Shown one piece after another: positions 1-64,000 of a DNA stretch of 64,000 bases. Position 1 is the first letter of the stretch; each line of letters begins with the position of its first letter. The DNA is from Jiangella muralis (GTDB lineage Bacteria; Actinomycetota; Actinomycetes; Jiangellales; Jiangellaceae). The stretch is from positions 1 to 64,000 of the forward strand of contig NZ_LFXL01000040.1 in assembly GCF_001270745.1 (NCBI RefSeq), read 5' to 3'. The notes under the pieces were generated by a model. It saw only the letters and a program-made list of their open reading frames with translations. It searched no databases and had not been told where the DNA came from. Position numbers and translations under genes: made by a program.

Positions 1-41
1 CGGAGGTCTTCGTCATCGTCCAGCAGGCACGCCGTCCCTAA
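1..41 (+). CDS. Possible 3' end of an unidentified gene cut by the window edge
   Basis: Reading frame 3 is open from the left edge and ends in TAA at 39-41. The last residues read EVFVIVQQARRP, which looks like a normal protein C-terminus (hydrophobic strand followed by a basic tail). Twelve residues are too few to name a family. The other two forward frames look less protein-like. Confidence 0.25.
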   Translation, partial: EVFVIVQQARRP

Positions 42-59
42 CGTCCGTGGTCAGTACAG

Positions 60-275
60 CTAGGGGCGGCATGCTCCGATGAGCAGGGTCAGGTGCTTGC
101 CCGCGACCAGCAACGGCGTCTCGGTCCTGAACACCTGGGCGGTGAGTTCGGCGCCTTCGAGGGTGTTGATGACCGTCATGGCCAACTCGCGCGCGTTGTC
201 ACCCAGGCGTCCGGTTTCGCTTGGCCCGGCGTCCACACCGTGAGACGGTGGTGAGGTGACGCTGCACACGGACAT
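60..275 (-). CDS. Possible small protein, unidentified
   Basis: A short leftward frame of up to 71 codons; an internal ATG at 179 would give 39 residues. The C-terminal half has plausible amphipathic composition (TVINTLEGAELTAQVF, then HLTLLIGACRP). There is no clear ribosome site and the long form overlaps the start of the baeRF gene on the other strand, so it may be chance. No family recognised. Confidence 0.18.
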   Translation of the reverse strand: MSVCSVTSPPSHGVDAGPSETGRLGDNARELAMTVINTLEGAELTAQVFRTETPLLVAGKHLTLLIGACRP

Positions 276-1377
276 CCCGACGCGCGCACAGCTGGAGCGG
301 CTGATCGCGGCGCGCGACGACGCCAGTGTCTCGGTCTACGTGCCGACGAGCCCGGTCACGCAGCAGGCTCAGGCGGGACGGATCGAGCTGAAGAACCTCG
401 CGGGGGAGGCGATCCGGCAGCTGGAGGAGGCCGGCGCCGGCCGCGGCGCCGTCGCCGACGTCCGGGAGTCGCTGGACGATCTCGTCGAGGACGACGACTT
501 CTGGGCCGGGCAGGCGCGCAGCCTGGCCGTGTTCGCGGCGCCGGGCGGCGTGACGGTGTTCCGGCTGCCGAACGAGCTGACCAGCGTCGTCGAGGTCAGC
601 GATCGGTTCTATGTGAAGCCGCTGCTGCGTGCCGTCACGTTCCCGCAGGCCGGGTTCGTGCTCGCGCTCGCGGCCGGGTCGGTGCGGCTGGTCGAGGTCA
701 CCCGCGCCGGCCCGCCCTTCACCGTCGACGTGCCGGGGCTGCCCTCCGACGCCGCGTCGGCCGCCGGCAAGTCGTCGATCGCCGACCGCGCGCCGGTCGG
801 GCGCATCCAGGGCTCGGAGGGGCAGAAGGTCCGGCTGCGCCAGTACGCGCGCAAGGTCGACCAAGCGCTGCGCGGTGTGCTCACCGGCCTCGAGCTGCCG
901 CTGATCCTCGCGGCCACCGAGCCGCTCGACGCCATCTACCGCTCGGTGAACAGCTACCCGCACCTGGCCGGCGCCGGCATCGCGGGCAGCCCGGAGGGCA
1001 GCACCGACGCCGAGCTGGCCGACGGCGCGCGGACGGTGCTCGACGAGCTCTACGCGGGGCAGCTCGCGGAGCTGCGCGACCTCTTCGGCCGCCGCTTCGA
1101 CCAGGGCCGCGCGTCGGGGGACGTCGCGACCGTCGCGCGCGCCGCGACCTACGGCGTCGTCGACACGCTGGTGGTCGACATCGACGAGAAGCTGCCCGGC
1201 TATGTCGACGACGAGACCGGCGCGGTGACGACGGCCGCCGACGACGCCGCCAGCTACGGCGTCGCCGACGAGATCGCCCGCCGGGTGCTGCTGGCCGGCG
1301 GCCGCGTCGTGGCCGTCCGCGCCGACGACGTGCCCGGCGGCGGGCCGGTCGCGGCGGTGTTCCGGTACGCGTTCTGA
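256..1377 (+). CDS. baeRF-family (archaeo-eukaryotic release-factor-like) protein
   Basis: A 373-residue soluble protein with a GTG start preceded by a purine-rich stretch. The N-terminal region (SVSVYVPTSP, residues about 24-33), the central VRLVEV segment, the middle 'RQYARKVDQALRGVL' helix and the C-terminal 'DTLVVDIDEKLPGYVDDETGAV' stretch followed by an Rossmann-like GGRVVAVRADDVP tail are what I recognise from bacterial baeRF proteins. That family is related to eRF1 and is thought to act on ribosomes, but its bacterial biochemistry is largely unknown. It stands alone, with the dihydrofolate-reductase-like gene 86 bases downstream. Function is inferred from family resemblance only. Confidence 0.7.
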   Translation: MTLHTDIPTRAQLERLIAARDDASVSVYVPTSPVTQQAQAGRIELKNLAGEAIRQLEEAGAGRGAVADVRESLDDLVEDDDFWAGQARSLAVFAAPGGVTVFRLPNELTSVVEVSDRFYVKPLLRAVTFPQAGFVLALAAGSVRLVEVTRAGPPFTVDVPGLPSDAASAAGKSSIADRAPVGRIQGSEGQKVRLRQYARKVDQALRGVLTGLELPLILAATEPLDAIYRSVNSYPHLAGAGIAGSPEGSTDAELADGARTVLDELYAGQLAELRDLFGRRFDQGRASGDVATVARAATYGVVDTLVVDIDEKLPGYVDDETGAVTTAADDAASYGVADEIARRVLLAGGRVVAVRADDVPGGGPVAAVFRYAF

Positions 1378-1463
1378 CCGCTGTCGGTTCCGTCCAAGAC
1401 GGCTGCGGCGCGCCGTCCTACCGTGGGTACCAGCAGTTCGTCCGATCGCGAGGAGACAGCATC

Positions 1464-2042
1464 ATGCGTGACCTGGTCTACACCGGCTTCATGTCGCTCG
1501 ACGGCGTCGTGGACTCGCCCGGCGGCGGGCCGGGGGAAGAACACCGCAGCATTGGCTGGGTGTTCAAGGACCTCGAGTTCGTCCCGGAGGCGTGGTCGCT
1601 CAAGGGCGAGGAGCTCGCCGAGACGTCGGCGCTGATGTTCGGCCGTCGCAGCTACGAGTCGTTCGCCACGGTCTGGCCGTCCTCGGAGGACCACGCCGCG
1701 TACAAGGAGCTGCCGAAGTACGTGGTGTCGTCGACGCTGCCCGACGACGCCGTCGTCGACGACTGGGGCCCGATCACGTTCCTGCGCTCGACCGAGGACG
1801 TCGCCGCGCTCAAGCAGGGCGACGGCGGCAAGATCTTCATCCACGGCAGCGCCGAGCTGGCCCGGCGGCTGGGCGACGCCGGCCTGATCGACCAGTACAA
1901 CCTGCTGGTCTTCCCGGTGCTGCTCGGTGCCGGGAAGAGCATGTTCGGCCGGGCCGACCGCGACAAGCAGCTGCTGAGCCTGCGCGAGTCCGACACCTAC
2001 TCGAACGGGATCATGAAGCTGGTCTACGACGTCAAGCGCTGA
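1464..2042 (+). CDS. Dihydrofolate reductase-like (RibD C-terminal domain) protein
   Basis: A 192-residue protein with an AGGAG ribosome site just upstream of ATG 1464. The start (MRDLVYTGFMSLDGVV), the 'ALMFGRRSYESFATVWP' segment, 'KYVVSSTL' and the 'GGKIFIHGSAELARRL...LIDQYNLLVFPVLLGAGKSMF' block are the usual landmarks of the RibD_C/DHFR-like family. Members bind NADPH and reduce small heterocycles, but most actinobacterial paralogues have no assigned substrate. The gene converges on and overlaps by 11 bases the AraC-type regulator to its right. The fold is fairly certain, the reaction is not. Confidence 0.85.
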   Translation: MRDLVYTGFMSLDGVVDSPGGGPGEEHRSIGWVFKDLEFVPEAWSLKGEELAETSALMFGRRSYESFATVWPSSEDHAAYKELPKYVVSSTLPDDAVVDDWGPITFLRSTEDVAALKQGDGGKIFIHGSAELARRLGDAGLIDQYNLLVFPVLLGAGKSMFGRADRDKQLLSLRESDTYSNGIMKLVYDVKR

Positions 2043-2733
2043 CCAGGTCGAGCGCGATGGCCCCGCCGCCGCCCGCCCGCAACTGCCCGGCGGTGCGCCC
2101 GACGTACGCGCGCAGCGCCCGGGCCAGGTGCGGCTCGTCGAAGTAGTCGAGCTTCGCGACGACGTCGGCGGCGGGCTCGCCGTGGGCCAGCAGCTCGGCC
2201 GCCGTCCGGGCCCGCTCGATCTGCCGGACGGCGCCCCGGGTGAGACCGGTGGACGCGCGGAACCGGCGTTCGACGGTGCGTTCGGAGACCGCCGGGTCGC
2301 CGCCGCGCAGCACTTCGGCGACCAGCGGGTCACGGACGACGATGCCGGCCCGGACCAGCCGCCCGACCAGCGCCTCGGCGTCGTCCGGGCCCGGCGTCTC
2401 CCAGCGGCCGCCGTCGAGGCGGAACGTCCGGTGCGTGGCGTCGGGCAGCAGGATGCCGCCGTCGACGAGGTCGGCCGTGGGCACGGCCCGCAGTGAGGTG
2501 CCCACGGCGAACTCGATGCCGACGAAGGCCGCGCCCGCCGGCACCGGCGCGGTGCTCGTGCGGGTCTCGGGGCCGGTGACGCCCGCGTAGGCGCGGCCGT
2601 CCTGTTCCCAGAACAGCAGGCCCCAGCGCACGCCCGCGACGGAGGTCATCTGCGCGACCTGCCCGCTGGTGCACGTCCACACGGTGTCGACCCACGGCGA
2701 GCCGGACCCGCGGGTCTCGAACCGCAACTCCAC
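2032..2733 (-). CDS. AraC-family transcriptional regulator
   Basis: A 233-residue protein. The C-terminal part carries the double helix-turn-helix of the AraC family ('SERTVERRFRASTGLTRGAVRQIERARTAAELL', then 'DVVAKLDYFDEPHLARALRAYVGRTAGQL', roughly residues 150-220). The N-terminal part resembles the DUF6597-type sensing region of small actinobacterial AraC proteins. It converges on the DHFR-like gene and runs in the same direction as the DUF1772 gene whose stop lies 21 bases upstream of its start. Target genes are unknown. Confidence 0.85.
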   Translation of the reverse strand: MELRFETRGSGSPWVDTVWTCTSGQVAQMTSVAGVRWGLLFWEQDGRAYAGVTGPETRTSTAPVPAGAAFVGIEFAVGTSLRAVPTADLVDGGILLPDATHRTFRLDGGRWETPGPDDAEALVGRLVRAGIVVRDPLVAEVLRGGDPAVSERTVERRFRASTGLTRGAVRQIERARTAAELLAHGEPAADVVAKLDYFDEPHLARALRAYVGRTAGQLRAGGGGAIALDLVSA

Positions 2734-2754
2734 GAACGAAGAATACGTCGCTGG

Positions 2755-3282
2755 TCAGCGCGCCGTCGTGGGCGCCGCCCGCAGCACGAGGGCGCGGGTG
2801 ACGGCGCCGACGGCCGCCACCGACACCAGGCTGCGCACGAGGTTGGCGGCCACCCACGCGCCCTCCACCCGGTCGCGGACGTCGGCGAGTCCGGCGGCGC
2901 TGCCGAGTCCGGCGGCGTCGATCTCCTCGTTCAGGGGGAGGTTCACCGCCGCCGTCACCGCCAGGACGACGGCATAGAGGGCGAGCGTGACGAGGGCCCA
3001 GCGCCGGGCCGCCCGGTCGCCGCTGCGCCGGAGCACGATCGGCGCGAGGATCACCAGGATCAGCGCGACAGTGTAGCTCAGCGGGAACACCGGGTTGTCG
3101 TTGTACCGCTGCAGGGTCGTCACGAACGTGAGGTCGTCGGCGCCGGCCAGGTTCGGCATGACGGCCACGGCGAAGGTGACGTTCAGCCCGGTGACCAGCA
3201 CCAGCGCCAGCAGCGTCGCGCCGAGGACCGTGACGTCCCAGCGGCCGCCGGTCCGGGTGCGTTCCCGCGTGATCTCGCTCAT
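2755..3282 (-). CDS. DUF1772 (anthrone-oxygenase-like) membrane protein
   Basis: I placed the start at ATG 3282 because the upstream frame extension has no coding character; this gives 175 residues. There are four predicted membrane helices: around 'VTVLGATLLALVLVTGLNVTFAVAV', 'PLSYTVALILVILAPIVL', 'WALVTLALYAVVLAVTAAVNL', and 'LVRSLVSVAAVGAVTRALVL'. The 'LPLNEEI' segment between helices three and four is characteristic of DUF1772. The family includes fungal anthrone oxygenases, but most bacterial members have no known substrate. It is divergent from the amidohydrolase gene at 3428. Confidence 0.75.
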   Translation of the reverse strand: MSEITRERTRTGGRWDVTVLGATLLALVLVTGLNVTFAVAVMPNLAGADDLTFVTTLQRYNDNPVFPLSYTVALILVILAPIVLRRSGDRAARRWALVTLALYAVVLAVTAAVNLPLNEEIDAAGLGSAAGLADVRDRVEGAWVAANLVRSLVSVAAVGAVTRALVLRAAPTTAR

Positions 3283-3427
3283 GGCACCACTGTGCGGCAC
3301 GCAGTCTGGCGTCACAATGCCTACAAGTCGCGGTTTCATGCTCGATCGTCCAGCCACCTGATTTCGCCAGGCCGGGCACCGGGTCCGGCCTAGAGTGGCA
3401 ACGCCGGGCGACACATAGGGGGAGACC

Positions 3428-4711
3428 ATGGCCGACCTGAACGCGCTGCTCGTCACGGACGTCGTCGTGTTCGACAGCGCGGCCGGGCGGCTCACCGCGC
3501 CGATGGACGTCACGGTGCGCGACGGCGTCATCGCCCGGGTCGCGCCCGCCGGGGCGCCACGTGACGACCTCCCGGCGATCGACGGGTCCGGCCGCACGCT
3601 GCTGCCCGGCCTCATCGACGCGCACTGGCACGCGGCGTTCGCGACCATCCCGATGCAGGCCGCGCTGACCGCGGACCTCGGCTACCTGTACGCGCACGCC
3701 GTCGCCGCCGCCCGGCGGACCCTGATGCGCGGGTTCACGACGGTGCGCGACGTCGGCGGGCCCGCGTTCGGCCTCAAACGGGCCATCGACGAAGGCGTCG
3801 TGTCCGGGCCGCGCATCCTCCCGTCGGGCGCGTTCATCTCGCAGACCGCGGGGCACGGCGACTTCCGGCTGCCGTACGAGGTGCCGCGCGGCGTGGCGGG
3901 GCACCTCAGCCACGGCGAGCTCATGGGCGCGGGCGCGATCGCCGACGGCCCGGCCGAGGTGCTGCGCGCGGTGCGCGAGCAGCTGCGCCACGGCGCGACC
4001 CAGATCAAGCTCATGGCCGGCGGCGGCGTCACCTCCAGTTACGACCCGATCGACGTGGCGCAGTACACCGCGGCCGAGCTGCGCGCCGCGGTCGAGGCGG
4101 CCGGCGACTGGGGCACCTACGTCACCGTGCACGCGTACACGCCCAAGGCCGTGCGCACCGCCATCGAGGCCGGGGTGGCCTGCATCGAGCACGGGCAGCT
4201 GCTCGACGACGCCACCGTCGCGCTCATGGCCGAGCGCGGAGTCTGGTGGTGCCTGCAGCCGTTCCTCGACGACGCCGACCTCAACTCCGTCGCCCCGCCG
4301 AACCAGGCCAAGCTGGAGCGCGTCGTCGCCGGCACCGACACCGCCTTCGCGCTGGCGATCAGGCATGGCGTCAAGGTCGCCTTCGGCACCGACGTCCTGT
4401 TCGACCCGCGCCTCGCCGAGCGGCAGGGCGCGATGCTGGCCAAGCTCACCCGCTGGTACTCGCCCGCCGAGGTCCTGCAGCTGGCCACCATCCGCAACGC
4501 CGAGCTGCTGGCGCTGTCGGGGGAGCGCTACCCGTATCCCGGGCGGCTCGGCGTCGTCGCCGAAGGGGCGCTCGCCGACCTCGTGCTGGTCGACGGCGAC
4601 CCGGTCGCCGACATCTCGCTGGTCGGCCGCCCCGACGACGCGTTCGTCGCGATCGTCAAGGACGGCCGGGTCGTCAAGGGCGCCGAGCTGGTCCGGACGG
4701 AGCCTGGCTGA
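3428..4711 (+). CDS. Metal-dependent amidohydrolase (imidazolonepropionase/prolidase-like)
   Basis: A 427-residue enzyme with a strong AGGGGGAG ribosome site before ATG 3428. It shows the whole amidohydrolase-superfamily series: the first metal motif LIDAHWH, 'IKLMAGGG' with the bridging lysine, VHAYT, IEHGQ and the catalytic aspartate in FGTDVLF, followed by the C-terminal 'EGALADLVLVDGDP' beta-sandwich signature. This arrangement is that of the Xaa-Pro-dipeptidase/aryl-amidase-like subgroup, which hydrolyses peptides, lactams or carbamates. No signal peptide is seen, so it acts in the cytoplasm. The substrate cannot be read from the sequence. Confidence 0.88.
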   Translation: MADLNALLVTDVVVFDSAAGRLTAPMDVTVRDGVIARVAPAGAPRDDLPAIDGSGRTLLPGLIDAHWHAAFATIPMQAALTADLGYLYAHAVAAARRTLMRGFTTVRDVGGPAFGLKRAIDEGVVSGPRILPSGAFISQTAGHGDFRLPYEVPRGVAGHLSHGELMGAGAIADGPAEVLRAVREQLRHGATQIKLMAGGGVTSSYDPIDVAQYTAAELRAAVEAAGDWGTYVTVHAYTPKAVRTAIEAGVACIEHGQLLDDATVALMAERGVWWCLQPFLDDADLNSVAPPNQAKLERVVAGTDTAFALAIRHGVKVAFGTDVLFDPRLAERQGAMLAKLTRWYSPAEVLQLATIRNAELLALSGERYPYPGRLGVVAEGALADLVLVDGDPVADISLVGRPDDAFVAIVKDGRVVKGAELVRTEPG

Positions 4712-4812
4712 CGGCGCGGGCGGCTCCCACCGCGTCACCGTGCCCCAGCCGCGGCGAGGCACGGTCCACCGCGGAACCCACCGATGACCGTTCGGGCGTG
4801 TTGACACCAGGG

Positions 4813-4950
4813 TCACCTGTTGGCGTTCTCGTCACCCGCTCGGCCAGCGGCCACCAGCGGCCACCAGCGGCCGATGCCGCCGGTGAACACCTCGAACGCG
4901 ACCGCCGGCGCGGCGGCGACCAGCACCTCGCGGTGCGGTGGCCAGCGCGT
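4813..4950 (-). pseudogene. Remnant of an SRPBCC (AHSA1-like) protein gene
   Basis: On the minus strand a frame ending in TGA at 4813-4815 reads HREVLVAAAPAVAFEVF and then TGGIGRWWP. This is the signature N-terminal strand and helix of the START/SRPBCC AHSA1-like family, where 'FEVFT..I..WWP' precedes the conserved HS motif. After WWP the sequence breaks up into copies of a 10-base unit (GGCCACCAGC) and stops, so only about 40 residues of a roughly 150-residue domain remain. No intact start is visible. It lies downstream of the GMC oxidoreductase in the same direction, so the operon may once have had a third gene. Confidence 0.4.
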
Positions 4951-4959
4951 CGACCATTG

Positions 4960-6462
4960 CTATTCCGCCTCGATCAGCGCCGCCAGCCGCTCCCCGGCCA
5001 TGACGGCGGTCGCGGCCGGCCCGCTGGTCGTGACGGCGGGGAAGATCGACGTGTCGGCGACGCGCAGGCCGGCGACGCCGTGGACGCGGCCGTGCTCGTC
5101 CACCACGCCGTCCGGGCCCATCGCGCAGCCGCCGCTCAGGTGCACCGCCGTCCAGACGTGGCCGAGCAGCCACCGGTCCAGCGCCGCGTCGTCGCCCAGC
5201 ACGTCGTCCGGCGGGCCGCCGCGCGCCGCCACCAGTGGCCGGAACGCCGGCGCCGTCAGCAGTCGCACCGCCACCCGGACACCCTCGCGCAGCCGGGCGC
5301 GGTCCTCGGGCGTGGCCAGGTAGCCGTGGTCCAGTCGCGGCGGCACGGCCGGGTCCGCCGACGCCAATTCGACCGTCCCGCGGCTGGTCTCCTGCTGCAG
5401 CGCGACCCGCAGCGAGTGGTCGCCGCCGGCGCCGGGGACGACCGCGCCCAGCGGCCGGGTCCAGCAGAGGATCTCCAGGTCACCCGGGTACGACGACCCG
5501 GTCGCGGTGAACGCCAGCCGTCCCTGCAGCGGCAGTGCGTCCGACGGCGGCAGCGGCGCGGCGCGGTAGCCGACGGTGATCTCCGGGTGGTCGGACGTGC
5601 CGCGGCCGACGCCCGGCTGGTCGGCGACCACGGGCACGCCCAGCGACGTCAGCGCGGCCGCCGGACCGACGCCGGACACCATGAGCAGCTGCGGCGACAG
5701 CACCGCACCGGCCGACAGGATCACCTCGCCGGCCCGCACCCGCGTCAGCCGGCTGCCGAGCGAGACGACCACCCCGGTCGCCCGCGTCCCCTCGAACAGC
5801 ACCTGCCGTACCACCGCGTCGCCCAGCACCGTGAGATTCGGCCGTCCGGCGGCCGGCGCCAGGTACGTCAGCGCCGTGCTCTGCCGCACTCCGCCGGCGA
5901 CGGCGAGCGGGACCGGGCCGTGGCCGGGCGGCCCGCCGTCGTTCTGGTCCGGCTGCGCCGGGAACCCCAGCTCGGTACAGGCCGCGTAGAACGCCGAGGT
6001 CAGCGGGTGCGGCACCGGGTCGCGTCGCACCGGGACCGGCCCGCCGCGCCCGTGCCCCGGCCGGTCGCCGTAGTCGTGGTCCTCCTCGATGGCGGCGAAG
6101 AACGGCCGCACCCGCTCCCACGACCACGCCGGATTGCCCAGCGCCGCCCACCGGTCGAAGTCGGCCGGCGCGCCGCGGACGAAGTAGCCGCCGTTCACCG
6201 ACGTCGACCCGCCGACGATGCGGCCGCGCGGCACCACGGCCGCCATCGACGAGGTCAGCCGGGTCTCGAACGCCCACGCCGCCGGGTGGCCGGGCGCGGC
6301 CGCCGGCATCGTGGCGGCGTCGAGCAGTTCCGCCGGCACCGAAGCGGGGCCGGCCTCGAGCAGCAGCACCCGCCGGGACGGGTTCTCGCTGAGCCGCGCG
6401 GCCAGCGGGGCGCCGGTCGCGCCCGCGCCGACCACCACGACGTCGTACGACGGCTCGCTCAC
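4960..6462 (-). CDS. GMC-family FAD-dependent oxidoreductase, MftG-like
   Basis: A 500-residue flavoprotein starting at GTG 6462. It opens with the FAD-binding dinucleotide fold (VVVVGAGATGAPLAARL), has the first GMC signature around 'RIVGGSTSVNGGYFVRG' and the second around 'GEVILSAGAVLSPQLLMVSG', and ends with the active-site region HLSGGCAMG and 'VADTSIFP'. The 'SVNGGYFVRGAPADFDRW' block and the size resemble MftG, the GMC enzyme of mycofactocin systems that oxidises reduced mycofactocin. No other mycofactocin gene is in this window, so the specific role is open; it may simply be an alcohol or choline-type dehydrogenase. The start overlaps the stop of the TetR gene (GTGA), so the two are translationally coupled. 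Confidence 0.85.
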   Translation of the reverse strand: MSEPSYDVVVVGAGATGAPLAARLSENPSRRVLLLEAGPASVPAELLDAATMPAAAPGHPAAWAFETRLTSSMAAVVPRGRIVGGSTSVNGGYFVRGAPADFDRWAALGNPAWSWERVRPFFAAIEEDHDYGDRPGHGRGGPVPVRRDPVPHPLTSAFYAACTELGFPAQPDQNDGGPPGHGPVPLAVAGGVRQSTALTYLAPAAGRPNLTVLGDAVVRQVLFEGTRATGVVVSLGSRLTRVRAGEVILSAGAVLSPQLLMVSGVGPAAALTSLGVPVVADQPGVGRGTSDHPEITVGYRAAPLPPSDALPLQGRLAFTATGSSYPGDLEILCWTRPLGAVVPGAGGDHSLRVALQQETSRGTVELASADPAVPPRLDHGYLATPEDRARLREGVRVAVRLLTAPAFRPLVAARGGPPDDVLGDDAALDRWLLGHVWTAVHLSGGCAMGPDGVVDEHGRVHGVAGLRVADTSIFPAVTTSGPAATAVMAGERLAALIEAE

Positions 6463-7043
6463 ACCGCGGCGATGGCGTCGAGGGCGTGGTCGACGACGCC
6501 CAGGATGCGCGCCGTCGCATGCTCGGGGTCGGGCTGCCCGCCGTCGAGCCAGGCCATGATCGACTCGATGAGGAGCGCCGTCGCGGTCCGCGCGGCCCAG
6601 TCCGTCCACGCGGCGTCGGTGGCGCCGTCCTCCAGGGAGGGCCGCACGTGCGCGGCCATCGACGTCTTCAGATCGGCGATCTCATCGCGGAAGTCGGGCT
6701 CGACGGCCGCGTAGCGGAACAGCAGGCGGAACCCGTCGGGGTCGGAGCGGGCCCAGTCGATGACCCGCGTGACGCTGTCGTCGTCCATCTCGCCGTCGAC
6801 GACCGCCGCGGCGTACAGGCGCTCGGCGGCGCGGTCGATGACGGCGGCGTACAGCTCGTTCTTCGACTCGAAGTGCCGGTAGACGATCATCCGGGTGACC
6901 CCGGCCGCGGCCGCGACGTCGTCGAGGCCGGTGTGGGCGAACCCGCCGGCCCGGGCGAACGCCGAGGTGGCGGCGTCGAGGATCTGCTCGCGCCGCTCGG
7001 CCCGGCCGAGCCGCCGGGCCGGTGCACGGCTGGTGGCGTCCAT
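6459..7043 (-). CDS. TetR-family repressor
   Basis: A 194-residue protein. The N-terminal HTH is plain: 'ILDAATSAFARAGGFAHTGLDDVAAAAGVTRMIVYRHFESKNELYAAV', residues about 20-68. The rest is a helical ligand domain. It is divergent from the DrrAB exporter across a 67-base gap that holds a perfect palindrome, and its own stop codon overlaps the start of the GMC oxidoreductase. It therefore probably represses both the exporter and its own operon until a small ligand binds. Confidence 0.9.
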   Translation of the reverse strand: MDATSRAPARRLGRAERREQILDAATSAFARAGGFAHTGLDDVAAAAGVTRMIVYRHFESKNELYAAVIDRAAERLYAAAVVDGEMDDDSVTRVIDWARSDPDGFRLLFRYAAVEPDFRDEIADLKTSMAAHVRPSLEDGATDAAWTDWAARTATALLIESIMAWLDGGQPDPEHATARILGVVDHALDAIAAV

Positions 7044-7064
7044 CGTCGTATTCTCCCGTAGGCC

Positions 7065-7088
7065 AAGTATATTCTGAAGTATATACTT
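7065..7088. promoter_or_regulatory. Probable TetR operator
   Basis: In the divergent gap, AAGTATATACTT at 7077-7088 is a perfect 12-base palindrome, and its left half AAGTATAT occurs again at 7065-7072, exactly 12 bases upstream. This AT-rich block stands out in a GC-rich region and lies between the TetR start and the exporter's ribosome site (AAGGAGGAG at 7100-7108). The geometry suits two TetR dimers covering both promoters. Binding is inferred. Confidence 0.6.
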
Positions 7089-7110
7089 GCGAATCTACTA
7101 AGGAGGAGCG

Positions 7111-8055
7111 ATGGAACCAGCGGTGGTCGCCGAAGGGCTGACCAAGAATTTCGGGAGCACCCGCGCGCTCGACGGGTTCGACCTGACGGTGCCCGCGGGG
7201 ACGGTCTGCGGGCTGCTCGGACCCAACGGCGCCGGCAAGTCCACGGCCGTGCGCATCCTGTCCACGCTGTCGCGCCCGGACGGCGGCCGGGCGCGGGTGG
7301 CCGGGTTCGACGTCGTCCGCGATCCGGTCGAGGTGCGCTACCGCATCGGCCTGGTCGGCCAGCAACCGGCCGTCGACGAGATGCTGACCGGCCGCGAGAA
7401 CCTGGAGATGTTCGCCCGGCTCTACCGGCTCGGCCCGGCGGAGGCGCGGCGCCGGGCGGCCGAGCTGCTGGAGATCTTCGACCTCGGCGACGCCGCCGAC
7501 CGCCGGCCCAAGGGCTACTCCGGCGGCATGCGGCGCCGGCTCGACCTCGCGATCAGCTTCGTCATGGCGCCGCCGGTGCTGTTCCTGGACGAGCCGACCA
7601 CCGGCATGGACCCCGGCCACCGGCTGGGGCTGTGGCACGGCGTCCGGACGCTGGTCGCGCAGGGCACGACGGTGCTGCTCACCACCCACTACCTCGACGA
7701 GGCCGACCAGCTGGCCGACGAGATCACCGTCATCGACCACGGCCGGGCGATCGCCCGCGGCACGCCGGACGAGCTGAAGTCGCGGCTGCGCGGCGACCGC
7801 ATCGACGTGCTGGTCGGCGACGGCGTCGACGTCGGCGCGGTGGGCCGGGTGCTGGCCGGGGTCACCGGCGCCGCGCCCGAGCTGGACCAGCAGGCCGGGC
7901 GGGTCAGCGTCGCGGCGCCGGACCGGGTCGCGGCACTGGCCCGGGTGGCCCGCGCGCTGGACGACGAGGGTGTCGCCGTGCGCGACATCGCCCTGCGCCG
8001 GCCCACGCTCGACGAGGTGTTCGTCCAGTTCACCCAGGAGGAGGATGCGGCATGA
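7111..8055 (+). CDS. ABC exporter ATP-binding protein, DrrA type
   Basis: A 314-residue ATPase with a near-ideal ribosome site. Walker A is GPNGAGKST, the signature is 'YSGGMRRRLDLA', Walker B is 'VLFLDEPTTGMD' and the H-loop is 'LLTTHYLDEAD'. The C-terminal part, with 'RRPTLDEVFVQFT', is the DrrA-type extension that follows the ATPase domain in daunorubicin-resistance exporters. Its stop overlaps the permease start (ATGA). It should dimerise on the membrane and power export of a hydrophobic drug or lipid; the substrate is unknown. The TetR gene next door is the likely regulator. Confidence 0.93.
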   Translation: MEPAVVAEGLTKNFGSTRALDGFDLTVPAGTVCGLLGPNGAGKSTAVRILSTLSRPDGGRARVAGFDVVRDPVEVRYRIGLVGQQPAVDEMLTGRENLEMFARLYRLGPAEARRRAAELLEIFDLGDAADRRPKGYSGGMRRRLDLAISFVMAPPVLFLDEPTTGMDPGHRLGLWHGVRTLVAQGTTVLLTTHYLDEADQLADEITVIDHGRAIARGTPDELKSRLRGDRIDVLVGDGVDVGAVGRVLAGVTGAAPELDQQAGRVSVAAPDRVAALARVARALDDEGVAVRDIALRRPTLDEVFVQFTQEEDAA

Positions 8056-8873
8056 GCACGGTCACCGTCCCACGGACCCGCCCGGAACGGCTGCGGGTCG
8101 CGCTCTCCGACGCCCTGACGATGACCCGGCGCAACCTGCGCTACTGGTGGCGCTCGCCGGAGGAGGTCGTCGGGGCGCTGGCGTTCCCGCTGATCTCGGT
8201 GCTGCTGTTCGGCTACGTGTTCGGCAGCGCGATGGTCGTGCCCGGCGGCGCGGACTACAAGGAGTACCTGCTGCCTGGGCTGTTCGGCATGACCATGGTG
8301 TTCGGGCTGGTCAATACCGTCGCGGCGGTGGTGACGGACCGCGCGCGCGGCGTCACCGACCGGTTCCTGACGATGCCGGTCGCGACGTCGTCGATCCTGG
8401 CCGGGCGCGCCGCCGCCGACGTGGTCCGGGCGATGGCCGACCTCGTCGTGCTGATCGGCTGCGGCTACCTCGTCGGCTGGCGCTGGCACGAGGGGATGGC
8501 GGGCGCGCTGGCCGCCGTCGGGCTGCTCCTGCTGCTGCGGTTCGCGCTGATCTGGGTCGGCATCTACGTGGGCCTGGTGCTGCGCTCGCCCGACGCCGCC
8601 TCGGTGCTGTATCCGCTGGTGCTGCCGTTCGCGATGGTCGCGAACACGTTCGTGCCGCCGGCGCTGATGCCGGGCTGGCTGGGCGCCGTCGCCGAGACGA
8701 ACCCGATGTCGGCGACGGTGGCGGCGACGCGCGAGCTGTTCGGCAACCCGTCGGCGCCCGACGGGTCGTGGCTGACGGAGCACGCGGTGCCGCTGGCGAT
8801 CGGCTGGCCCGTGCTGCTGCTCGTGGTGTTCGCGCCGCTGGCGGTCCGGCAGTACCGCCGGGCCCGGCGTTAA
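8052..8873 (+). CDS. ABC exporter permease, DrrB type (ABC-2)
   Basis: A 273-residue membrane protein starting at ATG 8052, four bases inside the ATPase gene. It has six predicted membrane helices, and the conserved ABC-2 stretch 'FGMTMVFGLVNTVAAVVTDRARGVTDRFLTMPVATSSILAGR', typical of DrrB. Near the C-terminus 'FAMVANTFVPPALMPGWLGAVAETNPMSATV' is the other family landmark. It forms the transmembrane path for the DrrA-like ATPase. Its 3' end overlaps the oppositely oriented VOC gene by four bases. Confidence 0.92.
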   Translation: MSTVTVPRTRPERLRVALSDALTMTRRNLRYWWRSPEEVVGALAFPLISVLLFGYVFGSAMVVPGGADYKEYLLPGLFGMTMVFGLVNTVAAVVTDRARGVTDRFLTMPVATSSILAGRAAADVVRAMADLVVLIGCGYLVGWRWHEGMAGALAAVGLLLLLRFALIWVGIYVGLVLRSPDAASVLYPLVLPFAMVANTFVPPALMPGWLGAVAETNPMSATVAATRELFGNPSAPDGSWLTEHAVPLAIGWPVLLLVVFAPLAVRQYRRARR

Positions 8874-9214
8874 CTGACGGGTGCGCCGCCGTAGCCGATC
8901 TCGTTGCCGTCGGGGTCGTGGTAGGTGAACTTGCGGACGCCGTTGCCGTACGTCTCGCGCACCGCCGGCTCGATGCCGCGCGCCGCGATGCCGTCGGCCA
9001 GCGCGTCGAGGTCGTCGACGAAGACGGTGACGTGGGTGTGGCCGGCGTGCTCGGGCGCCTGGTGCACCGCGAGATACCGGTGCTCGGCCAGCTCCCACAC
9101 CACCTCGGTGTCGTGGGCGCGGAACGCGAACGGCGCGCCGAACAGCCTCTCGTACCAGTCGGTCGCCGCCGCGAAGTCGGTGACCGGGATGACGGGGAAG
9201 AGATCCAGAGCCAT
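8870..9214 (-). CDS. VOC-family (glyoxalase/bleomycin-resistance) protein
   Basis: A 114-residue single VOC domain: it starts 'ALDLFPVIPVTDFAAATDWYERLFG', has the mid-domain 'HTHVTVFVDDLDAL' strand and ends 'FTYHDPDGNEIGYGG'. The final aspartate/glutamate pair sits where VOC proteins often place a metal ligand. One domain is half of the usual active unit, so it should dimerise. Such proteins may bind antibiotics or isomerise small metabolites; none can be assigned. It converges on the exporter permease. Confidence 0.85.
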   Translation of the reverse strand: MALDLFPVIPVTDFAAATDWYERLFGAPFAFRAHDTEVVWELAEHRYLAVHQAPEHAGHTHVTVFVDDLDALADGIAARGIEPAVRETYGNGVRKFTYHDPDGNEIGYGGAPVS

Positions 9215-9237
9215 CCGGCGATGGTAACGATCCGGCC

Positions 9238-9279
9238 GGCCGTCCGGCGGCGCGTGCGCACACGCACCGCCGGACGGCC
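9238..9279 (-). terminator. Hairpin after the xylose-type ABC operon
   Basis: Arms GGCCGTCCGGCGG (9238-9250) and its exact complement (9267-9279) enclose a 16-base loop. It begins six bases past the permease stop codon. There is no obvious T tract, as is common for terminators in high-GC actinobacteria. It could also stop the exporter transcript from the other side. Confidence 0.6.
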
Positions 9280-9284
9280 CGGAG

Positions 9285-10538
9285 TCAACCCCGGCCGCTG
9301 CTGGCGCGGGCCCGCCGGGCGATCGCGTCGATCGACACCGCGAGCAGCAGGACCGCCCCGGTGACGATGTAGCGGACCGACGAGTCGACGCCGATGCGGT
9401 TGAGGCCGCTGGTGATCGCCGTCAGCACCAGCACGCCGAGCAGCGCGGAGTAGGCCGAGCCGCGGCCGCCGAACAGGCTGGTGCCGCCGATGACCGCCGC
9501 CGCGATGGCGGTCAGGTTGACGTCGTTGCTGCCGCTGGCCTGCGACACCGACGTCAGCCGGGCGAGGAACATCAGGCCGCCGGTCGCGGCCAGCGCGCCG
9601 GTCAGCGAGAACGCCGAGATGTAGATCCAGTTGACGTTGATGCCGGAGCGGCGGGCCGCCTCGACGTTGCCGCCGACGGCGTACAGGTGCCGGCCCCACG
9701 TCGACTTGCGCAGCACGAGGTCCAGCAGCACGACCAGCCCGACGAAGAACACCACCGCGTAACCCCAGCCGCGGTCGATGTTCAGGTAGTAGGTCAGGAA
9801 GCCCAGCCCGCCGAGCATGATCGCCGACTTCACCAGCACCAGCGTCAGCGACTGTGCCGGCAGCCCGGCCGCTGTCCGGCGCCTGATCCCGATGATGCTG
9901 ACCAGCGCGTACAGCGCCACGATCACCACCACGGCGACGTAGGAGACCGCCGGGCTGAGGAAGTCCTCGCGGGCGAACTGCGCCAGCGGCGACGTGCGCG
10001 GCAGGTTGATGGTGCCCTGGTCGCCCAGCACGAGGTACTGCACGCCGACGAAGCCGAGCAGGCCGGCCAGCGTGATGACGAAGCTCGGCACGCCGATCTT
10101 GGTGAAGATCAGCCCGTACGCGATGCCGATGACCGCACCCGTCCCGGCGCCGGCCAGGATGCCCAGCACCAGCGGCTGGTCGTTCTCGACGACCATCACC
10201 GCGGTGATCGACGCCGCCAGGCCGCTGACCGAGCCGACCGACAGGTCGATCTCGCCGAGCAGCAGCACCATCACGATGCCGACCGCGATGATGCCGTACG
10301 GCACCGCGTTCAGCGTGATGTTGACCAGGTTGCTCGACGACAGGTACGTGACGTCCTGCAGGTAGAAGACCAGGCCGATCACGAACAGCCCGATCACCAC
10401 CGGCAGCAGCCCGAGGTCGCCGTCGCGGATCCGCCGCCGGAACGCGTCCGCGGCGCCGCGCAGCCCGGTGTCCTGGGCCAGCCGCTCGTCGATCAGGTCG
10501 GACCGGGCCGCGGTCTCGTCGGCCTGCGTCCTGCTCAT
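9285..10538 (-). CDS. Sugar ABC importer permease (XylH-like)
   Basis: A 417-residue membrane protein with about ten helices. The segments 'GIVMVLLLGEIDLSVGSVSGLAA', 'TKIGVPSFVITLAGLLGFVGVQYLVLGDQGTINL' and 'AAAVIGGTSLFGGRGSAYSALLGVLVL' are the hallmark blocks of xylose/ribose-type permeases; the first contains the EAA-like contact loop neighbourhood. A cytoplasmic N-terminus of about 60 residues precedes helix one. It is the last gene of the operon ROK-binding protein-ATPase-permease and overlaps the ATPase stop by four bases. The imported sugar is probably a pentose or similar aldose, inferred from the binding protein. Confidence 0.9.
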   Translation of the reverse strand: MSRTQADETAARSDLIDERLAQDTGLRGAADAFRRRIRDGDLGLLPVVIGLFVIGLVFYLQDVTYLSSSNLVNITLNAVPYGIIAVGIVMVLLLGEIDLSVGSVSGLAASITAVMVVENDQPLVLGILAGAGTGAVIGIAYGLIFTKIGVPSFVITLAGLLGFVGVQYLVLGDQGTINLPRTSPLAQFAREDFLSPAVSYVAVVVIVALYALVSIIGIRRRTAAGLPAQSLTLVLVKSAIMLGGLGFLTYYLNIDRGWGYAVVFFVGLVVLLDLVLRKSTWGRHLYAVGGNVEAARRSGINVNWIYISAFSLTGALAATGGLMFLARLTSVSQASGSNDVNLTAIAAAVIGGTSLFGGRGSAYSALLGVLVLTAITSGLNRIGVDSSVRYIVTGAVLLLAVSIDAIARRARASSGRG

Positions 10539-11356
10539 TCCGGCCCTCCTGACGCCTCGCGGCGGGCGTTGCGTTCGGCCACGACGTTGTCCGACGCGCC
10601 GGTGATGGCGGCGACGAGCTGCTCGGTCGTGACGTCGACGGCGCGGAACTCGGCCTCGTTGCGGCCCAGCCGCAGCACGACGATGCGGTCGGCGACGGCC
10701 TGCACGTCGGCCATGTTGTGGCTGATCAGGACCACACCGAGGCGCTGCTCACGCAGTCGCTCGACGAGGTTGAGCACCTCCGCCGTCTGCGCGACGCCCA
10801 GCGCGGCGGTCGGCTCGTCCAGCATGACGACCTTCGGGTTGCCGACCAGGCTGCGGGCGATCGCGACGGTCTGCCGCTGGCCGCCGGAGAGGCTGGCCAC
10901 CGGGATGCGCACCGTCGGGATCTTCGCGCCCAGCTCGCGCAGCAGCCGCCAGGACTCCTTCTCCATCACGACCTCGTCCATCCACGCCTTCGTCCCCAGC
11001 TCGCTGCCGAGGAACAGGTTCGCGACGACGTCGAGGTTGTCGCAGAGCGCGAGGTCCTGGAAGACCGTCGCGATGCCCAGCGACTGGGCGGCGCTCGGGC
11101 TGTGGACGTGCACCTCGCGGCCGTCGACCCGCATCGAGCCGGAGTCGGCCTGGTACACACCGGACATGATCTTGACGAGGGTCGACTTGCCCGCGCCGTT
11201 GTCGCCGACCAGGGCGACCACCTCGCCGGCGTGGACGTGGAAGTCGGCCCCGGCCAGCGCCTGCACGGCGCCGAAGTGCTTGCCGATCCCGATGAGCTCC
11301 AGGATCGGCCCGGTTGTGGCGGCGGACGCACCGCTCTCGTGTGTGGCGACGCTCAT
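10535..11356 (-). CDS. Sugar ABC importer ATPase, single ABC domain
   Basis: I prefer ATG 11356 to ATG 11365, because the GAGGAG ribosome site lies directly against the latter and nine bases from the former; this gives 273 residues. Walker A GDNGAGKST, signature 'LSGGQRQTVAIARSL', Walker B 'VVMLDEPTAAL' and 'VLISHNMADV' are intact. Xylose- and ribose-type ATPases usually carry two ABC domains in about 500 residues; this one has a single domain and must work as a homodimer. It lies between the binding protein and the permease. Confidence 0.9.
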   Translation of the reverse strand: MSVATHESGASAATTGPILELIGIGKHFGAVQALAGADFHVHAGEVVALVGDNGAGKSTLVKIMSGVYQADSGSMRVDGREVHVHSPSAAQSLGIATVFQDLALCDNLDVVANLFLGSELGTKAWMDEVVMEKESWRLLRELGAKIPTVRIPVASLSGGQRQTVAIARSLVGNPKVVMLDEPTAALGVAQTAEVLNLVERLREQRLGVVLISHNMADVQAVADRIVVLRLGRNEAEFRAVDVTTEQLVAAITGASDNVVAERNARREASGGPE

Positions 11357-11377
11357 CGGCACCATCTCCTCATGTCA

Positions 11378-11409
11378 AGGGTGGCACCGACCGTGGTCGG
11401 TGCCACCCT
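11378..11409 (-). terminator. Intercistronic hairpin between binding-protein and ATPase genes
   Basis: A perfect 15-base stem (AGGGTGGCACCGACC at 11378-11392 and its complement at 11395-11409) with a 2-base loop. It lies between the binding-protein stop and the ATPase ribosome site. Such hairpins commonly stabilise or partially terminate the transcript, so that far more binding protein than transporter is made. Confidence 0.65.
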
Positions 11410-11424
11410 CGTCGTCGCGACGGA

Positions 11425-12525
11425 TCAGCTGAGACCGGCCGCTGTGCAGGCATCCGCGTAGTCGTCGGTGCAGATGTCGGCGACGGTCCAGAAGTCGTCG
11501 GCCACGACGGTGTCGGCGACGTTGTCGACGGTCACCACGATCGGGTCGAGGATCAGCGACGGCACGCCCTGGAAGTCGGTGGTGTCGGCGACGTCCTCGC
11601 CGTTGACGATCGAGATGGCCATCTCGGCCGCGCCCTCGGCCTCGCCCTTGATCGGCTTGTAGATCGTCATGTACTGCTCACCAGCGACGATGCGCTGGAT
11701 GGCGGCCAGCTCGGCGTCCTGCCCGGTGACCGGCGGCAGCTGGTCGGCCGGCAGTCCGGCGCCGGTGAGCGCCGCGATGACGCCGCCGGCTTGGCCGTCG
11801 TTGGCGGCGTAGACACCGGCCAGCGACGTGGGATCGATGGTGTCCAGCTGGTCCGTCGTCCACGCCTGCGCGTTGTCCGGGCTCCAGTCCGGGTTGTCGT
11901 ACTCGCCGAGGATGGCGAGGTCGCTGGCGTCGATGACGCTGTGCGCGCCGGCCTTGAACTGGGCCGCGTTCGGGTCGTCGGGCGAGCCGTTCAGCATGAG
12001 GACGTCGCCCGGGCCGCCGACCGCGTCGACCAGCGCCTGACCCTGCAGTTCGCCGACCTTCTCGTTGTCGAACGAGGTGTAGTAGTCGGCGCCCTCGATG
12101 AAGCGGTCGTAGGCGATGACCGGGATCTCGGCGGCCTGGGCGTCGGCGACCAGCGACGCCGCGGAGGCGCCGTTGACCGGGTCCAGCACCATGACGTCGA
12201 CGTTCTGCGAGATGGCGGTGTCGACCTGCTCGGCCTGCTTGGTCTCGTCCTGGTCGGCGTTGAAGTAGTTGATCGTGCAGTCGGGACACAGGTCCGCGAC
12301 CTTGGCCTCGAACAGTGGGCGGTCGAACGCCTCGTAGCGGGCGGTCGCCGACTCCGGCAGAAGCAGGGCGATGGTGGCGGCGCTGCCGCTACCGGTGCTG
12401 TCGCCGCTCGCGGTCCCCCCGCCGCCGTCGTCGCTGTTGTCTTCGTTGGCGCCGCAGGCGGCCAGTGCGCCGGCGGCCAGGGCGAGGACTGCGAAGACGG
12501 CAGCCCGTCGATTGGGCTGGTGCAC
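11425..12525 (-). CDS. Sugar-binding lipoprotein of ABC importer (XylF-like)
   Basis: A 366-residue protein. The GTG at 12525 is chosen because AAGGAGG lies seven to eight bases upstream and a lipoprotein signal follows at once (lipobox ALAAC, lipidated Cys24, then an acidic/glycine linker). The mature part is a type I periplasmic-binding fold: 'IALLLPESATARYEAFDRPLF', 'DVMVLDPVNGASAASLV', 'AYDRFIEGADYYTSFDNEKVG', 'GVYAANDGQAGGVIAAL' and 'PPVTGQDAELAAIQRIVAGEQYMTIYKP'. These are close to XylF/ChvE-type xylose or aldose binding proteins. It is anchored on the outer face of the membrane and hands sugar to the permease at 9285. Confidence 0.9.
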   Translation of the reverse strand: MHQPNRRAAVFAVLALAAGALAACGANEDNSDDGGGGTASGDSTGSGSAATIALLLPESATARYEAFDRPLFEAKVADLCPDCTINYFNADQDETKQAEQVDTAISQNVDVMVLDPVNGASAASLVADAQAAEIPVIAYDRFIEGADYYTSFDNEKVGELQGQALVDAVGGPGDVLMLNGSPDDPNAAQFKAGAHSVIDASDLAILGEYDNPDWSPDNAQAWTTDQLDTIDPTSLAGVYAANDGQAGGVIAALTGAGLPADQLPPVTGQDAELAAIQRIVAGEQYMTIYKPIKGEAEGAAEMAISIVNGEDVADTTDFQGVPSLILDPIVVTVDNVADTVVADDFWTVADICTDDYADACTAAGLS

Positions 12526-12623
12526 AGTGAAACCCTCCTTTGGGTTCTGCCCCCGCCGACAGCTCGGCCGGGTGAGGTCGAGTGTGGAACGCCGGTAGGT
12601 TGCCGTCAAGGCTCAAATACATT

Positions 12624-12648
12624 ACGCGTTTACATCTTGTTTATGCGT
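12624..12648. promoter_or_regulatory. AT-rich candidate operator upstream of the binding-protein gene
   Basis: The block at 12609-12675 is distinctly AT-rich. Within it ACGCGTTTACA (12624-12634) faces an imperfect inverted copy ending TTATGCGT at 12648; on the minus strand this reads as two TAAACA/TGTAAACG-like half-sites. ROK/XylR-type regulators often use AT-rich palindromes of this type. The ROK gene lies directly upstream. The match is imperfect, so this is a suggestion. Confidence 0.35.
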
Positions 12649-12672
12649 TCGTATTTCGATAGCAATGCGGTG

Positions 12673-13830
12673 TTATTCACCGGCGGAGAGGGACGCGACC
12701 AGCGCGCCCACCGCCTCCGTGCCCTCGCCGAGCGGCGAGATCGAGATGCGGGTCCGCTCCGCCACGCCGGGCAGCACCGCCCGCCGGAAGCCCTGGCGGA
12801 CCGGGCCGAGCCAGGCGTCGCCGGCGGCGAGGAGGGGACCGCCGAGGGCGATGTCGGCGGGGTTGAGGATCATCGCGAGCCAGCCGAGGCCGCGACCGAG
12901 CAGCTCGCCGGCGTCCTCGAGCACGTGCACCGCCACCGGGTGACCGTCGCCGATGAGGCCGAGCACCTCCGGCAGGGCGAGATCGCGCCGCAACGCCGAG
13001 CTGAGCGCCGTCCGCACCGACTCCGCGGACCCCACGGTCTCGAGGCAGCCGCGCCGCCCGCAGCGGCACACCACCGACAGCGCGGGGTCGAGCGCGAGGT
13101 GGCCGATCTCGCCGGCCGCGCCGGAGTCGCCCCGCAGCAGCTCGCCGCCGACAGCGACGCCGGCGCCGATGCCGGAGCCGACCTTGACGAACACCACCGA
13201 CCGGCCGGCACCCGCGCGGCGGGCCAGCGCGAGCGCGCCGAGGTTCGCGTCGTTCTCGACCACGACCGGCCGGCCGAGCAGCCGCGCCACCTCGTCACGC
13301 AGCGGGAACCCGACCAGGGCGGGCAGGATCGCGGTCTCGGTGACGACGCCGGTCGCGGTGTCGATGGGCGCGGGGACCCCGACGGCGACGCCGGCGATCT
13401 GGGCGGTGGTGAGCCCGGCCTCCTGGCGCACCGATGCCGCGAGGGCGCCGATCACCTCGAGCACGGTGTCCGGGCGCAGCCCGCCGTCGAGGACGACGGC
13501 CGACTCGGCCAGCACCTCGCCGGGCGCGGCGCCGGCGACCACCTTGACGTGCGTGCGCCCGAGGTCGACGCCGATGCCGTAGCGCTGCCGCACCGGTGCC
13601 CGCTCGACCAGGCGGCTGCGCCGGCCGTTCGCCACGCCCTGCCGCACGACCAGCTCGCCGTCGTCGACGAGCGTGCGGACCAGCCCGGAGATGGTGGCCG
13701 GGGCGAGGCCGGTCAGCCGCGCCAGCTCCGCCTGGCTGACCGCCTGCCCGGCCGGCAGCGCGCCCAGCAGCCGGCGCCGGTTGGCCAGCCGCAGCGACGA
13801 CAGCGACCCGGGCCCGGTGGCGTCAGGCAT
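12673..13830 (-). CDS. ROK-family transcriptional regulator (XylR/NagC type)
   Basis: A 385-residue protein. An N-terminal winged helix ('AVSQAELARLTGLAPATISGLVRTLVDDGELV', residues about 28-62) is followed by a ROK sugar-kinase-like domain: 'GIGVDLGRTHVKVV', 'GVAVGVPAPID', 'VVVENDANLGALA', 'VVFVKVGSGIGAGV', 'GEIGHLAL' and the zinc motif CRCGRRGCLET. All active-site landmarks are present. It is the first gene of the xylose-type operon running leftward and most likely represses it until the sugar is present. The spacing to the next importer upstream is 239 bases. Confidence 0.9.
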   Translation of the reverse strand: MPDATGPGSLSSLRLANRRRLLGALPAGQAVSQAELARLTGLAPATISGLVRTLVDDGELVVRQGVANGRRSRLVERAPVRQRYGIGVDLGRTHVKVVAGAAPGEVLAESAVVLDGGLRPDTVLEVIGALAASVRQEAGLTTAQIAGVAVGVPAPIDTATGVVTETAILPALVGFPLRDEVARLLGRPVVVENDANLGALALARRAGAGRSVVFVKVGSGIGAGVAVGGELLRGDSGAAGEIGHLALDPALSVVCRCGRRGCLETVGSAESVRTALSSALRRDLALPEVLGLIGDGHPVAVHVLEDAGELLGRGLGWLAMILNPADIALGGPLLAAGDAWLGPVRQGFRRAVLPGVAERTRISISPLGEGTEAVGALVASLSAGE

Positions 13831-13917
13831 GTCGGGCTCACCTCCGTCGGGGGTTACGGAAGCCTCTTGGCGTCACAGCGTGAACGCTACACCCCGGTGC
13901 AAGCTGCACTCGGGCAC

Positions 13918-13957
13918 CTAGCGGCCGGGCCGCGAATGCTCGCGGAACGGGGTCACC
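13918..13957 (-). repeat. Extra copy of the 3' end of the importer permease gene
   Basis: These 40 bases repeat positions 14070-14109 with one mismatch. The second copy is the genuine end of the permease gene at 14070, including its stop codon, and both copies would encode the same tail (VTPFREHSRPGR, stop). The two are 152 bases apart in the same orientation. This looks like the scar of a partial tandem duplication or of a deleted second permease gene. Confidence 0.75.
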
Positions 13958-13979
13958 GGTCCACGTCATGGCTCTGCGT

Positions 13980-14064
13980 CGCGTCCTGGTCTCCAGTTGC
14001 GCTTTTCGGCTGTTCCGGGGCCGGGAACGCGACTGGGAACCAGGACGCGACTGGGAACCAGGAC
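13980..14064. repeat. Inverted and tandem repeats between the two copies of the permease end
   Basis: A 22-base arm at 13980-14001 pairs with 14028-14049 at 19 of 22 positions, with a 26-base loop. The right arm is part of an 18-base unit (GCGACTGGGAACCAGGAC) repeated perfectly in tandem at 14029-14046 and 14047-14064. The fold could act as a terminator for the importer operon. No gene is seen in 13831-14069. Confidence 0.55.
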
Positions 14065-14069
14065 GCGAA

Positions 14070-15221
14070 CTAGCGGCCGGGCCGCGAATGCTCACGGAAC
14101 GGGGTCACCTCGGCGCGGTGCGCCAGGGTGTCCAGTCCGACGGCGACGGCGAGGACGAGGCCGGTCGCGATCAGCCGGATCGGCGACGACGCGCCCATGA
14201 GGTCCAGCCCGTTGGCCAGCGACCCGACGACGAGCGCGCCCAGCAGCGCCGACCACACCGTCCCGCGGCCGCCGAACAGGCTGGTGCCGCCGATCGCCGC
14301 GGCCGCCACCGCGGTCAGCATGAGGTCGGTGCTGCCCGACGACTGGTTGACGGCGAGCAGCCGGGACGCCGCGAGGATGCCGCCGGTGACGGCCAGCACG
14401 GACGCCAGCATGAACACCGCCAGCCGGATGCGGTCCACGGCGATGCCCGCCCTCCGCGCCCCCGACGCGTTGCTCCCGGTCGCCATCGCGTGCCGGCCGA
14501 GCTTCGTGCGCCGGACCATGAGGTCGCCGCCGGCCAGCAGCAGGAGGAACACCACGACGGCGAGCGGCACGCCACGGTCGGCGTTGAACACGACGACCGC
14601 CACCGGTGCGCCGGCGCCCGCGACCACCCACGGCCAGACCCGTCGCGCCGGCCGGTCCCGTTCGCGGCGCAGCGACCCGACGATCGCCACGACCGAGCCC
14701 GCCGTCACCGCCGCGGCCAGCGCCCACCCGGCGGCCGGCGCGAGGAACGTCCCCGCGATGGCCACCAGTTGCGGGTCGTCGATGTTGACCGTCCCGGTGT
14801 CGCCGAGCACCAGCAGCAGCGCGCCCTGCCACGTCAGCAGCCCGGCCAGCGTCACCACGAACGACGGCACGCCGACCCGCGTCACCATGGCGGCGTGCGC
14901 CAGCCCGACCAGCGCGCCGGTCGCCAGCCCGGCGAGGATGGCGAGGACGGCCGGCCAGTCCTGCTTGACGCTGAGCACCGCGGTGACGGCCGCGCCGAAG
15001 CCGGACACCGCGCCGACGGAGAGGTCGATCTCGCCGATCAGCAGCACGAGCACGACGGCCACCGCGACGGCGCCGACGGCGACGATCTGCAGCATGAGGT
15101 TGGTGAGGTTCACCGCGGACAGGAATCGCGGGTTGCTCAGGCTCATCACCAGCCAGATGACGGCGAGCGCGGCCGGCGGCGCCCAGCGGCCGAGCCGGGC
15201 CGGCGACACCGAGCCGTTCAC
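14070..15221 (-). CDS. Sugar ABC importer permease, second (kinase-linked) system
   Basis: A 383-residue membrane protein starting at GTG 15221, overlapping the binding-protein stop by four bases. It shares with the permease at 9285 the blocks 'VLVLLIGEIDLSVGAVSGFGAAV', 'TRVGVPSFVVTLAGLLTWQGALLLVLGDTGTVNI' and 'AAAAIGGTSLFGGRGTVWSALLGALVV', so the two are paralogues. About ten helices are predicted. The only ATPase encoded in its operon is the ABC domain fused to the histidine kinase at 17006-19393. If that domain energises this permease, import and signalling are physically joined; alternatively the permease borrows the ATPase at 10535. Confidence 0.9.
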   Translation of the reverse strand: MNGSVSPARLGRWAPPAALAVIWLVMSLSNPRFLSAVNLTNLMLQIVAVGAVAVAVVLVLLIGEIDLSVGAVSGFGAAVTAVLSVKQDWPAVLAILAGLATGALVGLAHAAMVTRVGVPSFVVTLAGLLTWQGALLLVLGDTGTVNIDDPQLVAIAGTFLAPAAGWALAAAVTAGSVVAIVGSLRRERDRPARRVWPWVVAGAGAPVAVVVFNADRGVPLAVVVFLLLLAGGDLMVRRTKLGRHAMATGSNASGARRAGIAVDRIRLAVFMLASVLAVTGGILAASRLLAVNQSSGSTDLMLTAVAAAAIGGTSLFGGRGTVWSALLGALVVGSLANGLDLMGASSPIRLIATGLVLAVAVGLDTLAHRAEVTPFREHSRPGR

Positions 15222-16318
15222 GGCGCGCCGTCCCCGGTCAGGCCGGCGGCGGCGCACTCGGCCGCCAGCCCTTCGCAGATCTCGTCCACCGTCCAGAACC
15301 CGTCGGCGACCACGGTGTCGGCGATGGTGTCGCGGGTGACGGCGACCGGCGTCAGCATGAGCGCCGGGACGCGGTCGTGCCCGTTGTCGACCCAGCTGGT
15401 GCGCAGTTCGTCCGGCGGCTCGCCGGTGCGGGCCAGTTCGACGGCGACGTCGGCGGCCGCCCGGGCCTGCGTGCGTACCGCCTTGTAGACGGTCATGTAC
15501 TGCTCGCCGGTGAGGATGCGGCGCACGGCCGCCAGCTCGGCGTCCTGCCCGGTGACCGGCGGCAGCGGGTCGAGCCCGGCCGCCTTCATCGCGGCGATGG
15601 CGCCGCCGGCCATGCCGTCGTTGGCCGCGTAGACGCCGGCGACGCGGTCGCGGCCGAGCGTCGTCAGGGCCCGCTCCATCGCCTCCTGCGCCTGGTCGGG
15701 CGACCAGTCGGGCACGTCGACCTCGGTGCCGACGGCGACCCCGGCGGCGTCGAGGACGCTGTGCGCGCCGCGCCGGAACAGCGCTGAGTTGTCGTCGGTG
15801 GGTGAGCCGTTCAGCACCACCAGCTCGCCGTCGGTCGCGCGGACGGCGGCCAGCAGCACCTCGGCCTGCAACCGGCCGACCTGCTCGTTGTCGAACGTGA
15901 CGTGGAAGTCGACTGGGGCGTCGAGCACCAGCCGGTCGTAGCTGACCACCGGGACGCCGGCCGCGTGTGCCTGGCGGACGATGACCGACGCCGACCGGGA
16001 GTCGACGGGGTCGAGGACCAGCACGTCGGCGCCGTTGGTGAGCGCCGCCTCGGCCTGCGCCTGCTGGTGCGCGGCATCCTGGTCGGCGTTGCTGACCAGC
16101 GTCTCGCACTCGGCGCAGATCTCGTGCACCCGGTCGACGAAGGCCGGGCGGTCGTGCGACTCGTACCGTGCGGTCTTGTTCTCCGGCAGCAGCAGCGCGA
16201 TCTGCAGCTCGCCGTCGTCGCCGGCCCCGGACGTGCCGGCCGCGCCGCAGGCCGCGGCGCCCAGCGCCAGGGCGAGCACCGCGGGCAGGGCGGCGGCGAG
16301 CAGGCGTCGGCGGCCCAT
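15218..16318 (-). CDS. Sugar-binding lipoprotein, second (kinase-linked) system
   Basis: A 366-residue protein; ATG 16318 shares one base with the response-regulator stop. The signal has a lipobox with lipidated Cys24 (GAAAC). The mature domain is clearly paralogous to the binding protein at 11425: 'QIALLLPENKTARYESHDRPAFVD', 'DVLVLDPVDSRSASVIV', 'SYDRLVLDAPVDFHVTFDNEQVG', 'GVYAANDGMAGGAIAAM', 'PPVTGQDAELAAVRRILTGEQYMTVYKAV'. The ligand is therefore probably a related aldose. In this operon it may act both as transport receptor and as the extracellular sensor of the two-component system, because the kinase has no membrane segment or extracellular domain of its own. Confidence 0.9.
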   Translation of the reverse strand: MGRRRLLAAALPAVLALALGAAACGAAGTSGAGDDGELQIALLLPENKTARYESHDRPAFVDRVHEICAECETLVSNADQDAAHQQAQAEAALTNGADVLVLDPVDSRSASVIVRQAHAAGVPVVSYDRLVLDAPVDFHVTFDNEQVGRLQAEVLLAAVRATDGELVVLNGSPTDDNSALFRRGAHSVLDAAGVAVGTEVDVPDWSPDQAQEAMERALTTLGRDRVAGVYAANDGMAGGAIAAMKAAGLDPLPPVTGQDAELAAVRRILTGEQYMTVYKAVRTQARAAADVAVELARTGEPPDELRTSWVDNGHDRVPALMLTPVAVTRDTIADTVVADGFWTVDEICEGLAAECAAAGLTGDGAP

Positions 16319-17013
16319 CAGCCGTCCGTCGTGAACCGGTAGCCGGCCCGCGGCTCGGTGACGATCAGCTCGGCGCCGCCGGGCCCCTCCAGCTTGGCCC
16401 GCAGCCGCCCGACGTACACGCGGGTGTATTCGGTCTGCGTCTCGTAACCCGGACCCCAGACCCGGCGCAGCAGCTCGGCGTGGGTCAGCAGCCGGCCGGG
16501 GTGCATCGCCAGCTCGCGCAGCAGCGCGTACTCGGTTCGGGTGAGGTGGACCCGCTTGCCGCCCTTCGTGACCAGCTGGGCGTCGAAGTCGATGCGGACG
16601 TCGCCGACCCGGACCTGCGGCGCCACCAGCCGCGGCTCGGCCGGGCGGGCCCGGCGCAGCATCGCGTTGACGCGGGCCAGCAGCTCCTCGATGCCGAACG
16701 GCTTGGTGAGGTAGTCGTCGGCGCCCAGGTTCAGCGCCCGCACCTTGTCGGTCTCGCCGCGCCGCGCCGACAGCACGATGATGCCGACGTCGGAGCGGTC
16801 GCGCACCGCCCAGCACAGGTCGAAGCCGTCGCGGCCGGGCAGCATGAGGTCGAGCAGGACGACGTCGGGCGCCGCCTGCTCGAGCAGCCGCAGCACGTCG
16901 GAGCCGTCCGTCGACACCACCACCCGGTAGCCGCGGGCGGTGAGGTTGGACCGCAGGACGTCGACGATGATGCGGTCGTCCTCGACGATGAGGACGCCGG
17001 GCGCGTCAGCCAT
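16318..17013 (-). CDS. OmpR/KdpE-type response regulator
   Basis: A 231-residue protein with ATG at 17013, overlapping the kinase stop by eight bases. The receiver domain has the acidic pocket (VLIVEDD), phospho-acceptor Asp55 in LLDLMLPG, and conserved Thr/Ser and Lys ('IIVLSAR', DYLTKPFG). The C-terminal winged helix carries 'HLTRTEYALLRELAMHPGRLLTHAELLRRVWG' and 'VYVGRLRAKLE', typical of OmpR/KdpE regulators. It lies between the kinase-ABC fusion and the binding protein and should take phosphate from His581 of the fusion. Its targets may be its own operon or the paralogous xylose-type operon downstream. Confidence 0.95.
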   Translation of the reverse strand: MADAPGVLIVEDDRIIVDVLRSNLTARGYRVVVSTDGSDVLRLLEQAAPDVVLLDLMLPGRDGFDLCWAVRDRSDVGIIVLSARRGETDKVRALNLGADDYLTKPFGIEELLARVNAMLRRARPAEPRLVAPQVRVGDVRIDFDAQLVTKGGKRVHLTRTEYALLRELAMHPGRLLTHAELLRRVWGPGYETQTEYTRVYVGRLRAKLEGPGGAELIVTEPRAGYRFTTDG

Positions 17014-19393
17014 CACTCTCCTCGCCCTCGGCCGGCTCGACCGGCAGCGTGACGCGGAAGCCGGACTCCGGCCCGGTGGCCAGCTCGACCCGCCCGCCGT
17101 GCGCCTCGGCGATGCCGCGGACGATGGCCAGCCCCAGGCCGGCGCCGGTGCTGCCCTCGCCGCGCACCCGCGGCTCGAAGATCCGCTCCGCGACGTCCGG
17201 CGCGATGCCCGGGCCGTCGTCGCTGACCAGCACCTCGACCGACGCGCCATCGTCGACGGCCGCGGCGACGACCCGGACGGCGCCGTCCGGGCCGCCGTGG
17301 CGGACCGCGTTCTCCAGCAGGTTGACGAACACCTGCTCCAGGCGGTCGTGGTCGGCCCAGATCGGCGGGAGGCCCGCCGCGACGCCGATCTTGACCCGGC
17401 CGGGGTGCGGCACGCAGCTGCGCGCCGCCTCGAGCACCAGCCGCACGTCCGTCCAGTCGGGACGCAGCCGGAGCAGCCCGGACTCGATGGCGGAGGAGTC
17501 GAGGAGGTCGCCGACCAGGCGCTCCATGCGGGCCGACTCGGTGGTGATGGCGGCGAGGAACCGCTCGATCGACTCGGGATCCCAGACGAGGTCGGGCTGC
17601 TGCAGCGTGGAGGCGTAGCCGTGGATCGCGGTCAGCGGCGTGCGCAGCTCGTGGCTGAGGTGCTGCAGCACCTCGCGCTGCAGCTGCTGCGACCGGCGGG
17701 CGGCGGCCGCCTCGCGGCGGGCCCGTTCGAGCATCTCCCGCTCCAGCGCCAGCGCGAGCGACCGGCGGGCGTCGTCGAGCAGCTCGACGGCGTCGCGGCC
17801 GGGCTCCGCGGGATCGTCCCAGCGGGCCAGCAGCAGCCCGGTGCCGCCGGGGATCGGCAGCCCCGCGAGCGCCAGGCCGTCGCCGATGCGCCGCGGCCGG
17901 TCGGTGCCGGCGGGCGCGGCCTCGGCCAGCTCTCGTAGCCCGGCGTCGGCTGAACCGTCGATGTCGATGTGCACCCAGCGCGGCTCGCCCCCGGTGAGCT
18001 CGGTGACGTCGGTGAGCAGCATGCCCGCCGCCCGGGCGCCGAGGCCGCGGCAGAGCGCGAGCAGCGCGGCGGACAGGCCGCCGTCGACGCGGTCGGGCCC
18101 GGCCAGCGTCTCGAGCATGGCCCGTAGCGACTCGAGGATCTCGTTGCGGCGGCTCACCTCCTCGATCAGCCGCTCGCGCTCGATGGCGCTGGCGGCATGG
18201 CCGGCGTACAGCGAGACCAGCTCGCGGCGGTCGGCGTCGAGGCGGCCGGCGGACGTGCTGAAGCCGGTGATGGTGCCGAGGACGCCGGCCGAGCCGACGA
18301 TCGGAGCGGACCACGCGCTGCGCACGCCCGCCGCGGCGGCCCGCTCCAGGTACCCCGTCCAGGTCGTGTCGTCGCTGGCGTCGTCGACGACCACCAGCTG
18401 CCCGAGCGCCGCGGCCGTGCCGACCAGCCCGCCGGCCGAGCCGACCGGGACCAGCGCGGCGTCGTCGGCCAGCGCCGGCGGCAGCCCGATGGCGGCGGTG
18501 CGGCGCAGCAGCGGCCCGCGCGGCGCGTGGTCGAGCAGGTGCACGCAGAGCATGTCCTGGTCGAGAGCGGCGGCCGTGGCCGAGACGACGAGCGGCAGCG
18601 ACGCGGCGGGGTCGGCGGCGGAGAGCTGCTCGACCAGGCTCTTGAGCCGGTTCAGCTGCCGCCGCGCCGCCGACTCGGTCTCGATGCCCGACATCAGCGC
18701 CGCGACGTCGTCGGAGTGCACCTCGGCCGGTGACACCCCGGCGACGATGCGGCCGTGGCGCAGCACGACGATGCGGTCGGCCAGCGCGAACACCTCGTCG
18801 AGGTCGTGGCTGACCAGCACGATCGCCCGGCCGTCGTCGCGCAGGTCGCTCAGCACGCGCATGATCTCGGCGCGCCGCAGCACGCTCAGCGAGGCGGTCG
18901 GCTCGTCCAGCACCAGCAGGTCGGCGCCGGTGGACAGCGCCCGGGCCAGCGCGACCTCCTGCCGCTGCCCGCGCGAGAGGGTATCGACCCGGGCCCGGAC
19001 GTCGGTGAGCTGCGAGCCGAACCGCTCCAGCGCCCGCCGGGCGTCGGCGGCCATGCGGCCCTCGGACAGCAGCAGCCGGGAGTGCTCGCGGCCGAGGAAG
19101 ACGTTCGCGACGACGTCGAGGTCGTCGCAGAGCCCGAGATCCTGCCAGACGACGGCGACCGGCGCCTTGGCGCCGTCGGCGGCCGCCACCGCCACCTGGC
19201 CCTCGTCGACGTCGGTGTCGCCGGCGATGCAGCGGACCAGTGTCGACTTGCCGGCGCCGTTCTCACCGACGACGGCGACGATCTCGCCGCCGCGCACGCT
19301 CAGCGTGACGCCGTCGAGCGCACGCAGCCGTCCGTAGCGCTTGGTGACGCCGCGCAGCTCGAGGATCGGCGCGGCGCTGCCGCGGTCGGTCAT
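17006..19393 (-). CDS. ABC ATPase fused to GAF and histidine-kinase domains
   Basis: A 795-residue protein. ATG 19393 follows a G-rich ribosome site; a start 12 codons earlier is possible. Residues 9-235 form a sugar-importer ABC domain: Walker A GENGAGKST (43-51), signature LSRGQ (139-143), Walker B LLVLDE (159-164), H-loop His196. Residues about 255-410 look like a GAF domain, then a second, diverged sensor-like region to about 560. A HisKA domain follows with phospho-acceptor His581 (LSHELRTP), and an HATPase domain with N box NLLENAVRHGG (about 691), DDGPGI (725-730) and GAGLGLAIV (about 750). No membrane helix is visible. The ABC domain resembles that of the ATPase at 10535. In the operon it precedes the response regulator, binding protein and permease, with overlaps throughout. 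One ABC domain plus a kinase that dimerises would give a complete ATPase pair. The signature has Arg where LSGGQ has Gly. Confidence 0.92.
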   Translation of the reverse strand: MTDRGSAAPILELRGVTKRYGRLRALDGVTLSVRGGEIVAVVGENGAGKSTLVRCIAGDTDVDEGQVAVAAADGAKAPVAVVWQDLGLCDDLDVVANVFLGREHSRLLLSEGRMAADARRALERFGSQLTDVRARVDTLSRGQRQEVALARALSTGADLLVLDEPTASLSVLRRAEIMRVLSDLRDDGRAIVLVSHDLDEVFALADRIVVLRHGRIVAGVSPAEVHSDDVAALMSGIETESAARRQLNRLKSLVEQLSAADPAASLPLVVSATAAALDQDMLCVHLLDHAPRGPLLRRTAAIGLPPALADDAALVPVGSAGGLVGTAAALGQLVVVDDASDDTTWTGYLERAAAAGVRSAWSAPIVGSAGVLGTITGFSTSAGRLDADRRELVSLYAGHAASAIERERLIEEVSRRNEILESLRAMLETLAGPDRVDGGLSAALLALCRGLGARAAGMLLTDVTELTGGEPRWVHIDIDGSADAGLRELAEAAPAGTDRPRRIGDGLALAGLPIPGGTGLLLARWDDPAEPGRDAVELLDDARRSLALALEREMLERARREAAAARRSQQLQREVLQHLSHELRTPLTAIHGYASTLQQPDLVWDPESIERFLAAITTESARMERLVGDLLDSSAIESGLLRLRPDWTDVRLVLEAARSCVPHPGRVKIGVAAGLPPIWADHDRLEQVFVNLLENAVRHGGPDGAVRVVAAAVDDGASVEVLVSDDGPGIAPDVAERIFEPRVRGEGSTGAGLGLAIVRGIAEAHGGRVELATGPESGFRVTLPVEPAEGEESDG

Positions 19394-19444
19394 GCCCCCA
19401 TCTTCGCTGACGACGGCTGCGCATGCCATCAGGCGGGCGGCGCC

Positions 19445-19648
19445 TCAGCCGTTGTCGTCCTCGTCGTCTTCGTCGTCCTCGGGTGGGACGCCCGGCGACT
19501 CCGAGCCGTACCCGGGTGCGGGCACCGGGTTGCCCGGCGACTCCGAACCGTGCTCCGGCGGTGGTACCGGATTGCCCGGCGATTCCGAGCCCTGTCCGGG
19601 TGTGGTCGTCGGATCGCCCGGCGACTCCGATCCTTCTCGGTGTGCCAT
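19445..19648 (-). CDS. Small acidic repeat protein, unidentified
   Basis: A 67-residue protein with an AAGGGGG ribosome site before ATG 19648. It consists almost entirely of a 14-residue repeat, GSESPGNPVPAPGY and variants, present four times; the underlying DNA repeats every 42 bases (units begin near 19490, 19532, 19574, 19616). It ends in an acidic tail (PPEDDEDDEDDNG). It has no cysteine and no hydrophobic core, so it is almost certainly disordered. The reverse frame is also open, but has no comparable ribosome site. No family recognised. Confidence 0.5.
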   Translation of the reverse strand: MAHREGSESPGDPTTTPGQGSESPGNPVPPPEHGSESPGNPVPAPGYGSESPGVPPEDDEDDEDDNG

Positions 19649-19715
19649 GGGAGTCCCCCTTCTCGATCCCGCCGACTGACCGAGTACCCGGACGGCGCCG
19701 GCCGAAACACGCGAC

Positions 19716-19750
19716 GTGCCCCGCCGCGCCGAGTGGGCGCGACGGGGCAC
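19716..19750 (-). terminator. Hairpin after the APC permease gene
   Basis: GTGCCCCGCCGCGCC at 19716-19730 pairs with 19736-19750 with a single mismatch around a 5-base loop. It lies 12 bases past the stop codon of the leftward permease gene, the usual place for a terminator. Confidence 0.65.
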
Positions 19751-19762
19751 GGGCGCTGCCGA

Positions 19763-21289
19763 TCAGCGCAGCGACGGCTGACCCGGTTCGTCCTCCTCCT
19801 GGGCCGAGAGGTCGAGGACGGAGACGCCGGTGGCGGCGTTCGCGCCGCGGCCGATCGCCTCGTACACCTCCGGGCGGGTCGCCTTGAGGAACCGTGCCCA
19901 GAGGAGCCCGATGAGGGCCGCGACGAGGAACAGGCCGGGCAGGATCCACCGCTCCGGCGCGTCCGGCGCGGACCCGATGAGGATGTCGTAGTTCGCGATC
20001 GCCAGGATCACGACGATCGCCAGCAGGATCGTCGCCAGCACCGGCGCGACGACCCGCCGCCAGGGGTTCTCGCCGGACGGATGCCGGGCGAAGAAGGCGA
20101 GTACGGCCACCGAGGTGAGGGTCACCAGGGCCAGCACACCGAACCCGCCCGAGGTGCCGAGGTTGAAGAACAGCTGCACCAGCGGGTCGAGGTCGAACAC
20201 CGCGTAGACCACGATGACGACCAGGCCGATGACGCTCTGCACGATCGACGCGGCCACCGGCGCGCCCGTCGACGCCGACGTGCGGCCGAGCCCGCTGGGC
20301 AGCACCCGCTCGCGGCCGAGCGCGAAGACGTACCGGGCGACGGTGTTGTGGAAGGAGATCATCGCGGCGAACACCGAGGTCACGAACAGCGTCTCGCCGA
20401 TATCCACCCACGTGGCGCCGAGGAACTCGCCGGCTTGGACGAAGATCACGCCGTTCTGGAACTCCTGCGCGAACGGGACGATGTTGTCCGGCCCGGCGGC
20501 CACCGTCATCGCCCACGACGCCAGCACGTAGACCACGGCGACGACGGTGATCGAGATGTACGTGGCCAGCGCGATGGTGCGCTTCGGGTTGCGGGACTCC
20601 TCGGAGTACACGACCGACGCCTCGAAGCCGACGAAGCCGAGCACCGCCAGCACCAGGATCGCGCCGGCGCCGGACTCGAACAGGTTCCCGACCTGTAGCG
20701 CGTCGTACGTGACCTCGCCGTCGGCCGGGTTCCCGAGACTGGCCACCGCGTAGATGAGGATGATGGCCATCTCCGCGAGCAGCAGCACCGCGAGGATCGT
20801 GCCGTTGACGTCGATGCGCAGCACGCCGAGGATGCCGACGATCGCCCAGGCGATCAGCGCGACCACCCACCAGTCGACGGTGATGCCGAACCATTGGTCC
20901 AGCTGCGGCGCGGCGGCGACGCCGATGATGCCGTAGAGCCCGACCTGGAGCAGGTTGTACGCCAGCAGCGCCATGTACGCCGCGGAGACCCCGGCCGGTC
21001 GGCCCAGGCCGTGCGTGACGTAGGTGTAGAACGCGCCGGCGTTGGTGATGTGCCGCGACATCGCGACGTAGCCGACGCTGAACAGCGCCAGCAACGCCGC
21101 GATCGCGACGAACGCGATGGGCAGGCCGATGATGCCGGTGACCGCGAAACCGGTGGTCACGACGCCGGCGACGACGGTGAGCGGTGTCGCGGCGCTGAGG
21201 ACGAAGAACACGACGGCGGGGACGCCGAGCCTGTTGCTGGCGAGCGTCCGCGACACGCGGTCGGCGCCCAGGCGGCTCGAATGGGACAC
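19763..21289 (-). CDS. APC-superfamily amino acid/amine permease
   Basis: A 508-residue membrane protein; GTG 21289 is chosen because AAGGAGAG lies eight bases upstream, and the open frame before it is not protein-like. About 12 helices are predicted. The family features are the first helix region 'GVPAVVFFVLSAATPLTVVAGVV', 'TNAGAFYTYVTHGLGRPAGVSAAYMAL', and 'VLGFVGFEASVVYSEESRNPKRTIALATY', the last holding the conserved GFE...E motif. Actinobacterial relatives carry amino acids, amines or polyamines. The copper amine oxidase 1 kb away, on the other strand, makes an amine substrate attractive, but this is only proximity. Confidence 0.88.
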   Translation of the reverse strand: MSHSSRLGADRVSRTLASNRLGVPAVVFFVLSAATPLTVVAGVVTTGFAVTGIIGLPIAFVAIAALLALFSVGYVAMSRHITNAGAFYTYVTHGLGRPAGVSAAYMALLAYNLLQVGLYGIIGVAAAPQLDQWFGITVDWWVVALIAWAIVGILGVLRIDVNGTILAVLLLAEMAIILIYAVASLGNPADGEVTYDALQVGNLFESGAGAILVLAVLGFVGFEASVVYSEESRNPKRTIALATYISITVVAVVYVLASWAMTVAAGPDNIVPFAQEFQNGVIFVQAGEFLGATWVDIGETLFVTSVFAAMISFHNTVARYVFALGRERVLPSGLGRTSASTGAPVAASIVQSVIGLVVIVVYAVFDLDPLVQLFFNLGTSGGFGVLALVTLTSVAVLAFFARHPSGENPWRRVVAPVLATILLAIVVILAIANYDILIGSAPDAPERWILPGLFLVAALIGLLWARFLKATRPEVYEAIGRGANAATGVSVLDLSAQEEDEPGQPSLR

Positions 21290-21353
21290 GGGGGACTCTC
21301 CTTGATGGGTCTGCGGGATCTCCGTGGTGGGGGTCGGGTCGCCGGAGGTCGCG

Positions 21354-21977
21354 CTATCGGGGACTGAGGGTGGCGTCACCCACAGCTGCTTCGGTATGGG
21401 CCAGGACCTCGCGCATCGACATGGGCATCGATCCGACCGCGGCGGCGATGTGGCGCAACGTGACGGCGTCGCCGTCCCACCACACCCCCTTGGTGAAGCC
21501 GGTCACCGCGATCAGGCCGGCCAGCATGGCGTCGTGGAAGTCGAGTGGATCGCCGCGGTTGACCAGCCCGTACAGCCGGTCGCTGGGCCAGGCCGCGACC
21601 TTCGGGTCGACCGGCAGGTACCGGACCGAGCTCCCGAACAGCTTGCGGGACTTGATCGGTTCGATCTCGCCCTCGCGGGTCAGCCGGACCGCGACCCGCT
21701 CGAGCGCGCTCTGGGAGAGGAACGCCAGCCAGGTACGCAGCGACCGAGTCTGCTGGTCAGCCGTGAGCTGGCGGACGATCCGGTAGCCCAGGTCGTCGGC
21801 CGGCGGCTGGGCGCCAGTCAGTGACAGGGTTCCCGACGCGACGTGCAGGTTGTTGTTGAGGATCAGCTCACCGAGCAGCGCACCGGCCAGCCCGAGCCCT
21901 GCGGCCCGGGCGTTCAGCCGGAGCTTGCCGCTGCCGACATCGTGAACGATGTGGAAGAAATCATTGGCCAGCAGCAC
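21354..21977 (-). CDS. GPP34-family (Golgi phosphoprotein 3-like) protein
   Basis: A GPP34 domain: it starts near VLLANDFFHIVHDVGSGKL, continues 'AAGLGLAGALLGELILNNNLHV' and 'DLGYRIVRQLTADQQTRSLRTWLAFL', and ends with 'HDAMLAGLIAVTGF'. I set the start at GTG 21977 because family members begin almost directly with this LLA.D.. segment and GGAGG lies about ten bases upstream; ATG 22037 would add 20 residues without ribosome site. Eukaryotic relatives bind phosphatidylinositol-4-phosphate; the roles of the many actinobacterial paralogues are unknown. Confidence 0.8.
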   Translation of the reverse strand: MLLANDFFHIVHDVGSGKLRLNARAAGLGLAGALLGELILNNNLHVASGTLSLTGAQPPADDLGYRIVRQLTADQQTRSLRTWLAFLSQSALERVAVRLTREGEIEPIKSRKLFGSSVRYLPVDPKVAAWPSDRLYGLVNRGDPLDFHDAMLAGLIAVTGFTKGVWWDGDAVTLRHIAAAVGSMPMSMREVLAHTEAAVGDATLSPR

Positions 21978-22201
21978 TCCGCCTGCACCTCCACCCCGGA
22001 TGCGAGGACCGGGATGAGACGGGACGGCCGGGGCCATACGGGACAGGGACAGGCGCGCTCCCACCCTTGAAGCGCGCGTTTCGAACCGACAGCGGTGCTC
22101 GCGGTGCCGCGTTCCGATTCACGCCCGGTAGTTTGTCGGCCTTTGTCCGCTGAGACAAGAGGCAATTTCAGCGGTAATGCGCCGGACGCCCGTGACGCCT
22201 T

Positions 22202-22227
22202 ACATAGTCGCTTTGCGACCGCTATGT
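22202..22227. promoter_or_regulatory. Palindrome upstream of the amine oxidase gene
   Basis: ACATAG (22202-22207) and CTATGT (22222-22227) flank an inner inverted pair TCGC/GCGA. A TTGACG hexamer begins two bases downstream (22229-22234) and could be a -35 box for the GTG at 22267. A repressor here would cover the promoter. The surrounding 22065-22266 otherwise shows no gene. Confidence 0.4.
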
Positions 22228-22266
22228 CTTGACGACATCGGTGCCGGGCCGCGAGTCTATGGCGTT

Positions 22267-24207
22267 GTGACGGTCACGCCCGTGCGCACGCACCCGCTCC
22301 AGCGTCTGTCCGCGGACGAGATCCGCGCGGCTCGCGCCCTCCTCGACGACAACGGCCTGCTCACGCCGGCGACCAGGTTCGCGCTGCTCGGCCTGGAAGA
22401 ACCGGACAAACTGACGGTGCTCGGCCACCGCGACGGCGACCAGGTCGACCGTCGCGTCCGCGCCGTGCTGCTCGACCTCGAGACCGGCGCCGCGCGCACC
22501 GTCATCGCGTCGCTCAGCCGCGGCGCCGTCGACTCCGTCGAGGTGATCGACCCGGTCACGGACGGCCAGCCGCCGATCCTGCTCGAGGAACTGATGACCG
22601 TCGACGAGATCGTCAAGGCCGACGCCGGCTGGCGCGCGGCCATGGAGCGCCGCGGCATCACCGACCTCGACCTCGTGCGCCCGTGCCCGCTGGCGGCCGG
22701 CAACTTCGGCATCCCCGCCGAGAGCGGCCGCCGGGTGCTGCACGTGCTCTCGTTCCTGCAGCACCGGCCCGACGATCACGCCTGGGCGCACCCCATCGAC
22801 GGCGTCGTCGCCTACGTCGACCTGATCGAGAAGACGGTCATCGAGCTCATCGACGACGCCGTCCTGCCGATCCCGGACGAGGAGGCCAACCACGACGACC
22901 CGGCCTACACCGGCCCGCCGCGCACGACGTTGAAGCCGATCGAGATCACCCAGCCCGAGGGGCCGAGTTTCACCGTCGAGGACGACGTCGTCACGTGGGA
23001 GAACTGGAGCTTCCGGGTCGGCTTCGACCCGCGCGAGGGCCTGGTGCTGCACCAGCTCGGCTGGCGCGAGGGCGACCGCGTCCGGCCCGTCGTCTACCGC
23101 GCCTCCGTGGCGGAGATGGTGGTCCCGTACGCCGACCCCAGCCCGGTGCGGTTCTGGCAGAGCTACTTCGACGTCGGCGAGTACCTGCTCGGTGACCAGG
23201 TCAACTCGCTCGAGCTGGGCTGCGACTGCCTCGGCGAGATCCACTACTTCGACGCCGTCCTCGCCGACGGCGACGGCCGGCCGCGCGAGGTCCGCAACGC
23301 CGTCTGCCTGCACGAAGAGGACTACGGCGTGCTGTGGAAGCACACCGACATCTTCACCGAGTCGGCCGAGACGCGGCGGCAGCGGCGGCTGGTGATCTCG
23401 TTCTTCGTCACCGTCGGCAACTACGACTACGGCTTCTACTGGTACCTCTACCTCGACGGGACGATCCAGCTGGAGGTCAAGGCCACCGGCGTCGTGGCGA
23501 CGTCGTCGTACCGGCCCGACAGCGCCTACGCCTCGGAGGTGGCTCCGGGTCTCGGCGCGCCGTACCACCAGCACCTCTACTGCGCCCGCCTCGACATGAT
23601 GGTCGACGGCCTCGACAACTCCGTCGACGAGCTGGAGGTGCAGCAGCTGCCGATCGGCCCGGCCAACCCGAACGGCAACGCGTTCACCCGGCGCGGCACC
23701 CGGCTGCGCACCGAGGCGCAGGGTGCGCGGGCGGCCGACCCGCTGGCCGCGCGCACATGGCGGATCTCCAGCTCCGACTCCACCAACCGGCTCGGCCGGC
23801 CGGTGGCGTACGAGCTGCGCCCCGAGGGCCGGCCGATGCTGCTGGCCGACCCCGCGTCGGCGACTGCGAACCGGGCGGGGTTCGCGACGAGGTCGCTGTG
23901 GGTCACCCGCTACGACCCGGACGAGCGCTACCCCGCGGGCGATCTCATCAACCAGCACCCCGGCGGCGCCGGCCTCCCGGCGTACGCCGCGGCCGACCGC
24001 GCCATCGAGGACCAGGACATCGTGCTCTGGCACACCTTCGGCGCCGTGCACTTCCCGCGCCCGGAGGACTGGCCGGTCATGCCGGTGGAGTACAGCGGGT
24101 TCACGCTGCGGCCGGTCGGCTTCTTCGACCGCAACCCGACGCTGGACGTGCCGGTGACGCCGTCCCGCCACTGCGGCCACCACGGCGGCGAGCACCACCA
24201 CGGGTGA
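22267..24207 (+). CDS. Copper amine oxidase (primary amine oxidase)
   Basis: A 646-residue enzyme if GTG 22267 is the start; the family's size (about 640 in Arthrobacter) and conserved start 'HPLQRLSADEI' support it. The cofactor tyrosine, converted to topaquinone, is Tyr386 in VGNYDYGFYW. The catalytic base is Asp302 in YFDVGEYLLG. Copper ligands include His434 and His436 in YHQHLYCARLDM, and a third histidine is expected near the C-terminal part. All fall within four residues of the known Arthrobacter globiformis enzyme numbering. It oxidises primary amines to aldehydes with release of ammonia and hydrogen peroxide. No signal peptide is seen. The C-terminus is a His-rich tail (HCGHHGGEHHHG). 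Confidence 0.95.
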   Translation: MTVTPVRTHPLQRLSADEIRAARALLDDNGLLTPATRFALLGLEEPDKLTVLGHRDGDQVDRRVRAVLLDLETGAARTVIASLSRGAVDSVEVIDPVTDGQPPILLEELMTVDEIVKADAGWRAAMERRGITDLDLVRPCPLAAGNFGIPAESGRRVLHVLSFLQHRPDDHAWAHPIDGVVAYVDLIEKTVIELIDDAVLPIPDEEANHDDPAYTGPPRTTLKPIEITQPEGPSFTVEDDVVTWENWSFRVGFDPREGLVLHQLGWREGDRVRPVVYRASVAEMVVPYADPSPVRFWQSYFDVGEYLLGDQVNSLELGCDCLGEIHYFDAVLADGDGRPREVRNAVCLHEEDYGVLWKHTDIFTESAETRRQRRLVISFFVTVGNYDYGFYWYLYLDGTIQLEVKATGVVATSSYRPDSAYASEVAPGLGAPYHQHLYCARLDMMVDGLDNSVDELEVQQLPIGPANPNGNAFTRRGTRLRTEAQGARAADPLAARTWRISSSDSTNRLGRPVAYELRPEGRPMLLADPASATANRAGFATRSLWVTRYDPDERYPAGDLINQHPGGAGLPAYAAADRAIEDQDIVLWHTFGAVHFPRPEDWPVMPVEYSGFTLRPVGFFDRNPTLDVPVTPSRHCGHHGGEHHHG

Positions 24208-24231
24208 CACGGCGGGAGGCCATGTCGCCGA

Positions 24232-24266
24232 CCAACGCCGACGCTGACCATCGGCTTCGACGTTGG
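24232..24266 (+). terminator. Hairpin after the amine oxidase gene
   Basis: CCAACGCCGA (24232-24241) pairs with TCGACGTTGG (24257-24266) with one mismatch around a 15-base loop, 25 bases past the stop. The remainder of 24267-24409 shows no gene and should hold the promoter of the M64 peptidase. Confidence 0.4.
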
Positions 24267-24409
24267 ACGGAGGGTCGGCGCTGAGCTTCCGTCATCTGTC
24301 GGGTGCCATGTCACCGTGCGCCCGGTACCGTCGCTGAGCACCATTCTCATCACGGACCGGACCGGCTCCGGCCCGCGATGAGGCACGCGCACGGTGAGAC
24401 GGAGACCGT

Positions 24410-27061
24410 ATGAAGAAGATCGTCGCCGCGCTCGCGCCGGCGGCACTGTCGGCAGGCCTCCTGACGGTGCCCATGGCGGGCGTCCCGTCGGCCAACGAGG
24501 CCCTGCCGCAGTGGCCGGAGGTGGGCAGCGCGCGGGTCGTCCCGCTCCAGGAGACGGGCTCGCCGAACGAGCGCCTCAACCTGATCGTCATCTGCGACGG
24601 CTACCAGGCCGACGAGCTGGAGCGATGCGAGCAGGACGTCGACCGCAACCAGGCCATCCAGTGGGGCGTGGAGCCGTTCCGCAGCTACCGCGACTACATC
24701 AACGTCTACCTGCTGCAGATCGTGTCGCCGGACTCCGGCGTGCGGCGCGACCCGGAGGAGGACGCGTCCAACGAGGTCAGGGACCGCAAGAACACGCCGA
24801 TGCGGCTCTGGTACTCCGACGGGCTGACGAACCCGCTGGCCCGCGGCATCACGTACGGCGGTGCGCTGGACCCGGGCGGTTGCCCCGGCCACCCGTCGGG
24901 CAACGCGAACCCCACCTACCCGCTGGCGCCCGGCATCCTCGGCGACACCCGGTGCAGCGGCAACCAGCAGCGGGCGATGTACCTGAACTCGTACGTCGCG
25001 CCGGTGCTGGGGCTGGAACCGGGCGTGTTCCGGCCCTCCGGCGGCTCGAACTCCGGGCCGCAGAACGTGCAGACGCTGGCCATCTCGAACACCTTCACCT
25101 ACGGCGGCATCGGCGGCCGTGACGCGACGGCGTCCGGTGGCAGCCCGCAGTCGCCGCTGATCTCGCTGCACGAGCTGGGCCACTCGCTGGGCACACTGGC
25201 CGACGAGTACCCGTACTCGGACCGGCCGACCCCCGGCCCGCCGCACGGGCCGAACGAGCCGAGCTCGTTCCACCACACCCGGCAGACGTCGGAGCAGCTG
25301 ACCGCCAACCAGTCGAAGTGGTACCGCTGGCTGGGCGAGGAGAGCCTGTCCGGCGGCCCGATCCGCGCCGCCGACGAGGACGGCTACGAGAGCGGCACCT
25401 ACAACGGCTCGAACGTGTGGCGGCCCAGCTCGCACTCGATGATGCGCTGGATCGGCTTCTACTTCGACCAGGTCGGCCTCGAGCACATGGTGGCCCGGAT
25501 CACCGGCCAGCGCGACAAGGGCCGGCTGAGCCTGCTGCACACGCCGGCCGGCACCGTCGCCCGCGACGACGTGCTCTGGCTGCAGACCACCCACCCGCGC
25601 TTCCACGACCTGCAGGTGACGTGGCGCAGCGGCGGCCCGGACGGCCCGGTGCTGGCCACCGGCACCCGCAACCTCGACCTCGGTGAGCTGGGCCTCGCGC
25701 CCGGCACGACGGTGCACGTCGAGGTCCGCGACCCGGTCGGCCCGGACGGCATCGACTGGGTGCGCAACCCGTCGACGAACAACACCGCGACCGACTCCGG
25801 CTACAACGGCCCGCGGTTCGTGCAGACCCGCACCTGGACGGTGGGCGACACGACGGCCGCGGCGGACACCGTCGCGCCGGAGATCACCGGCTCGACGCCC
25901 ACGACCCGCCCGGTCGCCGGCGACGAGGTCGTCTTCGTCGAGACCACCCGCCCGTCGGGCCGCGTCCTGGACGTCGCGTGGACGCTGAACGGCGCGGCGG
26001 TGGCCGCGACCGGTGACGGCCGGGCGCTCGACCTCGGCGCGCTGGAGCTCCCCGCCGGCACGCACGAACTGACGGCGACGGTGACCGACCCGGCCGCGCC
26101 GGGCGGCTCCGACACCGCCACCTGGACCGTCGACAACGCCCTGCCGACGGCGCCGCGCACGCTGTCCGAGCCGCTCACCACGATGACGTCGGACGACGGC
26201 CACGGCATCTACTTCGACGGCTGGGACATGTGGCTGGAGCCGCAGGACGACCGCGCCGGCTACGAGGGCGAGCCGTACGTCGTCGGCGAACTGCGGCTCA
26301 ACGGCGACGGCTGGTTCAACTACTTCGGGTTCCCGGAGCAGCCGATGCCGGAGTCGCCGTTCGAGTTCCGCCACTCCGGCCAGGTCGTCAAGGCGCTGAC
26401 CTACGGCAACCTGGGCACCGGCGGGCTGTCGAAGGCCGCGTTCGAGCAGAACTACGGCCCGGACGACCCGAACGGCCCGTTCGTGCCCGGCTACGGCACG
26501 CACACCGTCGAGCACCGGGCCGTCGACCCGGCCGGCAACATCGGCGCGGCGGAGTCGTACACCGCGACGGTGCTGCCCGGCGCCGAGCTGGAGTGCACCC
26601 AGACCATCAAGGGCCCGCGGGCCGGCTCGCTGCTGGTCACCAGCGGTGTGACCTGCCTCGACGGAGCGACGGTGGCCGGCACGGTGACCGTCCGCTCCGG
26701 CGCCTCGCTGGTCGTGCGGAACAGCACCGTCAGCGGCAGCCTGCTTGCCGACGGCGCCACCGAGGTCCAGCTGCTCGGCTCGACGCTGGCCGGCCAGGTC
26801 CGCGTCACCGGCACCGTGAACGGCGTCACCGCTGCCGGGTCGACGTTCCGTGGCTCGGTCGCGCTGGCGGGCAACGGGCGGGTTCCGGGCAACGCCTCGG
26901 AGCAGCGGTTCACGCAGTACGGCGAGGTGTACGGGCCGATCCTGGCGGGCAACTCGTTCGCCGGCCGGCTCAGCTGCTCCGGCAGCAGCGCGCCCGTGCG
27001 CGACTTCGGCGCGGCGAACGAGCTGCGCGGCGTCGCTTCAGGGGAGTGCTCGGCGCTCTGA
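24410..27061 (+). CDS. Secreted M64-family metallopeptidase with a repetitive C-terminus
   Basis: An 883-residue exported protein with a GGAG ribosome site and a Sec signal (MKKIVAALAPAALSAGLL, cleavage near residue 30). The M64 (IgA peptidase) domain opens with 'RLNLIVICDGYQADEL' and contains the zinc motif HELGHSLGTLADEY near residue 254, with 'SHSMMRWIGFYFDQVG' later. Residues about 390-580 form one or two Ig-like modules ('VLWLQTTHPRFHDLQVTW', 'GDEVVFVETTRPSGRVLDVAW'). The last 150 residues ('VTCLDGATVAGTVTVRSGASL', 'STVSGSLLADGATEVQLLGS') look like a short beta-helix of turn repeats. It probably degrades glycoprotein or protein outside the cell. No genes of a shared pathway are adjacent. 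Confidence 0.88.
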   Translation: MKKIVAALAPAALSAGLLTVPMAGVPSANEALPQWPEVGSARVVPLQETGSPNERLNLIVICDGYQADELERCEQDVDRNQAIQWGVEPFRSYRDYINVYLLQIVSPDSGVRRDPEEDASNEVRDRKNTPMRLWYSDGLTNPLARGITYGGALDPGGCPGHPSGNANPTYPLAPGILGDTRCSGNQQRAMYLNSYVAPVLGLEPGVFRPSGGSNSGPQNVQTLAISNTFTYGGIGGRDATASGGSPQSPLISLHELGHSLGTLADEYPYSDRPTPGPPHGPNEPSSFHHTRQTSEQLTANQSKWYRWLGEESLSGGPIRAADEDGYESGTYNGSNVWRPSSHSMMRWIGFYFDQVGLEHMVARITGQRDKGRLSLLHTPAGTVARDDVLWLQTTHPRFHDLQVTWRSGGPDGPVLATGTRNLDLGELGLAPGTTVHVEVRDPVGPDGIDWVRNPSTNNTATDSGYNGPRFVQTRTWTVGDTTAAADTVAPEITGSTPTTRPVAGDEVVFVETTRPSGRVLDVAWTLNGAAVAATGDGRALDLGALELPAGTHELTATVTDPAAPGGSDTATWTVDNALPTAPRTLSEPLTTMTSDDGHGIYFDGWDMWLEPQDDRAGYEGEPYVVGELRLNGDGWFNYFGFPEQPMPESPFEFRHSGQVVKALTYGNLGTGGLSKAAFEQNYGPDDPNGPFVPGYGTHTVEHRAVDPAGNIGAAESYTATVLPGAELECTQTIKGPRAGSLLVTSGVTCLDGATVAGTVTVRSGASLVVRNSTVSGSLLADGATEVQLLGSTLAGQVRVTGTVNGVTAAGSTFRGSVALAGNGRVPGNASEQRFTQYGEVYGPILAGNSFAGRLSCSGSSAPVRDFGAANELRGVASGECSAL

Positions 27062-27070
27062 CCGACGCCC

Positions 27071-27100
27071 AGGCGGGGCCGCCGGCCGGCGGCCCCGCCT
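27071..27100 (+). terminator. Perfect 15-base hairpin after the M64 peptidase
   Basis: AGGCGGGGCCGCCGG (27071-27085) is followed immediately by its exact complement (27086-27100), ten bases past the stop codon. A strong GC stem with no T tract. Confidence 0.7.
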
Positions 27101-27502
27101 CACCCTAGTTCCGCTTGGTCTCCGAAACTCCGACACGTGAGCCGAGTTTGTGCAGGGGTAGCGTGCCTAGTGCCCGCTCCACCTTGCAGACGGAATGTCT
27201 GACCAGCCACGTTGGGTGGCCCGGCCCGTTTCGGCGACGGGACATCGGCGCGGCCGGTGGCGGCGCCTTGCCGCCCCGGCGCAACGGTGCGGGATCGCTG
27301 CGTGATCGATGTGAGAACACTGTCGTGTCCGCGACAGTGATGCCGCGTCGTTTCAGCAGCGATCTCACACAGCGGGGTGGGGATCGTGCAGAGGGGACGC
27401 GCTGGTCACGGTTCCGCCCGTCTGCGTACCTCACTCCACCGGTTCGGTGGTCCGAGGCCAGCCTCGCTGGATGAGTGAGTCCGATTGCGGCGGCTTCCTA
27501 CC
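27101..27502. other. Gene-poor stretch
   Basis: No frame in 27101-27502 has convincing protein character or a ribosome site. It holds small inverted repeats, for instance CAGAC-GGAAT-GTCTG at 27187-27201 and CACTGTCG/CGACAGTG at 27318-27339. The octamer GTGAGAAC at 27311-27318 reappears at the start of the long palindrome at 27503. This may be decayed sequence. Confidence 0.4.
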
Positions 27503-27574
27503 GTGAGAACCATGGTCATGGCGCTATTTGTGTTGCCAGAGCAGCATCAGCAGCGCCATGATCATGGTTCTCAC
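27503..27574. repeat. Long inverted repeat, 23-base arms
   Basis: The arm at 27503-27525 (begins GTGAGAACCATGG) and its complement at 27552-27574 match at 22 of 23 positions around a 26-base loop. The arms contain the start codon of the small frame at 27558. The length and near-perfection are unusual for this window. It could be a transcriptional hairpin or a remnant of a small mobile element; no transposase is nearby. Confidence 0.65.
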
Positions 27575-27701
27575 CGGCCGGGGCGCGCACCTCATCCAGC
27601 CCGACCGCAAGGACGAGCCGATCAGAGTGGGCCAACTGGCCCGGGGTCACCGGACCACCGACGCGCCCGTCAAACGCTCCCCGACCGCCTACGACCACTG
27701 A
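27558..27701 (+). CDS. Possible 47-residue protein or gene fragment, unidentified
   Basis: ATG 27558 opens a frame that reads MIMVLTGRGAHLIQ and ends GHRTTDAPVKRSPTAYDH with TGA at 27699. It begins inside the right arm of the long palindrome. Composition is protein-like (mixed polar and hydrophobic, few of the Arg/Pro runs typical of shadow frames) but there is no ribosome site. It might be the 3' end of a lost gene whose 5' part was replaced by the palindrome. Confidence 0.25.
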   Translation: MIMVLTGRGAHLIQPDRKDEPIRVGQLARGHRTTDAPVKRSPTAYDH

Positions 27702-27733
27702 CCACAGTGAGGAATCACTCCTAAGCTGCCCGG

Positions 27734-28276
27734 GTGGGGTTCACGCGGGCGGAGCTGGAGGCGTTCCGCGACGGCACGCTGCCCGACCTGCTCGGGCCGG
27801 ATCTCAGGCTGCTGTTCGTGGGCATCAACCCGGGCCTCATGACGGTGGCCGTGCAGACGCACTTCGGCCGGCCGGGCAACCGGTTCTATCCGGCGCTGCT
27901 GCGGGCCGGCATCATCGACAGCCCGGACGACCTGACCCGCCGCGGCGTCGGCATCACCAACCTGGTCGCGCGGGCGACGGCGCGGGCGGACGAGCTGAGC
28001 GCCGCGGAACTGCGCGCCGGCGCCGTCGTCCTGGCGGCCAAGGTGGCCCGGCTGGCCCCGGCGGTGGTGGCGGTGCTCGGCATCACCGCGTACCGGACGG
28101 CGTTCGCGCGGCCGCGGGCGGTGGCCGGCCCGCAGCCGGACGGCCTCGGCGGCGCGCAGCTGTGGGTGCTGCCGAATCCGAGCGGCCTGAACGCGCACGA
28201 GACGCCGGACAGCCTGGCGGCCGCCTACCGCGCGGCTGCCGTCGCGGCCGGTCTCGACCTCGTCGCGGTCAGCTGA
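27734..28276 (+). CDS. mug: Mismatch-specific uracil/thymine DNA glycosylase (Mug/TDG family)
   Basis: A 180-residue protein with both family motifs: GINPGL near residue 34, which holds the catalytic asparagine, and 'VLPNPSGLNAHE' near residue 138, the loop that inserts into DNA. It removes uracil or thymine mispaired with guanine, a relevant lesion in a high-GC genome. The start is GTG 27734. It converges on the LysE gene with an 8-base overlap. Confidence 0.93.
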   Translation: MGFTRAELEAFRDGTLPDLLGPDLRLLFVGINPGLMTVAVQTHFGRPGNRFYPALLRAGIIDSPDDLTRRGVGITNLVARATARADELSAAELRAGAVVLAAKVARLAPAVVAVLGITAYRTAFARPRAVAGPQPDGLGGAQLWVLPNPSGLNAHETPDSLAAAYRAAAVAAGLDLVAVS

Positions 28277-28886
28277 CCGCGACGAACGTGCCGAGCCCGA
28301 TCATCAGCGCCCCGCTGCCGGCCCGCTGGCGCACCTGCCAGCGCTCGCTCCGCTCGAGCCGGCCGTGCAACCGGCCGGCGGCGAGCGCCACCGTCACGTC
28401 GGCGGCCAGCACGATCACCACCACGATCAGCCCGAGCACCGCCAGGACCAGCGCCGGGTGCGCCCGCTCGGGGTGCACGAAGTGCGGCAGCAGCGCCATG
28501 AAGTACAGCGCCGTCTTCGGGTTCAGCGTCTCGACGACGACGCCCTGCGCCAGCGGGGACCGTGCGTACGGGTCGTCGCCGGCCACGATCCCGCCGCGTC
28601 GCCGCTGCCGGATCGCCTGCACGCCGAGCACCGCCAGGTAACCCGCGCCGACGTACTTCACCAGCGCGTACGTCGCGGGGCTGGCGGCCAGCAGCGCGGC
28701 CAGCCCGGCCGCCGCCGCGCACACGTGTACGACGGTGCCGATCGCATTGCCCAGCGCCGACTGCAGCCCCGGCCGCCGCCCGCCGTGCAGCGTCCGGGCG
28801 AGGACGTAGAGCATCGCCGGCCCCGGTGTCACCGCGAACACCACCGCGGTGCCCAGGAACACCATCCACTGATCCGCTGCCGGCAC
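28269..28886 (-). CDS. LysE/RhtB-family amino acid exporter
   Basis: A 205-residue membrane protein with about six helices. The opening 'VFLGTAVVFAVTPGPAMLYVLARTLHGGRRPGLQSALGNAIGTVVH' is the LysE signature (conserved PGP and GxxxG). 'SPLAQGVVVETLNPKTALYFMALLPHFV' is the second landmark. It exports amino acids such as threonine, homoserine or basic residues; the substrate is unassigned. It is divergent from the SARP regulator across 28887-29042, a gap in which I see only the SARP ribosome site (TCGGAGGATG). Confidence 0.9.
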   Translation of the reverse strand: MPAADQWMVFLGTAVVFAVTPGPAMLYVLARTLHGGRRPGLQSALGNAIGTVVHVCAAAAGLAALLAASPATYALVKYVGAGYLAVLGVQAIRQRRRGGIVAGDDPYARSPLAQGVVVETLNPKTALYFMALLPHFVHPERAHPALVLAVLGLIVVVIVLAADVTVALAAGRLHGRLERSERWQVRQRAGSGALMIGLGTFVAVS

Positions 28887-29042
28887 GATCGTCCTCCCGA
28901 CGTCCCCCGTCGTGTCGGGTCCGATCCTGTGGTCACCCGGTTACGCCGCTCTTTCTCGCCACTTTCCTGCATCGCGAGATGGCGGCTGCTCAGCGGCAAT
29001 GCAGTGCGATAAGGTCCCGGTCAATCGGAGGATGGGCGGTTC

Positions 29043-32000
29043 GTGCGTTTCGAGGTCTTGGGTCCACTGCGGGTGCGGTGCGAGTCCGGCCCCGTCGTCG
29101 TCTCCGGTCCGCTGCGCCAGGGCGTGCTGGCCCTGCTCCTCGCCCAGGCCGGCCGTCCGGTGCCCGCCGACGCTCTCGTCGACGCGCTCTGGGGCGACGA
29201 GGCCGGCGTCGGCGGCTCGAAGCTGCAACTGCACGTGCACAAGCTGCGCCGCCTGCTCGACACCCCGGACCGCCTGACCCACGACGCGGGGGCGTACCGG
29301 CTGCGGGTCGGGGCGGGGGAACTCGACGCCGAGTCGTTCGCGTCGACGGTGGCCGAGGCGGAGGCGGCCGGCCCGGACCGCGCGGCGGACCTGCTCGGCG
29401 AGGCTTTGGCCCTCTGGCGGGGCGACCCCTACCAGGGCCTCGACCTGCCCGCGCTGGCCGCGGAGGTCCAGCGGCTGACCGAACTGCGGCTGGTCGCGCA
29501 GGAGCGGCTGGCGGCGGCGGAGCTGGCCCGCGGCCGCAGCAGCGCCGCCGTCGCCCAGCTCACCGGCCTCGTCGGCGCACACCCGCTGCGCGAACGGGCG
29601 CACGCGCTGCTCATGACCGCTCTCTGGGCCGGCGGACGCCAGGCCGACGCGCTCGCCGTCTACCGTGACGTCCGCCGGGCCCTGGTCGACGAGCTCGGCC
29701 TGGAGCCCGGGACCGAGCTGCGCGACCTCGAGCGGCGGATCCTCGCCGGCGAGGCGTGCCCGGCGCCGTCGTCGAAGCGGTCCGAGGCGCGGGCGCCGGC
29801 CGAGCTGCCACCCGGCGCCGGCAGGTTCGTGGGCCGCGACGCCGAGTTCGCCGTGCTGTCCCGGCTCGCCGACCGCACGGACGGTGCGGCGCGAGTCGCG
29901 GCCATCACCGGCACCGCCGGGGTCGGCAAGACGGCGCTGGCGATCCGCTGGGGGCGGCTGGCCGCCGACCGGTTCCCCGACGGTCAGGTGTACGTCGACC
30001 TGCGCGGCTACGGGCCCGGCCCGCCGGTGGCGGTCGACGACGCGCTTGCGCGGCTGCTGCGCGCCCTGGGCGTCGACGGTCCGGGCATCGCGGCCGACCC
30101 GGACGAGCGGGCCGCGCAGTTCCGCACCCTCGTCGACGGCAAACGGCTGCTGCTGGTGCTCGACAACGCGCAGGCGGCCGAGCACGTCCGGCCCATCCTG
30201 CCCGGATCGGCCTCCTGCTTCGTGCTGGTCACCAGCCGCGACGCGCTCAGCGGGCTGGCCGCTCGGGACGACGCGCACCGCATCGACCTGAATCGCCTGA
30301 CCGAGACCGAGGCCGCCCGGCTCATGGCCGAGCTGCTGGGCGAGCCGCCCGGCGACGACGTCGGCCGCATCGTCCAGCGCTGCGCCGGGCTGCCGCTGGC
30401 CCTGCGGATCGCGGCTGAGCGGATCCGCGAACGCAGGGGCGGTGACCTCGCCGACCTCGCCGCCGGGCTCGCCGACGAGCAGGACCGGCTGGACCTGCTG
30501 GAGGTCGGCGACGACCCGCAGGCCTCGGTGCGTTCGGTGTTCTCCTGGTCGTACCGCGCGCTGGCCCCGGACGTCGCCCGCACCTTCCGGCTGAGCGGGC
30601 TGCATCCAGGCAGCGACTTCGACGCGCTCACCGCCTGCGCGCTGACCGGCGACGACGACCCGCGTGCCACCCGGCGCCGGCTCGACGCCCTGGTCCGGGC
30701 CCGGCTCGTCGACGAGATCGGCGGGCGGTACCAGCTGCACGACCTGCTCCGGGCCTATGCCGCCGAGCTGGCGCAGGCCGAGGACGGTGCGGACGCGTGC
30801 GCCGCCGCGTTCGCCCGGCTGGCCGGCTTCTACGTGCACGCCTCGGCACTTGCCATGGCCGCGATGTTCCCGGGCGACGCCGCGTCGCCGGCCCTGCCGG
30901 CCGGGCCCGCCGTCCTGCCGCGGGTCGACGACTACGAGGGCGCGATGCGCTGGCTCGACGCCGAGTGGCTGGTGCTGCTGGCGGTCGGCGACCAGGCTCC
31001 CGGCCGTGGCCTGCCCCAGTGCACGATCGATCTGTCGGGGGTGCTCTGGCGCTATCTCGACCTCCGCGCGCATTTCCCTGAAGCGCGGTCGCTGCACGGC
31101 CGCGCCGTGGCCGCCGCCCGGCGGGCGGCCGATCGCCGCGGCGAGGGCTGGGCGCTGAGCGGACTGGGCCTGACCGCCTTGCGGACCCGCGACCCCGAGG
31201 CCGGCCCACTGCTCCGGGCGGCGCTCGCCGTGCACGAGGACCACGGCGACAGCCGCGGCGCGGCCATGACGTTGAACTACCTGGCCGCCGTCGACTTCAT
31301 CGGCGGTCGCACGGACGACGCGATCGGCCTGCTCAGGCGGGCCATCGCGCTCTACGACGCATTGGGGGACGAGGCGCTCGTCGCCCGGCCGCTGAACAAT
31401 CTCGGCGGCTTCTACCGCGCCGCGGGCCGGTACGACGAGGCGATCGGGTGTCTCGAACGAGCCCTCGACATCGCGGAGCGCTGCGGCGACCGGCCCTCCG
31501 TCCCGCACATCCTGCTCGAGCTGGTCACGCTGTCGCGGGTGACGGAACGCCTCGACGAGGCGCTGGAATATGCGCACCGGGCGCTGCGAGCGACCCGCGA
31601 GACCGGCGTCGCCCGGCTGGAGGGCGTCGCGCTGGCCGACGTCGGCCTGGCCTACGGCGGGCTCGGCGATCGTGATCGCGCCTTCGAGTTCCACCGCCAG
31701 GCGCTGCGGGTCGCCGAACGGGTGGGGGTGCCCGAGCTCTGGGCCGAGATCCTGATCGCGGTGGGCCGGACCCACCGGTTGTTCGGCGAGCACGACGCCT
31801 CGGCCGGCCCCTTCGAGGAGGCCCTCGCCCGATTCGACCACCCCTCCGCCTCCATCACGGGCGCGGCGCTGCAGGAGCTCGGGGAGGTCCACGCAATCCG
31901 CGGTGACGAGTCCCGGGCGCTCGACCACTGGCGCCGCGCCGCCGAGGTCTTCGAGCGGCTGAACCGGCCGGAGGCGCGGGAGGTGCGCGCGCGGATCGCC

Positions 32001-32057
32001 GAGCTGGGCGGCGGATCACCTGGTGAGAACGTACTTGAGGAGCAAACGGGTAGTTGA
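29043..32057 (+). CDS. AfsR/SARP-family regulator with NB-ARC and TPR domains
   Basis: A 1,004-residue protein starting at GTG 29043. Residues 1-95 are the OmpR-like winged helix (MRFEVLGPLRV). Residues 95-240 are the bacterial transcriptional activation domain ('DLLGEALALWRGDPYQGL', 'ALAVYRDVRRALVDELGLEPGTEL'). An NB-ARC ATPase follows: P-loop ITGTAGVGKTALAIRWG near residue 300, Walker B 'RLLLVLDNAQ', and 'RCAGLPLALRIAAERI'. The last 330 residues are TPRs ('RTDDAIGLLRRAIALYDALGDEALVARPLNNLGGFYRAAGRYDEAI' type). Such proteins activate secondary-metabolite or stress genes when the STAND module is triggered. No biosynthetic cluster lies in the window. Confidence 0.93.
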   Translation: MRFEVLGPLRVRCESGPVVVSGPLRQGVLALLLAQAGRPVPADALVDALWGDEAGVGGSKLQLHVHKLRRLLDTPDRLTHDAGAYRLRVGAGELDAESFASTVAEAEAAGPDRAADLLGEALALWRGDPYQGLDLPALAAEVQRLTELRLVAQERLAAAELARGRSSAAVAQLTGLVGAHPLRERAHALLMTALWAGGRQADALAVYRDVRRALVDELGLEPGTELRDLERRILAGEACPAPSSKRSEARAPAELPPGAGRFVGRDAEFAVLSRLADRTDGAARVAAITGTAGVGKTALAIRWGRLAADRFPDGQVYVDLRGYGPGPPVAVDDALARLLRALGVDGPGIAADPDERAAQFRTLVDGKRLLLVLDNAQAAEHVRPILPGSASCFVLVTSRDALSGLAARDDAHRIDLNRLTETEAARLMAELLGEPPGDDVGRIVQRCAGLPLALRIAAERIRERRGGDLADLAAGLADEQDRLDLLEVGDDPQASVRSVFSWSYRALAPDVARTFRLSGLHPGSDFDALTACALTGDDDPRATRRRLDALVRARLVDEIGGRYQLHDLLRAYAAELAQAEDGADACAAAFARLAGFYVHASALAMAAMFPGDAASPALPAGPAVLPRVDDYEGAMRWLDAEWLVLLAVGDQAPGRGLPQCTIDLSGVLWRYLDLRAHFPEARSLHGRAVAAARRAADRRGEGWALSGLGLTALRTRDPEAGPLLRAALAVHEDHGDSRGAAMTLNYLAAVDFIGGRTDDAIGLLRRAIALYDALGDEALVARPLNNLGGFYRAAGRYDEAIGCLERALDIAERCGDRPSVPHILLELVTLSRVTERLDEALEYAHRALRATRETGVARLEGVALADVGLAYGGLGDRDRAFEFHRQALRVAERVGVPELWAEILIAVGRTHRLFGEHDASAGPFEEALARFDHPSASITGAALQELGEVHAIRGDESRALDHWRRAAEVFERLNRPEAREVRARIAELGGGSPGENVLEEQTGS

Positions 32058-32070
32058 CTACTGTCGCCGG

Positions 32071-33072
32071 ATGAGTCGTCCGAACCCGGCACGCGGCGTC
32101 ACCTACGTCGTCCTCGCCGCGGTGTTCTTCTCCGTCAACGCGTCGATGTCGAAGGTCGCGCTGGAGGCGGGGCTGGACCCGTCGGTGCTGGCGGCGTTGC
32201 GCTCGACCGGCGCCGCGCTGATCCTGCTGGTGGCGGTTGTCGCCATCGCGCCCGGGCGGCTGCGCATCGGGCTGCGTGAGCTGCCGTTCCTGGTGGTGCT
32301 CGGGGTGGCCGGCGGGGCACTGGTGCAGTGGCTGTACTTCACCGCGATCGACCGGCTGCCGGTGGGCATCGCGCTGCTGCTGGAGTTCACCGCCCCGGCG
32401 ATGGTCGCGCTGTTCAGCTGGGCGGTGCTGCGGCAGCGGATCCGGCGGCAGACCTGGCTGGGCATCGGCGTCGCGCTGATCGGGCTGGCGCTGGTCGCGC
32501 AGGTGTGGACCGACATCGGGCTGGACGCCGTCGGCGTGCTGGCCGGGTTCGGCGCGGCGGCCTGCCTGGCCAGCTACTACCTGGTCGGCTCACGGATGTC
32601 CGGGAACCGTGACTCGCTGTCGCTGACGTTCTGGATGTTCGCGTTCGCGGCGCTGTTCTGGGCGGTCGCGCAGCCGTGGTGGACGGTCGACCTCGCGCCG
32701 CTGGGCCGCGAGACGTCGCTGCTGGGCACGTTCGACACGGTGTCGGTGCCGGCGTGGTCGACGGTGCTGTGGATCGTCCTGTTCGGGACGATCGTCGCGT
32801 ACGGGCTGAACCTCGCGGCGCTGCGGCACATCTCGCCGACCGCGTGCGGCGTCATCGGCATGTCCGAGCCGGTCGGCTCCGCCGTCGTGGCGTGGGTGTG
32901 GCTCGAGCAGAGCCTGTCCGCCGCCCAGGTCGTCGGGGGACTGGTGGTGCTGGCCGGCATCGGCCTGGCCGAGTTCGGCGGGCCGGGGACGCCGCCGGAT
33001 GCGTCGCCGGAGGCCGGGACGGCGGACGGCCTCGCGCCGATGTCGCCCGAGGCCGCCGCGGCGCCGCACTGA
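32071..33072 (+). CDS. EamA/DMT-family transporter
   Basis: A 333-residue membrane protein with ten helices in two EamA repeats ('YVVLAAVFFSVNASMSKVALEAGLDPSVLAALRSTGAALILL' and, in the second half, 'LWIVLFGTIVAYGLNLAALRHISPTACGVIGMSEPVGSAVVAWVWL'). ATG 32071 is used because the frame upstream overlaps the SARP gene. The Asp/Ala-rich tail (about 35 residues) is cytoplasmic. RhtA-type members export amino acids or nucleobases; the substrate is unknown. Thirteen bases follow the SARP gene and the next gene overlaps its stop, so all three may be co-transcribed. Confidence 0.88.
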   Translation: MSRPNPARGVTYVVLAAVFFSVNASMSKVALEAGLDPSVLAALRSTGAALILLVAVVAIAPGRLRIGLRELPFLVVLGVAGGALVQWLYFTAIDRLPVGIALLLEFTAPAMVALFSWAVLRQRIRRQTWLGIGVALIGLALVAQVWTDIGLDAVGVLAGFGAAACLASYYLVGSRMSGNRDSLSLTFWMFAFAALFWAVAQPWWTVDLAPLGRETSLLGTFDTVSVPAWSTVLWIVLFGTIVAYGLNLAALRHISPTACGVIGMSEPVGSAVVAWVWLEQSLSAAQVVGGLVVLAGIGLAEFGGPGTPPDASPEAGTADGLAPMSPEAAAAPH

Positions 33073-33461
33073 TGGCGGCCGGGGCCACCGAGGAGCGGGT
33101 CGACGCGGCCCGCCCGGCGCGCGGCGCGGCCGTCTCGGCGGGCGTGATGGCGCTGCTCGTCCCGGTGCACGCCTTCCTGGTGGCGGTCGCGACGCTGGCG
33201 GCCGGGCGGTACGACTCCAGCGGGCAGGGTGGGCCGTTCCGCAGCTGCACGGCCGACTCCGTCGCGTGCGACGGCCCGCACTACGGGATGATCGCGGTCG
33301 CCGCCGCCGTGCTCGTCGGCATCGCGTGGGTGATCGCCGGGCTCGGCGTGCGGACCGGCCGCTACCCGCGCCGGCGGCGGGCCCGGGCCTGGCTGACGGC
33401 GCTCAACGTGGCGGTCGCGGTCGCGGCGTCGGCGGCGTTCTGGCTGCTGCAGCGGGGCTGA
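33072..33461 (+). CDS. Small three-helix membrane protein, unidentified
   Basis: A 129-residue protein whose ATG shares one base with the stop of the EamA gene, so it is translationally coupled. Three hydrophobic stretches are seen ('AAVSAGVMALLVPVHAFLVAVATLAAG', 'GMIAVAAAVLVGIAWVIAGLGV', 'WLTALNVAVAVAASAAFWLL'). An extracellular-looking loop has two cysteines (RSCTADSVACDG). No family recognised. Confidence 0.65.
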   Translation: MAAGATEERVDAARPARGAAVSAGVMALLVPVHAFLVAVATLAAGRYDSSGQGGPFRSCTADSVACDGPHYGMIAVAAAVLVGIAWVIAGLGVRTGRYPRRRRARAWLTALNVAVAVAASAAFWLLQRG

Positions 33462-33480
33462 CGGACGGTACGGTGGGGCC

Positions 33481-33876
33481 GTGCTCTCGCCTCACTTCGT
33501 CGTCGCGGCGGTGTGCTTCCTCGACGCGGAGTCGCGGGTGCTGACCGTCCGCAAGCGCGACACCCACGCCTTCATGCTGCCCGGCGGCAAGCTCGAGCCC
33601 GGCGAGGACGCCGCGGCGGCCGCCCTGCGCGAGGTCGACGAGGAGATCGGCGTCGCGCTGCGGCCGGCCGACCTCACCGAACTGGGCGTCTGGACCGCAC
33701 CCGCCGCCAACGAGCCCGGCGCGTCGGTCACCGCGACGGTGTACACCGCCACGCTGCCGGCCCCGCCCGTCGCGGCCCGCGAGATCGCCGAGCTGCGCTG
33801 GCTGCACCCGGCCGGCGGAGCCGCGGTGGCGCCACTACTCCGCGACCACGTCTTCCCGGCGCTGCTCACCGGCTGA
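33481..33876 (+). CDS. Nudix hydrolase
   Basis: A 131-residue protein. The Nudix box GGKLEPGEDAAAAALREV, continuing DEEIG, fits GX5EX7REUXEEXGU at residues about 38-60. It should cleave a nucleoside diphosphate linked to another moiety with Mg2+; the substrate is open. The start is GTG 33481, 19 bases after the previous gene. Its neighbours suggest it closes the SARP-EamA operon. Confidence 0.88.
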   Translation: MLSPHFVVAAVCFLDAESRVLTVRKRDTHAFMLPGGKLEPGEDAAAAALREVDEEIGVALRPADLTELGVWTAPAANEPGASVTATVYTATLPAPPVAAREIAELRWLHPAGGAAVAPLLRDHVFPALLTG

Positions 33877-33884
33877 CCGGCGGT

Positions 33885-34019
33885 TCAGACCCGATCGTCA
33901 CGGTCGAGCAGGTCGGTGCTCGTGACACCTGGCGGCAGGACGAGGCGGGCGGCCGGGCGCCTGTACGGCAGCCGTGGCCCGTGGAGGGCATCGACCTCGT
34001 CGGGCGGTTCCGTGGTCAT
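33885..34019 (-). CDS. Possible 44-residue protein, unidentified
   Basis: ATG 34019 opens a leftward frame starting MTTEPPDEVDALHGPRLPYR and ending TSTDLLDRDDRV. The composition is natural (acidic ends, mixed hydrophobics) and it fills the gap 33877-34083, but there is no good ribosome site. A longer version could begin at 34073. Confidence 0.25.
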   Translation of the reverse strand: MTTEPPDEVDALHGPRLPYRRPAARLVLPPGVTSTDLLDRDDRV

Positions 34020-34083
34020 GCCGGCATGATCGCACGGGCGGCCGGTCGTCGTCAGTTCGTGCCGGCCGCCCACGCGCCGATCG

Positions 34084-35241
34084 TCAGAACCAGGTCTCGA
34101 CGACGTCGGTGACGATGGCGTCGGAGCTGGTCAAGGCGATATCCCGCCACTTGTCGAAGGTCGTGCAGGGGTGCGAGATGCCGAGCTGGACGCGGTCGCC
34201 GACGGCGAGGGTGGTACCGGCTGGTACCGCCACGAACGCGTGCTGGTCGTTCAGCGCGGTGACTTCGGCGCCGTCCAGCGGCCGGGTCTCGCGCGCGCCC
34301 CGCGGCAGGACGGCCAGCGGGATCGGCAGCCCCTGGTCGAACGAGGCGTCGCGGCGGCCGACGTCGAGGAAGGCGCGGCCGGGCTCGGGCGCCGACACGA
34401 CCGTGCCCCAGACGGTGAGCGCGGCCCGCAGCCGGACCGGCGCGTCCGGGCCGTCCAGCGGCGAGTTGCGGTGGAACATGCCGGAGTCGTGCGTGACGTA
34501 ACAGCCGCTGCGCAGGATCACCCGCCCGCCGCCGCCCAGCACGTCCGTCACGACGTCGTAGAACATGCTGCCGCCCGCCGACAGGACCACCTCGCCGTCC
34601 ACATCGGAGGCGACCGAGGCGCCGGCGGCCCGCAGTGTCTCCAGGTACCCGCGCACGGCGGCCATCGACGGCGGCGTGCGGTCGCCCGCCACCGATCCCT
34701 CGTATCCCGCGACGCCGGTGAGCCGGACGTTCGGCGACCGCCCGATCGCGGACCGGACGGCGTCGCGGTCACCCGTACCGCGAGTGCCGGTGCGCCCGCC
34801 CGCCGACCCGACCTCCAGCAGCACGTCCGCGACGGCGCCCGCCGGGGCGAACGCCTCCTGCAGGACCTCCACCCCGTCCACCGAGTCGACCCAGCAGCGG
34901 AACCCGAACCCACCCGCCACCTCGCGCGCCACCCAGGCCGCCTCGCCGGGCTGCACCAGCTCGTTGGCCAGCTGCACCGCGGGCACGCCGTGCGCCCGCA
35001 TGACCCGCACCTGGGCCGGCGTCGCCGCGGTGATGCCGGTCGCGCCGGCCGCCAGCTGGCGGGCGAACAGCGCCGGCGCCATGGTCGTCTTGCCGTGCGG
35101 CTGCAGCTCGGCGCCGCGCTCGCGGCACCACGCCGCCATGGTGGTGAGGTTGTGCTCCAGTGCGGCGTCGTCGAGGACGGCGAGCGGGGTGGGCAGGTCG
35201 TGGACGGACCGGCCGATGATCGAAGGCGTCACGGGCGTCAC
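34084..35241 (-). CDS. D-serine dehydratase/D-threonine aldolase-type PLP enzyme
   Basis: A 385-residue fold-type III PLP enzyme. The PLP lysine is in the strand LQPHGKTTMAP near residue 50. The C-terminal domain carries the metal site 'GISHPCTTFDKWR', with the His and Cys that bind zinc in eukaryotic-type D-serine dehydratases. It could cleave or deaminate a D-beta-hydroxy amino acid. It is the second gene of a two-gene operon with the PIG-L protein (GTGA overlap) and is driven by the conserved operator-promoter at 36121. Confidence 0.82.
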   Translation of the reverse strand: MTPVTPSIIGRSVHDLPTPLAVLDDAALEHNLTTMAAWCRERGAELQPHGKTTMAPALFARQLAAGATGITAATPAQVRVMRAHGVPAVQLANELVQPGEAAWVAREVAGGFGFRCWVDSVDGVEVLQEAFAPAGAVADVLLEVGSAGGRTGTRGTGDRDAVRSAIGRSPNVRLTGVAGYEGSVAGDRTPPSMAAVRGYLETLRAAGASVASDVDGEVVLSAGGSMFYDVVTDVLGGGGRVILRSGCYVTHDSGMFHRNSPLDGPDAPVRLRAALTVWGTVVSAPEPGRAFLDVGRRDASFDQGLPIPLAVLPRGARETRPLDGAEVTALNDQHAFVAVPAGTTLAVGDRVQLGISHPCTTFDKWRDIALTSSDAIVTDVVETWF

Positions 35242-36080
35242 CGTACCGGGTAGGTGCCCCGCAGGTTCACCGAGGAGTAGGCGATGTGCCTGGTCAGCGG
35301 GTCGGTCGCCAGCGCGGCCGCGGTGACCGGCAGGTGCTGGTGGGTCTCGTTGTAGAGGCGGACGAACGCCTCGGCGAAGTTCACCCCGGCGGCCCGGCCG
35401 GCCTCGCCGTTGTAGGACTCCACCAGCTTGCGGGCGAACACGCCGTGGTAGCCCTGGCTGACGAACTGGTCCATCGCCGCCAGCTTCGTCCCGACGACGT
35501 CGGTGATGTCGACGTAGCAGTCGTTGCGCACCCCGTTCAGGCTGAGCGCGTCCAGGTTGTACACCGGCAGCCCGGTGAGGAACACCTGCCGCACCGGCAC
35601 CTCGTCGCGGCCGTCGAGGTTGCGCAGGTAGGTGCCGGCGCGGGCGAGCGCGGCCAGCGCCATGCCGGTCGCGACCGAGTGCGCGTCGAAGTACGCCGGG
35701 CTGCGCGGGTGGTCGGCGATGACGATCTCCGGCTGCTCGGCGGCGAGGTGCTGGGCGATCTCCTCGACGACGTCCTCGTGGACGGTCGCGTAGGTGTCCT
35801 CGTGGTCAAGCGTGATCACCCGGTCGATGCCGATGATCTTGGCCGCGCGGTCCAGCTCGTCCTTCTTGTTCGCGACGATGGCGTCGAGGTCCGCGGCCGC
35901 GACGGCGTCGTCCGGGGCGTCCTTGCGCCACTCCTCGGCGTACTTGTTCGCGTGGATGCGCCCGCCGTGGCTGAGGATCAGCGCGACCACCTCGTCACCG
36001 CGCTGCGCGTGCTGGGCCAGGGTGCCGCCGCAGTTGGTGATGGTGTCGGCGGGGTGGGCATAGATCGTCATGATCTTCAT
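35238..36080 (-). CDS. PIG-L (LmbE)-family deacetylase-like protein
   Basis: A 280-residue protein with a GGAGAC ribosome site before ATG 36080. PIG-L enzymes remove N-acetyl groups from amino sugars with zinc held by the first motif AHPDD and a later histidine. Here the first motif is AHPAD (His9, Asp12 kept, Ala11 where MshB has its catalytic Asp15), followed by TITNCGGTLAQHA. The zinc-histidine region is probably 'FDAHSVATG' near residue 137. The zinc site may be intact but the general base is missing, so the chemistry could differ. It is the first gene after the operator-promoter at 36121, followed by the D-serine dehydratase-like gene. Confidence 0.82.
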   Translation of the reverse strand: MKIMTIYAHPADTITNCGGTLAQHAQRGDEVVALILSHGGRIHANKYAEEWRKDAPDDAVAAADLDAIVANKKDELDRAAKIIGIDRVITLDHEDTYATVHEDVVEEIAQHLAAEQPEIVIADHPRSPAYFDAHSVATGMALAALARAGTYLRNLDGRDEVPVRQVFLTGLPVYNLDALSLNGVRNDCYVDITDVVGTKLAAMDQFVSQGYHGVFARKLVESYNGEAGRAAGVNFAEAFVRLYNETHQHLPVTAAALATDPLTRHIAYSSVNLRGTYPVR

Positions 36081-36120
36081 GGGTGTCTCCGGGTTCCGGG
36101 AGGGCGAGCGCCTGTCACGG

Positions 36121-36149
36121 AGCACACCCGGAACCGCATTCCATGTCAA
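36121..36149 (-). promoter_or_regulatory. IclR-type operator within the promoter of the PIG-L operon
   Basis: Read leftward: -35 TTGACA (36149-36144), 17-base spacer filled by TGGAATGCGGTTCCG (36143-36129), -10 TGTGCT (36126-36121). The spacer element is one of five TGGMA-N5-TTCCR sites in the island. It overlaps the last bases of the FAD/Fe-S oxidase gene upstream. A repressor here would block RNA polymerase directly. Confidence 0.65.
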
Positions 36150-38926
36150 GTGTCGAGGAGCTCGGCCAGGTGGACGCCGCGCCGGCCGGCCAGCTGCTCG
36201 GCCTGGGTGCGGCAGGAGAACCCGTCCGCGAGCAGCACGGCGCCGGGCGCGGCCCGCAGCGCCGGCAGCAGCCCGTTCTCGGCGACCGCGACCGAGACGT
36301 CGTAGTGCCCGGCCTCCATGCCGAAGTTGCCGGCCAGGCCGCAGCAGCCGGCGATCGTGGTGACGTCGGCACCGGCCCGGCGCAGCACGCGCAGGTCGGC
36401 GTCGTAGCCCGCGGTGGCGTGCTGGTGGCAGTGCGGCTGAGCGACGACGGCAGTGCCGGCCAGGTCCGGTGGAGCCCAGTCGCCGGCGTCGTCGAGCAAC
36501 TCGGCCAGCGTGCGGGTGGCGGCGGCGACGGTGCGCGCGCGGGGGTCGTCGCCGAGCAGTTCGACCAGGTCCGACCGCAGCACGGCGGTGCACGACGGCT
36601 CCAGCCCGACGATCGGCGTACCGGCCCGGGCGTGCGGCTCGAACGCCGCCAGCAGCCGGCGCAGCCGCGCCTTCGCGTGGTCCAGCTGGCCGGTGCTGAT
36701 CCAGGTGAGCGCGCAGCACACCTCGCCCGCGGAGACGGTGACGGCGTACCCGGCCGCGGTGAGCAGGCGGACGGCGGCCCGGGCGGCGCCGGGGGAGTAC
36801 GCGTCGGTGAACGAGTCGACCCAGAGCAGCACGGGCCCGCGTCGCGCCGACTGCGCCGGTGCGAGCCGGTTCCGGCGCCACCACCGGCGGAACGGTTCTC
36901 GCGCGAACCGGGGCACGTCGCGGCGCGGGTCCAGGCCGCCCAGCCGCAGCAGTGCACGTCGCAGCGGCCGGATCGCCAGCACCGCGTTGACCGCACGCGG
37001 CGCCAGCCCGGCCAGCCGCGCCCACGACGGCAGCCGGCCGAGCAGGTAGTGCCGTGCCGGCCGGAGCCGGCCGCGGTAGGCGCGGTACAGCAGCTCGGAC
37101 TTGTAGGTCGCCATGTCGACGCCGGTGGGGCAGTCCGAGCCGCAGGCCTTGCAGGACAGGCACAGGTCCAGCGCGTCGTGCACCTCCGCCGCCCGCCAGC
37201 CGCCGTCCACCAGCGTGCCGTTGGCCAGCTCCTGCAGGACCCGGGCCCGGCCCCGCGTGGAGTCCTTCTCGTCGCGGGTGGCGAGGTAGGACGGGCACAT
37301 GAAGCCGCCCGCCGCCGACGTGTCCGCCCGGCACTTCCCGACGCCGACGCAACGGTGCACGGCGGTGGTGAGGTCGCCGTCGTCCGCGGCGAACCGGAAC
37401 CCGCCGTCGGCGGGCAGCGGCCGGGCCGCGGGGCGGCGCAGCTGCGCGTCCACCGGCGCGGGCCGCACCACGACACCGGGGTTCAGCAGGTCGTGCGGGT
37501 CGAACAGGCCCTTGAACCGCTCGAACAGCGCGATCGCGGCCGGCGAGTACATCAGCGGCAGCAGCTCGCCGCGGGCCCGGCCGTCGCCGTGCTCACCCGA
37601 CAACGAGCCGCCGTGCGACGCGACCAGCCGGGCCGCGTCGACGAGGAACGGCCGCAACCGCCCCGGCGCGCCGGCCAGCGGGAGGTCCAGCCGCACGTGC
37701 ACGCAGCCGTCGCCGAAGTGCCCGAACAGCAGGCCGTCCAGCCCGTGCTGCGCGAGCAGGTCGTCGAAGTCGCGCAGGTAGGCGCCGAGCCGCTCCGGCG
37801 GGACGGCGGCGTCCTCCCAGCCCGGCCAGGCCGGGGCGCCGGCCGGCGTGCGCCCGGCCAGCCCGGCGCCGTCCTCGCGGATCCGCCACAGCGCGGCCGC
37901 CTCCGGTCCCGCGCCCACGACGCGGCTCGCGAGCGCCCCCGCACCGGCCGCGACGCTGCGGGCGGCGGCCAGCGCCGCGGCCTGGTCCTCGCCGCCGACC
38001 TCGACCAGCAGCCAGCCGGCCCCGGCCGGCAGCTCCGGCACCCGGCCGCGGTGCCGCCGCACGACGTCGACCAGCCGCCGGTCCAGGCCCTCGACGGCGA
38101 GCGGCCGGTGCGCCAGCAGCGACGGGACGGCGTCGGCGGCGGCCGCCATGGTGGGGTACCCGAGCACCGCCAGCGCCCGTGCCGGCGCGACCGGCACCAG
38201 CCGCACCCGCGCGCCCAGCAGCAGCCCGCAGGTCCCCTCGGTCCCGGTCAGCGCCTTGGCGAGGTCGCCGCCGCGCTCGGGCAGCAGGTGCTGCAGGCCG
38301 TACCCGGAGACCTGGCGGCCGAACCGGCCCAGCTCGGTGCGCAGCACGGCGAGCTCCGAGCCGACCAGGTCGGCCAGCCCCGGCACCGGGTCCAGGCCGC
38401 GACCGGCGGTGAACCGCCGCCCGGCGCCGTCCAGCCAGTCCAGCTCCACGACGTTGTCAGCGGTGCTGCCGTGGGCGACGGCGCGCGGCCCGCACGCGTT
38501 GTTCCCGATCATCCCGCCGACCGTGCAGCGCGCCTGGGTGGACGGGTCGGGCCCGAACCGCAGGCCGTACGGCGCGGCCGTCGCCTGCAGGTGCGCCAGG
38601 ACGACGCCCGGCTGCACCTGCGCCGTCGCGCCGTCCGGGTCGACCTCCAGCACCCGGTTCAGGTGCCGGGAGAAGTCCACGACGATGCCCGCCCCGATCG
38701 CGTTGCCGGCCACCGACGTGCCACCGCCACGCGCCGTCAGCGCGACCCCGGTCTGCCGGGCCACCTCCGCCGCGGCGAGGACGTCGTCGACGTGGCGCGG
38801 GAACACCACGGCGCGCGGCACCACCCGGTAGTTCGAGGCGTCCGACGAGTACTCCGCGCGGCGCCGGTTCGACGCGTCGACACCGCCCGGCACGGCGCGT
38901 TCCAGGAGGTGGACGAGGTCGGTCAC
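36146..38926 (-). CDS. FAD- and Fe-S-binding oxidoreductase (D-2-hydroxyacid dehydrogenase family)
   Basis: A 926-residue two-part enzyme; GTG 38926 overlaps the previous stop (GTGA). The N-terminal half is an FAD_binding_4/GlcD unit ('VVFPRHVDDVLAAAEVARQTGVALTARGGGTSVAGNAIG', 'TVGGMIGNNACG', 'LFGHFGDGCVHVRLD', 'GEHGDGRARGELL'). The C-terminal half is a Fe-S unit with CLSCKACGSDCPTG, and CCG-type cysteines ('VCCAL', 'PHCHQHAT', 'GCCGLAGNFG'). This fused layout is that of large D-lactate or D-2-hydroxyglutarate dehydrogenases, which pass electrons to quinone. With a sugar-acid dehydratase and a hydroxyacid dehydrogenase in the same operon, it probably oxidises a 2-hydroxy acid from sugar breakdown. 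Confidence 0.9.
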   Translation of the reverse strand: MTDLVHLLERAVPGGVDASNRRRAEYSSDASNYRVVPRAVVFPRHVDDVLAAAEVARQTGVALTARGGGTSVAGNAIGAGIVVDFSRHLNRVLEVDPDGATAQVQPGVVLAHLQATAAPYGLRFGPDPSTQARCTVGGMIGNNACGPRAVAHGSTADNVVELDWLDGAGRRFTAGRGLDPVPGLADLVGSELAVLRTELGRFGRQVSGYGLQHLLPERGGDLAKALTGTEGTCGLLLGARVRLVPVAPARALAVLGYPTMAAAADAVPSLLAHRPLAVEGLDRRLVDVVRRHRGRVPELPAGAGWLLVEVGGEDQAAALAAARSVAAGAGALASRVVGAGPEAAALWRIREDGAGLAGRTPAGAPAWPGWEDAAVPPERLGAYLRDFDDLLAQHGLDGLLFGHFGDGCVHVRLDLPLAGAPGRLRPFLVDAARLVASHGGSLSGEHGDGRARGELLPLMYSPAAIALFERFKGLFDPHDLLNPGVVVRPAPVDAQLRRPAARPLPADGGFRFAADDGDLTTAVHRCVGVGKCRADTSAAGGFMCPSYLATRDEKDSTRGRARVLQELANGTLVDGGWRAAEVHDALDLCLSCKACGSDCPTGVDMATYKSELLYRAYRGRLRPARHYLLGRLPSWARLAGLAPRAVNAVLAIRPLRRALLRLGGLDPRRDVPRFAREPFRRWWRRNRLAPAQSARRGPVLLWVDSFTDAYSPGAARAAVRLLTAAGYAVTVSAGEVCCALTWISTGQLDHAKARLRRLLAAFEPHARAGTPIVGLEPSCTAVLRSDLVELLGDDPRARTVAAATRTLAELLDDAGDWAPPDLAGTAVVAQPHCHQHATAGYDADLRVLRRAGADVTTIAGCCGLAGNFGMEAGHYDVSVAVAENGLLPALRAAPGAVLLADGFSCRTQAEQLAGRRGVHLAELLDT

Positions 38927-39942
38927 CGCCGTCCCAGTTCGAGGTCCGCCGGGTCGATCAGGTTGAGCAGCGGCTCGCCCGCGAGGTGACGGGCCAGGTT
39001 GCGGTGGAACAGCTCCCACAGCCGGGGCAGGAAGTACGTGCTGCCGGTGGAGCCGGAGACGTGCGGGGTGACGACGGTGTTGTCGAGGTCCCACGTCGGG
39101 TCGTCCGGCTGCAGTGGCGAACGGTAGTGGGTGTCGAGGGCCGCACCGGCGATCCCGCCCGATGCCAGCGCGTCGCGCAGCGCCCGCTCGTCCACCACGT
39201 GCGCCCGGGCCGGGTTGAGCAGCACCGCGTGCGACGGCAGCGCCGCCAGCGCCGCGGCGTCGACCAGCCCGCGGGTCGACGACGTCGACGGCGTCGCGAC
39301 GACCAGGTAGTCGAGGCCGGCGTAGAAGTCGGCGCTGTGGTCGAAGCCGAACGCGCGGTCCGGCTCCGGCCAGTCCGACGCCGCCCGGTCCAGCGGGTCG
39401 AACCGGCCCGTGCGCGGTCCCGGTGCGGAGCGGGTCAGCGTCCAGATCTCCAGCCCGGCCGCCCGCGCCAGCCGGGCCGCCTCCTGGCCGACGTTGCCGT
39501 ACCCGACGAAGCCCACCCGCCCGCCGCGCAGCTCCGCCTGGAACGCGGCCGCCCGGTTCCAGCGCCGGGCCCGCTGGTCGGCCAGCATGGCCGGGAGCCG
39601 CCGCCGGAGGGTGAGCATCATCAGCAGGCACCACTCGGCGATCGGGATGTCGTTGACCCCGCTGGCGTTGGTGACGGCGACGTCCGGGCTCAGCGGCGTG
39701 CCGGCCAGCTGGGCGTAGCCGGCCGACCCGAGCTGCAGCCAGCGCAGCGCCGCCAGGTCCTCGACGCCGGCGGGGACGTGGTCGGCGAACAGGACGGTCG
39801 CGGTGCGGGCCAGCGGGCCGGGCAGCCGGTCGCCCGGGCCGTACGGTGCGATGACGTCGACGCGCGCCGCGCCCACGAGGTCGCGCACCCGGCGCAGGCC
39901 GTCGTCGTCGACCGGCTGGGCCACCACGAGGTGCTCGGTCAC
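38923..39942 (-). CDS. D-isomer-specific 2-hydroxyacid dehydrogenase
   Basis: A 339-residue NAD-dependent enzyme from GTG 39942. It has the Rossmann motif GFVGYGNVGQEAARLARAAG (residues about 140-160), the catalytic arginine region 'VLLNPARAHVVDERAL', and the later 'VVTPHVSGST' with the active-site histidine. It interconverts 2-oxo and D-2-hydroxy acids, or cleans up hydroxypyruvate-like intermediates. It follows the enolase-superfamily gene by only four bases. The paralogue at 47806 in the opposite operon is only distantly similar. Confidence 0.88.
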   Translation of the reverse strand: MTEHLVVAQPVDDDGLRRVRDLVGAARVDVIAPYGPGDRLPGPLARTATVLFADHVPAGVEDLAALRWLQLGSAGYAQLAGTPLSPDVAVTNASGVNDIPIAEWCLLMMLTLRRRLPAMLADQRARRWNRAAAFQAELRGGRVGFVGYGNVGQEAARLARAAGLEIWTLTRSAPGPRTGRFDPLDRAASDWPEPDRAFGFDHSADFYAGLDYLVVATPSTSSTRGLVDAAALAALPSHAVLLNPARAHVVDERALRDALASGGIAGAALDTHYRSPLQPDDPTWDLDNTVVTPHVSGSTGSTYFLPRLWELFHRNLARHLAGEPLLNLIDPADLELGRR

Positions 39943-39946
39943 CGGC

Positions 39947-41167
39947 TCAGCTCCGCAGCTGCTTGCCGGGGACGCTGGAGAACTCCTCCATGCCGGGCCG
40001 GAACGGGAAGCGCGCCTTGACGTCGTCGCTGAGGTCGACGCCCAGCCCGGGCGCCTGCGGCGGCAGCACGTGGCCGTCCTCGATGACCAGGTTGTCGCCC
40101 CAGAGCAGCGTGTGCAGCTCACCGGCGTCCGGCGGGATCTCGACGATCAGGGCCGACGGCGACGCGAACGCCGCGTGCACGTTCTGCATGACGCCCACAC
40201 CGGCGCTCCAGGCGTGCGAGGCGACGCTCGCCCCGCGCTCGGCGGCGAGCCGGCCGACGTCGACGAACTCGGACAGCCCGAGCCAGGACGCGTCCGGCTG
40301 CGCCACCGCGAACGCATCGCGGACCAGCCAGAGCCGGAACTCGTCGTAGCTGCTCAGCTGCTCGCCGCCGGCCACCGGGATGGGCGACACCCGGGTCAGC
40401 TCGGCGTACTCGTCCGGGTCGCGGTACGCGAGTGGCTCCTCGAAGAACGTCAGGTCGTAGGGTTCGAGCGCGGTGAGCACGGCCGTCGCGGTCGCGAGGT
40501 CCCAGCGGGCGGTGCCGTCGCGGTGGCCCATGTGACCGTCGAGCATGATGGCGACGTCCTTGCCGGCGTGGGCGCGCAGCAGCTCCAGCTTCTCCACCTC
40601 GACCTGCGCCGCGCCCTCGGGGCCGCCCGGCGCCGGGACGGGGCGCCGCTCGGCCATGTCGAGGTAGCCGGAGGCGACCTTCACCGCGGTGAAGCCGAGC
40701 TCGAGGTACCGGTCGACCTTGCGGGTGAGCTGGTCGGGCGGCCACGGCGACGGCCCGCCGGTGGCGTAGGCGGGCAGCCGGTCGTAGCGGGCGCCGCCGA
40801 GCAGCTGGTGCACCGGGACGCCCTCGGCCTTCCCGGCGAGGTCCCACAGCGCCGCCTCGACGCCGGAGATGACCGCCGCGCCGACGCCCACCCGGGCGAA
40901 GTAGGCCAGGCTCTGCCGCATGCGGGCGGTGAGCGCGCGCGGATCGAGGGTCTCGGCGGCGAGCAGGATCGGGCGGACGTAGTCGACCACCGGGCCGATC
41001 AGCTCGGGCGCGAAGTAGCCCGCGTACGTCTCGCCCACGCCCGTCAGCCCGGCATCGGTGCGCAGCTCGACGAACCCGGCCGTGCGGGTGCGCTTGGCGA
41101 AGGTGATCCACGGATCGTTGCTCGACGGCCCGGTGAGCAGGACCGGGCTGACCTCGGTGATGCGCAT
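39947..41167 (-). CDS. Mandelate-racemase/muconate-lactonizing (enolase-superfamily) enzyme
   Basis: A 406-residue enzyme starting at MRITEVSPV (ATG 41167). Landmarks are the N-terminal capping domain 'VELRTDAGLTGVGETY', 'ALWDLAGKAEGVPVHQLLGG', 'AVKVASGY' with the catalytic-side lysine, the metal ligands 'IMLDGHMGH', 'FFEEPLAYRDPDEYAEL' and 'VAGGEQLSS', and a C-terminal His candidate in 'SHAWSAG'. These suit acid-sugar dehydratases of the D-galactonate/L-rhamnonate type. Its -10 box ends 7 bases before the ATG, so the message is probably leaderless. It is the first gene of the operon with the hydroxyacid dehydrogenase and the FAD/Fe-S enzyme. Confidence 0.88.
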   Translation of the reverse strand: MRITEVSPVLLTGPSSNDPWITFAKRTRTAGFVELRTDAGLTGVGETYAGYFAPELIGPVVDYVRPILLAAETLDPRALTARMRQSLAYFARVGVGAAVISGVEAALWDLAGKAEGVPVHQLLGGARYDRLPAYATGGPSPWPPDQLTRKVDRYLELGFTAVKVASGYLDMAERRPVPAPGGPEGAAQVEVEKLELLRAHAGKDVAIMLDGHMGHRDGTARWDLATATAVLTALEPYDLTFFEEPLAYRDPDEYAELTRVSPIPVAGGEQLSSYDEFRLWLVRDAFAVAQPDASWLGLSEFVDVGRLAAERGASVASHAWSAGVGVMQNVHAAFASPSALIVEIPPDAGELHTLLWGDNLVIEDGHVLPPQAPGLGVDLSDDVKARFPFRPGMEEFSSVPGKQLRS

Positions 41168-41173
41168 GCCGCC

Positions 41174-41202
41174 ATCAGATATGGAATCCGGTGCCATGTC
41201 AA
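41174..41202 (-). promoter_or_regulatory. IclR-type operator within the enolase-superfamily operon promoter
   Basis: Read leftward: TTGACA (41202-41197), then TGGCACCGGATTCCA (41196-41182) in a 17-base spacer, then TCTGAT (41179-41174). The ATG begins six bases after the -10 box, so the transcript should start at the codon (leaderless). The element is divergent from the operator at 41260. Confidence 0.7.
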
Positions 41203-41259
41203 GGTCGGAATCAGCCGCCCGCTGACCGCCGTCGGCGCTGTCGAGCGGCACGGCCACCC

Positions 41260-41288
41260 TTGACATGGAATCAGCTTCCATGAATTCT
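41260..41288 (+). promoter_or_regulatory. IclR-type operator within the main rightward operon promoter
   Basis: TTGACA (41260-41265) is followed by the perfect palindrome TGGAA-TCAGC-TTCCA (41266-41280), then AATTCT (41283-41288) after a 17-base spacer. Inverted arms TGGAA and TTCCA match exactly, the best copy in the island. A leader of about 40 bases separates it from ATG 41337 (AGGAGA ribosome site). Confidence 0.75.
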
Positions 41289-41336
41289 CATGCCCACCTT
41301 TCCGCGATGTCCGGTTCGACGAACAGGAGACAGTCG

Positions 41337-43448
41337 ATGGACGAGATCAGGTTCTCCCGGCGCGCAGGGCTGGCCGGGGCGGTGGCGGGCGGTCTCACCC
41401 TGGCCGGCGCCGGGACCCTCACCGGTACGGCCGCGTCGGCGACAGAGGTGCACTGGACCGACGACCTGGACGAACTGACGCTCTTCGCGTTCGACCAGGT
41501 GTCCATCCCGTCGGTGCAGAACCTCAAGCTGGAGATGCGCGACCCCGTCAAGCATCCGGCCAACCCGGTCGTCCCGCGCGGCGAGGCCGGTGCGCCGGAC
41601 TCCTGGGCGGTGCAGTTCTACGGCTCGGTCATCAAGGTCGGCGACGTGTACCGCATGTGGTACTGCGCCGTCAGCGCGGAGGAGCGCGCGGAGCACACCG
41701 GCGGCAGCACGTCCGCGCTGTGGCGGGTGGCGTACGCCGAGAGCACCGACGGCGTCACCTGGACCAAGCCCGACCTCGGCCTGGTCGAGTTCCGCGGCAG
41801 CACGCACAACAACCTGGTCCGGATGGACCCGCCGATCGGCGTGCTCAACCTCAAGGTCCTGTACGAGCCCGACGACGACCCGAGCCGCCGCTACAAGATG
41901 GGCTGCCACGTCTACTGGCAGAACAAGGGCAACCGGCACGGGACGCTCGCGGTCTACGCCAGCCCGGACGGCCTGACGTGGACGTCGCTCACCGACATCG
42001 CGCCGGTCGAGGCCGAGATGGTGCCCGACGAGCTGCTGCTGCCGGCCTTCCACGCCGAGCCGGTCGGCGGGCTCTACAACTGGAAGGGCACCTACTACGC
42101 CAGCGGCCAGAACGGCATCGGCGCGGTGCGGCCGATCCACGGCCGGGCCGGGCGCACCTGGGAGTCCGGCGACTTCACGACCTGGCAGCAGACCAGCACG
42201 CTGACCTGGATCCGGCACCAGCAGCACACGCTCCTCGGTCCCGGCCGCAGCCTCGACGGCGAGCAGCAGCACGAGGGCGTCAGCGTGTGGAACCGCGGCA
42301 ACGTCCTGCTCGGCGTGGTCGGCCGCTGGCACGGCGACATGAGCTGGCAGAACGTCACCATCGACCTCGGCTTCCTGGTCAGCAACGACGGCATGGCATT
42401 CCGCGAGCCGGCGCACGAGTGGACGTTCATCCCGCGTGGCGGCGACGGCGCACCGGCCGAGCTCGTCGCGAACGCGTCATTCGAGACGCTCGACGGCGAC
42501 GGCTGGCCGACACCGTGGACGCTCGACGCCAACCGCGGCCAGACCGCGGCCGCGAGCACCGGCCGGGCCCGCACCGGCAGCACCAGCCTGCGGGTCGAGA
42601 ACGTCGCCGGGACGTCCATCGGCGTGCGTACGCCCAAGCTGCCGGCCGCCGAGGGCGTCGAGTACACCGCGTCGATGTGGGCGCTCACCGAGTCCGGCAC
42701 CCCCGCCCAGCTGTACGTGGACTTCTACGACGACGGCGGCCGGCGGCTGGCGAACCACTTCGTCCAGCCCGAGCCGTCCGCCGACTGGGCCGAGGTGACG
42801 CTGAGCGCCACCGCGCCGGCCGGCACCGCCACCCTCGACGTCATGATCTACGGCTCCACGGCGGCGGTCGGGGTCTCCTTCCACGACGACGTCGCCGTCA
42901 GCCGGCCCGGCGCCGGCGAGGGCGAGCCCGAGTGGGACCGCGGCGGCGTCATCCAGGGCCAGGGCTTCGAGAACGTTGGCGACGAGACGTTCGTCTACTA
43001 CGGCGCCTGGGACCCGCGGGTGAACATCCCCGGCGTCCCGCTGCCGCCGCGCGGCGGCGTCGGCATCGCCGTGCTGCCGAAGGACCGGTTCGGCGACCTC
43101 ACGGTCGACCTGCGCGGCGAGGGATCCGGCGACTACCAGATTCCCGAGGTCACCAGCGAGTTCATCACCGCGACGATCGTGCTGGGCGCGCGGCACCGGC
43201 GGCCGAAGTTCCACGTCAACGCCGAGGGCCTGGGCGACGGCGCGACGCTGCGGTTCGAGCTGCTGGAGCACGACTTCACCCCGATCCCCGGCTACTCCGG
43301 CGCCGACGCGGCGGTCGTGGCCACCGACGGGTTCCGCGCGCCGCTCTCCTGGGGACGCGGCCGGCTCCCGGAGAAGGTCCGCATCCGCGGCTTCTTCGAC
43401 GGCGAGCAGAACACCTCCATCAAGCTCAGCGCGATCTACGTCGACTGA
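41337..43448 (+). CDS. Secreted propeller glycosidase-like protein A with inserted CBM-like module
   Basis: A 703-residue protein with a twin-arginine-type signal (RFSRRAGLAGAVAGG...GTAASA). The residues up to 375 have repeats typical of a five-bladed GH32/GH43-like propeller: 'SVIKVGDVYRMWYCAV', 'VAYAESTDGVTWTKPDLGLVEF', 'LAVYASPDGLTWTSL'. Residues about 376-526 are a carbohydrate-binding-like beta-sandwich ('ELVANASFETLDGDGWPTPWTL' to 'STAAVGVSFHDDVAVSRP') that sits inside the last part of the propeller, because propeller-like sequence resumes after it ('VIQGQGFENVGDETFVYYGAWDPR'). A final beta domain (about 590-703) follows. The gene is first in the long operon and is paralogous to its neighbour at 43459 and to the gene at 52241. 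No glycosidase activity can be proven from motifs. Confidence 0.78.
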   Translation: MDEIRFSRRAGLAGAVAGGLTLAGAGTLTGTAASATEVHWTDDLDELTLFAFDQVSIPSVQNLKLEMRDPVKHPANPVVPRGEAGAPDSWAVQFYGSVIKVGDVYRMWYCAVSAEERAEHTGGSTSALWRVAYAESTDGVTWTKPDLGLVEFRGSTHNNLVRMDPPIGVLNLKVLYEPDDDPSRRYKMGCHVYWQNKGNRHGTLAVYASPDGLTWTSLTDIAPVEAEMVPDELLLPAFHAEPVGGLYNWKGTYYASGQNGIGAVRPIHGRAGRTWESGDFTTWQQTSTLTWIRHQQHTLLGPGRSLDGEQQHEGVSVWNRGNVLLGVVGRWHGDMSWQNVTIDLGFLVSNDGMAFREPAHEWTFIPRGGDGAPAELVANASFETLDGDGWPTPWTLDANRGQTAAASTGRARTGSTSLRVENVAGTSIGVRTPKLPAAEGVEYTASMWALTESGTPAQLYVDFYDDGGRRLANHFVQPEPSADWAEVTLSATAPAGTATLDVMIYGSTAAVGVSFHDDVAVSRPGAGEGEPEWDRGGVIQGQGFENVGDETFVYYGAWDPRVNIPGVPLPPRGGVGIAVLPKDRFGDLTVDLRGEGSGDYQIPEVTSEFITATIVLGARHRRPKFHVNAEGLGDGATLRFELLEHDFTPIPGYSGADAAVVATDGFRAPLSWGRGRLPEKVRIRGFFDGEQNTSIKLSAIYVD

Positions 43449-43458
43449 GGGGGCCGGG

Positions 43459-45537
43459 ATGGAGTCCGTGCGATTCACCCGGCGGGCCGGGCTCGCCGGT
43501 GCCGCGGCCGGCGGCCTCGCGCTGGCCGGCGTCCGGTCCGCCGGCGCCGCCGAGGTGGCGGCCACGTCCGTGCCGAGCGGCGAGATCACGATCTTCGCGT
43601 TCGACCAGGTGTCCATTCCGTTCGTGCAGAACCTGAAGGTGGAGCTGCGCACGCCGTCGAAGCACCCGGCCAACCCGGTCGTCCCGCGCGGCGGGCCGGG
43701 CGAGCCCGACTCGTGGGCCGCGCAGTTCTACGGCTCGGTGATCAAGATCGGCAGCACCTACCGCATGTGGTACACGGCGGTGGGCGACGAGCGGGACGAG
43801 TTCGGCGGCCGGCCCGAGTGGTGGAAGGTCGCCTACGCCGAGAGCACCGACGGCGTCACCTGGACGAAGCCGGACCTCGGGCTGGTGACCTACCGCGGCA
43901 GCACCGCCAACAACCTGGTGCGCATGACCCCCGGCGTCGGGGTGCAGAACGTCAAGGTCCTCTACGAGCCCGACGACCCCGATCCGGACCTGCGCTACAA
44001 GCTGGCGGCGCACGTCTACTGGGACAACCGGGGCAACAACCACGGCACGCTGGCGCTGTTCGGCAGCCCGGACGGCCTCGACTGGACGTCGCTGACCGGC
44101 ATCACCCCGGTGGACTTCACGCTCGAGCCGGGCGACCTGGTGCTGCCGGCGCTGCACGCCGAACCGGTCGGCGGCCTGTACACGTGGGAGGGGAACTACC
44201 ACCTGTCCGGGCAGAACGGGAACCCGTCGGTGCGGCCGTACCACGGGCGCGTGGGCCGCGGCTGGATCTCCGGCGACTTCGTCACCTGGTCGCAGACGAA
44301 CGTCATGAGCTTCGCCCGCACCGAGCAGCACACGCTGCTCGGCGCCGGGCGGAGCCTCGAGGGTGAGCAGCAGCACGAGGGCATCAGCGTCTGGAACCGG
44401 GGCAACGTGCTGATCGGCACCGTCGGCCGCTGGCACGGCGCCGCCGACTGGGACGACGTCAGCATCGACCTCGGCTTCGTCATCAGCAACGACGGCGTGA
44501 ACTTCCGCGAGCCGGCGCACGAGGTCACCTTCCTGGAGCGCGGCGGGCTGGCCCCGCCGGTCACGGTCGGCAACCCGTCGTTCGAGGACCTCGCCGGTGG
44601 CTGGCCGGTGGGGTGGACCCTGGACCCGCCGCCGCGTGGCCAGACCGCGTCGAGCAGCACCGCGCAGACGCACACCGGCGCCCGGAGCCTGCGGGTGCAG
44701 AACGTCGCCGGGACGCCCATCGGCGTGCGCTCGGCGCGGCTGCCGGCCCAGCCCGGCGTGCCGTACACGGCGTCGATGTGGGTGCTGACCGAGAGCGGCA
44801 CCCCGTCGCAGCTGTACCTGGAGTTCTTCAACGCCGCCGGCACCCGGATCGGCTCGCAGTTCGTCCAGCCGGCCGCGGGCGGGACCTGGCAGCAGGTCTC
44901 GGTGACCGCGACGGCGCCGCCCGGGACGCAGACCCTCGACGTCATGGTCTGGGGCACGACGGCCGCGGCCGGGGTGTCCTACCACGACGACATCACCGTG
45001 GTGCCGGTCGACTGGGACGCCGGCGGCCTGCTGCAGGGCCAGGGGTTCGAGCACGTCGGCGACGAGACGTTCGTCTACTACGGCGCCTGGGACCCGCGCA
45101 CCAGCGACGACCCGGAGCCGCGCGCCGGGCGGGGCGGCGTCGGCATCGCCGTGCTGCCGAAGGACCGGTTCGGCGACCTCGTGGTCGACCTGCGCGCCAA
45201 GGGGTCCGGGGACTACCAGCTGCCCGAGATCACCAGCGAGTTCCTGACCGCGCCGATCGACATCGGCAGCCAGGCCGCGGCGCCGGACGCGTTCGTCAAC
45301 GTCGAGGGGCTCGGCCCGGACGCGACCCTGCGGCTGGAGGTGCTCGACGACAATCTCACGCCGTTGGCCGGCTACTCGGGGACGGACACCGCGGTGGTCG
45401 CGACCGACGGGTTCCGCACGCCGGTCACGTGGCCGGGGACGGCGGCGCCGCCGGAGCGGATCCGGATCCGCGGCGTCTTCGCCGGCACCGCGAACACGAC
45501 CATCAAGCTCAGCGCGATCTACCTCGTCCTGCCGTGA
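43459..45537 (+). CDS. Secreted propeller glycosidase-like protein B with inserted CBM-like module
   Basis: A 692-residue protein, ten bases after its paralogue A, with the same layout: twin-arginine-type signal (RFTRRAGLAGAAAGG), propeller to about residue 369, CBM-like module about 370-517 ('VGNPSFEDLAGGWPVGWTLD' to 'YHDDITVVP'), propeller remainder and C-terminal beta domain. Several 35-40 base stretches are identical at DNA level to A (for instance around 42980 and 45060), indicating recent duplication or gene conversion. The two probably attack different linkages or forms of one glycan outside the cell. Confidence 0.78.
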   Translation: MESVRFTRRAGLAGAAAGGLALAGVRSAGAAEVAATSVPSGEITIFAFDQVSIPFVQNLKVELRTPSKHPANPVVPRGGPGEPDSWAAQFYGSVIKIGSTYRMWYTAVGDERDEFGGRPEWWKVAYAESTDGVTWTKPDLGLVTYRGSTANNLVRMTPGVGVQNVKVLYEPDDPDPDLRYKLAAHVYWDNRGNNHGTLALFGSPDGLDWTSLTGITPVDFTLEPGDLVLPALHAEPVGGLYTWEGNYHLSGQNGNPSVRPYHGRVGRGWISGDFVTWSQTNVMSFARTEQHTLLGAGRSLEGEQQHEGISVWNRGNVLIGTVGRWHGAADWDDVSIDLGFVISNDGVNFREPAHEVTFLERGGLAPPVTVGNPSFEDLAGGWPVGWTLDPPPRGQTASSSTAQTHTGARSLRVQNVAGTPIGVRSARLPAQPGVPYTASMWVLTESGTPSQLYLEFFNAAGTRIGSQFVQPAAGGTWQQVSVTATAPPGTQTLDVMVWGTTAAAGVSYHDDITVVPVDWDAGGLLQGQGFEHVGDETFVYYGAWDPRTSDDPEPRAGRGGVGIAVLPKDRFGDLVVDLRAKGSGDYQLPEITSEFLTAPIDIGSQAAAPDAFVNVEGLGPDATLRLEVLDDNLTPLAGYSGTDTAVVATDGFRTPVTWPGTAAPPERIRIRGVFAGTANTTIKLSAIYLVLP

Positions 45538-45557
45538 CCAGTGAAGGAGAACCGACG

Positions 45558-46880
45558 ATGACCAGTTTCTCCCGGCGCACGGTGCTCAAAGGCACGGCGG
45601 CGTCGTTCGTGACAGTCGGTGCGGCCGGAGCCCTGGCCGCACCCGCCCGGGCGGCGGCGCCGTCGTCATACTCGATCGTCCACGGGACCACGCCGGGCGG
45701 CGTGCCGTACGGCCTGTGGGGCACCATCCCGTCGTCGCCCGCGCCCACGCTGGTCATCCTGTCCCTGACGATCGAGCAGGCGCTCACCACCAGCCACCTG
45801 CAGGCCGGGGCGATCCTGGTCGAGCCGCCGGCGAACTATCTCTGCGTGTCCATCGACCCGCCCTGTCACGGCACCCACCTGTATCCGGGCCGGTCGGAAG
45901 GGCTGCCGGGCTGGGCTGAGTTGGCGGCGGACGAGCACGACTTCGTCGCCGACTTCAACGCCAGGATGTCCGAGGTGCTCGACCACCTCATCGACGAGGA
46001 CCTGGTCGACCCGGACCGCATCGCCGTCGCCGGGACCTCCCGCGGCGGCTTCCTGGCGCTGCGGTACGCCGCCTTCGACCCGCGGGTGGCCTGCGGCGTG
46101 GGGTACGCCCCGGTGACGGACCTGCGCCAGCTGCGGGAGTTCGAGATCGCCGCGTCGGTGCCGTTCGTCGACGAGCTGAGCCTGGGCGCGCACGTCGCAC
46201 CGCTCACCGGGCGGCCGGTCTTCATCGTCATCGGCGACCGGGACGTCCGGGTCGGCACCGACGCCGCGATCGACGTCGCCCGGGCGCTGAGCGCGGCCGC
46301 GGTGACCGGGCTCCCCGTGGCCGACGTCGTGAACCCGTCGTTCGAGGACCTCGTCGGCGGCTGGCCGCAGCCGTGGACTCTGGACCCGCTGCCCAAGACG
46401 CAGACCGCCGGTCCCAGCACGGCGCAGGCGCACACCGGGACCCGCAGCCTGCGGGTCGAGAACGCGAGCGGCACCGCGGTCGGGGTGCGCACGCCACGGC
46501 TGCCGGCCGAGCCCGGCTCGCAGTACACCGCGACCAGCTGGGTGTACACCGAGTCCGGCGCGCCCGCCACGATGTTCCTGGAGTTCTTCAACGCGGCCGG
46601 CTCCCGCATCGCCAACCAGTTCGTCGCGCCGGCGGCCAGCAGTACCTGGGAAGAGACCTCCGTCAGCGCGGTCGCGCCGACCGGCACGGCCACGATGGAC
46701 GTGCTGATCTACGGCGCCGTCGCCGCGGCGGGCGTCTCGTACCACGACGACGTCACCCTGGCGCGCAGCGTGCCGAGCGAGGTGGCGCTGCACGTGCTCT
46801 CCGAGCCGCGCGGGCACACGACGCCCGTCGGTGCCGCCGAACTGTCCGCCACCTGGATCGACGGGATCGTGACCGCCTGA
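45558..46880 (+). CDS. Secreted alpha/beta hydrolase with CBM-like module between Asp and His
   Basis: A 440-residue protein with an AAGGAGA ribosome site and a twin-arginine signal (FSRRTVLKGTAASF). It is an alpha/beta hydrolase with nucleophile Ser161 in AGTSRGG, an acid candidate Asp229 (GDRDVRV) and catalytic His420 (EPRGHTTP). Residues about 255-404 are a CBM-like module ('VVNPSFEDLVGGWPQPWTLD' to 'YHDDVTLARS') related to those of the two preceding proteins. It therefore sits inside the hydrolase, between acid and histidine. The hydrolase is likely an esterase acting on the polymer or glycoside attacked by its neighbours. The DNA of the module is very similar to that in gene 43459. Confidence 0.8.
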   Translation: MTSFSRRTVLKGTAASFVTVGAAGALAAPARAAAPSSYSIVHGTTPGGVPYGLWGTIPSSPAPTLVILSLTIEQALTTSHLQAGAILVEPPANYLCVSIDPPCHGTHLYPGRSEGLPGWAELAADEHDFVADFNARMSEVLDHLIDEDLVDPDRIAVAGTSRGGFLALRYAAFDPRVACGVGYAPVTDLRQLREFEIAASVPFVDELSLGAHVAPLTGRPVFIVIGDRDVRVGTDAAIDVARALSAAAVTGLPVADVVNPSFEDLVGGWPQPWTLDPLPKTQTAGPSTAQAHTGTRSLRVENASGTAVGVRTPRLPAEPGSQYTATSWVYTESGAPATMFLEFFNAAGSRIANQFVAPAASSTWEETSVSAVAPTGTATMDVLIYGAVAAAGVSYHDDVTLARSVPSEVALHVLSEPRGHTTPVGAAELSATWIDGIVTA

Positions 46881-47809
46881 TGACCGACCCCGCGCGCGGC
46901 CCGCGCACCGTCCTCGCCGCCTGCTGCGTGCCGTGGGACGCCACCGGCGCCCTGGTGGAGCCGCTGTTCCGCGACAGCATCGCCGACCTGGCGGCGCACG
47001 GGCTGCGCGACCTGTACGTCTTCGGCACGGCCGGCGAGGGCTACGCGGTCGACGAGCAGCGGTTCGACCGGGTCGTGGACGTGTTCGCCGACGAGGCGCG
47101 GCGGCACGGCGTCGACCCGATGGTCGGGCTGATCAGCCCGTCGCTGCCGACGGTGATCGGCCGGATCGAGCGGTGCGTCGCCCGCGGGATCCGGTCGTTC
47201 CAGCTGTCGCTGCCGTCCTGGGGCGCGCTCAACGACGCCGAGCTGGCCGCGTTCTTCGCCGCGACCTGCGGACGCTTCCCGGAGGCGGCGTTCCTGCACT
47301 ACAACCTGGGCCGGTCCGGCCGGATGCTCACCCCCGACGACTACGCGACGCTGGCCGCCGAGCACCCGAACCTGGTGGCCGTCAAGCACACCCGGGCCGA
47401 CTACGCGACCGTGCACGGCCTGTTCGCCCGGGCGCCGCAGCTGCGGCACTTCTTCACCGAGGCCACGTACAGCTACGCGAGCCTGGTGGGCCCGGCCGGC
47501 TTCCTGGTGTCGATCGCGTCGGTGCGTCCCAGTCTGGCCCGCGCCTACTTCGACGCCGGCGTCGCCCGCGACGCCACAGCGCTGATGGCGACCTGCGCCG
47601 AACTGCTCGACCTGAGCGCCGAGCTGCGCCGGGCGGTCGGGCCGGGCCCGCACATGGACGGCGCGTTCGACAAGATCTTCGCCAAGGTGCGCGACCCGCG
47701 GTTCCCGCTCGCGCTGCTGCCGCCCTACCAGGGCGCCTCCGACGACGCCTACGAGGCGTTCCTGGCCGCGCTGCGTGACCGCCACCCCGGCTGGCTGGAG
47801 GCGGCATGA
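46880..47809 (+). CDS. DHDPS/N-acetylneuraminate-lyase-family aldolase
   Basis: A 309-residue class I aldolase. ATG 46880 shares a base with the preceding TGA. The Schiff-base lysine is Lys169 in AVKHTR, the catalytic tyrosine is Tyr141 in LHYNLG, and the opening 'AACCVPWDATGALVEPLFRDSIADLAAHGLRDLYVFGTAGEG' includes the usual pyruvate-carboxylate loop. Members cleave or form 2-keto-3-deoxy acids. After dehydration of a sugar acid by the enolase-family enzyme at 39947, a 2-keto-3-deoxy acid would be the expected substrate. Confidence 0.88.
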   Translation: MTDPARGPRTVLAACCVPWDATGALVEPLFRDSIADLAAHGLRDLYVFGTAGEGYAVDEQRFDRVVDVFADEARRHGVDPMVGLISPSLPTVIGRIERCVARGIRSFQLSLPSWGALNDAELAAFFAATCGRFPEAAFLHYNLGRSGRMLTPDDYATLAAEHPNLVAVKHTRADYATVHGLFARAPQLRHFFTEATYSYASLVGPAGFLVSIASVRPSLARAYFDAGVARDATALMATCAELLDLSAELRRAVGPGPHMDGAFDKIFAKVRDPRFPLALLPPYQGASDDAYEAFLAALRDRHPGWLEAA

Positions 47810-48804
47810 CGGCGCCGGCGACCATCGCGGTGTGGGCGGCGGCCTCGCCATTCCTGCCCGCCACCACCCGCACCCTCGACGAGGAGGCGGCGCCGTACCT
47901 GCTGCTGCCCGAGGCACTCGACGCCGCCGCCCTCGCCCGCGCCGCCGCGGCCGAGGCGCTGGTCGTCGGCGGCGACTGGGTCACGGCCGAGCTGCTCGGG
48001 TCGCTACCGCGGTTGCGCCTGGTCGTCCGAGGCGGCGTGGGGTTCGACAAGATCGACCTGCCGGCCGCGACCCGGCTCGGGATCATGGTCACCAACGTCG
48101 TCGACTACGGGACGAACGAGGTGGCCGACCACACGATGCTGCTGATGCTGGCCGCCATCCGCAGGCTCGGCCACTTCACCGCCGAGGCGCATGGGGGCTG
48201 GCGGGCCGTCCGGCACATCCCGGTCCCCCGGGTGCACGGCCGGCGGCTCGGCATCATCGGGCTCGGCCGCATCGGCACCGCCGTGGCGCAGCGGGCCCGG
48301 GGGTTCGGCCTGGAGGTCGTCGCCCACGACCCGCTGATCGGCCCGGACGCCGTCGCCCGGCGCGGCGCGACCGCGGTCACCCTGGACGAGCTGCTGGCGA
48401 CCAGCGACGTGATCAGCCTGCACACGCCGCTCACGCCGGAGACCTACCACCTCCTCGACCGCGCGGCCTTCGCCCGCATGCGACGGACGCCGGTGATCGT
48501 CAACACCGCCCGCGGCGGCCTGGTGGACACCCGGGCGCTGGTCGACGCGCTGGCCGCCGGGCTGGCCGGCGCCGCCGGGCTGGACGTCCTCGAGGGCGAG
48601 CCCGACGTCGCGGCGCACCGGTCGCTGCTCGGCCGCGACGACGTCGTCGTCACCCCCCATGTCGCCTGGTACTCCCAGGGCTCCGAGGAACAGCTCGGTC
48701 GCACCGCGGCGCGGCTGGCCCTCGACTTCGTCCGCCACGGCAGCCGGCCGCGGCTGCTCAACCCGGACGTCGCCGTCCGATCGATCGATGAGGTGACACC
48801 GTGA
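47806..48804 (+). CDS. D-isomer-specific 2-hydroxyacid dehydrogenase, phosphoglycerate dehydrogenase-like
   Basis: A 332-residue enzyme overlapping the aldolase stop by four bases. The nucleotide fold is 'GRRLGIIGLGRIGTAVAQRARGFG', the catalytic arginine lies in 'VIVNTARGGLVDTRALV', the glutamate in 'LDVLEGEP', and the histidine in 'VVTPHVAWYS', a complete set. 'VVRGGVGFDKIDLPAATRLGIMVTNV' is the substrate-side landmark. It would reduce a 2-keto acid from the aldolase or oxidise a 2-hydroxy acid. Confidence 0.9.
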   Translation: MTAPATIAVWAAASPFLPATTRTLDEEAAPYLLLPEALDAAALARAAAAEALVVGGDWVTAELLGSLPRLRLVVRGGVGFDKIDLPAATRLGIMVTNVVDYGTNEVADHTMLLMLAAIRRLGHFTAEAHGGWRAVRHIPVPRVHGRRLGIIGLGRIGTAVAQRARGFGLEVVAHDPLIGPDAVARRGATAVTLDELLATSDVISLHTPLTPETYHLLDRAAFARMRRTPVIVNTARGGLVDTRALVDALAAGLAGAAGLDVLEGEPDVAAHRSLLGRDDVVVTPHVAWYSQGSEEQLGRTAARLALDFVRHGSRPRLLNPDVAVRSIDEVTP

Positions 48805-50030
48805 CCGACCTGTCCGACGCACTGCCCGCCTTTCCGATGACGCGGCCGACGCCGTTCGACCCTCCACCCGGCTACGCCGCCGTGCGCGACGCCGGCGGGC
48901 TGGCCCGGGTGCGGCTGTGGGACGGCCGCACCGCGTGGCTGGTCACGAACTACGAGCAGGTGCGCTCGCTGCTCGGCGACCCGCGGATCAGCGTGGACCG
49001 CCGTCGTGAGGGGTTCCCGTTCCCGACGCCCGGACGGGAGGCGCTGGAGCGATCCGGCAAGACGACGTTCGTCGGCATGGACCCGCCCGACCACACCCGG
49101 CTGCGCCGCGTCTTCACCAAGTACTTCGCGGTCAAGCGGATCGAGGCGCTCCGTCCCGTGGTCCAGCGGATCGTCGACGATCTCGTCACCGACCTCCTCG
49201 CCGCCGGGCCGCCGGCCGACTTCGTCGCCGCGCTGGCCGGCGAGGTGCCGGCCCGGACCATCTGCCACGTCCTGGGCATGCCGCTGGCCGACCGGGCGCG
49301 GTTCCAGGCTCTCGACCACGAACGGAACACCCTCACCACGTCGCCCGAGAACGTGATCCGGGCGACGAACGAGATGCTCGCCTACGCCGACGAGCTGATC
49401 ACCCGGAAGCAGCGGGAGCCGGCCGACGACCTGGTCAGCAGGCTGGTGGCCGACCAGCTCGGCGGCGACACGATCAGCCGGGAGGAGCTGGTCGCGGCGG
49501 TGCGGCTGCTCATCACCGCGGGCCACGAGACGACGACGAACATGATCGGGCTCGGCATCGCGACGCTGCTGCGCCATCCCGAGCAGCTGCGCGAGCTGCG
49601 GGCCGACCCGTCGCTGGTGCCGGCGGCCGTGGAGGAGCTGCTGCGCTACATCAGCATCTTCCACATCTCGCCCACCCGTGTGGTCGTCGAGCCGATCGAC
49701 ATCGCCGGACAGCGGCTCGAGGCCGGCGATGGGGGGATCGCCGCGGTCGCCGGCGCCAACCGCGACGACGCCGCGTTCCCGGACGCCGCGACGTTCGACC
49801 TCCATCGCGAGGCCCGGCACCACGTCGCCTTCGGCTACGGGGTGCACCAGTGCCTCGGCCAGCCGCTGGCCCGGGTCGAGCTGCAGACCGTCGTCGAGAC
49901 GCTGGGCCGGCGCATCCCGTCGCTGCGGTTCGCCGGCGACCCGGATGCGCTGGAGATCAGGGAATACGCCTTCCTGAGCCTGGCGGCACTGCCGCTCACC
50001 TGGGACGCGGCCGAAGGGGAGGGCCGATGA
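48801..50030 (+). CDS. Cytochrome P450
   Basis: A 409-residue soluble bacterial P450 starting at GTG 48801, four bases inside the previous gene. The I-helix oxygen motif is AGHETTTN, the ExxR pair is in 'EELLRYIS', and the haem loop 'FGYGVHQCLGQPLARVEL' gives Cys351 as the axial ligand. It is followed by its own ferredoxin and reductase with overlaps, a complete class I electron chain. P450s with such partners in sugar-degrading bacteria are known to demethylate O-methyl sugars; hydroxylation of an aglycone is equally possible. Confidence 0.95.
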   Translation: MTDLSDALPAFPMTRPTPFDPPPGYAAVRDAGGLARVRLWDGRTAWLVTNYEQVRSLLGDPRISVDRRREGFPFPTPGREALERSGKTTFVGMDPPDHTRLRRVFTKYFAVKRIEALRPVVQRIVDDLVTDLLAAGPPADFVAALAGEVPARTICHVLGMPLADRARFQALDHERNTLTTSPENVIRATNEMLAYADELITRKQREPADDLVSRLVADQLGGDTISREELVAAVRLLITAGHETTTNMIGLGIATLLRHPEQLRELRADPSLVPAAVEELLRYISIFHISPTRVVVEPIDIAGQRLEAGDGGIAAVAGANRDDAAFPDAATFDLHREARHHVAFGYGVHQCLGQPLARVELQTVVETLGRRIPSLRFAGDPDALEIREYAFLSLAALPLTWDAAEGEGR

Positions 50031-50221
50031 GGATCGTCGTGGAGATCGACCAGTGCGTCGGCGGCGGGCAGTGCGTCATGGCCGCACCGGACGTGTTCGA
50101 CCAGGACGACGACGGGCTGGTGGTCGTGCTGGACGGCGACCCGGCGCCCGGGCTGGCCGACGACATCCGGCTGGCGGCCCGGCTCTGCCCCGCCCGGGCG
50201 ATCGTCGTGGATGACACGTGA
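50027..50221 (+). CDS. [3Fe-4S] ferredoxin
   Basis: A 64-residue ferredoxin whose ATG overlaps the P450 stop (ATGA). Three cysteines, CVGGGQC near the N-terminus and a lone one in 'ARLCPARAI', fit the [3Fe-4S] type used by actinobacterial P450s. It carries electrons from the reductase at 50218 to the P450. The reductase GTG start lies inside its final codons. Confidence 0.93.
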   Translation: MRIVVEIDQCVGGGQCVMAAPDVFDQDDDGLVVVLDGDPAPGLADDIRLAARLCPARAIVVDDT

Positions 50222-51408
50222 CCACCGCGGTCCGCCGCGTGGTCGTCGTCGGCGCCGGCGCCGCCGGGCTGACCGCCGCGGAGTCGCTGCGGGCCGACGG
50301 GTTCGACGGCGACCTCACGCTGGTCGGCGCGGAAGCGCACCCACCCTACGACCGGCCGCCGCTGTCGAAGCAGCTCCTGGCCGGCACGTGGGAGCCGGCC
50401 CGGCTCGAGCTGCTGGCCGGGCACCGGTACGACGAGCTGCGGATCACTCGCCGGCTGGGCGCGCCGGCGACCGCGGCCGACCTGGCCCGCCGGACGGTGC
50501 GGGTGAACGGCGACGAACTGCCGTACGACGCGCTGCTGATCGCCACCGGCGTCCGGCCCCGGACGCTGCCGGGCGCCGCCCGGCTGCGCGGCGTCCACGT
50601 CCTGCGGACCATCGACGACGCCGCCGCGTTCCAGGCCGCCGCGCTGGCGGCCGGCCGGGTGGTCGTCGTCGGGGCCGGTTTCCTCGGCGCCGAGGTGGCG
50701 GCGACGCTGCGCGGGCTGGGCGTCGCGGTCACGCTGGTCGACCCGCGGCCCGGCCCGCTGGTGCGCCAGCTCGGCCCGGCCGTGTCGGGGCTCGTCGCGG
50801 ACCTGCACGCCGAGCACGGCGTGGACCTGCGGACGGGCATCACGGTCGAGGGTCTGACCAGCGACGACGGCCGCGTCACCGGTGTCAGGCTGGGCGACGG
50901 GACCGTGCTGGCCACGAGCTGCGTGCTGGTGGCCGTCGGCTGCCTGCCGGTGACCGACTGGCTGGCCGGCAGCGGGCTGGACCTCGCCGACGGCGTGAGC
51001 TGCGACGCGTCGTGCCGGGCGGCCCCCGGCGTGTTCGCCGCCGGCGACGTCGCCCGGTGGTTCCACCCGGAACTGGGCGAGAGCATCCGGGTCGAGCACC
51101 GCACCAACGCCACCGAGCAGGCGATGGCAGCGGCGCGGGGAGTGCTCGGCGGCGACGAGCCGTACCGGCCGGTCCCGTACTTCTGGAGCGACCAGTACGA
51201 CACCAAGATCCAGGCGTACGGGCGCTTGGCCGGGGCGGACCGGTTCGCCGTGGCCAGCGGCTCGCCGGAGGAGCGGCGGTTCGTCGCCCTCTACGGGCGT
51301 GGCGAGCGCGTGACCGGCGTGCTCGGCTGGCGCTCGCCGCGCGAGCTGCTGCGGGCCAGGGCGCTGGTGGCCGAGGCCGTGCCCTGGCGTGACGCGGCCC
51401 CGGCCTGA
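50218..51408 (+). CDS. FAD-dependent ferredoxin reductase
   Basis: A 396-residue protein with two dinucleotide-binding folds: FAD (VVVVGAGAAGLTAAESL) at the N-terminus and NAD(P)H (VVVVGAGFLGAEVAATLRG) near residue 148, plus 'GVFAAGDVARWFHP' and the C-terminal reductase domain. It belongs to the rhodocoxin/putidaredoxin reductase group. It delivers electrons to the ferredoxin at 50027. It is the last gene of the operon beginning at 41337 and ends six bases from the convergent amidohydrolase. Confidence 0.93.
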   Translation: MTTAVRRVVVVGAGAAGLTAAESLRADGFDGDLTLVGAEAHPPYDRPPLSKQLLAGTWEPARLELLAGHRYDELRITRRLGAPATAADLARRTVRVNGDELPYDALLIATGVRPRTLPGAARLRGVHVLRTIDDAAAFQAAALAAGRVVVVGAGFLGAEVAATLRGLGVAVTLVDPRPGPLVRQLGPAVSGLVADLHAEHGVDLRTGITVEGLTSDDGRVTGVRLGDGTVLATSCVLVAVGCLPVTDWLAGSGLDLADGVSCDASCRAAPGVFAAGDVARWFHPELGESIRVEHRTNATEQAMAAARGVLGGDEPYRPVPYFWSDQYDTKIQAYGRLAGADRFAVASGSPEERRFVALYGRGERVTGVLGWRSPRELLRARALVAEAVPWRDAAPA

Positions 51409-51413
51409 GGTCG

Positions 51414-52244
51414 TCAGGGCGCCTCGAGCCCCAGCAGCGCCAGGCTGTCGCGGTGGAGGATGCTCTCGATCGTCTCGGGCTCGATCTGCGGGAACGGCGA
51501 CCAGTCGCGCGCCGCCATCGCCCGCAGCCCGTCGATGCCCTGCCGCGGGGTCCAGATGGGGTAGTCCGAGCCGAACACCAGCTTGTCGAGGACGCCCCAC
51601 TCCTGGGCCCGGACGATCGCCTGGTAGCCCTCCATCGTGCGCAGCCACATCGCCGACACGTCCGCGTACACGTGGGCGTGCTTGCGCAGCACGATGACGC
51701 ACTCGCGCTGCCACGGATGCGACATGTGCGCCAGCACCATCCGCACGTCCGGGTGCCGGCGGGCCAGCCCGTCGTAGACTAGCGGGTGGCTCAGCTCCAG
51801 GATCGCGTCGGGCGACGCGCTGGTGCCGGTGTGGATGAGCAACGGCACGCCGAGCCGGGCCACCTCGCGGAAGAACGGGTCGTGCTTCGGCTCGCGCACG
51901 TCGAAGCCGGCCAGGATCGGGTAGAGCTTCACCCCTTTGAGGCCGCGCGCCAGGCCGTCCTCCAGCTGGTCCATGACGTCGTCGTCGGACAGGTCCAGCG
52001 CCATGTAGCCGATCGTGGGGACCGTCGTCTGCCGGACGAAATCCTCGATGTACGCGTTCGGCGTGGCGACGCCGAGCCGGGTGGCGCGCAGGCCGACGAC
52101 GATCGAGACGTCGACGTCCTTCATCGCCTCGTCGTACGTGTCCGGCGGGTTCTCCGGCCGGCCGCCGTAGATCCGCGCCCGGTCCTTCTCGTATCGGCCG
52201 TGGTGGGCCGAGGTGTTGCAGTGGGTGTGCACGTCGACGATCAA
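51414..52244 (-). CDS. Amidohydrolase-2 family enzyme
   Basis: A 276-residue enzyme. A TTG start at 52244 fits: GAGGAGA lies upstream, the frame begins LIVDVHTHC, and TTGA overlaps the stop of the gene before it. It has the metal motif VDVHTH, a central 'GVKLYPILAGFD', 'LLIHTGTSAS', 'MVLAHMSHP' and the final aspartate in FGSDYPIWTPRQG. Such enzymes hydrolyse lactones or decarboxylate aromatic acids. Its partner is the propeller protein at 52241, under the operator at 54488. Confidence 0.85.
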   Translation of the reverse strand: MIVDVHTHCNTSAHHGRYEKDRARIYGGRPENPPDTYDEAMKDVDVSIVVGLRATRLGVATPNAYIEDFVRQTTVPTIGYMALDLSDDDVMDQLEDGLARGLKGVKLYPILAGFDVREPKHDPFFREVARLGVPLLIHTGTSASPDAILELSHPLVYDGLARRHPDVRMVLAHMSHPWQRECVIVLRKHAHVYADVSAMWLRTMEGYQAIVRAQEWGVLDKLVFGSDYPIWTPRQGIDGLRAMAARDWSPFPQIEPETIESILHRDSLALLGLEAP

Positions 52245-54442
52245 CGGGTCTCCTCGGAGTGGGTACGGCCGACGTCGGAACGGGCGGCGGCGACGCGGAC
52301 CGACCGCGCCTCGTCGCGGGTGAGCAGGCCGGTGGCGCGCCAGCGCTCGGCGACCTCGTGGACGGTGCGGACGAACTGGCCGTGGTCGCGGAACGGAGCG
52401 TGCGACCACACCTCCTCGACCAGCGTCCGGTCGCCGGCTCCGGCCCGGTTCTCCACGCCGGAGTCGCTGCCGCCGAAGGCGATCGTCGCGCCGTCGGCGA
52501 CGGTGAACGAGTACAGGTCGCCGCCGGTGAGGTGGAACCGGATCCTGACCGGCTGGTCGCCGATCGCGGCGAAGTCGGCGCCGTCCCAGGTCAGCTCGGC
52601 GGCCAGCTGGTCGCCGGTGACGGGGTTCGACGCGGCCAGGCCGAAGCCGGGCAGCGGGTCGCCGGCGGCGTCGAGCAGCTCCGCCCGCAGCGACCCGCCG
52701 GTGCCGAGGACGGCGTTGACGACCAGCGAGTCGCCGGAGACCTCCAGCTCTCTTGTCGTCAGCGTGCCGGTCTCGGCGCCGGCGCGCATCGAGACCCAGC
52801 CGTCCTTGCGCCAGGTGACCTTGCCGATGGCGGCCTTGCGCTCGCCGCCCGGGATCGCGTGGGTGCCGTCCCAGCCGCCGTAGTACGTCGACACCTCAGT
52901 GTCGGTGACGATCAGGTCGCTGCTGGTGATGACCATGCTGTCGTCCCAGCTGCCGTCAGGGCCGCGGAGGAACACGTTGGACCGGTCCGGACGGTGCCAG
53001 TGTCGAAGGTCACGGGATGCGGCGATCTGGACGTCGGTGGTGCCGTCGGCGCCGCCGCCGGTGCCGCCGGGGTCGTCGTGGGCGGTGATCTCGAACATCC
53101 ACGGGAACCCGATGTAGTCGTTGCCGTACGGCAACGCCGGCACCGCGTAGGTCTGGGCTTCCAGCGCCCCGTGGGAGACGGCGATGGTCTGGTCTAGCTC
53201 ATCCGCTGCCAGCGCGTACTCCGGGTAGGTCCAGTGCACGAAATCGGTGCTGGTGGACAGGAAGAAGGCGCGCACGCCGTAGATCTGCTTGGTCAGGGCG
53301 ATGAAGTGGCCCTTCTCCTGGTCGTAGCTGACGGTGACGACGTCGGCTCCGGGGATGGCGGGGGCGACCGGCGACGGGGTCCAGACAAAGCCATCCGGGG
53401 AGAAGAACGCTCGGTAGGTGCGCGTCGAGCCCGACCACACCAGGGTGAGCATCTTGTAGCGGCGATTCGGGTCGGCGTCGTCCGGGTCGTAGACCACCCC
53501 TCCACCGCCCGCGGGCGCGAGCACGATGTTGTTGGCCTTGGAGCCCTGGTAGTCGACCAGGCCGAGGTCCGGCTTCTCCCACGTGGTGCCGTCGTCGCTC
53601 TCGGCGTAGAGAATCCGCCAGCCAGCGTTGATTCCGACGTAGTACATCCGGTACTTGCCGTACGACGGGTCCCAGAACACCGACCCCATGATCTGCGTCA
53701 TGACACCCTCCCACGGCTCGGTGGGGGTCAGCACCGGACCCGTCTTGGTGCCGGGGTGCACGACGCGCTCCAGGTCGGTCGACTCGATCCGGTAGTCGTC
53801 GATGAACAGCTCCTGCTGCACGCCGAGCACCGGATCGTACGATTCGGGCTCCTCCTCGACCAGGTGCATGTCATCGACCAGCGTCGTGCCGCCGGCGGCG
53901 GAGTTCGCCCGGACCATGATGACCACGTCGGTGGCGTACGGCGGCGCGGCGAGCGGCAGGCGCAGGTCCTGCCAACCCGTCCCGGTGACCTGGATCTGCC
54001 GGTCGGTCATCCGGGTGCCGTCGGCCTTGCGGTAGTAGATCATCAGCGACGCCGAGGTGCCGGCCTCGAGCTCGAGCCGGCCGGTGATGTAGAGCCGCTG
54101 CTCCTGCACGACCGGCGTCGCGCTGCTGACCGCCGTCACCGTGCTGCCGGCCGGTTGGACGACCCGCAGGCTCTGCTCGCCGGTCGAGGCGTCGGCGTCG
54201 GTGACGAGGGCGGAGCCGCCGGTCCCGGTGGTGCTGACGGTCCAGCCGGCCGGCGCGGTGCCGGGGGCGGAGTCCTCGAAGGACGGGTTGACGATCGGAT
54301 GCTGCGTCTCGCCGGCCGGGGCGGCCTGGGCAGCCGGGGCGGCCGGGGCGGCCGGCTGGGCGGAGCCGCCGGGCACGACTCCCAGGAGCAGCGGGGCGGC
54401 CGCGAACAGCGCGATGCCTCGTCGACGGTGTCGAAGTCTCAT
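52241..54442 (-). CDS. Secreted propeller glycosidase-like protein C, module at N-terminus
   Basis: A 733-residue protein with a Sec-type signal (MRLRHRRRGIALFAAAPLLL) and an Ala/Pro linker. ATG 54442 is used because GGTGGAG lies five bases upstream. The CBM-like module is at residues about 45-195 ('IVNPSFEDSAPGTAPAGWTV' to 'TLVDDMHLVEEE'). The propeller follows ('QQELFIDDYRIESTDLERVVHP', 'WRILYAESDDGTTWEKPDLGLVDY', 'YRAFFSPDGFVWTPSP', 'STYYGGWDGTHAIPGG'). The region that carries the insertion in A and B is uninterrupted here. The promoter is the operator-controlled one at 54488. Confidence 0.78.
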   Translation of the reverse strand: MRLRHRRRGIALFAAAPLLLGVVPGGSAQPAAPAAPAAQAAPAGETQHPIVNPSFEDSAPGTAPAGWTVSTTGTGGSALVTDADASTGEQSLRVVQPAGSTVTAVSSATPVVQEQRLYITGRLELEAGTSASLMIYYRKADGTRMTDRQIQVTGTGWQDLRLPLAAPPYATDVVIMVRANSAAGGTTLVDDMHLVEEEPESYDPVLGVQQELFIDDYRIESTDLERVVHPGTKTGPVLTPTEPWEGVMTQIMGSVFWDPSYGKYRMYYVGINAGWRILYAESDDGTTWEKPDLGLVDYQGSKANNIVLAPAGGGGVVYDPDDADPNRRYKMLTLVWSGSTRTYRAFFSPDGFVWTPSPVAPAIPGADVVTVSYDQEKGHFIALTKQIYGVRAFFLSTSTDFVHWTYPEYALAADELDQTIAVSHGALEAQTYAVPALPYGNDYIGFPWMFEITAHDDPGGTGGGADGTTDVQIAASRDLRHWHRPDRSNVFLRGPDGSWDDSMVITSSDLIVTDTEVSTYYGGWDGTHAIPGGERKAAIGKVTWRKDGWVSMRAGAETGTLTTRELEVSGDSLVVNAVLGTGGSLRAELLDAAGDPLPGFGLAASNPVTGDQLAAELTWDGADFAAIGDQPVRIRFHLTGGDLYSFTVADGATIAFGGSDSGVENRAGAGDRTLVEEVWSHAPFRDHGQFVRTVHEVAERWRATGLLTRDEARSVRVAAARSDVGRTHSEETR

Positions 54443-54487
54443 CGGTCTCCACCTCACGATCGTGCGGGCTGGGGACTGCGTGACCCA

Positions 54488-54516
54488 TGACTATATGGAA
54501 TCTGATGCCATGTCAA
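54488..54516 (-). promoter_or_regulatory. IclR-type operator within the propeller-C operon promoter
   Basis: Read leftward: TTGACA (54516-54511), TGGCATCAGATTCCA (54510-54496), then TAGTCA (54493-54488) after a 17-base spacer (TATAGT with 15 is an alternative). It lies in the divergent gap between propeller C and the IclR gene, so the regulator could also control itself from here. Confidence 0.7.
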
Positions 54517-54679
54517 CGGCCGCCGCTTGCCCGCCGTGCTCGCCCCGGAATAGTCGGCCGTACCGCCCTTGTCCAGCGGTGATCGGTTGCGGTGTTAGTC
54601 TGCGCTCAAGGTTCGGGAGTGGTGTCGGTGCCGCTCGTGAACGTCGATACGTGAAAAGAGCTTCCACAAGGAGGTGCGC

Positions 54680-55516
54680 ATGGAGACGCCCATGGACGGT
54701 GCGGCCGGTGCCGACCGCGCCCACTACCACTCGCACGCGCTCACGCGGGGGTTGCGCGTCCTGGTGCACGTCGCGTCGGCCGGCGCGCCCGTCACGCTCA
54801 CCGACCTGCACGAGGTGACGGAGCAGCCGAAGAGCACCCTGGTCCGGTTGCTGGCGGTGCTCGAGGAGCAGGACTTCGTGCTCCGGGTCGACGACCGGCC
54901 GGCCTTCGTGCTCGGTCACGGCGTGCTGCCGATCGTCACCGCCTACCTCGACAGCGGCACGCCGGTCGACCTGCTCCGGCCGCACGTGCGCGCACTCGCC
55001 CACGAGGTCGGCTGGACGGCGAAGTACGCGGCCCTCGACGGCGTGCACGCCGCCGACCTGTGCGTCGAGTTCCCGGAGCGGCCGCTGCACTTCACCGGCA
55101 AGGAGGGCGGCAGGTCGCCGGCCCACGCGTCCGGCGTCGGCAAGGCGATGCTGGCCGGCCTCACCCTCGACGAGGCGCGCGAGCATCTGCCGTCGCAGCC
55201 GTTCCAGCAACTCACCGAGCGCACCATCGTCACCGAGCGGGCGCTGGAGGCCGAACTGCGGCGCGTCCGCGACCGCGGCTACGCCGTCGACGACGAGGAG
55301 TGCGCCCGCGGCCTGCGCTGCGTCGCCGTCGCCGTGCGCGTCGACGGCGAACTGCTCGGCGCGCTCGGCGTCTCGGGGCCGGCCGCCGAGCTGACGCCGG
55401 AGCGCGAGTCGCACATCGTCGCGACCCTCCGCGACGTCGCCGGCGAGCTCGCTGCCGACGCCCGGGTCGGGCCGGTGCTGGCGATGTTCGCCAGGGGAGC
55501 TCTCGCCCGGCGCTGA
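54680..55516 (+). CDS. IclR-family transcriptional regulator
   Basis: A 278-residue regulator with an AAGGAGG ribosome site five bases before ATG 54680. The winged helix is 'ALTRGLRVLVHVASAGAPVTLTDLHEVTEQPKSTLVRLLAVLEEQDFVLRV' (about 18-68). The IclR effector domain follows ('GWTAKYAALDGVHAADLCVEFPERPLHF', 'PAHASGVGKAMLAGLT', 'DRGYAVDDEECARGLRCVAVAVR'). IclR proteins bind TGGAA-N5-TTCCA-like palindromes as dimers, which is what the island's promoters carry. It is therefore the best candidate for the shared repressor. A start six bases upstream (GTG 54674) is less likely. Confidence 0.9.
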   Translation: METPMDGAAGADRAHYHSHALTRGLRVLVHVASAGAPVTLTDLHEVTEQPKSTLVRLLAVLEEQDFVLRVDDRPAFVLGHGVLPIVTAYLDSGTPVDLLRPHVRALAHEVGWTAKYAALDGVHAADLCVEFPERPLHFTGKEGGRSPAHASGVGKAMLAGLTLDEAREHLPSQPFQQLTERTIVTERALEAELRRVRDRGYAVDDEECARGLRCVAVAVRVDGELLGALGVSGPAAELTPERESHIVATLRDVAGELAADARVGPVLAMFARGALARR

Positions 55517-55553
55517 TGAGTTGGCCGTGGCCCTGATGGAACGGCGGCGGTCC

Positions 55554-55628
55554 GGTCGGCCGGTCCAGGCCCGGCTGGTCCACGCCCGGCTGGTCCACGC
55601 CCGGCTGGTCCACGCCCGGCGGGTCGGG
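55554..55628. repeat. 15-base tandem repeat
   Basis: Three perfect copies of GCCCGGCTGGTCCAC run from 55569 to 55613, with one degenerate unit on either side. It lies in a gap (55517-55839) with no gene. The repeats include GTCCAC, also present as an inverted pair downstream at 55753-55774. Not a CRISPR (no spacers). Confidence 0.7.
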
Positions 55629-55752
55629 GGCCGGCATCTCCTTCCCGGCGCGGTGACATCGGCGCCAACTGTTGGCGCTCAGGTCAACCCGCCGCAGCAG
55701 CTACCACCGTCCCCGTCCCCCTCCCGGGTCGCCGAGCAGCGGGCGGGGCGTC

Positions 55753-55813
55753 GTCCACAGGCCGGTTCGTGGACGCGGGTTGTCCACATTCGGCCGGAAC
55801 GGCGGTACCGCCG
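55753..55813. promoter_or_regulatory. Inverted repeats upstream of the XRE gene
   Basis: GTCCAC (55753-55758) and GTGGAC (55769-55774) form an inverted pair 10 bases apart, with a further GTCCAC at 55782. A perfect 14-base palindrome, CGGCGGTACCGCCG, lies at 55800-55813, 26 bases before the XRE start. Either could be the autoregulatory site of the XRE regulator. Confidence 0.4.
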
Positions 55814-55839
55814 GACGGCCGGCGCGCCACGATGGCGGC

Positions 55840-56604
55840 ATGGATGTGGGTGCGCTGATCAGCCGGGCCAGACACGAAGCGGGGCTCACGCAGCTGGAGC
55901 TGGCCCAGCGAGCAGGGGTGAGCCGGTTCGCCATCTCGCACTACGAGAAGGGTCGCCGGCTTCCCACCCTGGGGGCGCTGCGTGCGGTTCTAGCGGCTGC
56001 CGGCAAGCAACTGCACGCCGAGCTCGAGCCGCTCGACGCCGACGTGCGGCGGGCGATGGCGCGGGTCGCGGCCAGCCCGATCGAGGACCGGCCGGCGGTC
56101 CAGTACGGGAACTCGCTGCACGAGTACGTCGCCCCGGACCACCGCGTCGAAGGCGTGGCCGCGGCGCAGTTGCTCGGAGCGCCGGTACCGGTGGACCACC
56201 TCGACATCGCGGTCGCCGATCTGCCGGCGGCCTGCGAAGCCCTGGCGCGCCGGGTCCAGATGCTCGGGCCGAAGATCTCGGTCAAGCGCAACACCTGGCC
56301 CTTCTACTCGTGTCCGGGGGCGTGGCCGGGCGTCACCGACCACGATGTCGCCGATGCTGGAGCACGGCTGCGCGACCTGTTGCGGCAGCAGTGCCCCGAC
56401 GACTCGTTCTGGATGGTGTCGGCCAGGCACTGGGCGCGGGTGCGACTGGTCCCACCCGCCGACGTCGCGCGGTACGTCGAGGTGGTGCTTCCGGCGGGCG
56501 TGGTTCGGGTGGCGCCGCTGCACGAGATCGAGAGCACCGACCCGCGGGTGTCGCGGGTACCGCGGGTCCTGCGCGACGACGCGGGCGCCACCCGGCCCGG
56601 CTAG
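55840..56604 (+). CDS. XRE-family helix-turn-helix regulator with ligand-domain extension
   Basis: A 254-residue protein starting MDVGALISRARHEAGLT. The HTH is at residues about 5-60 ('LTQLELAQRAGVSRFAISHYEKGRRLPTLGALRAVL'). The remaining 190 residues are a conserved-looking but unrecognised domain ('SVKRNTWPFYSCPGAWPGV', 'YVEVVLPAGVVRVAPL'). No ribosome site precedes the ATG, so it might be translated from a leaderless message. It converges with the aminotransferase (4-base overlap). Confidence 0.8.
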   Translation: MDVGALISRARHEAGLTQLELAQRAGVSRFAISHYEKGRRLPTLGALRAVLAAAGKQLHAELEPLDADVRRAMARVAASPIEDRPAVQYGNSLHEYVAPDHRVEGVAAAQLLGAPVPVDHLDIAVADLPAACEALARRVQMLGPKISVKRNTWPFYSCPGAWPGVTDHDVADAGARLRDLLRQQCPDDSFWMVSARHWARVRLVPPADVARYVEVVLPAGVVRVAPLHEIESTDPRVSRVPRVLRDDAGATRPG

Positions 56605-57953
56605 TGCGCCGTGCCGTCGGCCTTCATGGCGGCGAGGACGTCGCTGGCGGCCTCCAGCGTGCGGTCGACGTCATCGTCGGTGTGCGAGCCGGAGACGTGG
56701 TTGCGCTTGAGCGACATCGGGATCATCAGGAAGCCCTTGTCGGTCATGCGGCGGTGGAACGCGGCGTAGGCCTGGTTGTCGTTGCGCATGAGGTCGCGGT
56801 AGCCCCTGATCGGGGCGGCGGCGAAGTAGAGCGAGAACACGCCGCCGAAGCCGGCCACCGTCGCCTCCAAGCCCAGCTCGGCCACGATCGCCGCCAGGCC
56901 GTCGCGGATCCGCGCCCCCAGCGCATGCGTCCGGGTGTAGAAGTCCGGGTTGGCACGCAGGTGGTCGATGGTGGCGATGGCGGCCGTCGCACCGAGGGCG
57001 TAGCCGTTGAACGTGCCGGCCAGCAGCACGTCGCCCTTCTGGCCGTCGAACCGCTCCATCAGCGAGCGGGGCCCGGCCAGGCCGCCGATCGGGTAGCCGT
57101 TGGCCATGCCCTTGCCGAACGTGGTGAGGTCGGGCCGGACGCCGCAGATCTCCTGGTAGCCGCCGAGGGCGTGCCGGAAGCCGGTGATGACCTCGTCGAA
57201 GATCAGCACGGCGCCCTCGGCCGACGTGAGATCCCGCAGCCCGGTGACGAACTCCTGGGTGGGGACGAGCGCGCCGACGTTGTGCGGGATCGGCTCCATG
57301 ATGACGGCCGCGATGCGCTCCGGGTGCTGCTCGAACAGCGCCTTCACGGAGTCGAGGTCGTTGAACTCGGCGATCAGCGTCGACTCGAGCGCGGTGTCGA
57401 GGATGCCCGCCGACAGCGGGTCGCGGCCGTAGGCCAGCTCCGGGCGGGAGATGACGTTGCGGGCGACGGCGTCGTGCCAGCCGTGGAAGCCGCCCTGGAA
57501 CTTCACCAGCAGCTTGCGGCTGGTCGCGGCGCGGGCCAGCCGGACCGCCTGCGCGGTGGCCTCCGACCCGCTCATCGTCGCGATCATCATCTCCGCGGAC
57601 GGGATCACCTCGGTGACCCGGGTGGCCAGCTCGACCTCCAGTTCGGTGACGCCGAGGCCGAACAGGTCGAGCTTGCCGACGGCGTCGCGCACGGGGTCGT
57701 CGACCACGGGGGAGTTGTGCCCGAGCAGGATCGCCCCGAACGCCGCGTGGTAGTCGAGGTACCGATTGCCGTCGAGGTCGACGACGTATGCGCCATCACC
57801 GCCGCCGAACGCGTACGGGTGCCCCACGTAACGCGTCGCGGAGTTCACGCCGCCGGGCAGCACCTCCGCGGCGGCTTGCTGCAATGCCCAGCCGCGGGTG
57901 GACGAGTTGCGTGGACTGTGGTCGGAGGCTGCCGTGCCGATCCCCGGGGACAT
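56601..57953 (-). CDS. Class III aminotransferase, glutamate-1-semialdehyde aminomutase-like
   Basis: A 450-residue PLP enzyme; ATG 57953 is preferred, with AGGAG four bases upstream. The core has 'EVLPGGVNSATR', 'MSGSEATAQAVRLARAATSR', 'KFQGGFHGWHD', 'VLIFDEVITGFRHALGGYQE' and the PLP lysine in TTFGKGMANGYPIGG. These match GSA-type enzymes, which move an amino group within or between short aldehydes and keto acids. It is divergent from the Gfo/Idh/MocA operon. An IclR-type palindrome at 58050-58064 overlaps its -35 box. Confidence 0.88.
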   Translation of the reverse strand: MSPGIGTAASDHSPRNSSTRGWALQQAAAEVLPGGVNSATRYVGHPYAFGGGDGAYVVDLDGNRYLDYHAAFGAILLGHNSPVVDDPVRDAVGKLDLFGLGVTELEVELATRVTEVIPSAEMMIATMSGSEATAQAVRLARAATSRKLLVKFQGGFHGWHDAVARNVISRPELAYGRDPLSAGILDTALESTLIAEFNDLDSVKALFEQHPERIAAVIMEPIPHNVGALVPTQEFVTGLRDLTSAEGAVLIFDEVITGFRHALGGYQEICGVRPDLTTFGKGMANGYPIGGLAGPRSLMERFDGQKGDVLLAGTFNGYALGATAAIATIDHLRANPDFYTRTHALGARIRDGLAAIVAELGLEATVAGFGGVFSLYFAAAPIRGYRDLMRNDNQAYAAFHRRMTDKGFLMIPMSLKRNHVSGSHTDDDVDRTLEAASDVLAAMKADGTAH

Positions 57954-58026
57954 CGGACTCCTGTTCCCGCGTCGCGGTCGGCTCACAGCCGTCGCGCGAC
58001 GCCTCTCGGTGGTGTCGTTGCCCCGA

Positions 58027-58064
58027 AGAGTAGGTTGCTTCGCCAAGCATGGCAAGACGTTCCA
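58027..58064 (-). promoter_or_regulatory. Leftward promoter of the aminotransferase gene with IclR-type palindrome
   Basis: On the minus strand TTGCCA (58055-58050), a 17-base spacer and TACTCT (58032-58027) make a plausible promoter. The palindrome TGGCA-AGACG-TTCCA at 58050-58064 covers the -35 box. It is the most diverged member of the set and is placed differently from the other four, so its role is less certain. Confidence 0.5.
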
Positions 58065-58102
58065 TTTCTCGTCGCGTTACGCGATCGTCACAGCGACGGG
58101 CC

Positions 58103-58131
58103 TTGACAGGGCCAGCCCCGAGATCCAGGAT
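58103..58131 (+). promoter_or_regulatory. Rightward promoter of the Gfo/Idh/MocA operon
   Basis: TTGACA (58103-58108), a 17-base spacer and CAGGAT (58126-58131). ATG 58140 lies eight bases beyond the -10 box and no ribosome site is present, so the first gene is probably leaderless. The operator at 58050 is about 40 bases upstream. Confidence 0.5.
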
Positions 58132-58139
58132 GACTCGGC

Positions 58140-59186
58140 ATGGCACGCCATTCCGTGACTGACGACACAGCGCCACTGGGTGTGATCATCGTCGGCGCCG
58201 GCTTCATCGCCGACCACCACGGCGCCGCGCTGCGCGGCAGCTCCCGCGCCCGTCTCGCCGGCATCGTCGACGTCGACGCGGGCCGCGCGAGCGCCGCCGC
58301 GACCGCCGCCGGCGGCGTGCCGTGGAGCACCGACCTCGCCGAGGCGCTGGCCCGTCCGGACGTCGGCGCGGCCATCGTGTGCACGCCGAACCTGACGCAC
58401 GAACCCATCGCACTCCAGATCGCCGCCGCTGGCAAGCACCTGCTGATGGAGAAGCCGCTCACCATCACGGTTCCGTCCGCCCGCGCGGTCGTCGAGGCGT
58501 TCGACGCCGCGGGCACGGTCGTGATGGCGGCGCACACGCACCGGTTCTACGACTACGCCCGGGCGGTGAACGACGCGATCGCCGGCGGCGCCGTCGGCCG
58601 GCCGGTGTTCGCCCGGCTGGCGCTGCTCGGCGGCTGGATCTGGCCGGACTGGCGGGCCTGGGTGCTCGACCCGGCCAAGTCCGGCGGGCACGCGCTGCAC
58701 AACGGCGTCCACCTGCTCGACCTCGTCAGCTGGTGGCTGCGCGACGAGCCGGTCTCCGTCTACGCGCGCGGCCGGGCGCAGACCGCCGCCGAGCTGCGCA
58801 TCTACGACTACCTGGAGATGCACGTGCGGTACGCCGGGGGCGCCGACGCCGTGTGCGAGATGAGCCGCGGCCACCGCCCGTCCACCCTCGACCGCCGCGA
58901 CGTGCTGGTCGCAGGCACCGACGGCGTGCTGCAGCTGCCGGCCGACGGCTGGGGCTCCACCGTCGTGACGGAGTCCGGGACGAGCCTGCTGCACCCGCAG
59001 GCCGCCAACGGGTTCGCCGTCCAGCTGGACGCCTGGCTGGACGCGATCGCCGATCCGGCCGCGGAGCGGGCGATGACCCCGGCCGACGCCGTCCGCGCGG
59101 TCGCCCTCGGCGTCGCCGCGGAGCTGTCCATCGAGCGCGGCGAACCGGTCACGCTGGACGAGGTCATGGGAGGGGTGCACGCATGA
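58140..59186 (+). CDS. Gfo/Idh/MocA-family oxidoreductase, first copy
   Basis: A 348-residue NAD(P)-dependent enzyme with Rossmann motif VGAGFIADHHGAAL and the catalytic lysine in 'LLMEKPLTI'. 'SGGHALHNGVHLLDLVSWWL' is the conserved active-site helix with a His/Asp pair. It would oxidise or epimerise a sugar or inositol-like ring at a hydroxyl. It is followed with a 4-base overlap by a second member. Probably translated without a leader. Confidence 0.9.
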   Translation: MARHSVTDDTAPLGVIIVGAGFIADHHGAALRGSSRARLAGIVDVDAGRASAAATAAGGVPWSTDLAEALARPDVGAAIVCTPNLTHEPIALQIAAAGKHLLMEKPLTITVPSARAVVEAFDAAGTVVMAAHTHRFYDYARAVNDAIAGGAVGRPVFARLALLGGWIWPDWRAWVLDPAKSGGHALHNGVHLLDLVSWWLRDEPVSVYARGRAQTAAELRIYDYLEMHVRYAGGADAVCEMSRGHRPSTLDRRDVLVAGTDGVLQLPADGWGSTVVTESGTSLLHPQAANGFAVQLDAWLDAIADPAAERAMTPADAVRAVALGVAAELSIERGEPVTLDEVMGGVHA

Positions 59187-60130
59187 GCGACACCACCCTC
59201 GGCGTGCTGCTGCTCGGCTCCGCCGGCCTGGGCGCCGACCAGGACCACCAGAGCACCATGTACCGGCCGGCGTTCGAGGCGCACCCCGGCTTCGAGGTCC
59301 GGCCCGACACGACCCGGCTCGACGACCCCGCCGTCGATGTCGTCAGCGTCTGCGTCGAGCCGGACCAGCGGGCCGACGCCGTCATCGCCGCCCTGCAGGC
59401 CGGCAAGCACGTGCTCGTCGACAAGCCGCTGGCGCTGACCGCGGCCGACGCGGCCAAGGTCGCCGCCGTCGCCGCCGAGACCGGCCGGGTCTGCCTGCCC
59501 GCGCACCACCAGCGGTTCCACCCGATGATCGCGGCCGCGCGCGGCGCCGTCGCCGGTGGGAAGGTCGGGCTGCCGTGGAACGTGCAGGCCGACTTCCTGG
59601 TCGCCGGCGGCACGCCGTCGCCGGCCGGCGAGCTGGCCAACTTCGCCGTCTACCCGCTCGACGTCGTGCTCGCGCTCACCGGGCTGCGGGTCCGCCGGGT
59701 CTTCGCGCGCCTCTCGACGCACTGGGGCGGCGGCGACGCGGACGACTTCGCGCTGCTCTTCCTCACCCACGAGAACGGCCTGACCAGCACGATCAGCGTC
59801 GGCCGGATTCGCGAGCTGGCCGATACCCGGCCGGCCGGACTCGCCGTGCACCGCTACCGCGTCAGCGGCTCGCACGGCGTCCTCGACATCGACGCCTCGC
59901 GCCCGGCTGTCGTCCTGCGCCGGGGCGAGGCGTCGAGCCAGACCTGGCACGGCCCCGGCACGGTGGACCGGCTGCTCGACGAGTTGCGCGCGGCCATCGT
60001 CGCGGGCCGCCCGAGCAGCCCGTCCGCCGCCGACGCCGTCCACGTCGCCGAGATCGTCGACGCGGCCCGCGCGTCGGCCGCGTCCGGAGCACCCGTCGAC
60101 CTCGCCACTGACAAGGAAGGCAGCCGATGA
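59183..60130 (+). CDS. Gfo/Idh/MocA-family oxidoreductase, second copy, shorter
   Basis: A 315-residue relative of the preceding enzyme, with 'LLLGSAGLGADQDHQ' where a GxGxxG is expected (here GSAGLG), and the catalytic lysine in 'VLVDKPLAL'. The early part between the fold start and 'PAVDVVSVCVEP' is short, so part of the nucleotide-binding fold looks trimmed. Active-site region: 'GELANFAVYPLDVVLALTG'. It may form a heteromer with the first copy or handle the next intermediate. The overlap with the FAH gene is four bases. Confidence 0.85.
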   Translation: MSDTTLGVLLLGSAGLGADQDHQSTMYRPAFEAHPGFEVRPDTTRLDDPAVDVVSVCVEPDQRADAVIAALQAGKHVLVDKPLALTAADAAKVAAVAAETGRVCLPAHHQRFHPMIAAARGAVAGGKVGLPWNVQADFLVAGGTPSPAGELANFAVYPLDVVLALTGLRVRRVFARLSTHWGGGDADDFALLFLTHENGLTSTISVGRIRELADTRPAGLAVHRYRVSGSHGVLDIDASRPAVVLRRGEASSQTWHGPGTVDRLLDELRAAIVAGRPSSPSAADAVHVAEIVDAARASAASGAPVDLATDKEGSR

Positions 60131-60999
60131 AGCTGGTCAGCTACACCCGCGACGGCGCGACCCGGCACGGGTACGTCGCCGACGAGGCCGCCGGCACCGT
60201 CGCCGAGCTCGGCGACGGCGACCTCGCCGCAGTGGTGGAGGCCGGCGCCGGCACCGACGCCGCCTGGCGGCCCGGCGACCCCGCCGGCACCCACCGGCTG
60301 GCCGATCTCGCCGTCCGCGCCCCGATCGCGCGCCCCACGAAGGTGCTCGCGGTGGCCGCGAACTACCAGGACCACGTCGCCGAGGGTGGCGGGAAGCCGC
60401 TGGACAAGACCACCCTGGCGCCGCGGCTGTTCCTCAAGCCGGGCACGTCCGTCGCCGACCCGGGCGCCGACATCGCCCTGCCGGCGATCAGCACCCAGGT
60501 CGACTGGGAGGCCGAGCTGGTCGTCGTCCTGGGCCGGGGCGGCCGGGACATCCCGGTGGAGAAGGCCCTGGACCACGTGGCGGGCTACGCCGTGGGCAAC
60601 GACGTGTCGGCCCGATCGGTCGACTACGGGTACCCGCGCGAAACCTCCTCACCGGCGGTCGGCTACTTCGACTGGCTGGCCGGCAAGTGGCCGGACGGCT
60701 TCGCACCGTACGGCCCCTACCTCGTCACGGCCGACGAGGTGCCCGACCCGCAGGACCTCGGCGTCGAGCTCGAGGTCAACGGCACGCTCCGGCAGAACGG
60801 GAGCACGGCCGGCATGATCTTCACCGTCGCCGAACTGGTCGCGTTCGCATCGCGGCTGATGACGCTCGAGCCCACCGACATCATCATGACCGGCACGCCG
60901 GCCGGTGTCGGTGCGGCATCGGGAACCTATCTGGCCGCGGGCGACGAGATGACGGTGCGCATCGCCGGCCTCGGCACCCTCACCAACCGCGTCGTCTGA
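60127..60999 (+). CDS. Fumarylacetoacetate hydrolase (FAH)-family enzyme
   Basis: A 290-residue enzyme. The C-terminal FAH domain begins 'KVLAVAANYQDHV' (residue about 76), with the metal-binding acidic residues in 'DWEAELVVVLGRGGRDI' and 'AGYAVGNDVSARSVDYG', and ends 'TPAGVGAASGTYLAAGDEMTV'. It hydrolyses or decarboxylates an oxo acid. In sugar-acid pathways such members cleave 2,4-diketo-3-deoxy acids, which suits the dehydratase and dehydrogenases of the island. Confidence 0.9.
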   Translation: MKLVSYTRDGATRHGYVADEAAGTVAELGDGDLAAVVEAGAGTDAAWRPGDPAGTHRLADLAVRAPIARPTKVLAVAANYQDHVAEGGGKPLDKTTLAPRLFLKPGTSVADPGADIALPAISTQVDWEAELVVVLGRGGRDIPVEKALDHVAGYAVGNDVSARSVDYGYPRETSSPAVGYFDWLAGKWPDGFAPYGPYLVTADEVPDPQDLGVELEVNGTLRQNGSTAGMIFTVAELVAFASRLMTLEPTDIIMTGTPAGVGAASGTYLAAGDEMTVRIAGLGTLTNRVV

Positions 61000-61060
61000 A
61001 CCCCCAACCACCACCCCCGCCGGGCCGGTCCCGGCCAGAACAGATCCCTGAGAGGTAGCT

Positions 61061-62713
61061 GTGAGACGTTCCCGAGCGCAACGCGCAGCCCTGATCTCCG
61101 CCGGCCTGTCCCTGATCCTCGCCGTCGCGGCCTGTTCGGATCCGACCCAGAGCGACGACACCGGCAACACCAGCGACGAGGGCACCGACGGCGCCGCCGC
61201 CGAGGACACCGCCCTCAACGCCTACCTGTACCAGGCGCCGAACTCCAACTGGAGCCCGATGGCGCCGGCGCACGGGCCGGACCAGGTCGTCATGAACCTC
61301 ATCTACGACTCGCTGCTGGGCGTGAACCCGGACTTCCAGCTGTACCCGCGGCTCGCGACCGGCCTGCCGGAGATCTCCGACGACGGTCTCACCATCACGT
61401 ACACCCTCCAGGAGGGGGTGACCTGGAGCGACGGCGAGCCGTTCACCGCCGAGGACGTCGTCTTCACGTACAACATGGTGGCCAACCCGGCGACCGGCAG
61501 CCCGTCGGCGGGCAAGTTCGCCGACGTCGCGGGCGCCGCCGAGGTGGCCGCCGGCACCGCCGAGACCGTCAGCGGCTTCACCGCGCCCGACGAGCACACC
61601 TTCCAGATCACGCTGACCAAGCCGAACATCGGCATCGTCGGCCTGACCGGCAACATTTTCATCATCCCGCAGCACGCACTGGCCGACGTGCCGGTCGACG
61701 AGATGGACACGACGGACTTCTTCACGAAGAGCCCGACGGTCGGCCTCGGCCCGTACGTCTTCCAGGAGTACAAGACCGACCAGTACGTCCACCTCGTCAA
61801 GAACCCGGCGTTCCGCGAGGGCGAGGTCGACATCGACGAGATCTACCTGCGCCCGGTGACGTCCGACGTCGCCACGGCCCAGCTGGGCACCGGCGAGATG
61901 GACCTGGCGCAGATCTCGCCGGCCGACCTCGAGACGGTCGAGGCTCTCGACGGCATCGAGGTGGCCTCCGGGCCGGGCGCCGGTTTCATCCGCACGTCGG
62001 TGAATCAGCAGAAGCCGTACCTCAAGGACGTCCGGCTGCGTCAGGCGATGCTGTACGCCGTCGACCGGCAGCAACTGATCGACGAGGCCCTCGGTGGCAA
62101 GGCACAGCCGGTGAACGCCAGCTTCATGACCGACGCGCTCCCGGACGACCTGGAGACCTACGACTACGACCCGGACAAGGCCCGCGAGCTGCTGGCCGAG
62201 ATGAACTGGGACCCCAACCAGGTCATCCAGCTCACCTGGATCCCGGGCCAGCGCGACCGCGACACCGCCGCCACCGTCCTGGAGGCGCAGCTCGGCGAGG
62301 TCGGCATCAAGCTCGAGCTGAACCAGGTCCAGCCCGGTGAGATGACCGACATGATGAACGCGCAGTCCTACGACATGACGCTCTACGGTGGCGGCAACTA
62401 CGCGACCGAGCCGTTCGCCGTCTACCCGATCGACAGCTGCTCCACCTGGTACCCGAACGGCGCCAACCTGTCGTTCTGGTGCAACGAGGAGTTCGACCGG
62501 CTCATGCTCGAGGCGAACGCGACGGTCGACGAGGCCGCCCGCTACGACCTCTTCCAGCAGGCCGCGCGGATCGAAAACGCCGAGGTGCCGATGATCTACC
62601 TGTACAACCCGGACACCATCTGGGCGCACACCGACCGGCTCCAGGGCTTCGAGCCGATGGGCGACCAGACGAACCCGTTCTGGAACGTCCAGGAGTGGTC
62701 CCTCGACAGCTAG
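61061..62713 (+). CDS. Family 5 (peptide/oligosaccharide-type) substrate-binding lipoprotein
   Basis: A 550-residue lipoprotein from GTG 61061, lipidated at Cys25 (ILAVAAC). It is a type II binding fold of the SBP_bac_5 family: 'TYTLQEGVTWSDGEPFTAEDVVFTYN', 'VGLGPYVFQEYK', 'RLRQAMLYAVDRQQLI', 'PDKARELLAEM'. These bind di- and oligopeptides, but many actinobacterial members bind oligosaccharides. It is followed by two permease genes with a strong hairpin in between. The location downstream of the oxidoreductases suggests that it brings in the island's substrate. Confidence 0.9.
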   Translation: MRRSRAQRAALISAGLSLILAVAACSDPTQSDDTGNTSDEGTDGAAAEDTALNAYLYQAPNSNWSPMAPAHGPDQVVMNLIYDSLLGVNPDFQLYPRLATGLPEISDDGLTITYTLQEGVTWSDGEPFTAEDVVFTYNMVANPATGSPSAGKFADVAGAAEVAAGTAETVSGFTAPDEHTFQITLTKPNIGIVGLTGNIFIIPQHALADVPVDEMDTTDFFTKSPTVGLGPYVFQEYKTDQYVHLVKNPAFREGEVDIDEIYLRPVTSDVATAQLGTGEMDLAQISPADLETVEALDGIEVASGPGAGFIRTSVNQQKPYLKDVRLRQAMLYAVDRQQLIDEALGGKAQPVNASFMTDALPDDLETYDYDPDKARELLAEMNWDPNQVIQLTWIPGQRDRDTAATVLEAQLGEVGIKLELNQVQPGEMTDMMNAQSYDMTLYGGGNYATEPFAVYPIDSCSTWYPNGANLSFWCNEEFDRLMLEANATVDEAARYDLFQQAARIENAEVPMIYLYNPDTIWAHTDRLQGFEPMGDQTNPFWNVQEWSLDS

Positions 62714-62721
62714 CGCGAGGA

Positions 62722-62756
62722 GTGTGGCGGGCGGGCGTGCGGCCCGCCCGCCACAC
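62722..62756 (+). terminator. Intercistronic hairpin after the binding-protein gene
   Basis: GTGTGGCGGGCGGGC (62722-62736) and its exact complement (62742-62756) enclose a 5-base loop. It sits between the lipoprotein stop and the permease ribosome site. It should limit read-through or protect the upstream message, as in the xylose-type operon at 11378. Confidence 0.7.
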
Positions 62757-62776
62757 CCCGGATGAGGAGGTGAGCG

Positions 62777-63736
62777 GTGGCGGCGTTCGTCGTCAGGCGG
62801 ATCCTGGTCAACATCGTGGTCTTCATGTTGATCGGGATCGGGGTGTTCCTGCTGGTCCGCGCGGCACCGGGCGACCCGGTGCGGATGATGATCAGTCCGG
62901 AGGACCTGCAGGAGGGCAGCGAGCAGTTCATCCAGGCCCGCCGTGCCGAGCTGGGGCTGGACGATCCGATCCTCGTGCAGTACGCCCGGTGGCTCCTGGA
63001 CGCGATCAGCGGCGACCTGGGCTCGTCGTTCCTCAACCGCGAGCCGGTCAGCGGCCTGCTGCTGGAACGGCTCGGCCCGACCGTCCTGCTGATGTCGACG
63101 GCGCTGGGCATCTCGCTGCTGATCGCGGTCCCGCTGGGCACCATCGCGGCGGTCCGCCGCAACACCGGCGTCGACTACGCCGCCGCGGCGCTCAGCCTCG
63201 GCGTCATCTCGGTGCCGTCGTTCTTCCTCGGCATCACCGCGATCTACGTCTTCTCGCTGCAACTGGGCTGGCTGCCGTCGTCGGGCATGTCCACGCCCGA
63301 CGGCGGAGGCGGCGCCGACGTCCTGAAACACCTGATCATGCCGGCGGCGATCCTCGGCCTGGCCGCCGCCGGACCGCTGACGCGCTACGTCCGCGGCAGC
63401 CTCATCGACGAACTGTCGGCCGACTACGTGCGCACCGCGGAGGCGAAGGGCGGCTCCCTGGCACGGGTGGTCAGCCGGCACGCGCTGCGCAACTCGCTGA
63501 TCCCGCTGATCACCATCGTGATGATCAACATCCCGCAGATGCTGGCCGGCGCCGTCGTGCTGGAGCAGGTGTTCGCCTGGCCGGGCATGGGCCAGCTCGC
63601 CGTACGGGCGGTGAACACCCAGGACTACCCGGTGATCGTCGGGTTCGCGCTGTACGTGGCCGCGTTGGTGCTGGTCTGCAACCTGGTCGCCGACATCGCG
63701 TACGCCGTCGTCGACCCGAGAGTGAAGGTGACATGA
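62777..63736 (+). CDS. ABC importer permease, DppB type
   Basis: A 319-residue membrane protein with six helices. It begins 'VRRILVNIVVFMLIGIGVFLLVRAAPGDPVR', has the signature EAA loop 'RTAEAKGGSLARVVSRHALRNSLIPLITI', and 'MLAGAVVLEQVFAWPGMGQLAVRAV'. It pairs with the gene starting at 63733 (ATGA overlap). Confidence 0.93.
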   Translation: MAAFVVRRILVNIVVFMLIGIGVFLLVRAAPGDPVRMMISPEDLQEGSEQFIQARRAELGLDDPILVQYARWLLDAISGDLGSSFLNREPVSGLLLERLGPTVLLMSTALGISLLIAVPLGTIAAVRRNTGVDYAAAALSLGVISVPSFFLGITAIYVFSLQLGWLPSSGMSTPDGGGGADVLKHLIMPAAILGLAAAGPLTRYVRGSLIDELSADYVRTAEAKGGSLARVVSRHALRNSLIPLITIVMINIPQMLAGAVVLEQVFAWPGMGQLAVRAVNTQDYPVIVGFALYVAALVLVCNLVADIAYAVVDPRVKVT

Positions 63737-64000
63737 GCGACCTGCGACCCTCCCTGGACGCCGCCGACGTCACCGCCGCTCAGGAGGCGGTGGCCGCCGG
63801 GCCGGGCACCGGCGGCCCGTCGTCCAGCCGTCGTTCGCCCCGGGCGATGGCGGCGCGCCGCTTCCGCCGTAACAAGGTGGCCGTCGGCGGCGCGATCTTC
63901 CTGCTGGTGCTGCTGGTCGTGGCGCTCCTCGCGCCGCTGATCGCGGGCCAGTCGCCGTACTCCGTCGACCTCGGCGCCATCCGGCAGCCGCCGTCGGCCG
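63733..64000 (+). CDS. ABC importer permease, DppC type (partial)
   Basis: Starts at ATG 63733 and runs past the right edge. It shows a hydrophilic N-terminus of about 40 residues (MSDLRPSLDAADV), then 'RRFRRNKVAVGGAIFLLVLLVVALLAPLIAG', the standard first helix of DppC-type permeases. The two ATPases are expected beyond the window. Confidence 0.9.
   Translation, partial: MSDLRPSLDAADVTAAQEAVAAGPGTGGPSSSRRSPRAMAARRFRRNKVAVGGAIFLLVLLVVALLAPLIAGQSPYSVDLGAIRQPPSA

What the first reader, a model, noticed from the sequence alone, without database searches (positions are those of the whole stretch)
14070..19393. Importer ATPase fused to a histidine kinase, in one operon with response regulator, binding protein and permease
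The protein at 17006-19393 joins a complete sugar-type ABC domain (Walker A 43-51, signature 139-143, Walker B 159-164) to GAF and HisKA/HATPase domains (His581, N box at 691). No other ATPase gene is in the operon, and all four genes overlap by 1 to 8 bases. The kinase has no membrane segment, so the only outside contact is through the binding lipoprotein and permease. If the ABC domain works on the permease, then transport flux itself could set the kinase state. This goes beyond the known cases in which separate transporters and kinases cooperate (Bce- and Pst-type systems), because here the ATPase and kinase are one chain. The novelty is my judgement; I cannot search databases.
Basis: partly seen in the sequence, partly recalled or inferred. 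Interest (0 to 1): 0.86.

Follow-up and report, generated by a model that had tools for sequence, protein, structure and literature searches.

The report
Sugar transporter ATPase fused to kinase
A soil bacterium and its actinobacterial relatives carry a sensor kinase whose front end is a sugar-transporter ATPase, in an operon with its own transporter, so the state of the transporter may be read directly into gene control, although this has not been tested at the bench.

Summary
The fusion is real. One 795-aa reading frame on the minus strand (19393-17006) joins a CUT2 sugar-type ABC ATPase domain, GAF, HisKA and HATPase_c, and overlaps the genes for a PhoB/MtrA-like regulator, a XylF-like binding protein and a permease. 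It recurs in Jiangella, Phytoactinopolyspora and two other actinobacterial classes, and its ABC domain forms one clade.

Relatives change the picture. Two operon forms exist. Five-gene operons also encode a separate transport ATPase. The window's four-gene form, which lacks one, is a single clade, consistent with one loss. In five-gene operons the gap before the transporter genes holds paired GTTCAC-N5-GTTCAC repeats. A four-copy pattern occurs exactly once per assembly, in that gap, in 7 of 8 five-gene genomes and in 0 of 7 four-gene genomes. The regulator therefore probably drives the transporter genes in the five-gene form.

ABC is the input domain present in all ten relatives scanned; GAF is not. 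Best reading: the ABC domain docks on the permease and reports its state to the kinase. Whether it also powers transport in Jiangella is open. I found no paper describing such a fusion in an open-licence library.

The parts
17006..19393 (-). ABC-HK: CUT2 sugar-type ABC ATPase domain (aa ~9-235), helical linker (242-276), GAF (~266-405), second small alpha/beta domain (~436-524), long signalling helix, HisKA (His581), HATPase_c; 795 aa, no membrane segment evident
16318..17013 (-). Response regulator, receiver (Asp55) plus winged-helix Trans_reg_C, MtrA/PhoB-like (best NCBIfam matches, below cut-off); recognition helix reads YVGRLR
15218..16318 (-). XylF-like sugar-binding lipoprotein (Peripla_BP_4; xylF model 1.2e-73, below its cut-off)
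14070..15221 (-). CUT2-type sugar permease (BPD_transp_2; nearest model GguB 1.9e-53, below its cut-off)
12673..13830 (-). Neighbour, not part of the operon proper: ROK-family transcriptional regulator
12628..12644 (+). GTTTACATCTTGTTTAT, an 11-bp-period repeat between the ROK gene and the second binding-protein gene; conserved in Jiangella; operator of the ROK protein or of the regulator, undecided
11425..12552 (-). Second XylF-like binding protein (neighbouring cassette)
10535..11365 (-). Single-domain sugar-type ATPase of the neighbouring cassette; candidate to serve the four-gene permease in trans
9285..10538 (-). Permease of the neighbouring cassette

Best explanation
It is a self-contained sugar-uptake and sensing module in which the sensory input of a soluble histidine kinase is a transporter ATPase domain. 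The ABC domain of the kinase docks on the coupling surface of the partner permease, either beside or in place of the separate ATPase. Substrate-loaded binding protein changes the permease state. This changes ATP binding and closure of the docked ABC domain, and the change passes through the helical linker and (where present) the GAF domain to the HisKA/HATPase core, which sets phosphorylation of the PhoB-like regulator, which in turn controls the transporter genes. In the form with the wider taxonomic spread (five genes) a separate ATPase powers transport and the fused domain is mainly a reader. In the Jiangella lineage the separate ATPase gene is missing from the operon, and the ABC domain either became motor as well as reader or borrows an ATPase from elsewhere. 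Shown by sequence: architecture, recurrence, two operon forms, conserved Walker A and B and Q-loop segment, and the regulator-type repeats at the transporter promoter of five-gene loci. Inferred: docking, direction of signalling, phosphotransfer, binding of the regulator to the repeats, and the sugar (xylose-like pentose or other monosaccharide).
For: ABC_tran, HisKA and HATPase_c occur in 10 of 10 relatives scanned, while 3 of them (L028, L030, L081) give no GAF match at E 1e-5, so the ABC domain is the constant input module. The segment from the Q loop into the helical subdomain (81-103, WQDLxLCDNLDVxxNLFLGRE) is among the best conserved of the ABC domain: mean 0.77 against 0.62 for the whole domain, rank 4 of 200 windows, in 16 of 26 rows chosen as representatives. 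It is very like that of the separate ATPases, with Trp before the Gln position in 16 of 16 fused domains and Phe or Tyr in 14 of 14 separate ones. All fused ABC domains form one clade, 100/98, and the four-gene form is one clade, 95/93. In each of the 7 five-gene pairs compared the fused ABC domain has diverged more than the separate ATPase of the same operon, as expected of a reader next to a motor. In the eleven five-gene loci, 18 of 22 strong 11-bp direct-repeat hits lie between the conserved end of the regulator gene and the next transporter gene. A four-copy pattern built from these occurs exactly once per assembly, in that gap, in 7 of 8 five-gene genomes, two of them found only after the pattern was fixed, and in 0 of 7 four-gene genomes. 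The regulator's recognition helix has Arg (YV/YI-R-RLR) in 13 of 13 five-gene rows and Ala or Gly in 7 of 7 four-gene rows. No membrane segment is evident in the kinase, so the permease is the likely route to the outside. Precedent: PstB variants predicted to be locked in two conformations give opposite signals through PhoU and PhoR (PMC5775613, abstract).
Against: No physical contact between kinase and permease has been shown or modelled; only a monomer was predicted and its domain arrangement is unreliable (pTM 0.37). Conservation of the Q-loop segment could reflect ancestry, and one fused domain (L075) has even lost the Q-loop Gln. The repeats are inferred, not footprinted, and resemble actinobacterial PHO boxes (recalled). 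One five-gene genome (G569) has no four-copy match. The repeats are absent from four-gene loci, so the window's own regulator target is unknown. Divergence relative to permease or kinase does not separate the two operon forms.
Confidence: 0.6

Rival explanations
1. Bifunctional motor and kinase: in Jiangella and relatives the ABC domain of the kinase is the only ATPase of the permease, so each transport cycle moves the kinase.
For: No separate ATPase lies in the operon, and none matching the query within the fetched 13-14 kb around L025, L049 and L047. 13 of 14 four-gene rows keep Walker A, Q-loop Gln, SxG[QE] signature, DEPT and the H-loop His. The kinase's HisKA domain would supply the dimer an ABC pair needs (general knowledge).
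Against: The one exception, L075, lacks Gln, signature Ser and His yet has no operon ATPase (the genome is a 64% complete assembly). Related single-domain-sized ATPases exist elsewhere in six four-gene genomes (G000, G012, G017, G018, G020, G279), and in Jiangella one lies directly downstream. 7 of 11 five-gene rows also keep intact motifs, so intactness does not single out the four-gene form.
Confidence: 0.35
2. Soluble energy or nucleotide sensor: the ABC domain binds ATP/ADP without touching the permease and adjusts kinase output to cell energy; the transporter is merely the regulated target.
For: Walker A Lys and the DEP of Walker B are kept in all 26 rows, while signature, Q-loop or H-loop residues are lost in five.
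Against: Does not explain conservation of the Q-loop segment that in importers faces the permease, nor why the fusion is paired with an importer in every locus where the operon could be read.
Confidence: 0.2
3. GAF-based cytosolic sugar or metabolite sensor with a vestigial ABC domain.
For: A GAF domain is present in the window protein and matched in 7 of 10 relatives.
Against: No GAF match in L028, L030 and L081 whereas the ABC domain is present in all ten. A vestigial domain would not be expected to keep its Walker motifs.
Confidence: 0.1
4. Assembly or frameshift artefact joining two genes.
For: None found.
Against: The fusion is open in 12 of 22 family genomes and in named genomes of several families.
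Confidence: 0.01

Closest known systems
PstSCAB-PhoU-PhoR/PhoB phosphate sensing
   Same: Importer, kinase without an outside sensor domain, kinase core of PhoR/PnpS type and PhoB-like regulator; there the kinase reads ABC transporter conformation (PMC5775613, abstract and outline); direct repeats at the target promoter (five-gene form; Pho boxes recalled)
   Different: There the ATPase PstB and kinase PhoR are separate chains linked through PhoU; here ATPase domain and kinase are one chain, none of the four genes is PhoU, and the cargo is a sugar
BceAB-BceRS flux sensing
   Same: ABC transporter acting as sensor for a two-component system that controls transporter genes (PMC6978683, passages)
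   Different: Bce is a bacitracin resistance transporter acting on a separate kinase; here a sugar importer and a soluble fused kinase
Ks-Amt5, ammonium transporter fused to a histidine kinase
   Same: A transport protein turned into the sensory module of a kinase in one chain (PMC5764959, abstract and section headings)
   Different: The membrane channel itself is fused, and it binds but does not move ammonium; here the cytosolic ATPase is fused and the membrane part is a separate protein
XylFII-LytS/YesN sugar sensing in Clostridia (recalled; search listing only)
   Same: XylF-like binding protein coupled to a two-component system
   Different: There the binding protein acts directly on a membrane kinase; here the kinase has no evident membrane part
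MalK-MalT regulation in E. coli (recalled)
   Same: A sugar-transport ATPase that controls expression of its own transporter
   Different: MalK binds a transcription activator; no kinase and no fusion

Membership tests
CUT2 sugar-type ABC importer ATPase | ABC_tran domain with nearest relatives AraG/YtfR/XylG N-terminal halves | tested here: met
   (AraG 4e-51, YtfR 6e-50, xylose type 8e-48, all below family cut-offs)
CUT2 sugar-type ABC importer ATPase | powers a cognate permease | not testable with these tools
   indirect only: motifs intact in the window, Q-loop segment conserved
Orthodox histidine kinase / two-component system | H box, N, G1, G2 boxes and a linked regulator with receiver Asp | tested here: met
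Orthodox membrane-bound sensor kinase | transmembrane sensor region | tested here: not met
   no stretch of membrane-like hydropathy in the window protein
Pst-PhoU-PhoR type system | PhoU linker protein in the operon | tested here: not met
   none of the four proteins matches PhoU
Pst-PhoU-PhoR type system | PhoB-type regulator acting on 11-bp direct repeats at the transporter promoter | tested here: inconclusive
   repeats found in five-gene loci, none in front of the four-gene operons including the window; binding not tested
Bce-type module | BceB/FtsX-type permease and intramembrane-sensing kinase | tested here: not met
   BPD_transp_2 permease and soluble kinase (Bce features recalled)
Transporter-kinase fusion of the Ks-Amt5 kind | integral membrane transporter domain in the kinase chain | tested here: not met

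The most novel reading that the evidence does not exclude
In the Jiangella lineage one polypeptide is both the motor of an ABC importer and a histidine kinase: ATP-driven closure of its two ABC domains around the permease opens or closes the kinase core directly, so that transport turnover is converted into phosphorylation without any intermediate protein.
Probability: 0.33. Interest if true: 0.92.

Novelty: new variant of a known kind. Interest (0 to 1): 0.72.

Why it matters
How two-component kinases read the state of ABC transporters is open: in the Pst system the link runs through PhoU and is not fully understood. Here evolution put the ATPase domain and the kinase in one soluble chain and kept it across actinobacterial classes, with an identifiable candidate target promoter in the five-gene form. 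That gives a compact system in which ABC domain state and autophosphorylation can be measured in the same molecule. The two operon forms, with and without a separate ATPase, are a natural comparison between an ABC domain that may only sense and one that may also drive transport.

Tried and rejected
Considered and rejected: assembly artefact. GAF as the essential sensor. A clean rule that catalytic motifs are intact only where no separate ATPase exists: rejected, because 13 of 14 four-gene rows but also 7 of 11 five-gene rows are intact, and L075 breaks it. Rate of evolution as a test of motor function: over 13 pairs the fused ABC domain diverges more than the separate ATPase in 7 of 7 five-gene pairs, and in two close pairs (L048/L076, L028/L029) 4-5 times more than the permease, but measured against permease or kinase the remaining five-gene pairs look like the four-gene pairs, so it does not decide. 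The domain arrangement from the predicted model: not used, since pTM is 0.37. Footprinting upstream of ABC-HK in Jiangella: no conserved operator seen. Plasmid-borne copies: 588 records matched, 0 cover 80% of the query. Sugar identity from flanking genes: eight flanking frames of L026, L028, L048 and L079 gave an AMP-binding enzyme, FG-GAP/ASPIC protein, FtsH, NlpC/P60, a further Peripla_BP_4 binding protein beside the L028 permease, an MFS exporter, a GTPase and an integrase, so the substrate stays unassigned. Of ten paper searches, eight bore on ABC-kinase fusion or transporter-coupled kinases (53 was on XylFII, 76 on PHO boxes); none listed a paper on an ABC ATPase-histidine kinase fusion. 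The library holds only open-licence papers, and most listed papers were seen as listings only.
Full report
Observation. The four genes are on the minus strand. ABC-HK runs 19393-17006, the regulator 17013-16318, the binding protein 16318-15218 and the permease 15221-14070, with overlaps of 8, 1 and 4 nt. Pfam places ABC_tran, GAF, HisKA and HATPase_c in one 795-aa chain; the partners are Response_reg + Trans_reg_C, Peripla_BP_4 and BPD_transp_2. NCBIfam finds the ABC part nearest to the N-terminal halves of AraG, YtfR and XylG, the kinase core nearest to PnpS/PhoR, the regulator nearest to MtrA/PhoB and the binding protein nearest to XylF, all below family cut-offs. The window genome is a Jiangella-like actinobacterium: the nearest named fusion is Jiangella endophytica, 92%, and the window lies in G000.

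Recurrence. The fusion is in 12 of 22 genomes of the same family, the window's included. In wider samples the GAF-region query hit 3 of 396 phylum genomes, the window's own included. A profile of the ABC end plus linker (A1) hit 16 of 393 class genomes, of which 12 are family members; 4 of 66 in the class of G183; 4 of 396 phylum genomes, the window's included, which added G101; 2 of 13 in the order of G487; and 1 of 35 in the order of G569. In the class of G101 it hit 5 of 198, of which three are fusions (G101, G854, G932) and two gave ATPase and permease matches but no kinase or regulator match. These samples overlap. The named-genome scan gave 26 loci, of which 10 match both ends of the fusion: four Jiangella, one Phytoactinopolyspora, a Nocardioidaceae MAG, a Micropruina MAG, Conexibacter and two Solirubrobacterales MAGs. 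No plasmid record covers 80% of the protein. It is thus rare but spread over at least three classes of Actinomycetota; other phyla were reached only by the one named-genome scan, which uses close peptide patterns.

Two operon forms. Thirteen loci carry ABC-HK, regulator, binding protein, a separate ATPase and permease: L026-L030, L048, L076 and L078-L081, and the later-found L090 and L091; gene order differs in L027. The window's form, without the separate ATPase, occurs in nine Jiangella genomes, three Phytoactinopolyspora-type genomes (L025, L049, L051), G279 (L047) and G424 (L075). L077 is cut by its contig end and could not be typed. On a tree of 26 ABC-HK rows the four-gene form is one side of a branch, 95/93; L047 and L075 sit on long branches, and the root is a midpoint, so the direction of change is inferred from the wider spread of the five-gene form. 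On a tree of 38 ABC domains the 16 fused ones form one clade, 100/98, apart from the separate ATPases.

Is the fused ABC domain a working ATPase? The Walker A Lys and the DEP of Walker B are kept in all 26 rows. Q-loop Gln, SxG[QE] signature and H-loop His are intact in 13 of 14 four-gene rows, the exception being L075. In five-gene rows 7 of 11 are intact; L026 and L028-L030 have lost the signature or the His. The two held-out rows keep all three. So catalysis is possible in most, including the window, but not required in all. The separate ATPases (11 from the five-gene operons, plus one upstream in L080 and those of the neighbouring cassettes of the window and L051) are canonical in 13 of 14; the exception, X_L027, belongs to another sub-branch. 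Six of seven four-gene genomes searched carry related single-domain-sized ATPases elsewhere, and Jiangella has one directly downstream; G424, 64% complete, showed only its own fusion at that threshold. Trans-supply therefore cannot be excluded. In 7 of 7 five-gene pairs the fused ABC domain has diverged more than the separate ATPase; against permease or kinase the two forms do not separate.

Docking. Residues 81-103, which in importers face the permease (general knowledge), are among the most conserved of the fused ABC domain: mean 0.77 against 0.62 overall, rank 4 of 200 windows, the best being around Walker A (16 of 26 rows). The segment is very like that of the separate ATPases, with one signature difference: Trp before the Gln position in 16 of 16 fused domains, Phe or Tyr in 14 of 14 separate ones. 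GAF matches at E 1e-5 are missing in 3 of 10 relatives scanned while ABC, HisKA and HATPase_c are in all ten. I read this as the ABC domain being the constant input and the permease its likely partner. The monomer model (mean pLDDT 81, pTM 0.37) shows an ABC fold, a linker helix, GAF, a second small alpha/beta domain and one long helix into the DHp; the top Foldseek matches are two bacteriophytochromes, a WalK model and then mostly ABC ATPases. It says nothing reliable about domain arrangement.

Target promoter. In the five-gene loci the gap after the regulator gene holds GTTCAC-N5-GTTCAC pairs: two pairs 31 bp apart in six of eleven loci (32 bp in L027), one pair in L080 and L028-L030. Of 22 hits scoring 11 or more of 12 over these eleven loci, 18 lie there (in L027 they sit in the tail of the regulator frame). 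L048/L076, L078/L079 and L028-L030 are close relatives, so the independent number of lineages is about seven. A four-copy pattern, up to 3 mismatches, was then sought in whole assemblies. Five of the six five-gene genomes searched have exactly one match, each in that gap; G569 has none. Two fusions found afterwards, G854 and G932, also have exactly one each, in that gap, with 2 and 3 mismatches. The reversed control pattern gave none in all 18 genomes. Seven four-gene genomes (G000, G005, G017, G018, G020, G279, G424), G463 (operon cut by a contig end) and two genomes without a fusion gave none. The recognition helix of the regulator has Arg where the four-gene form has Ala or Gly: 13 of 13 against 7 of 7. 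So in the five-gene form the regulator very probably acts on its transporter operon, and in the four-gene form regulator and operator seem to have changed together. The window's own operator is not identified. The repeat at 12628 in front of the neighbouring second binding-protein gene (in the window, in six further loci from five other Jiangella genomes, and in L051 with one change) may belong to the ROK protein instead. The repeat resembles the actinobacterial PHO box (recalled; one search is a listing only), but one four-copy site per genome argues against a general phosphate box.

Mechanism. Best reading: the ABC domain of the kinase docks on the permease and transmits its state, as PstB is thought to do to PhoR through PhoU. 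In that system PstB variants predicted to be locked open or closed signal opposite states without transport (PMC5775613, abstract). Conformation rather than flux may therefore be the signal. Ks-Amt5 shows that a transport protein fused to a kinase can become a pure sensor (PMC5764959, abstract and headings). BceAB-BceRS is the flux-sensing precedent (PMC6978683, passages). As far as these texts and my recall go, none has the ATPase and kinase in one chain. Ten searches of the open-licence library, eight of them bearing on this, listed no paper on such a fusion; subscription papers and protein databases were not searchable.

Verdict. Real, recurrent and possibly undescribed; a new variant of transporter-coupled two-component signalling. 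Interest 0.72; the bifunctional motor-kinase remains possible at about one in three.

Noticed in passing
window 12628-12644 and surroundings (12552-12673): A block of about 50 bp with GTTTACATCTTGTTTAT is nearly invariant between the ROK gene and the second XylF-like gene in the window and six further Jiangella loci (five genomes), and similar in L051; likely an operator/promoter of the neighbouring cassette.
   Followed up: partly
window 14107-14070 and 13955-13918: The last 38 bp of the permease gene recur about 150 bp downstream with 37 of 38 identical; short GTTCCCAGTCGCGTCCTG-type repeats lie between (by eye).
   Followed up: partly
window 19446-19648 (minus): A small frame encoding a 67-aa repetitive peptide (GSESPGNP-type repeats, acidic tail) lies just upstream of ABC-HK; in the six other Jiangella loci aligned the sequence there differs.
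   Followed up: no
window 7111-8055 (plus): A further ABC ATPase gene of another kind on the opposite strand, past the neighbouring cassette.
   Followed up: no
L049, between regulator and binding-protein genes: A stretch of about 190 bp with a long imperfect inverted repeat (CAGATTAGGACAGAGGATCGCCAGG and its near complement) separates the aligned parts of the two genes in one Phytoactinopolyspora-type genome (by eye).
   Followed up: no
L080 (G569) 2731-4421 and 8955-10664: A second sugar ATPase and permease lie upstream of the fusion, and the 1.7-kb gap between regulator and binding protein seems to hold a frame like an anti-sigma-type ATPase (by eye).
   Followed up: no
L075 (G424) ABC-HK: A four-gene member whose ABC domain lacks the Q-loop Gln, signature Ser and H-loop His, and whose fetched DNA holds no separate ATPase match; a natural pseudo-ATPase kinase or an incomplete assembly.
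   Followed up: partly
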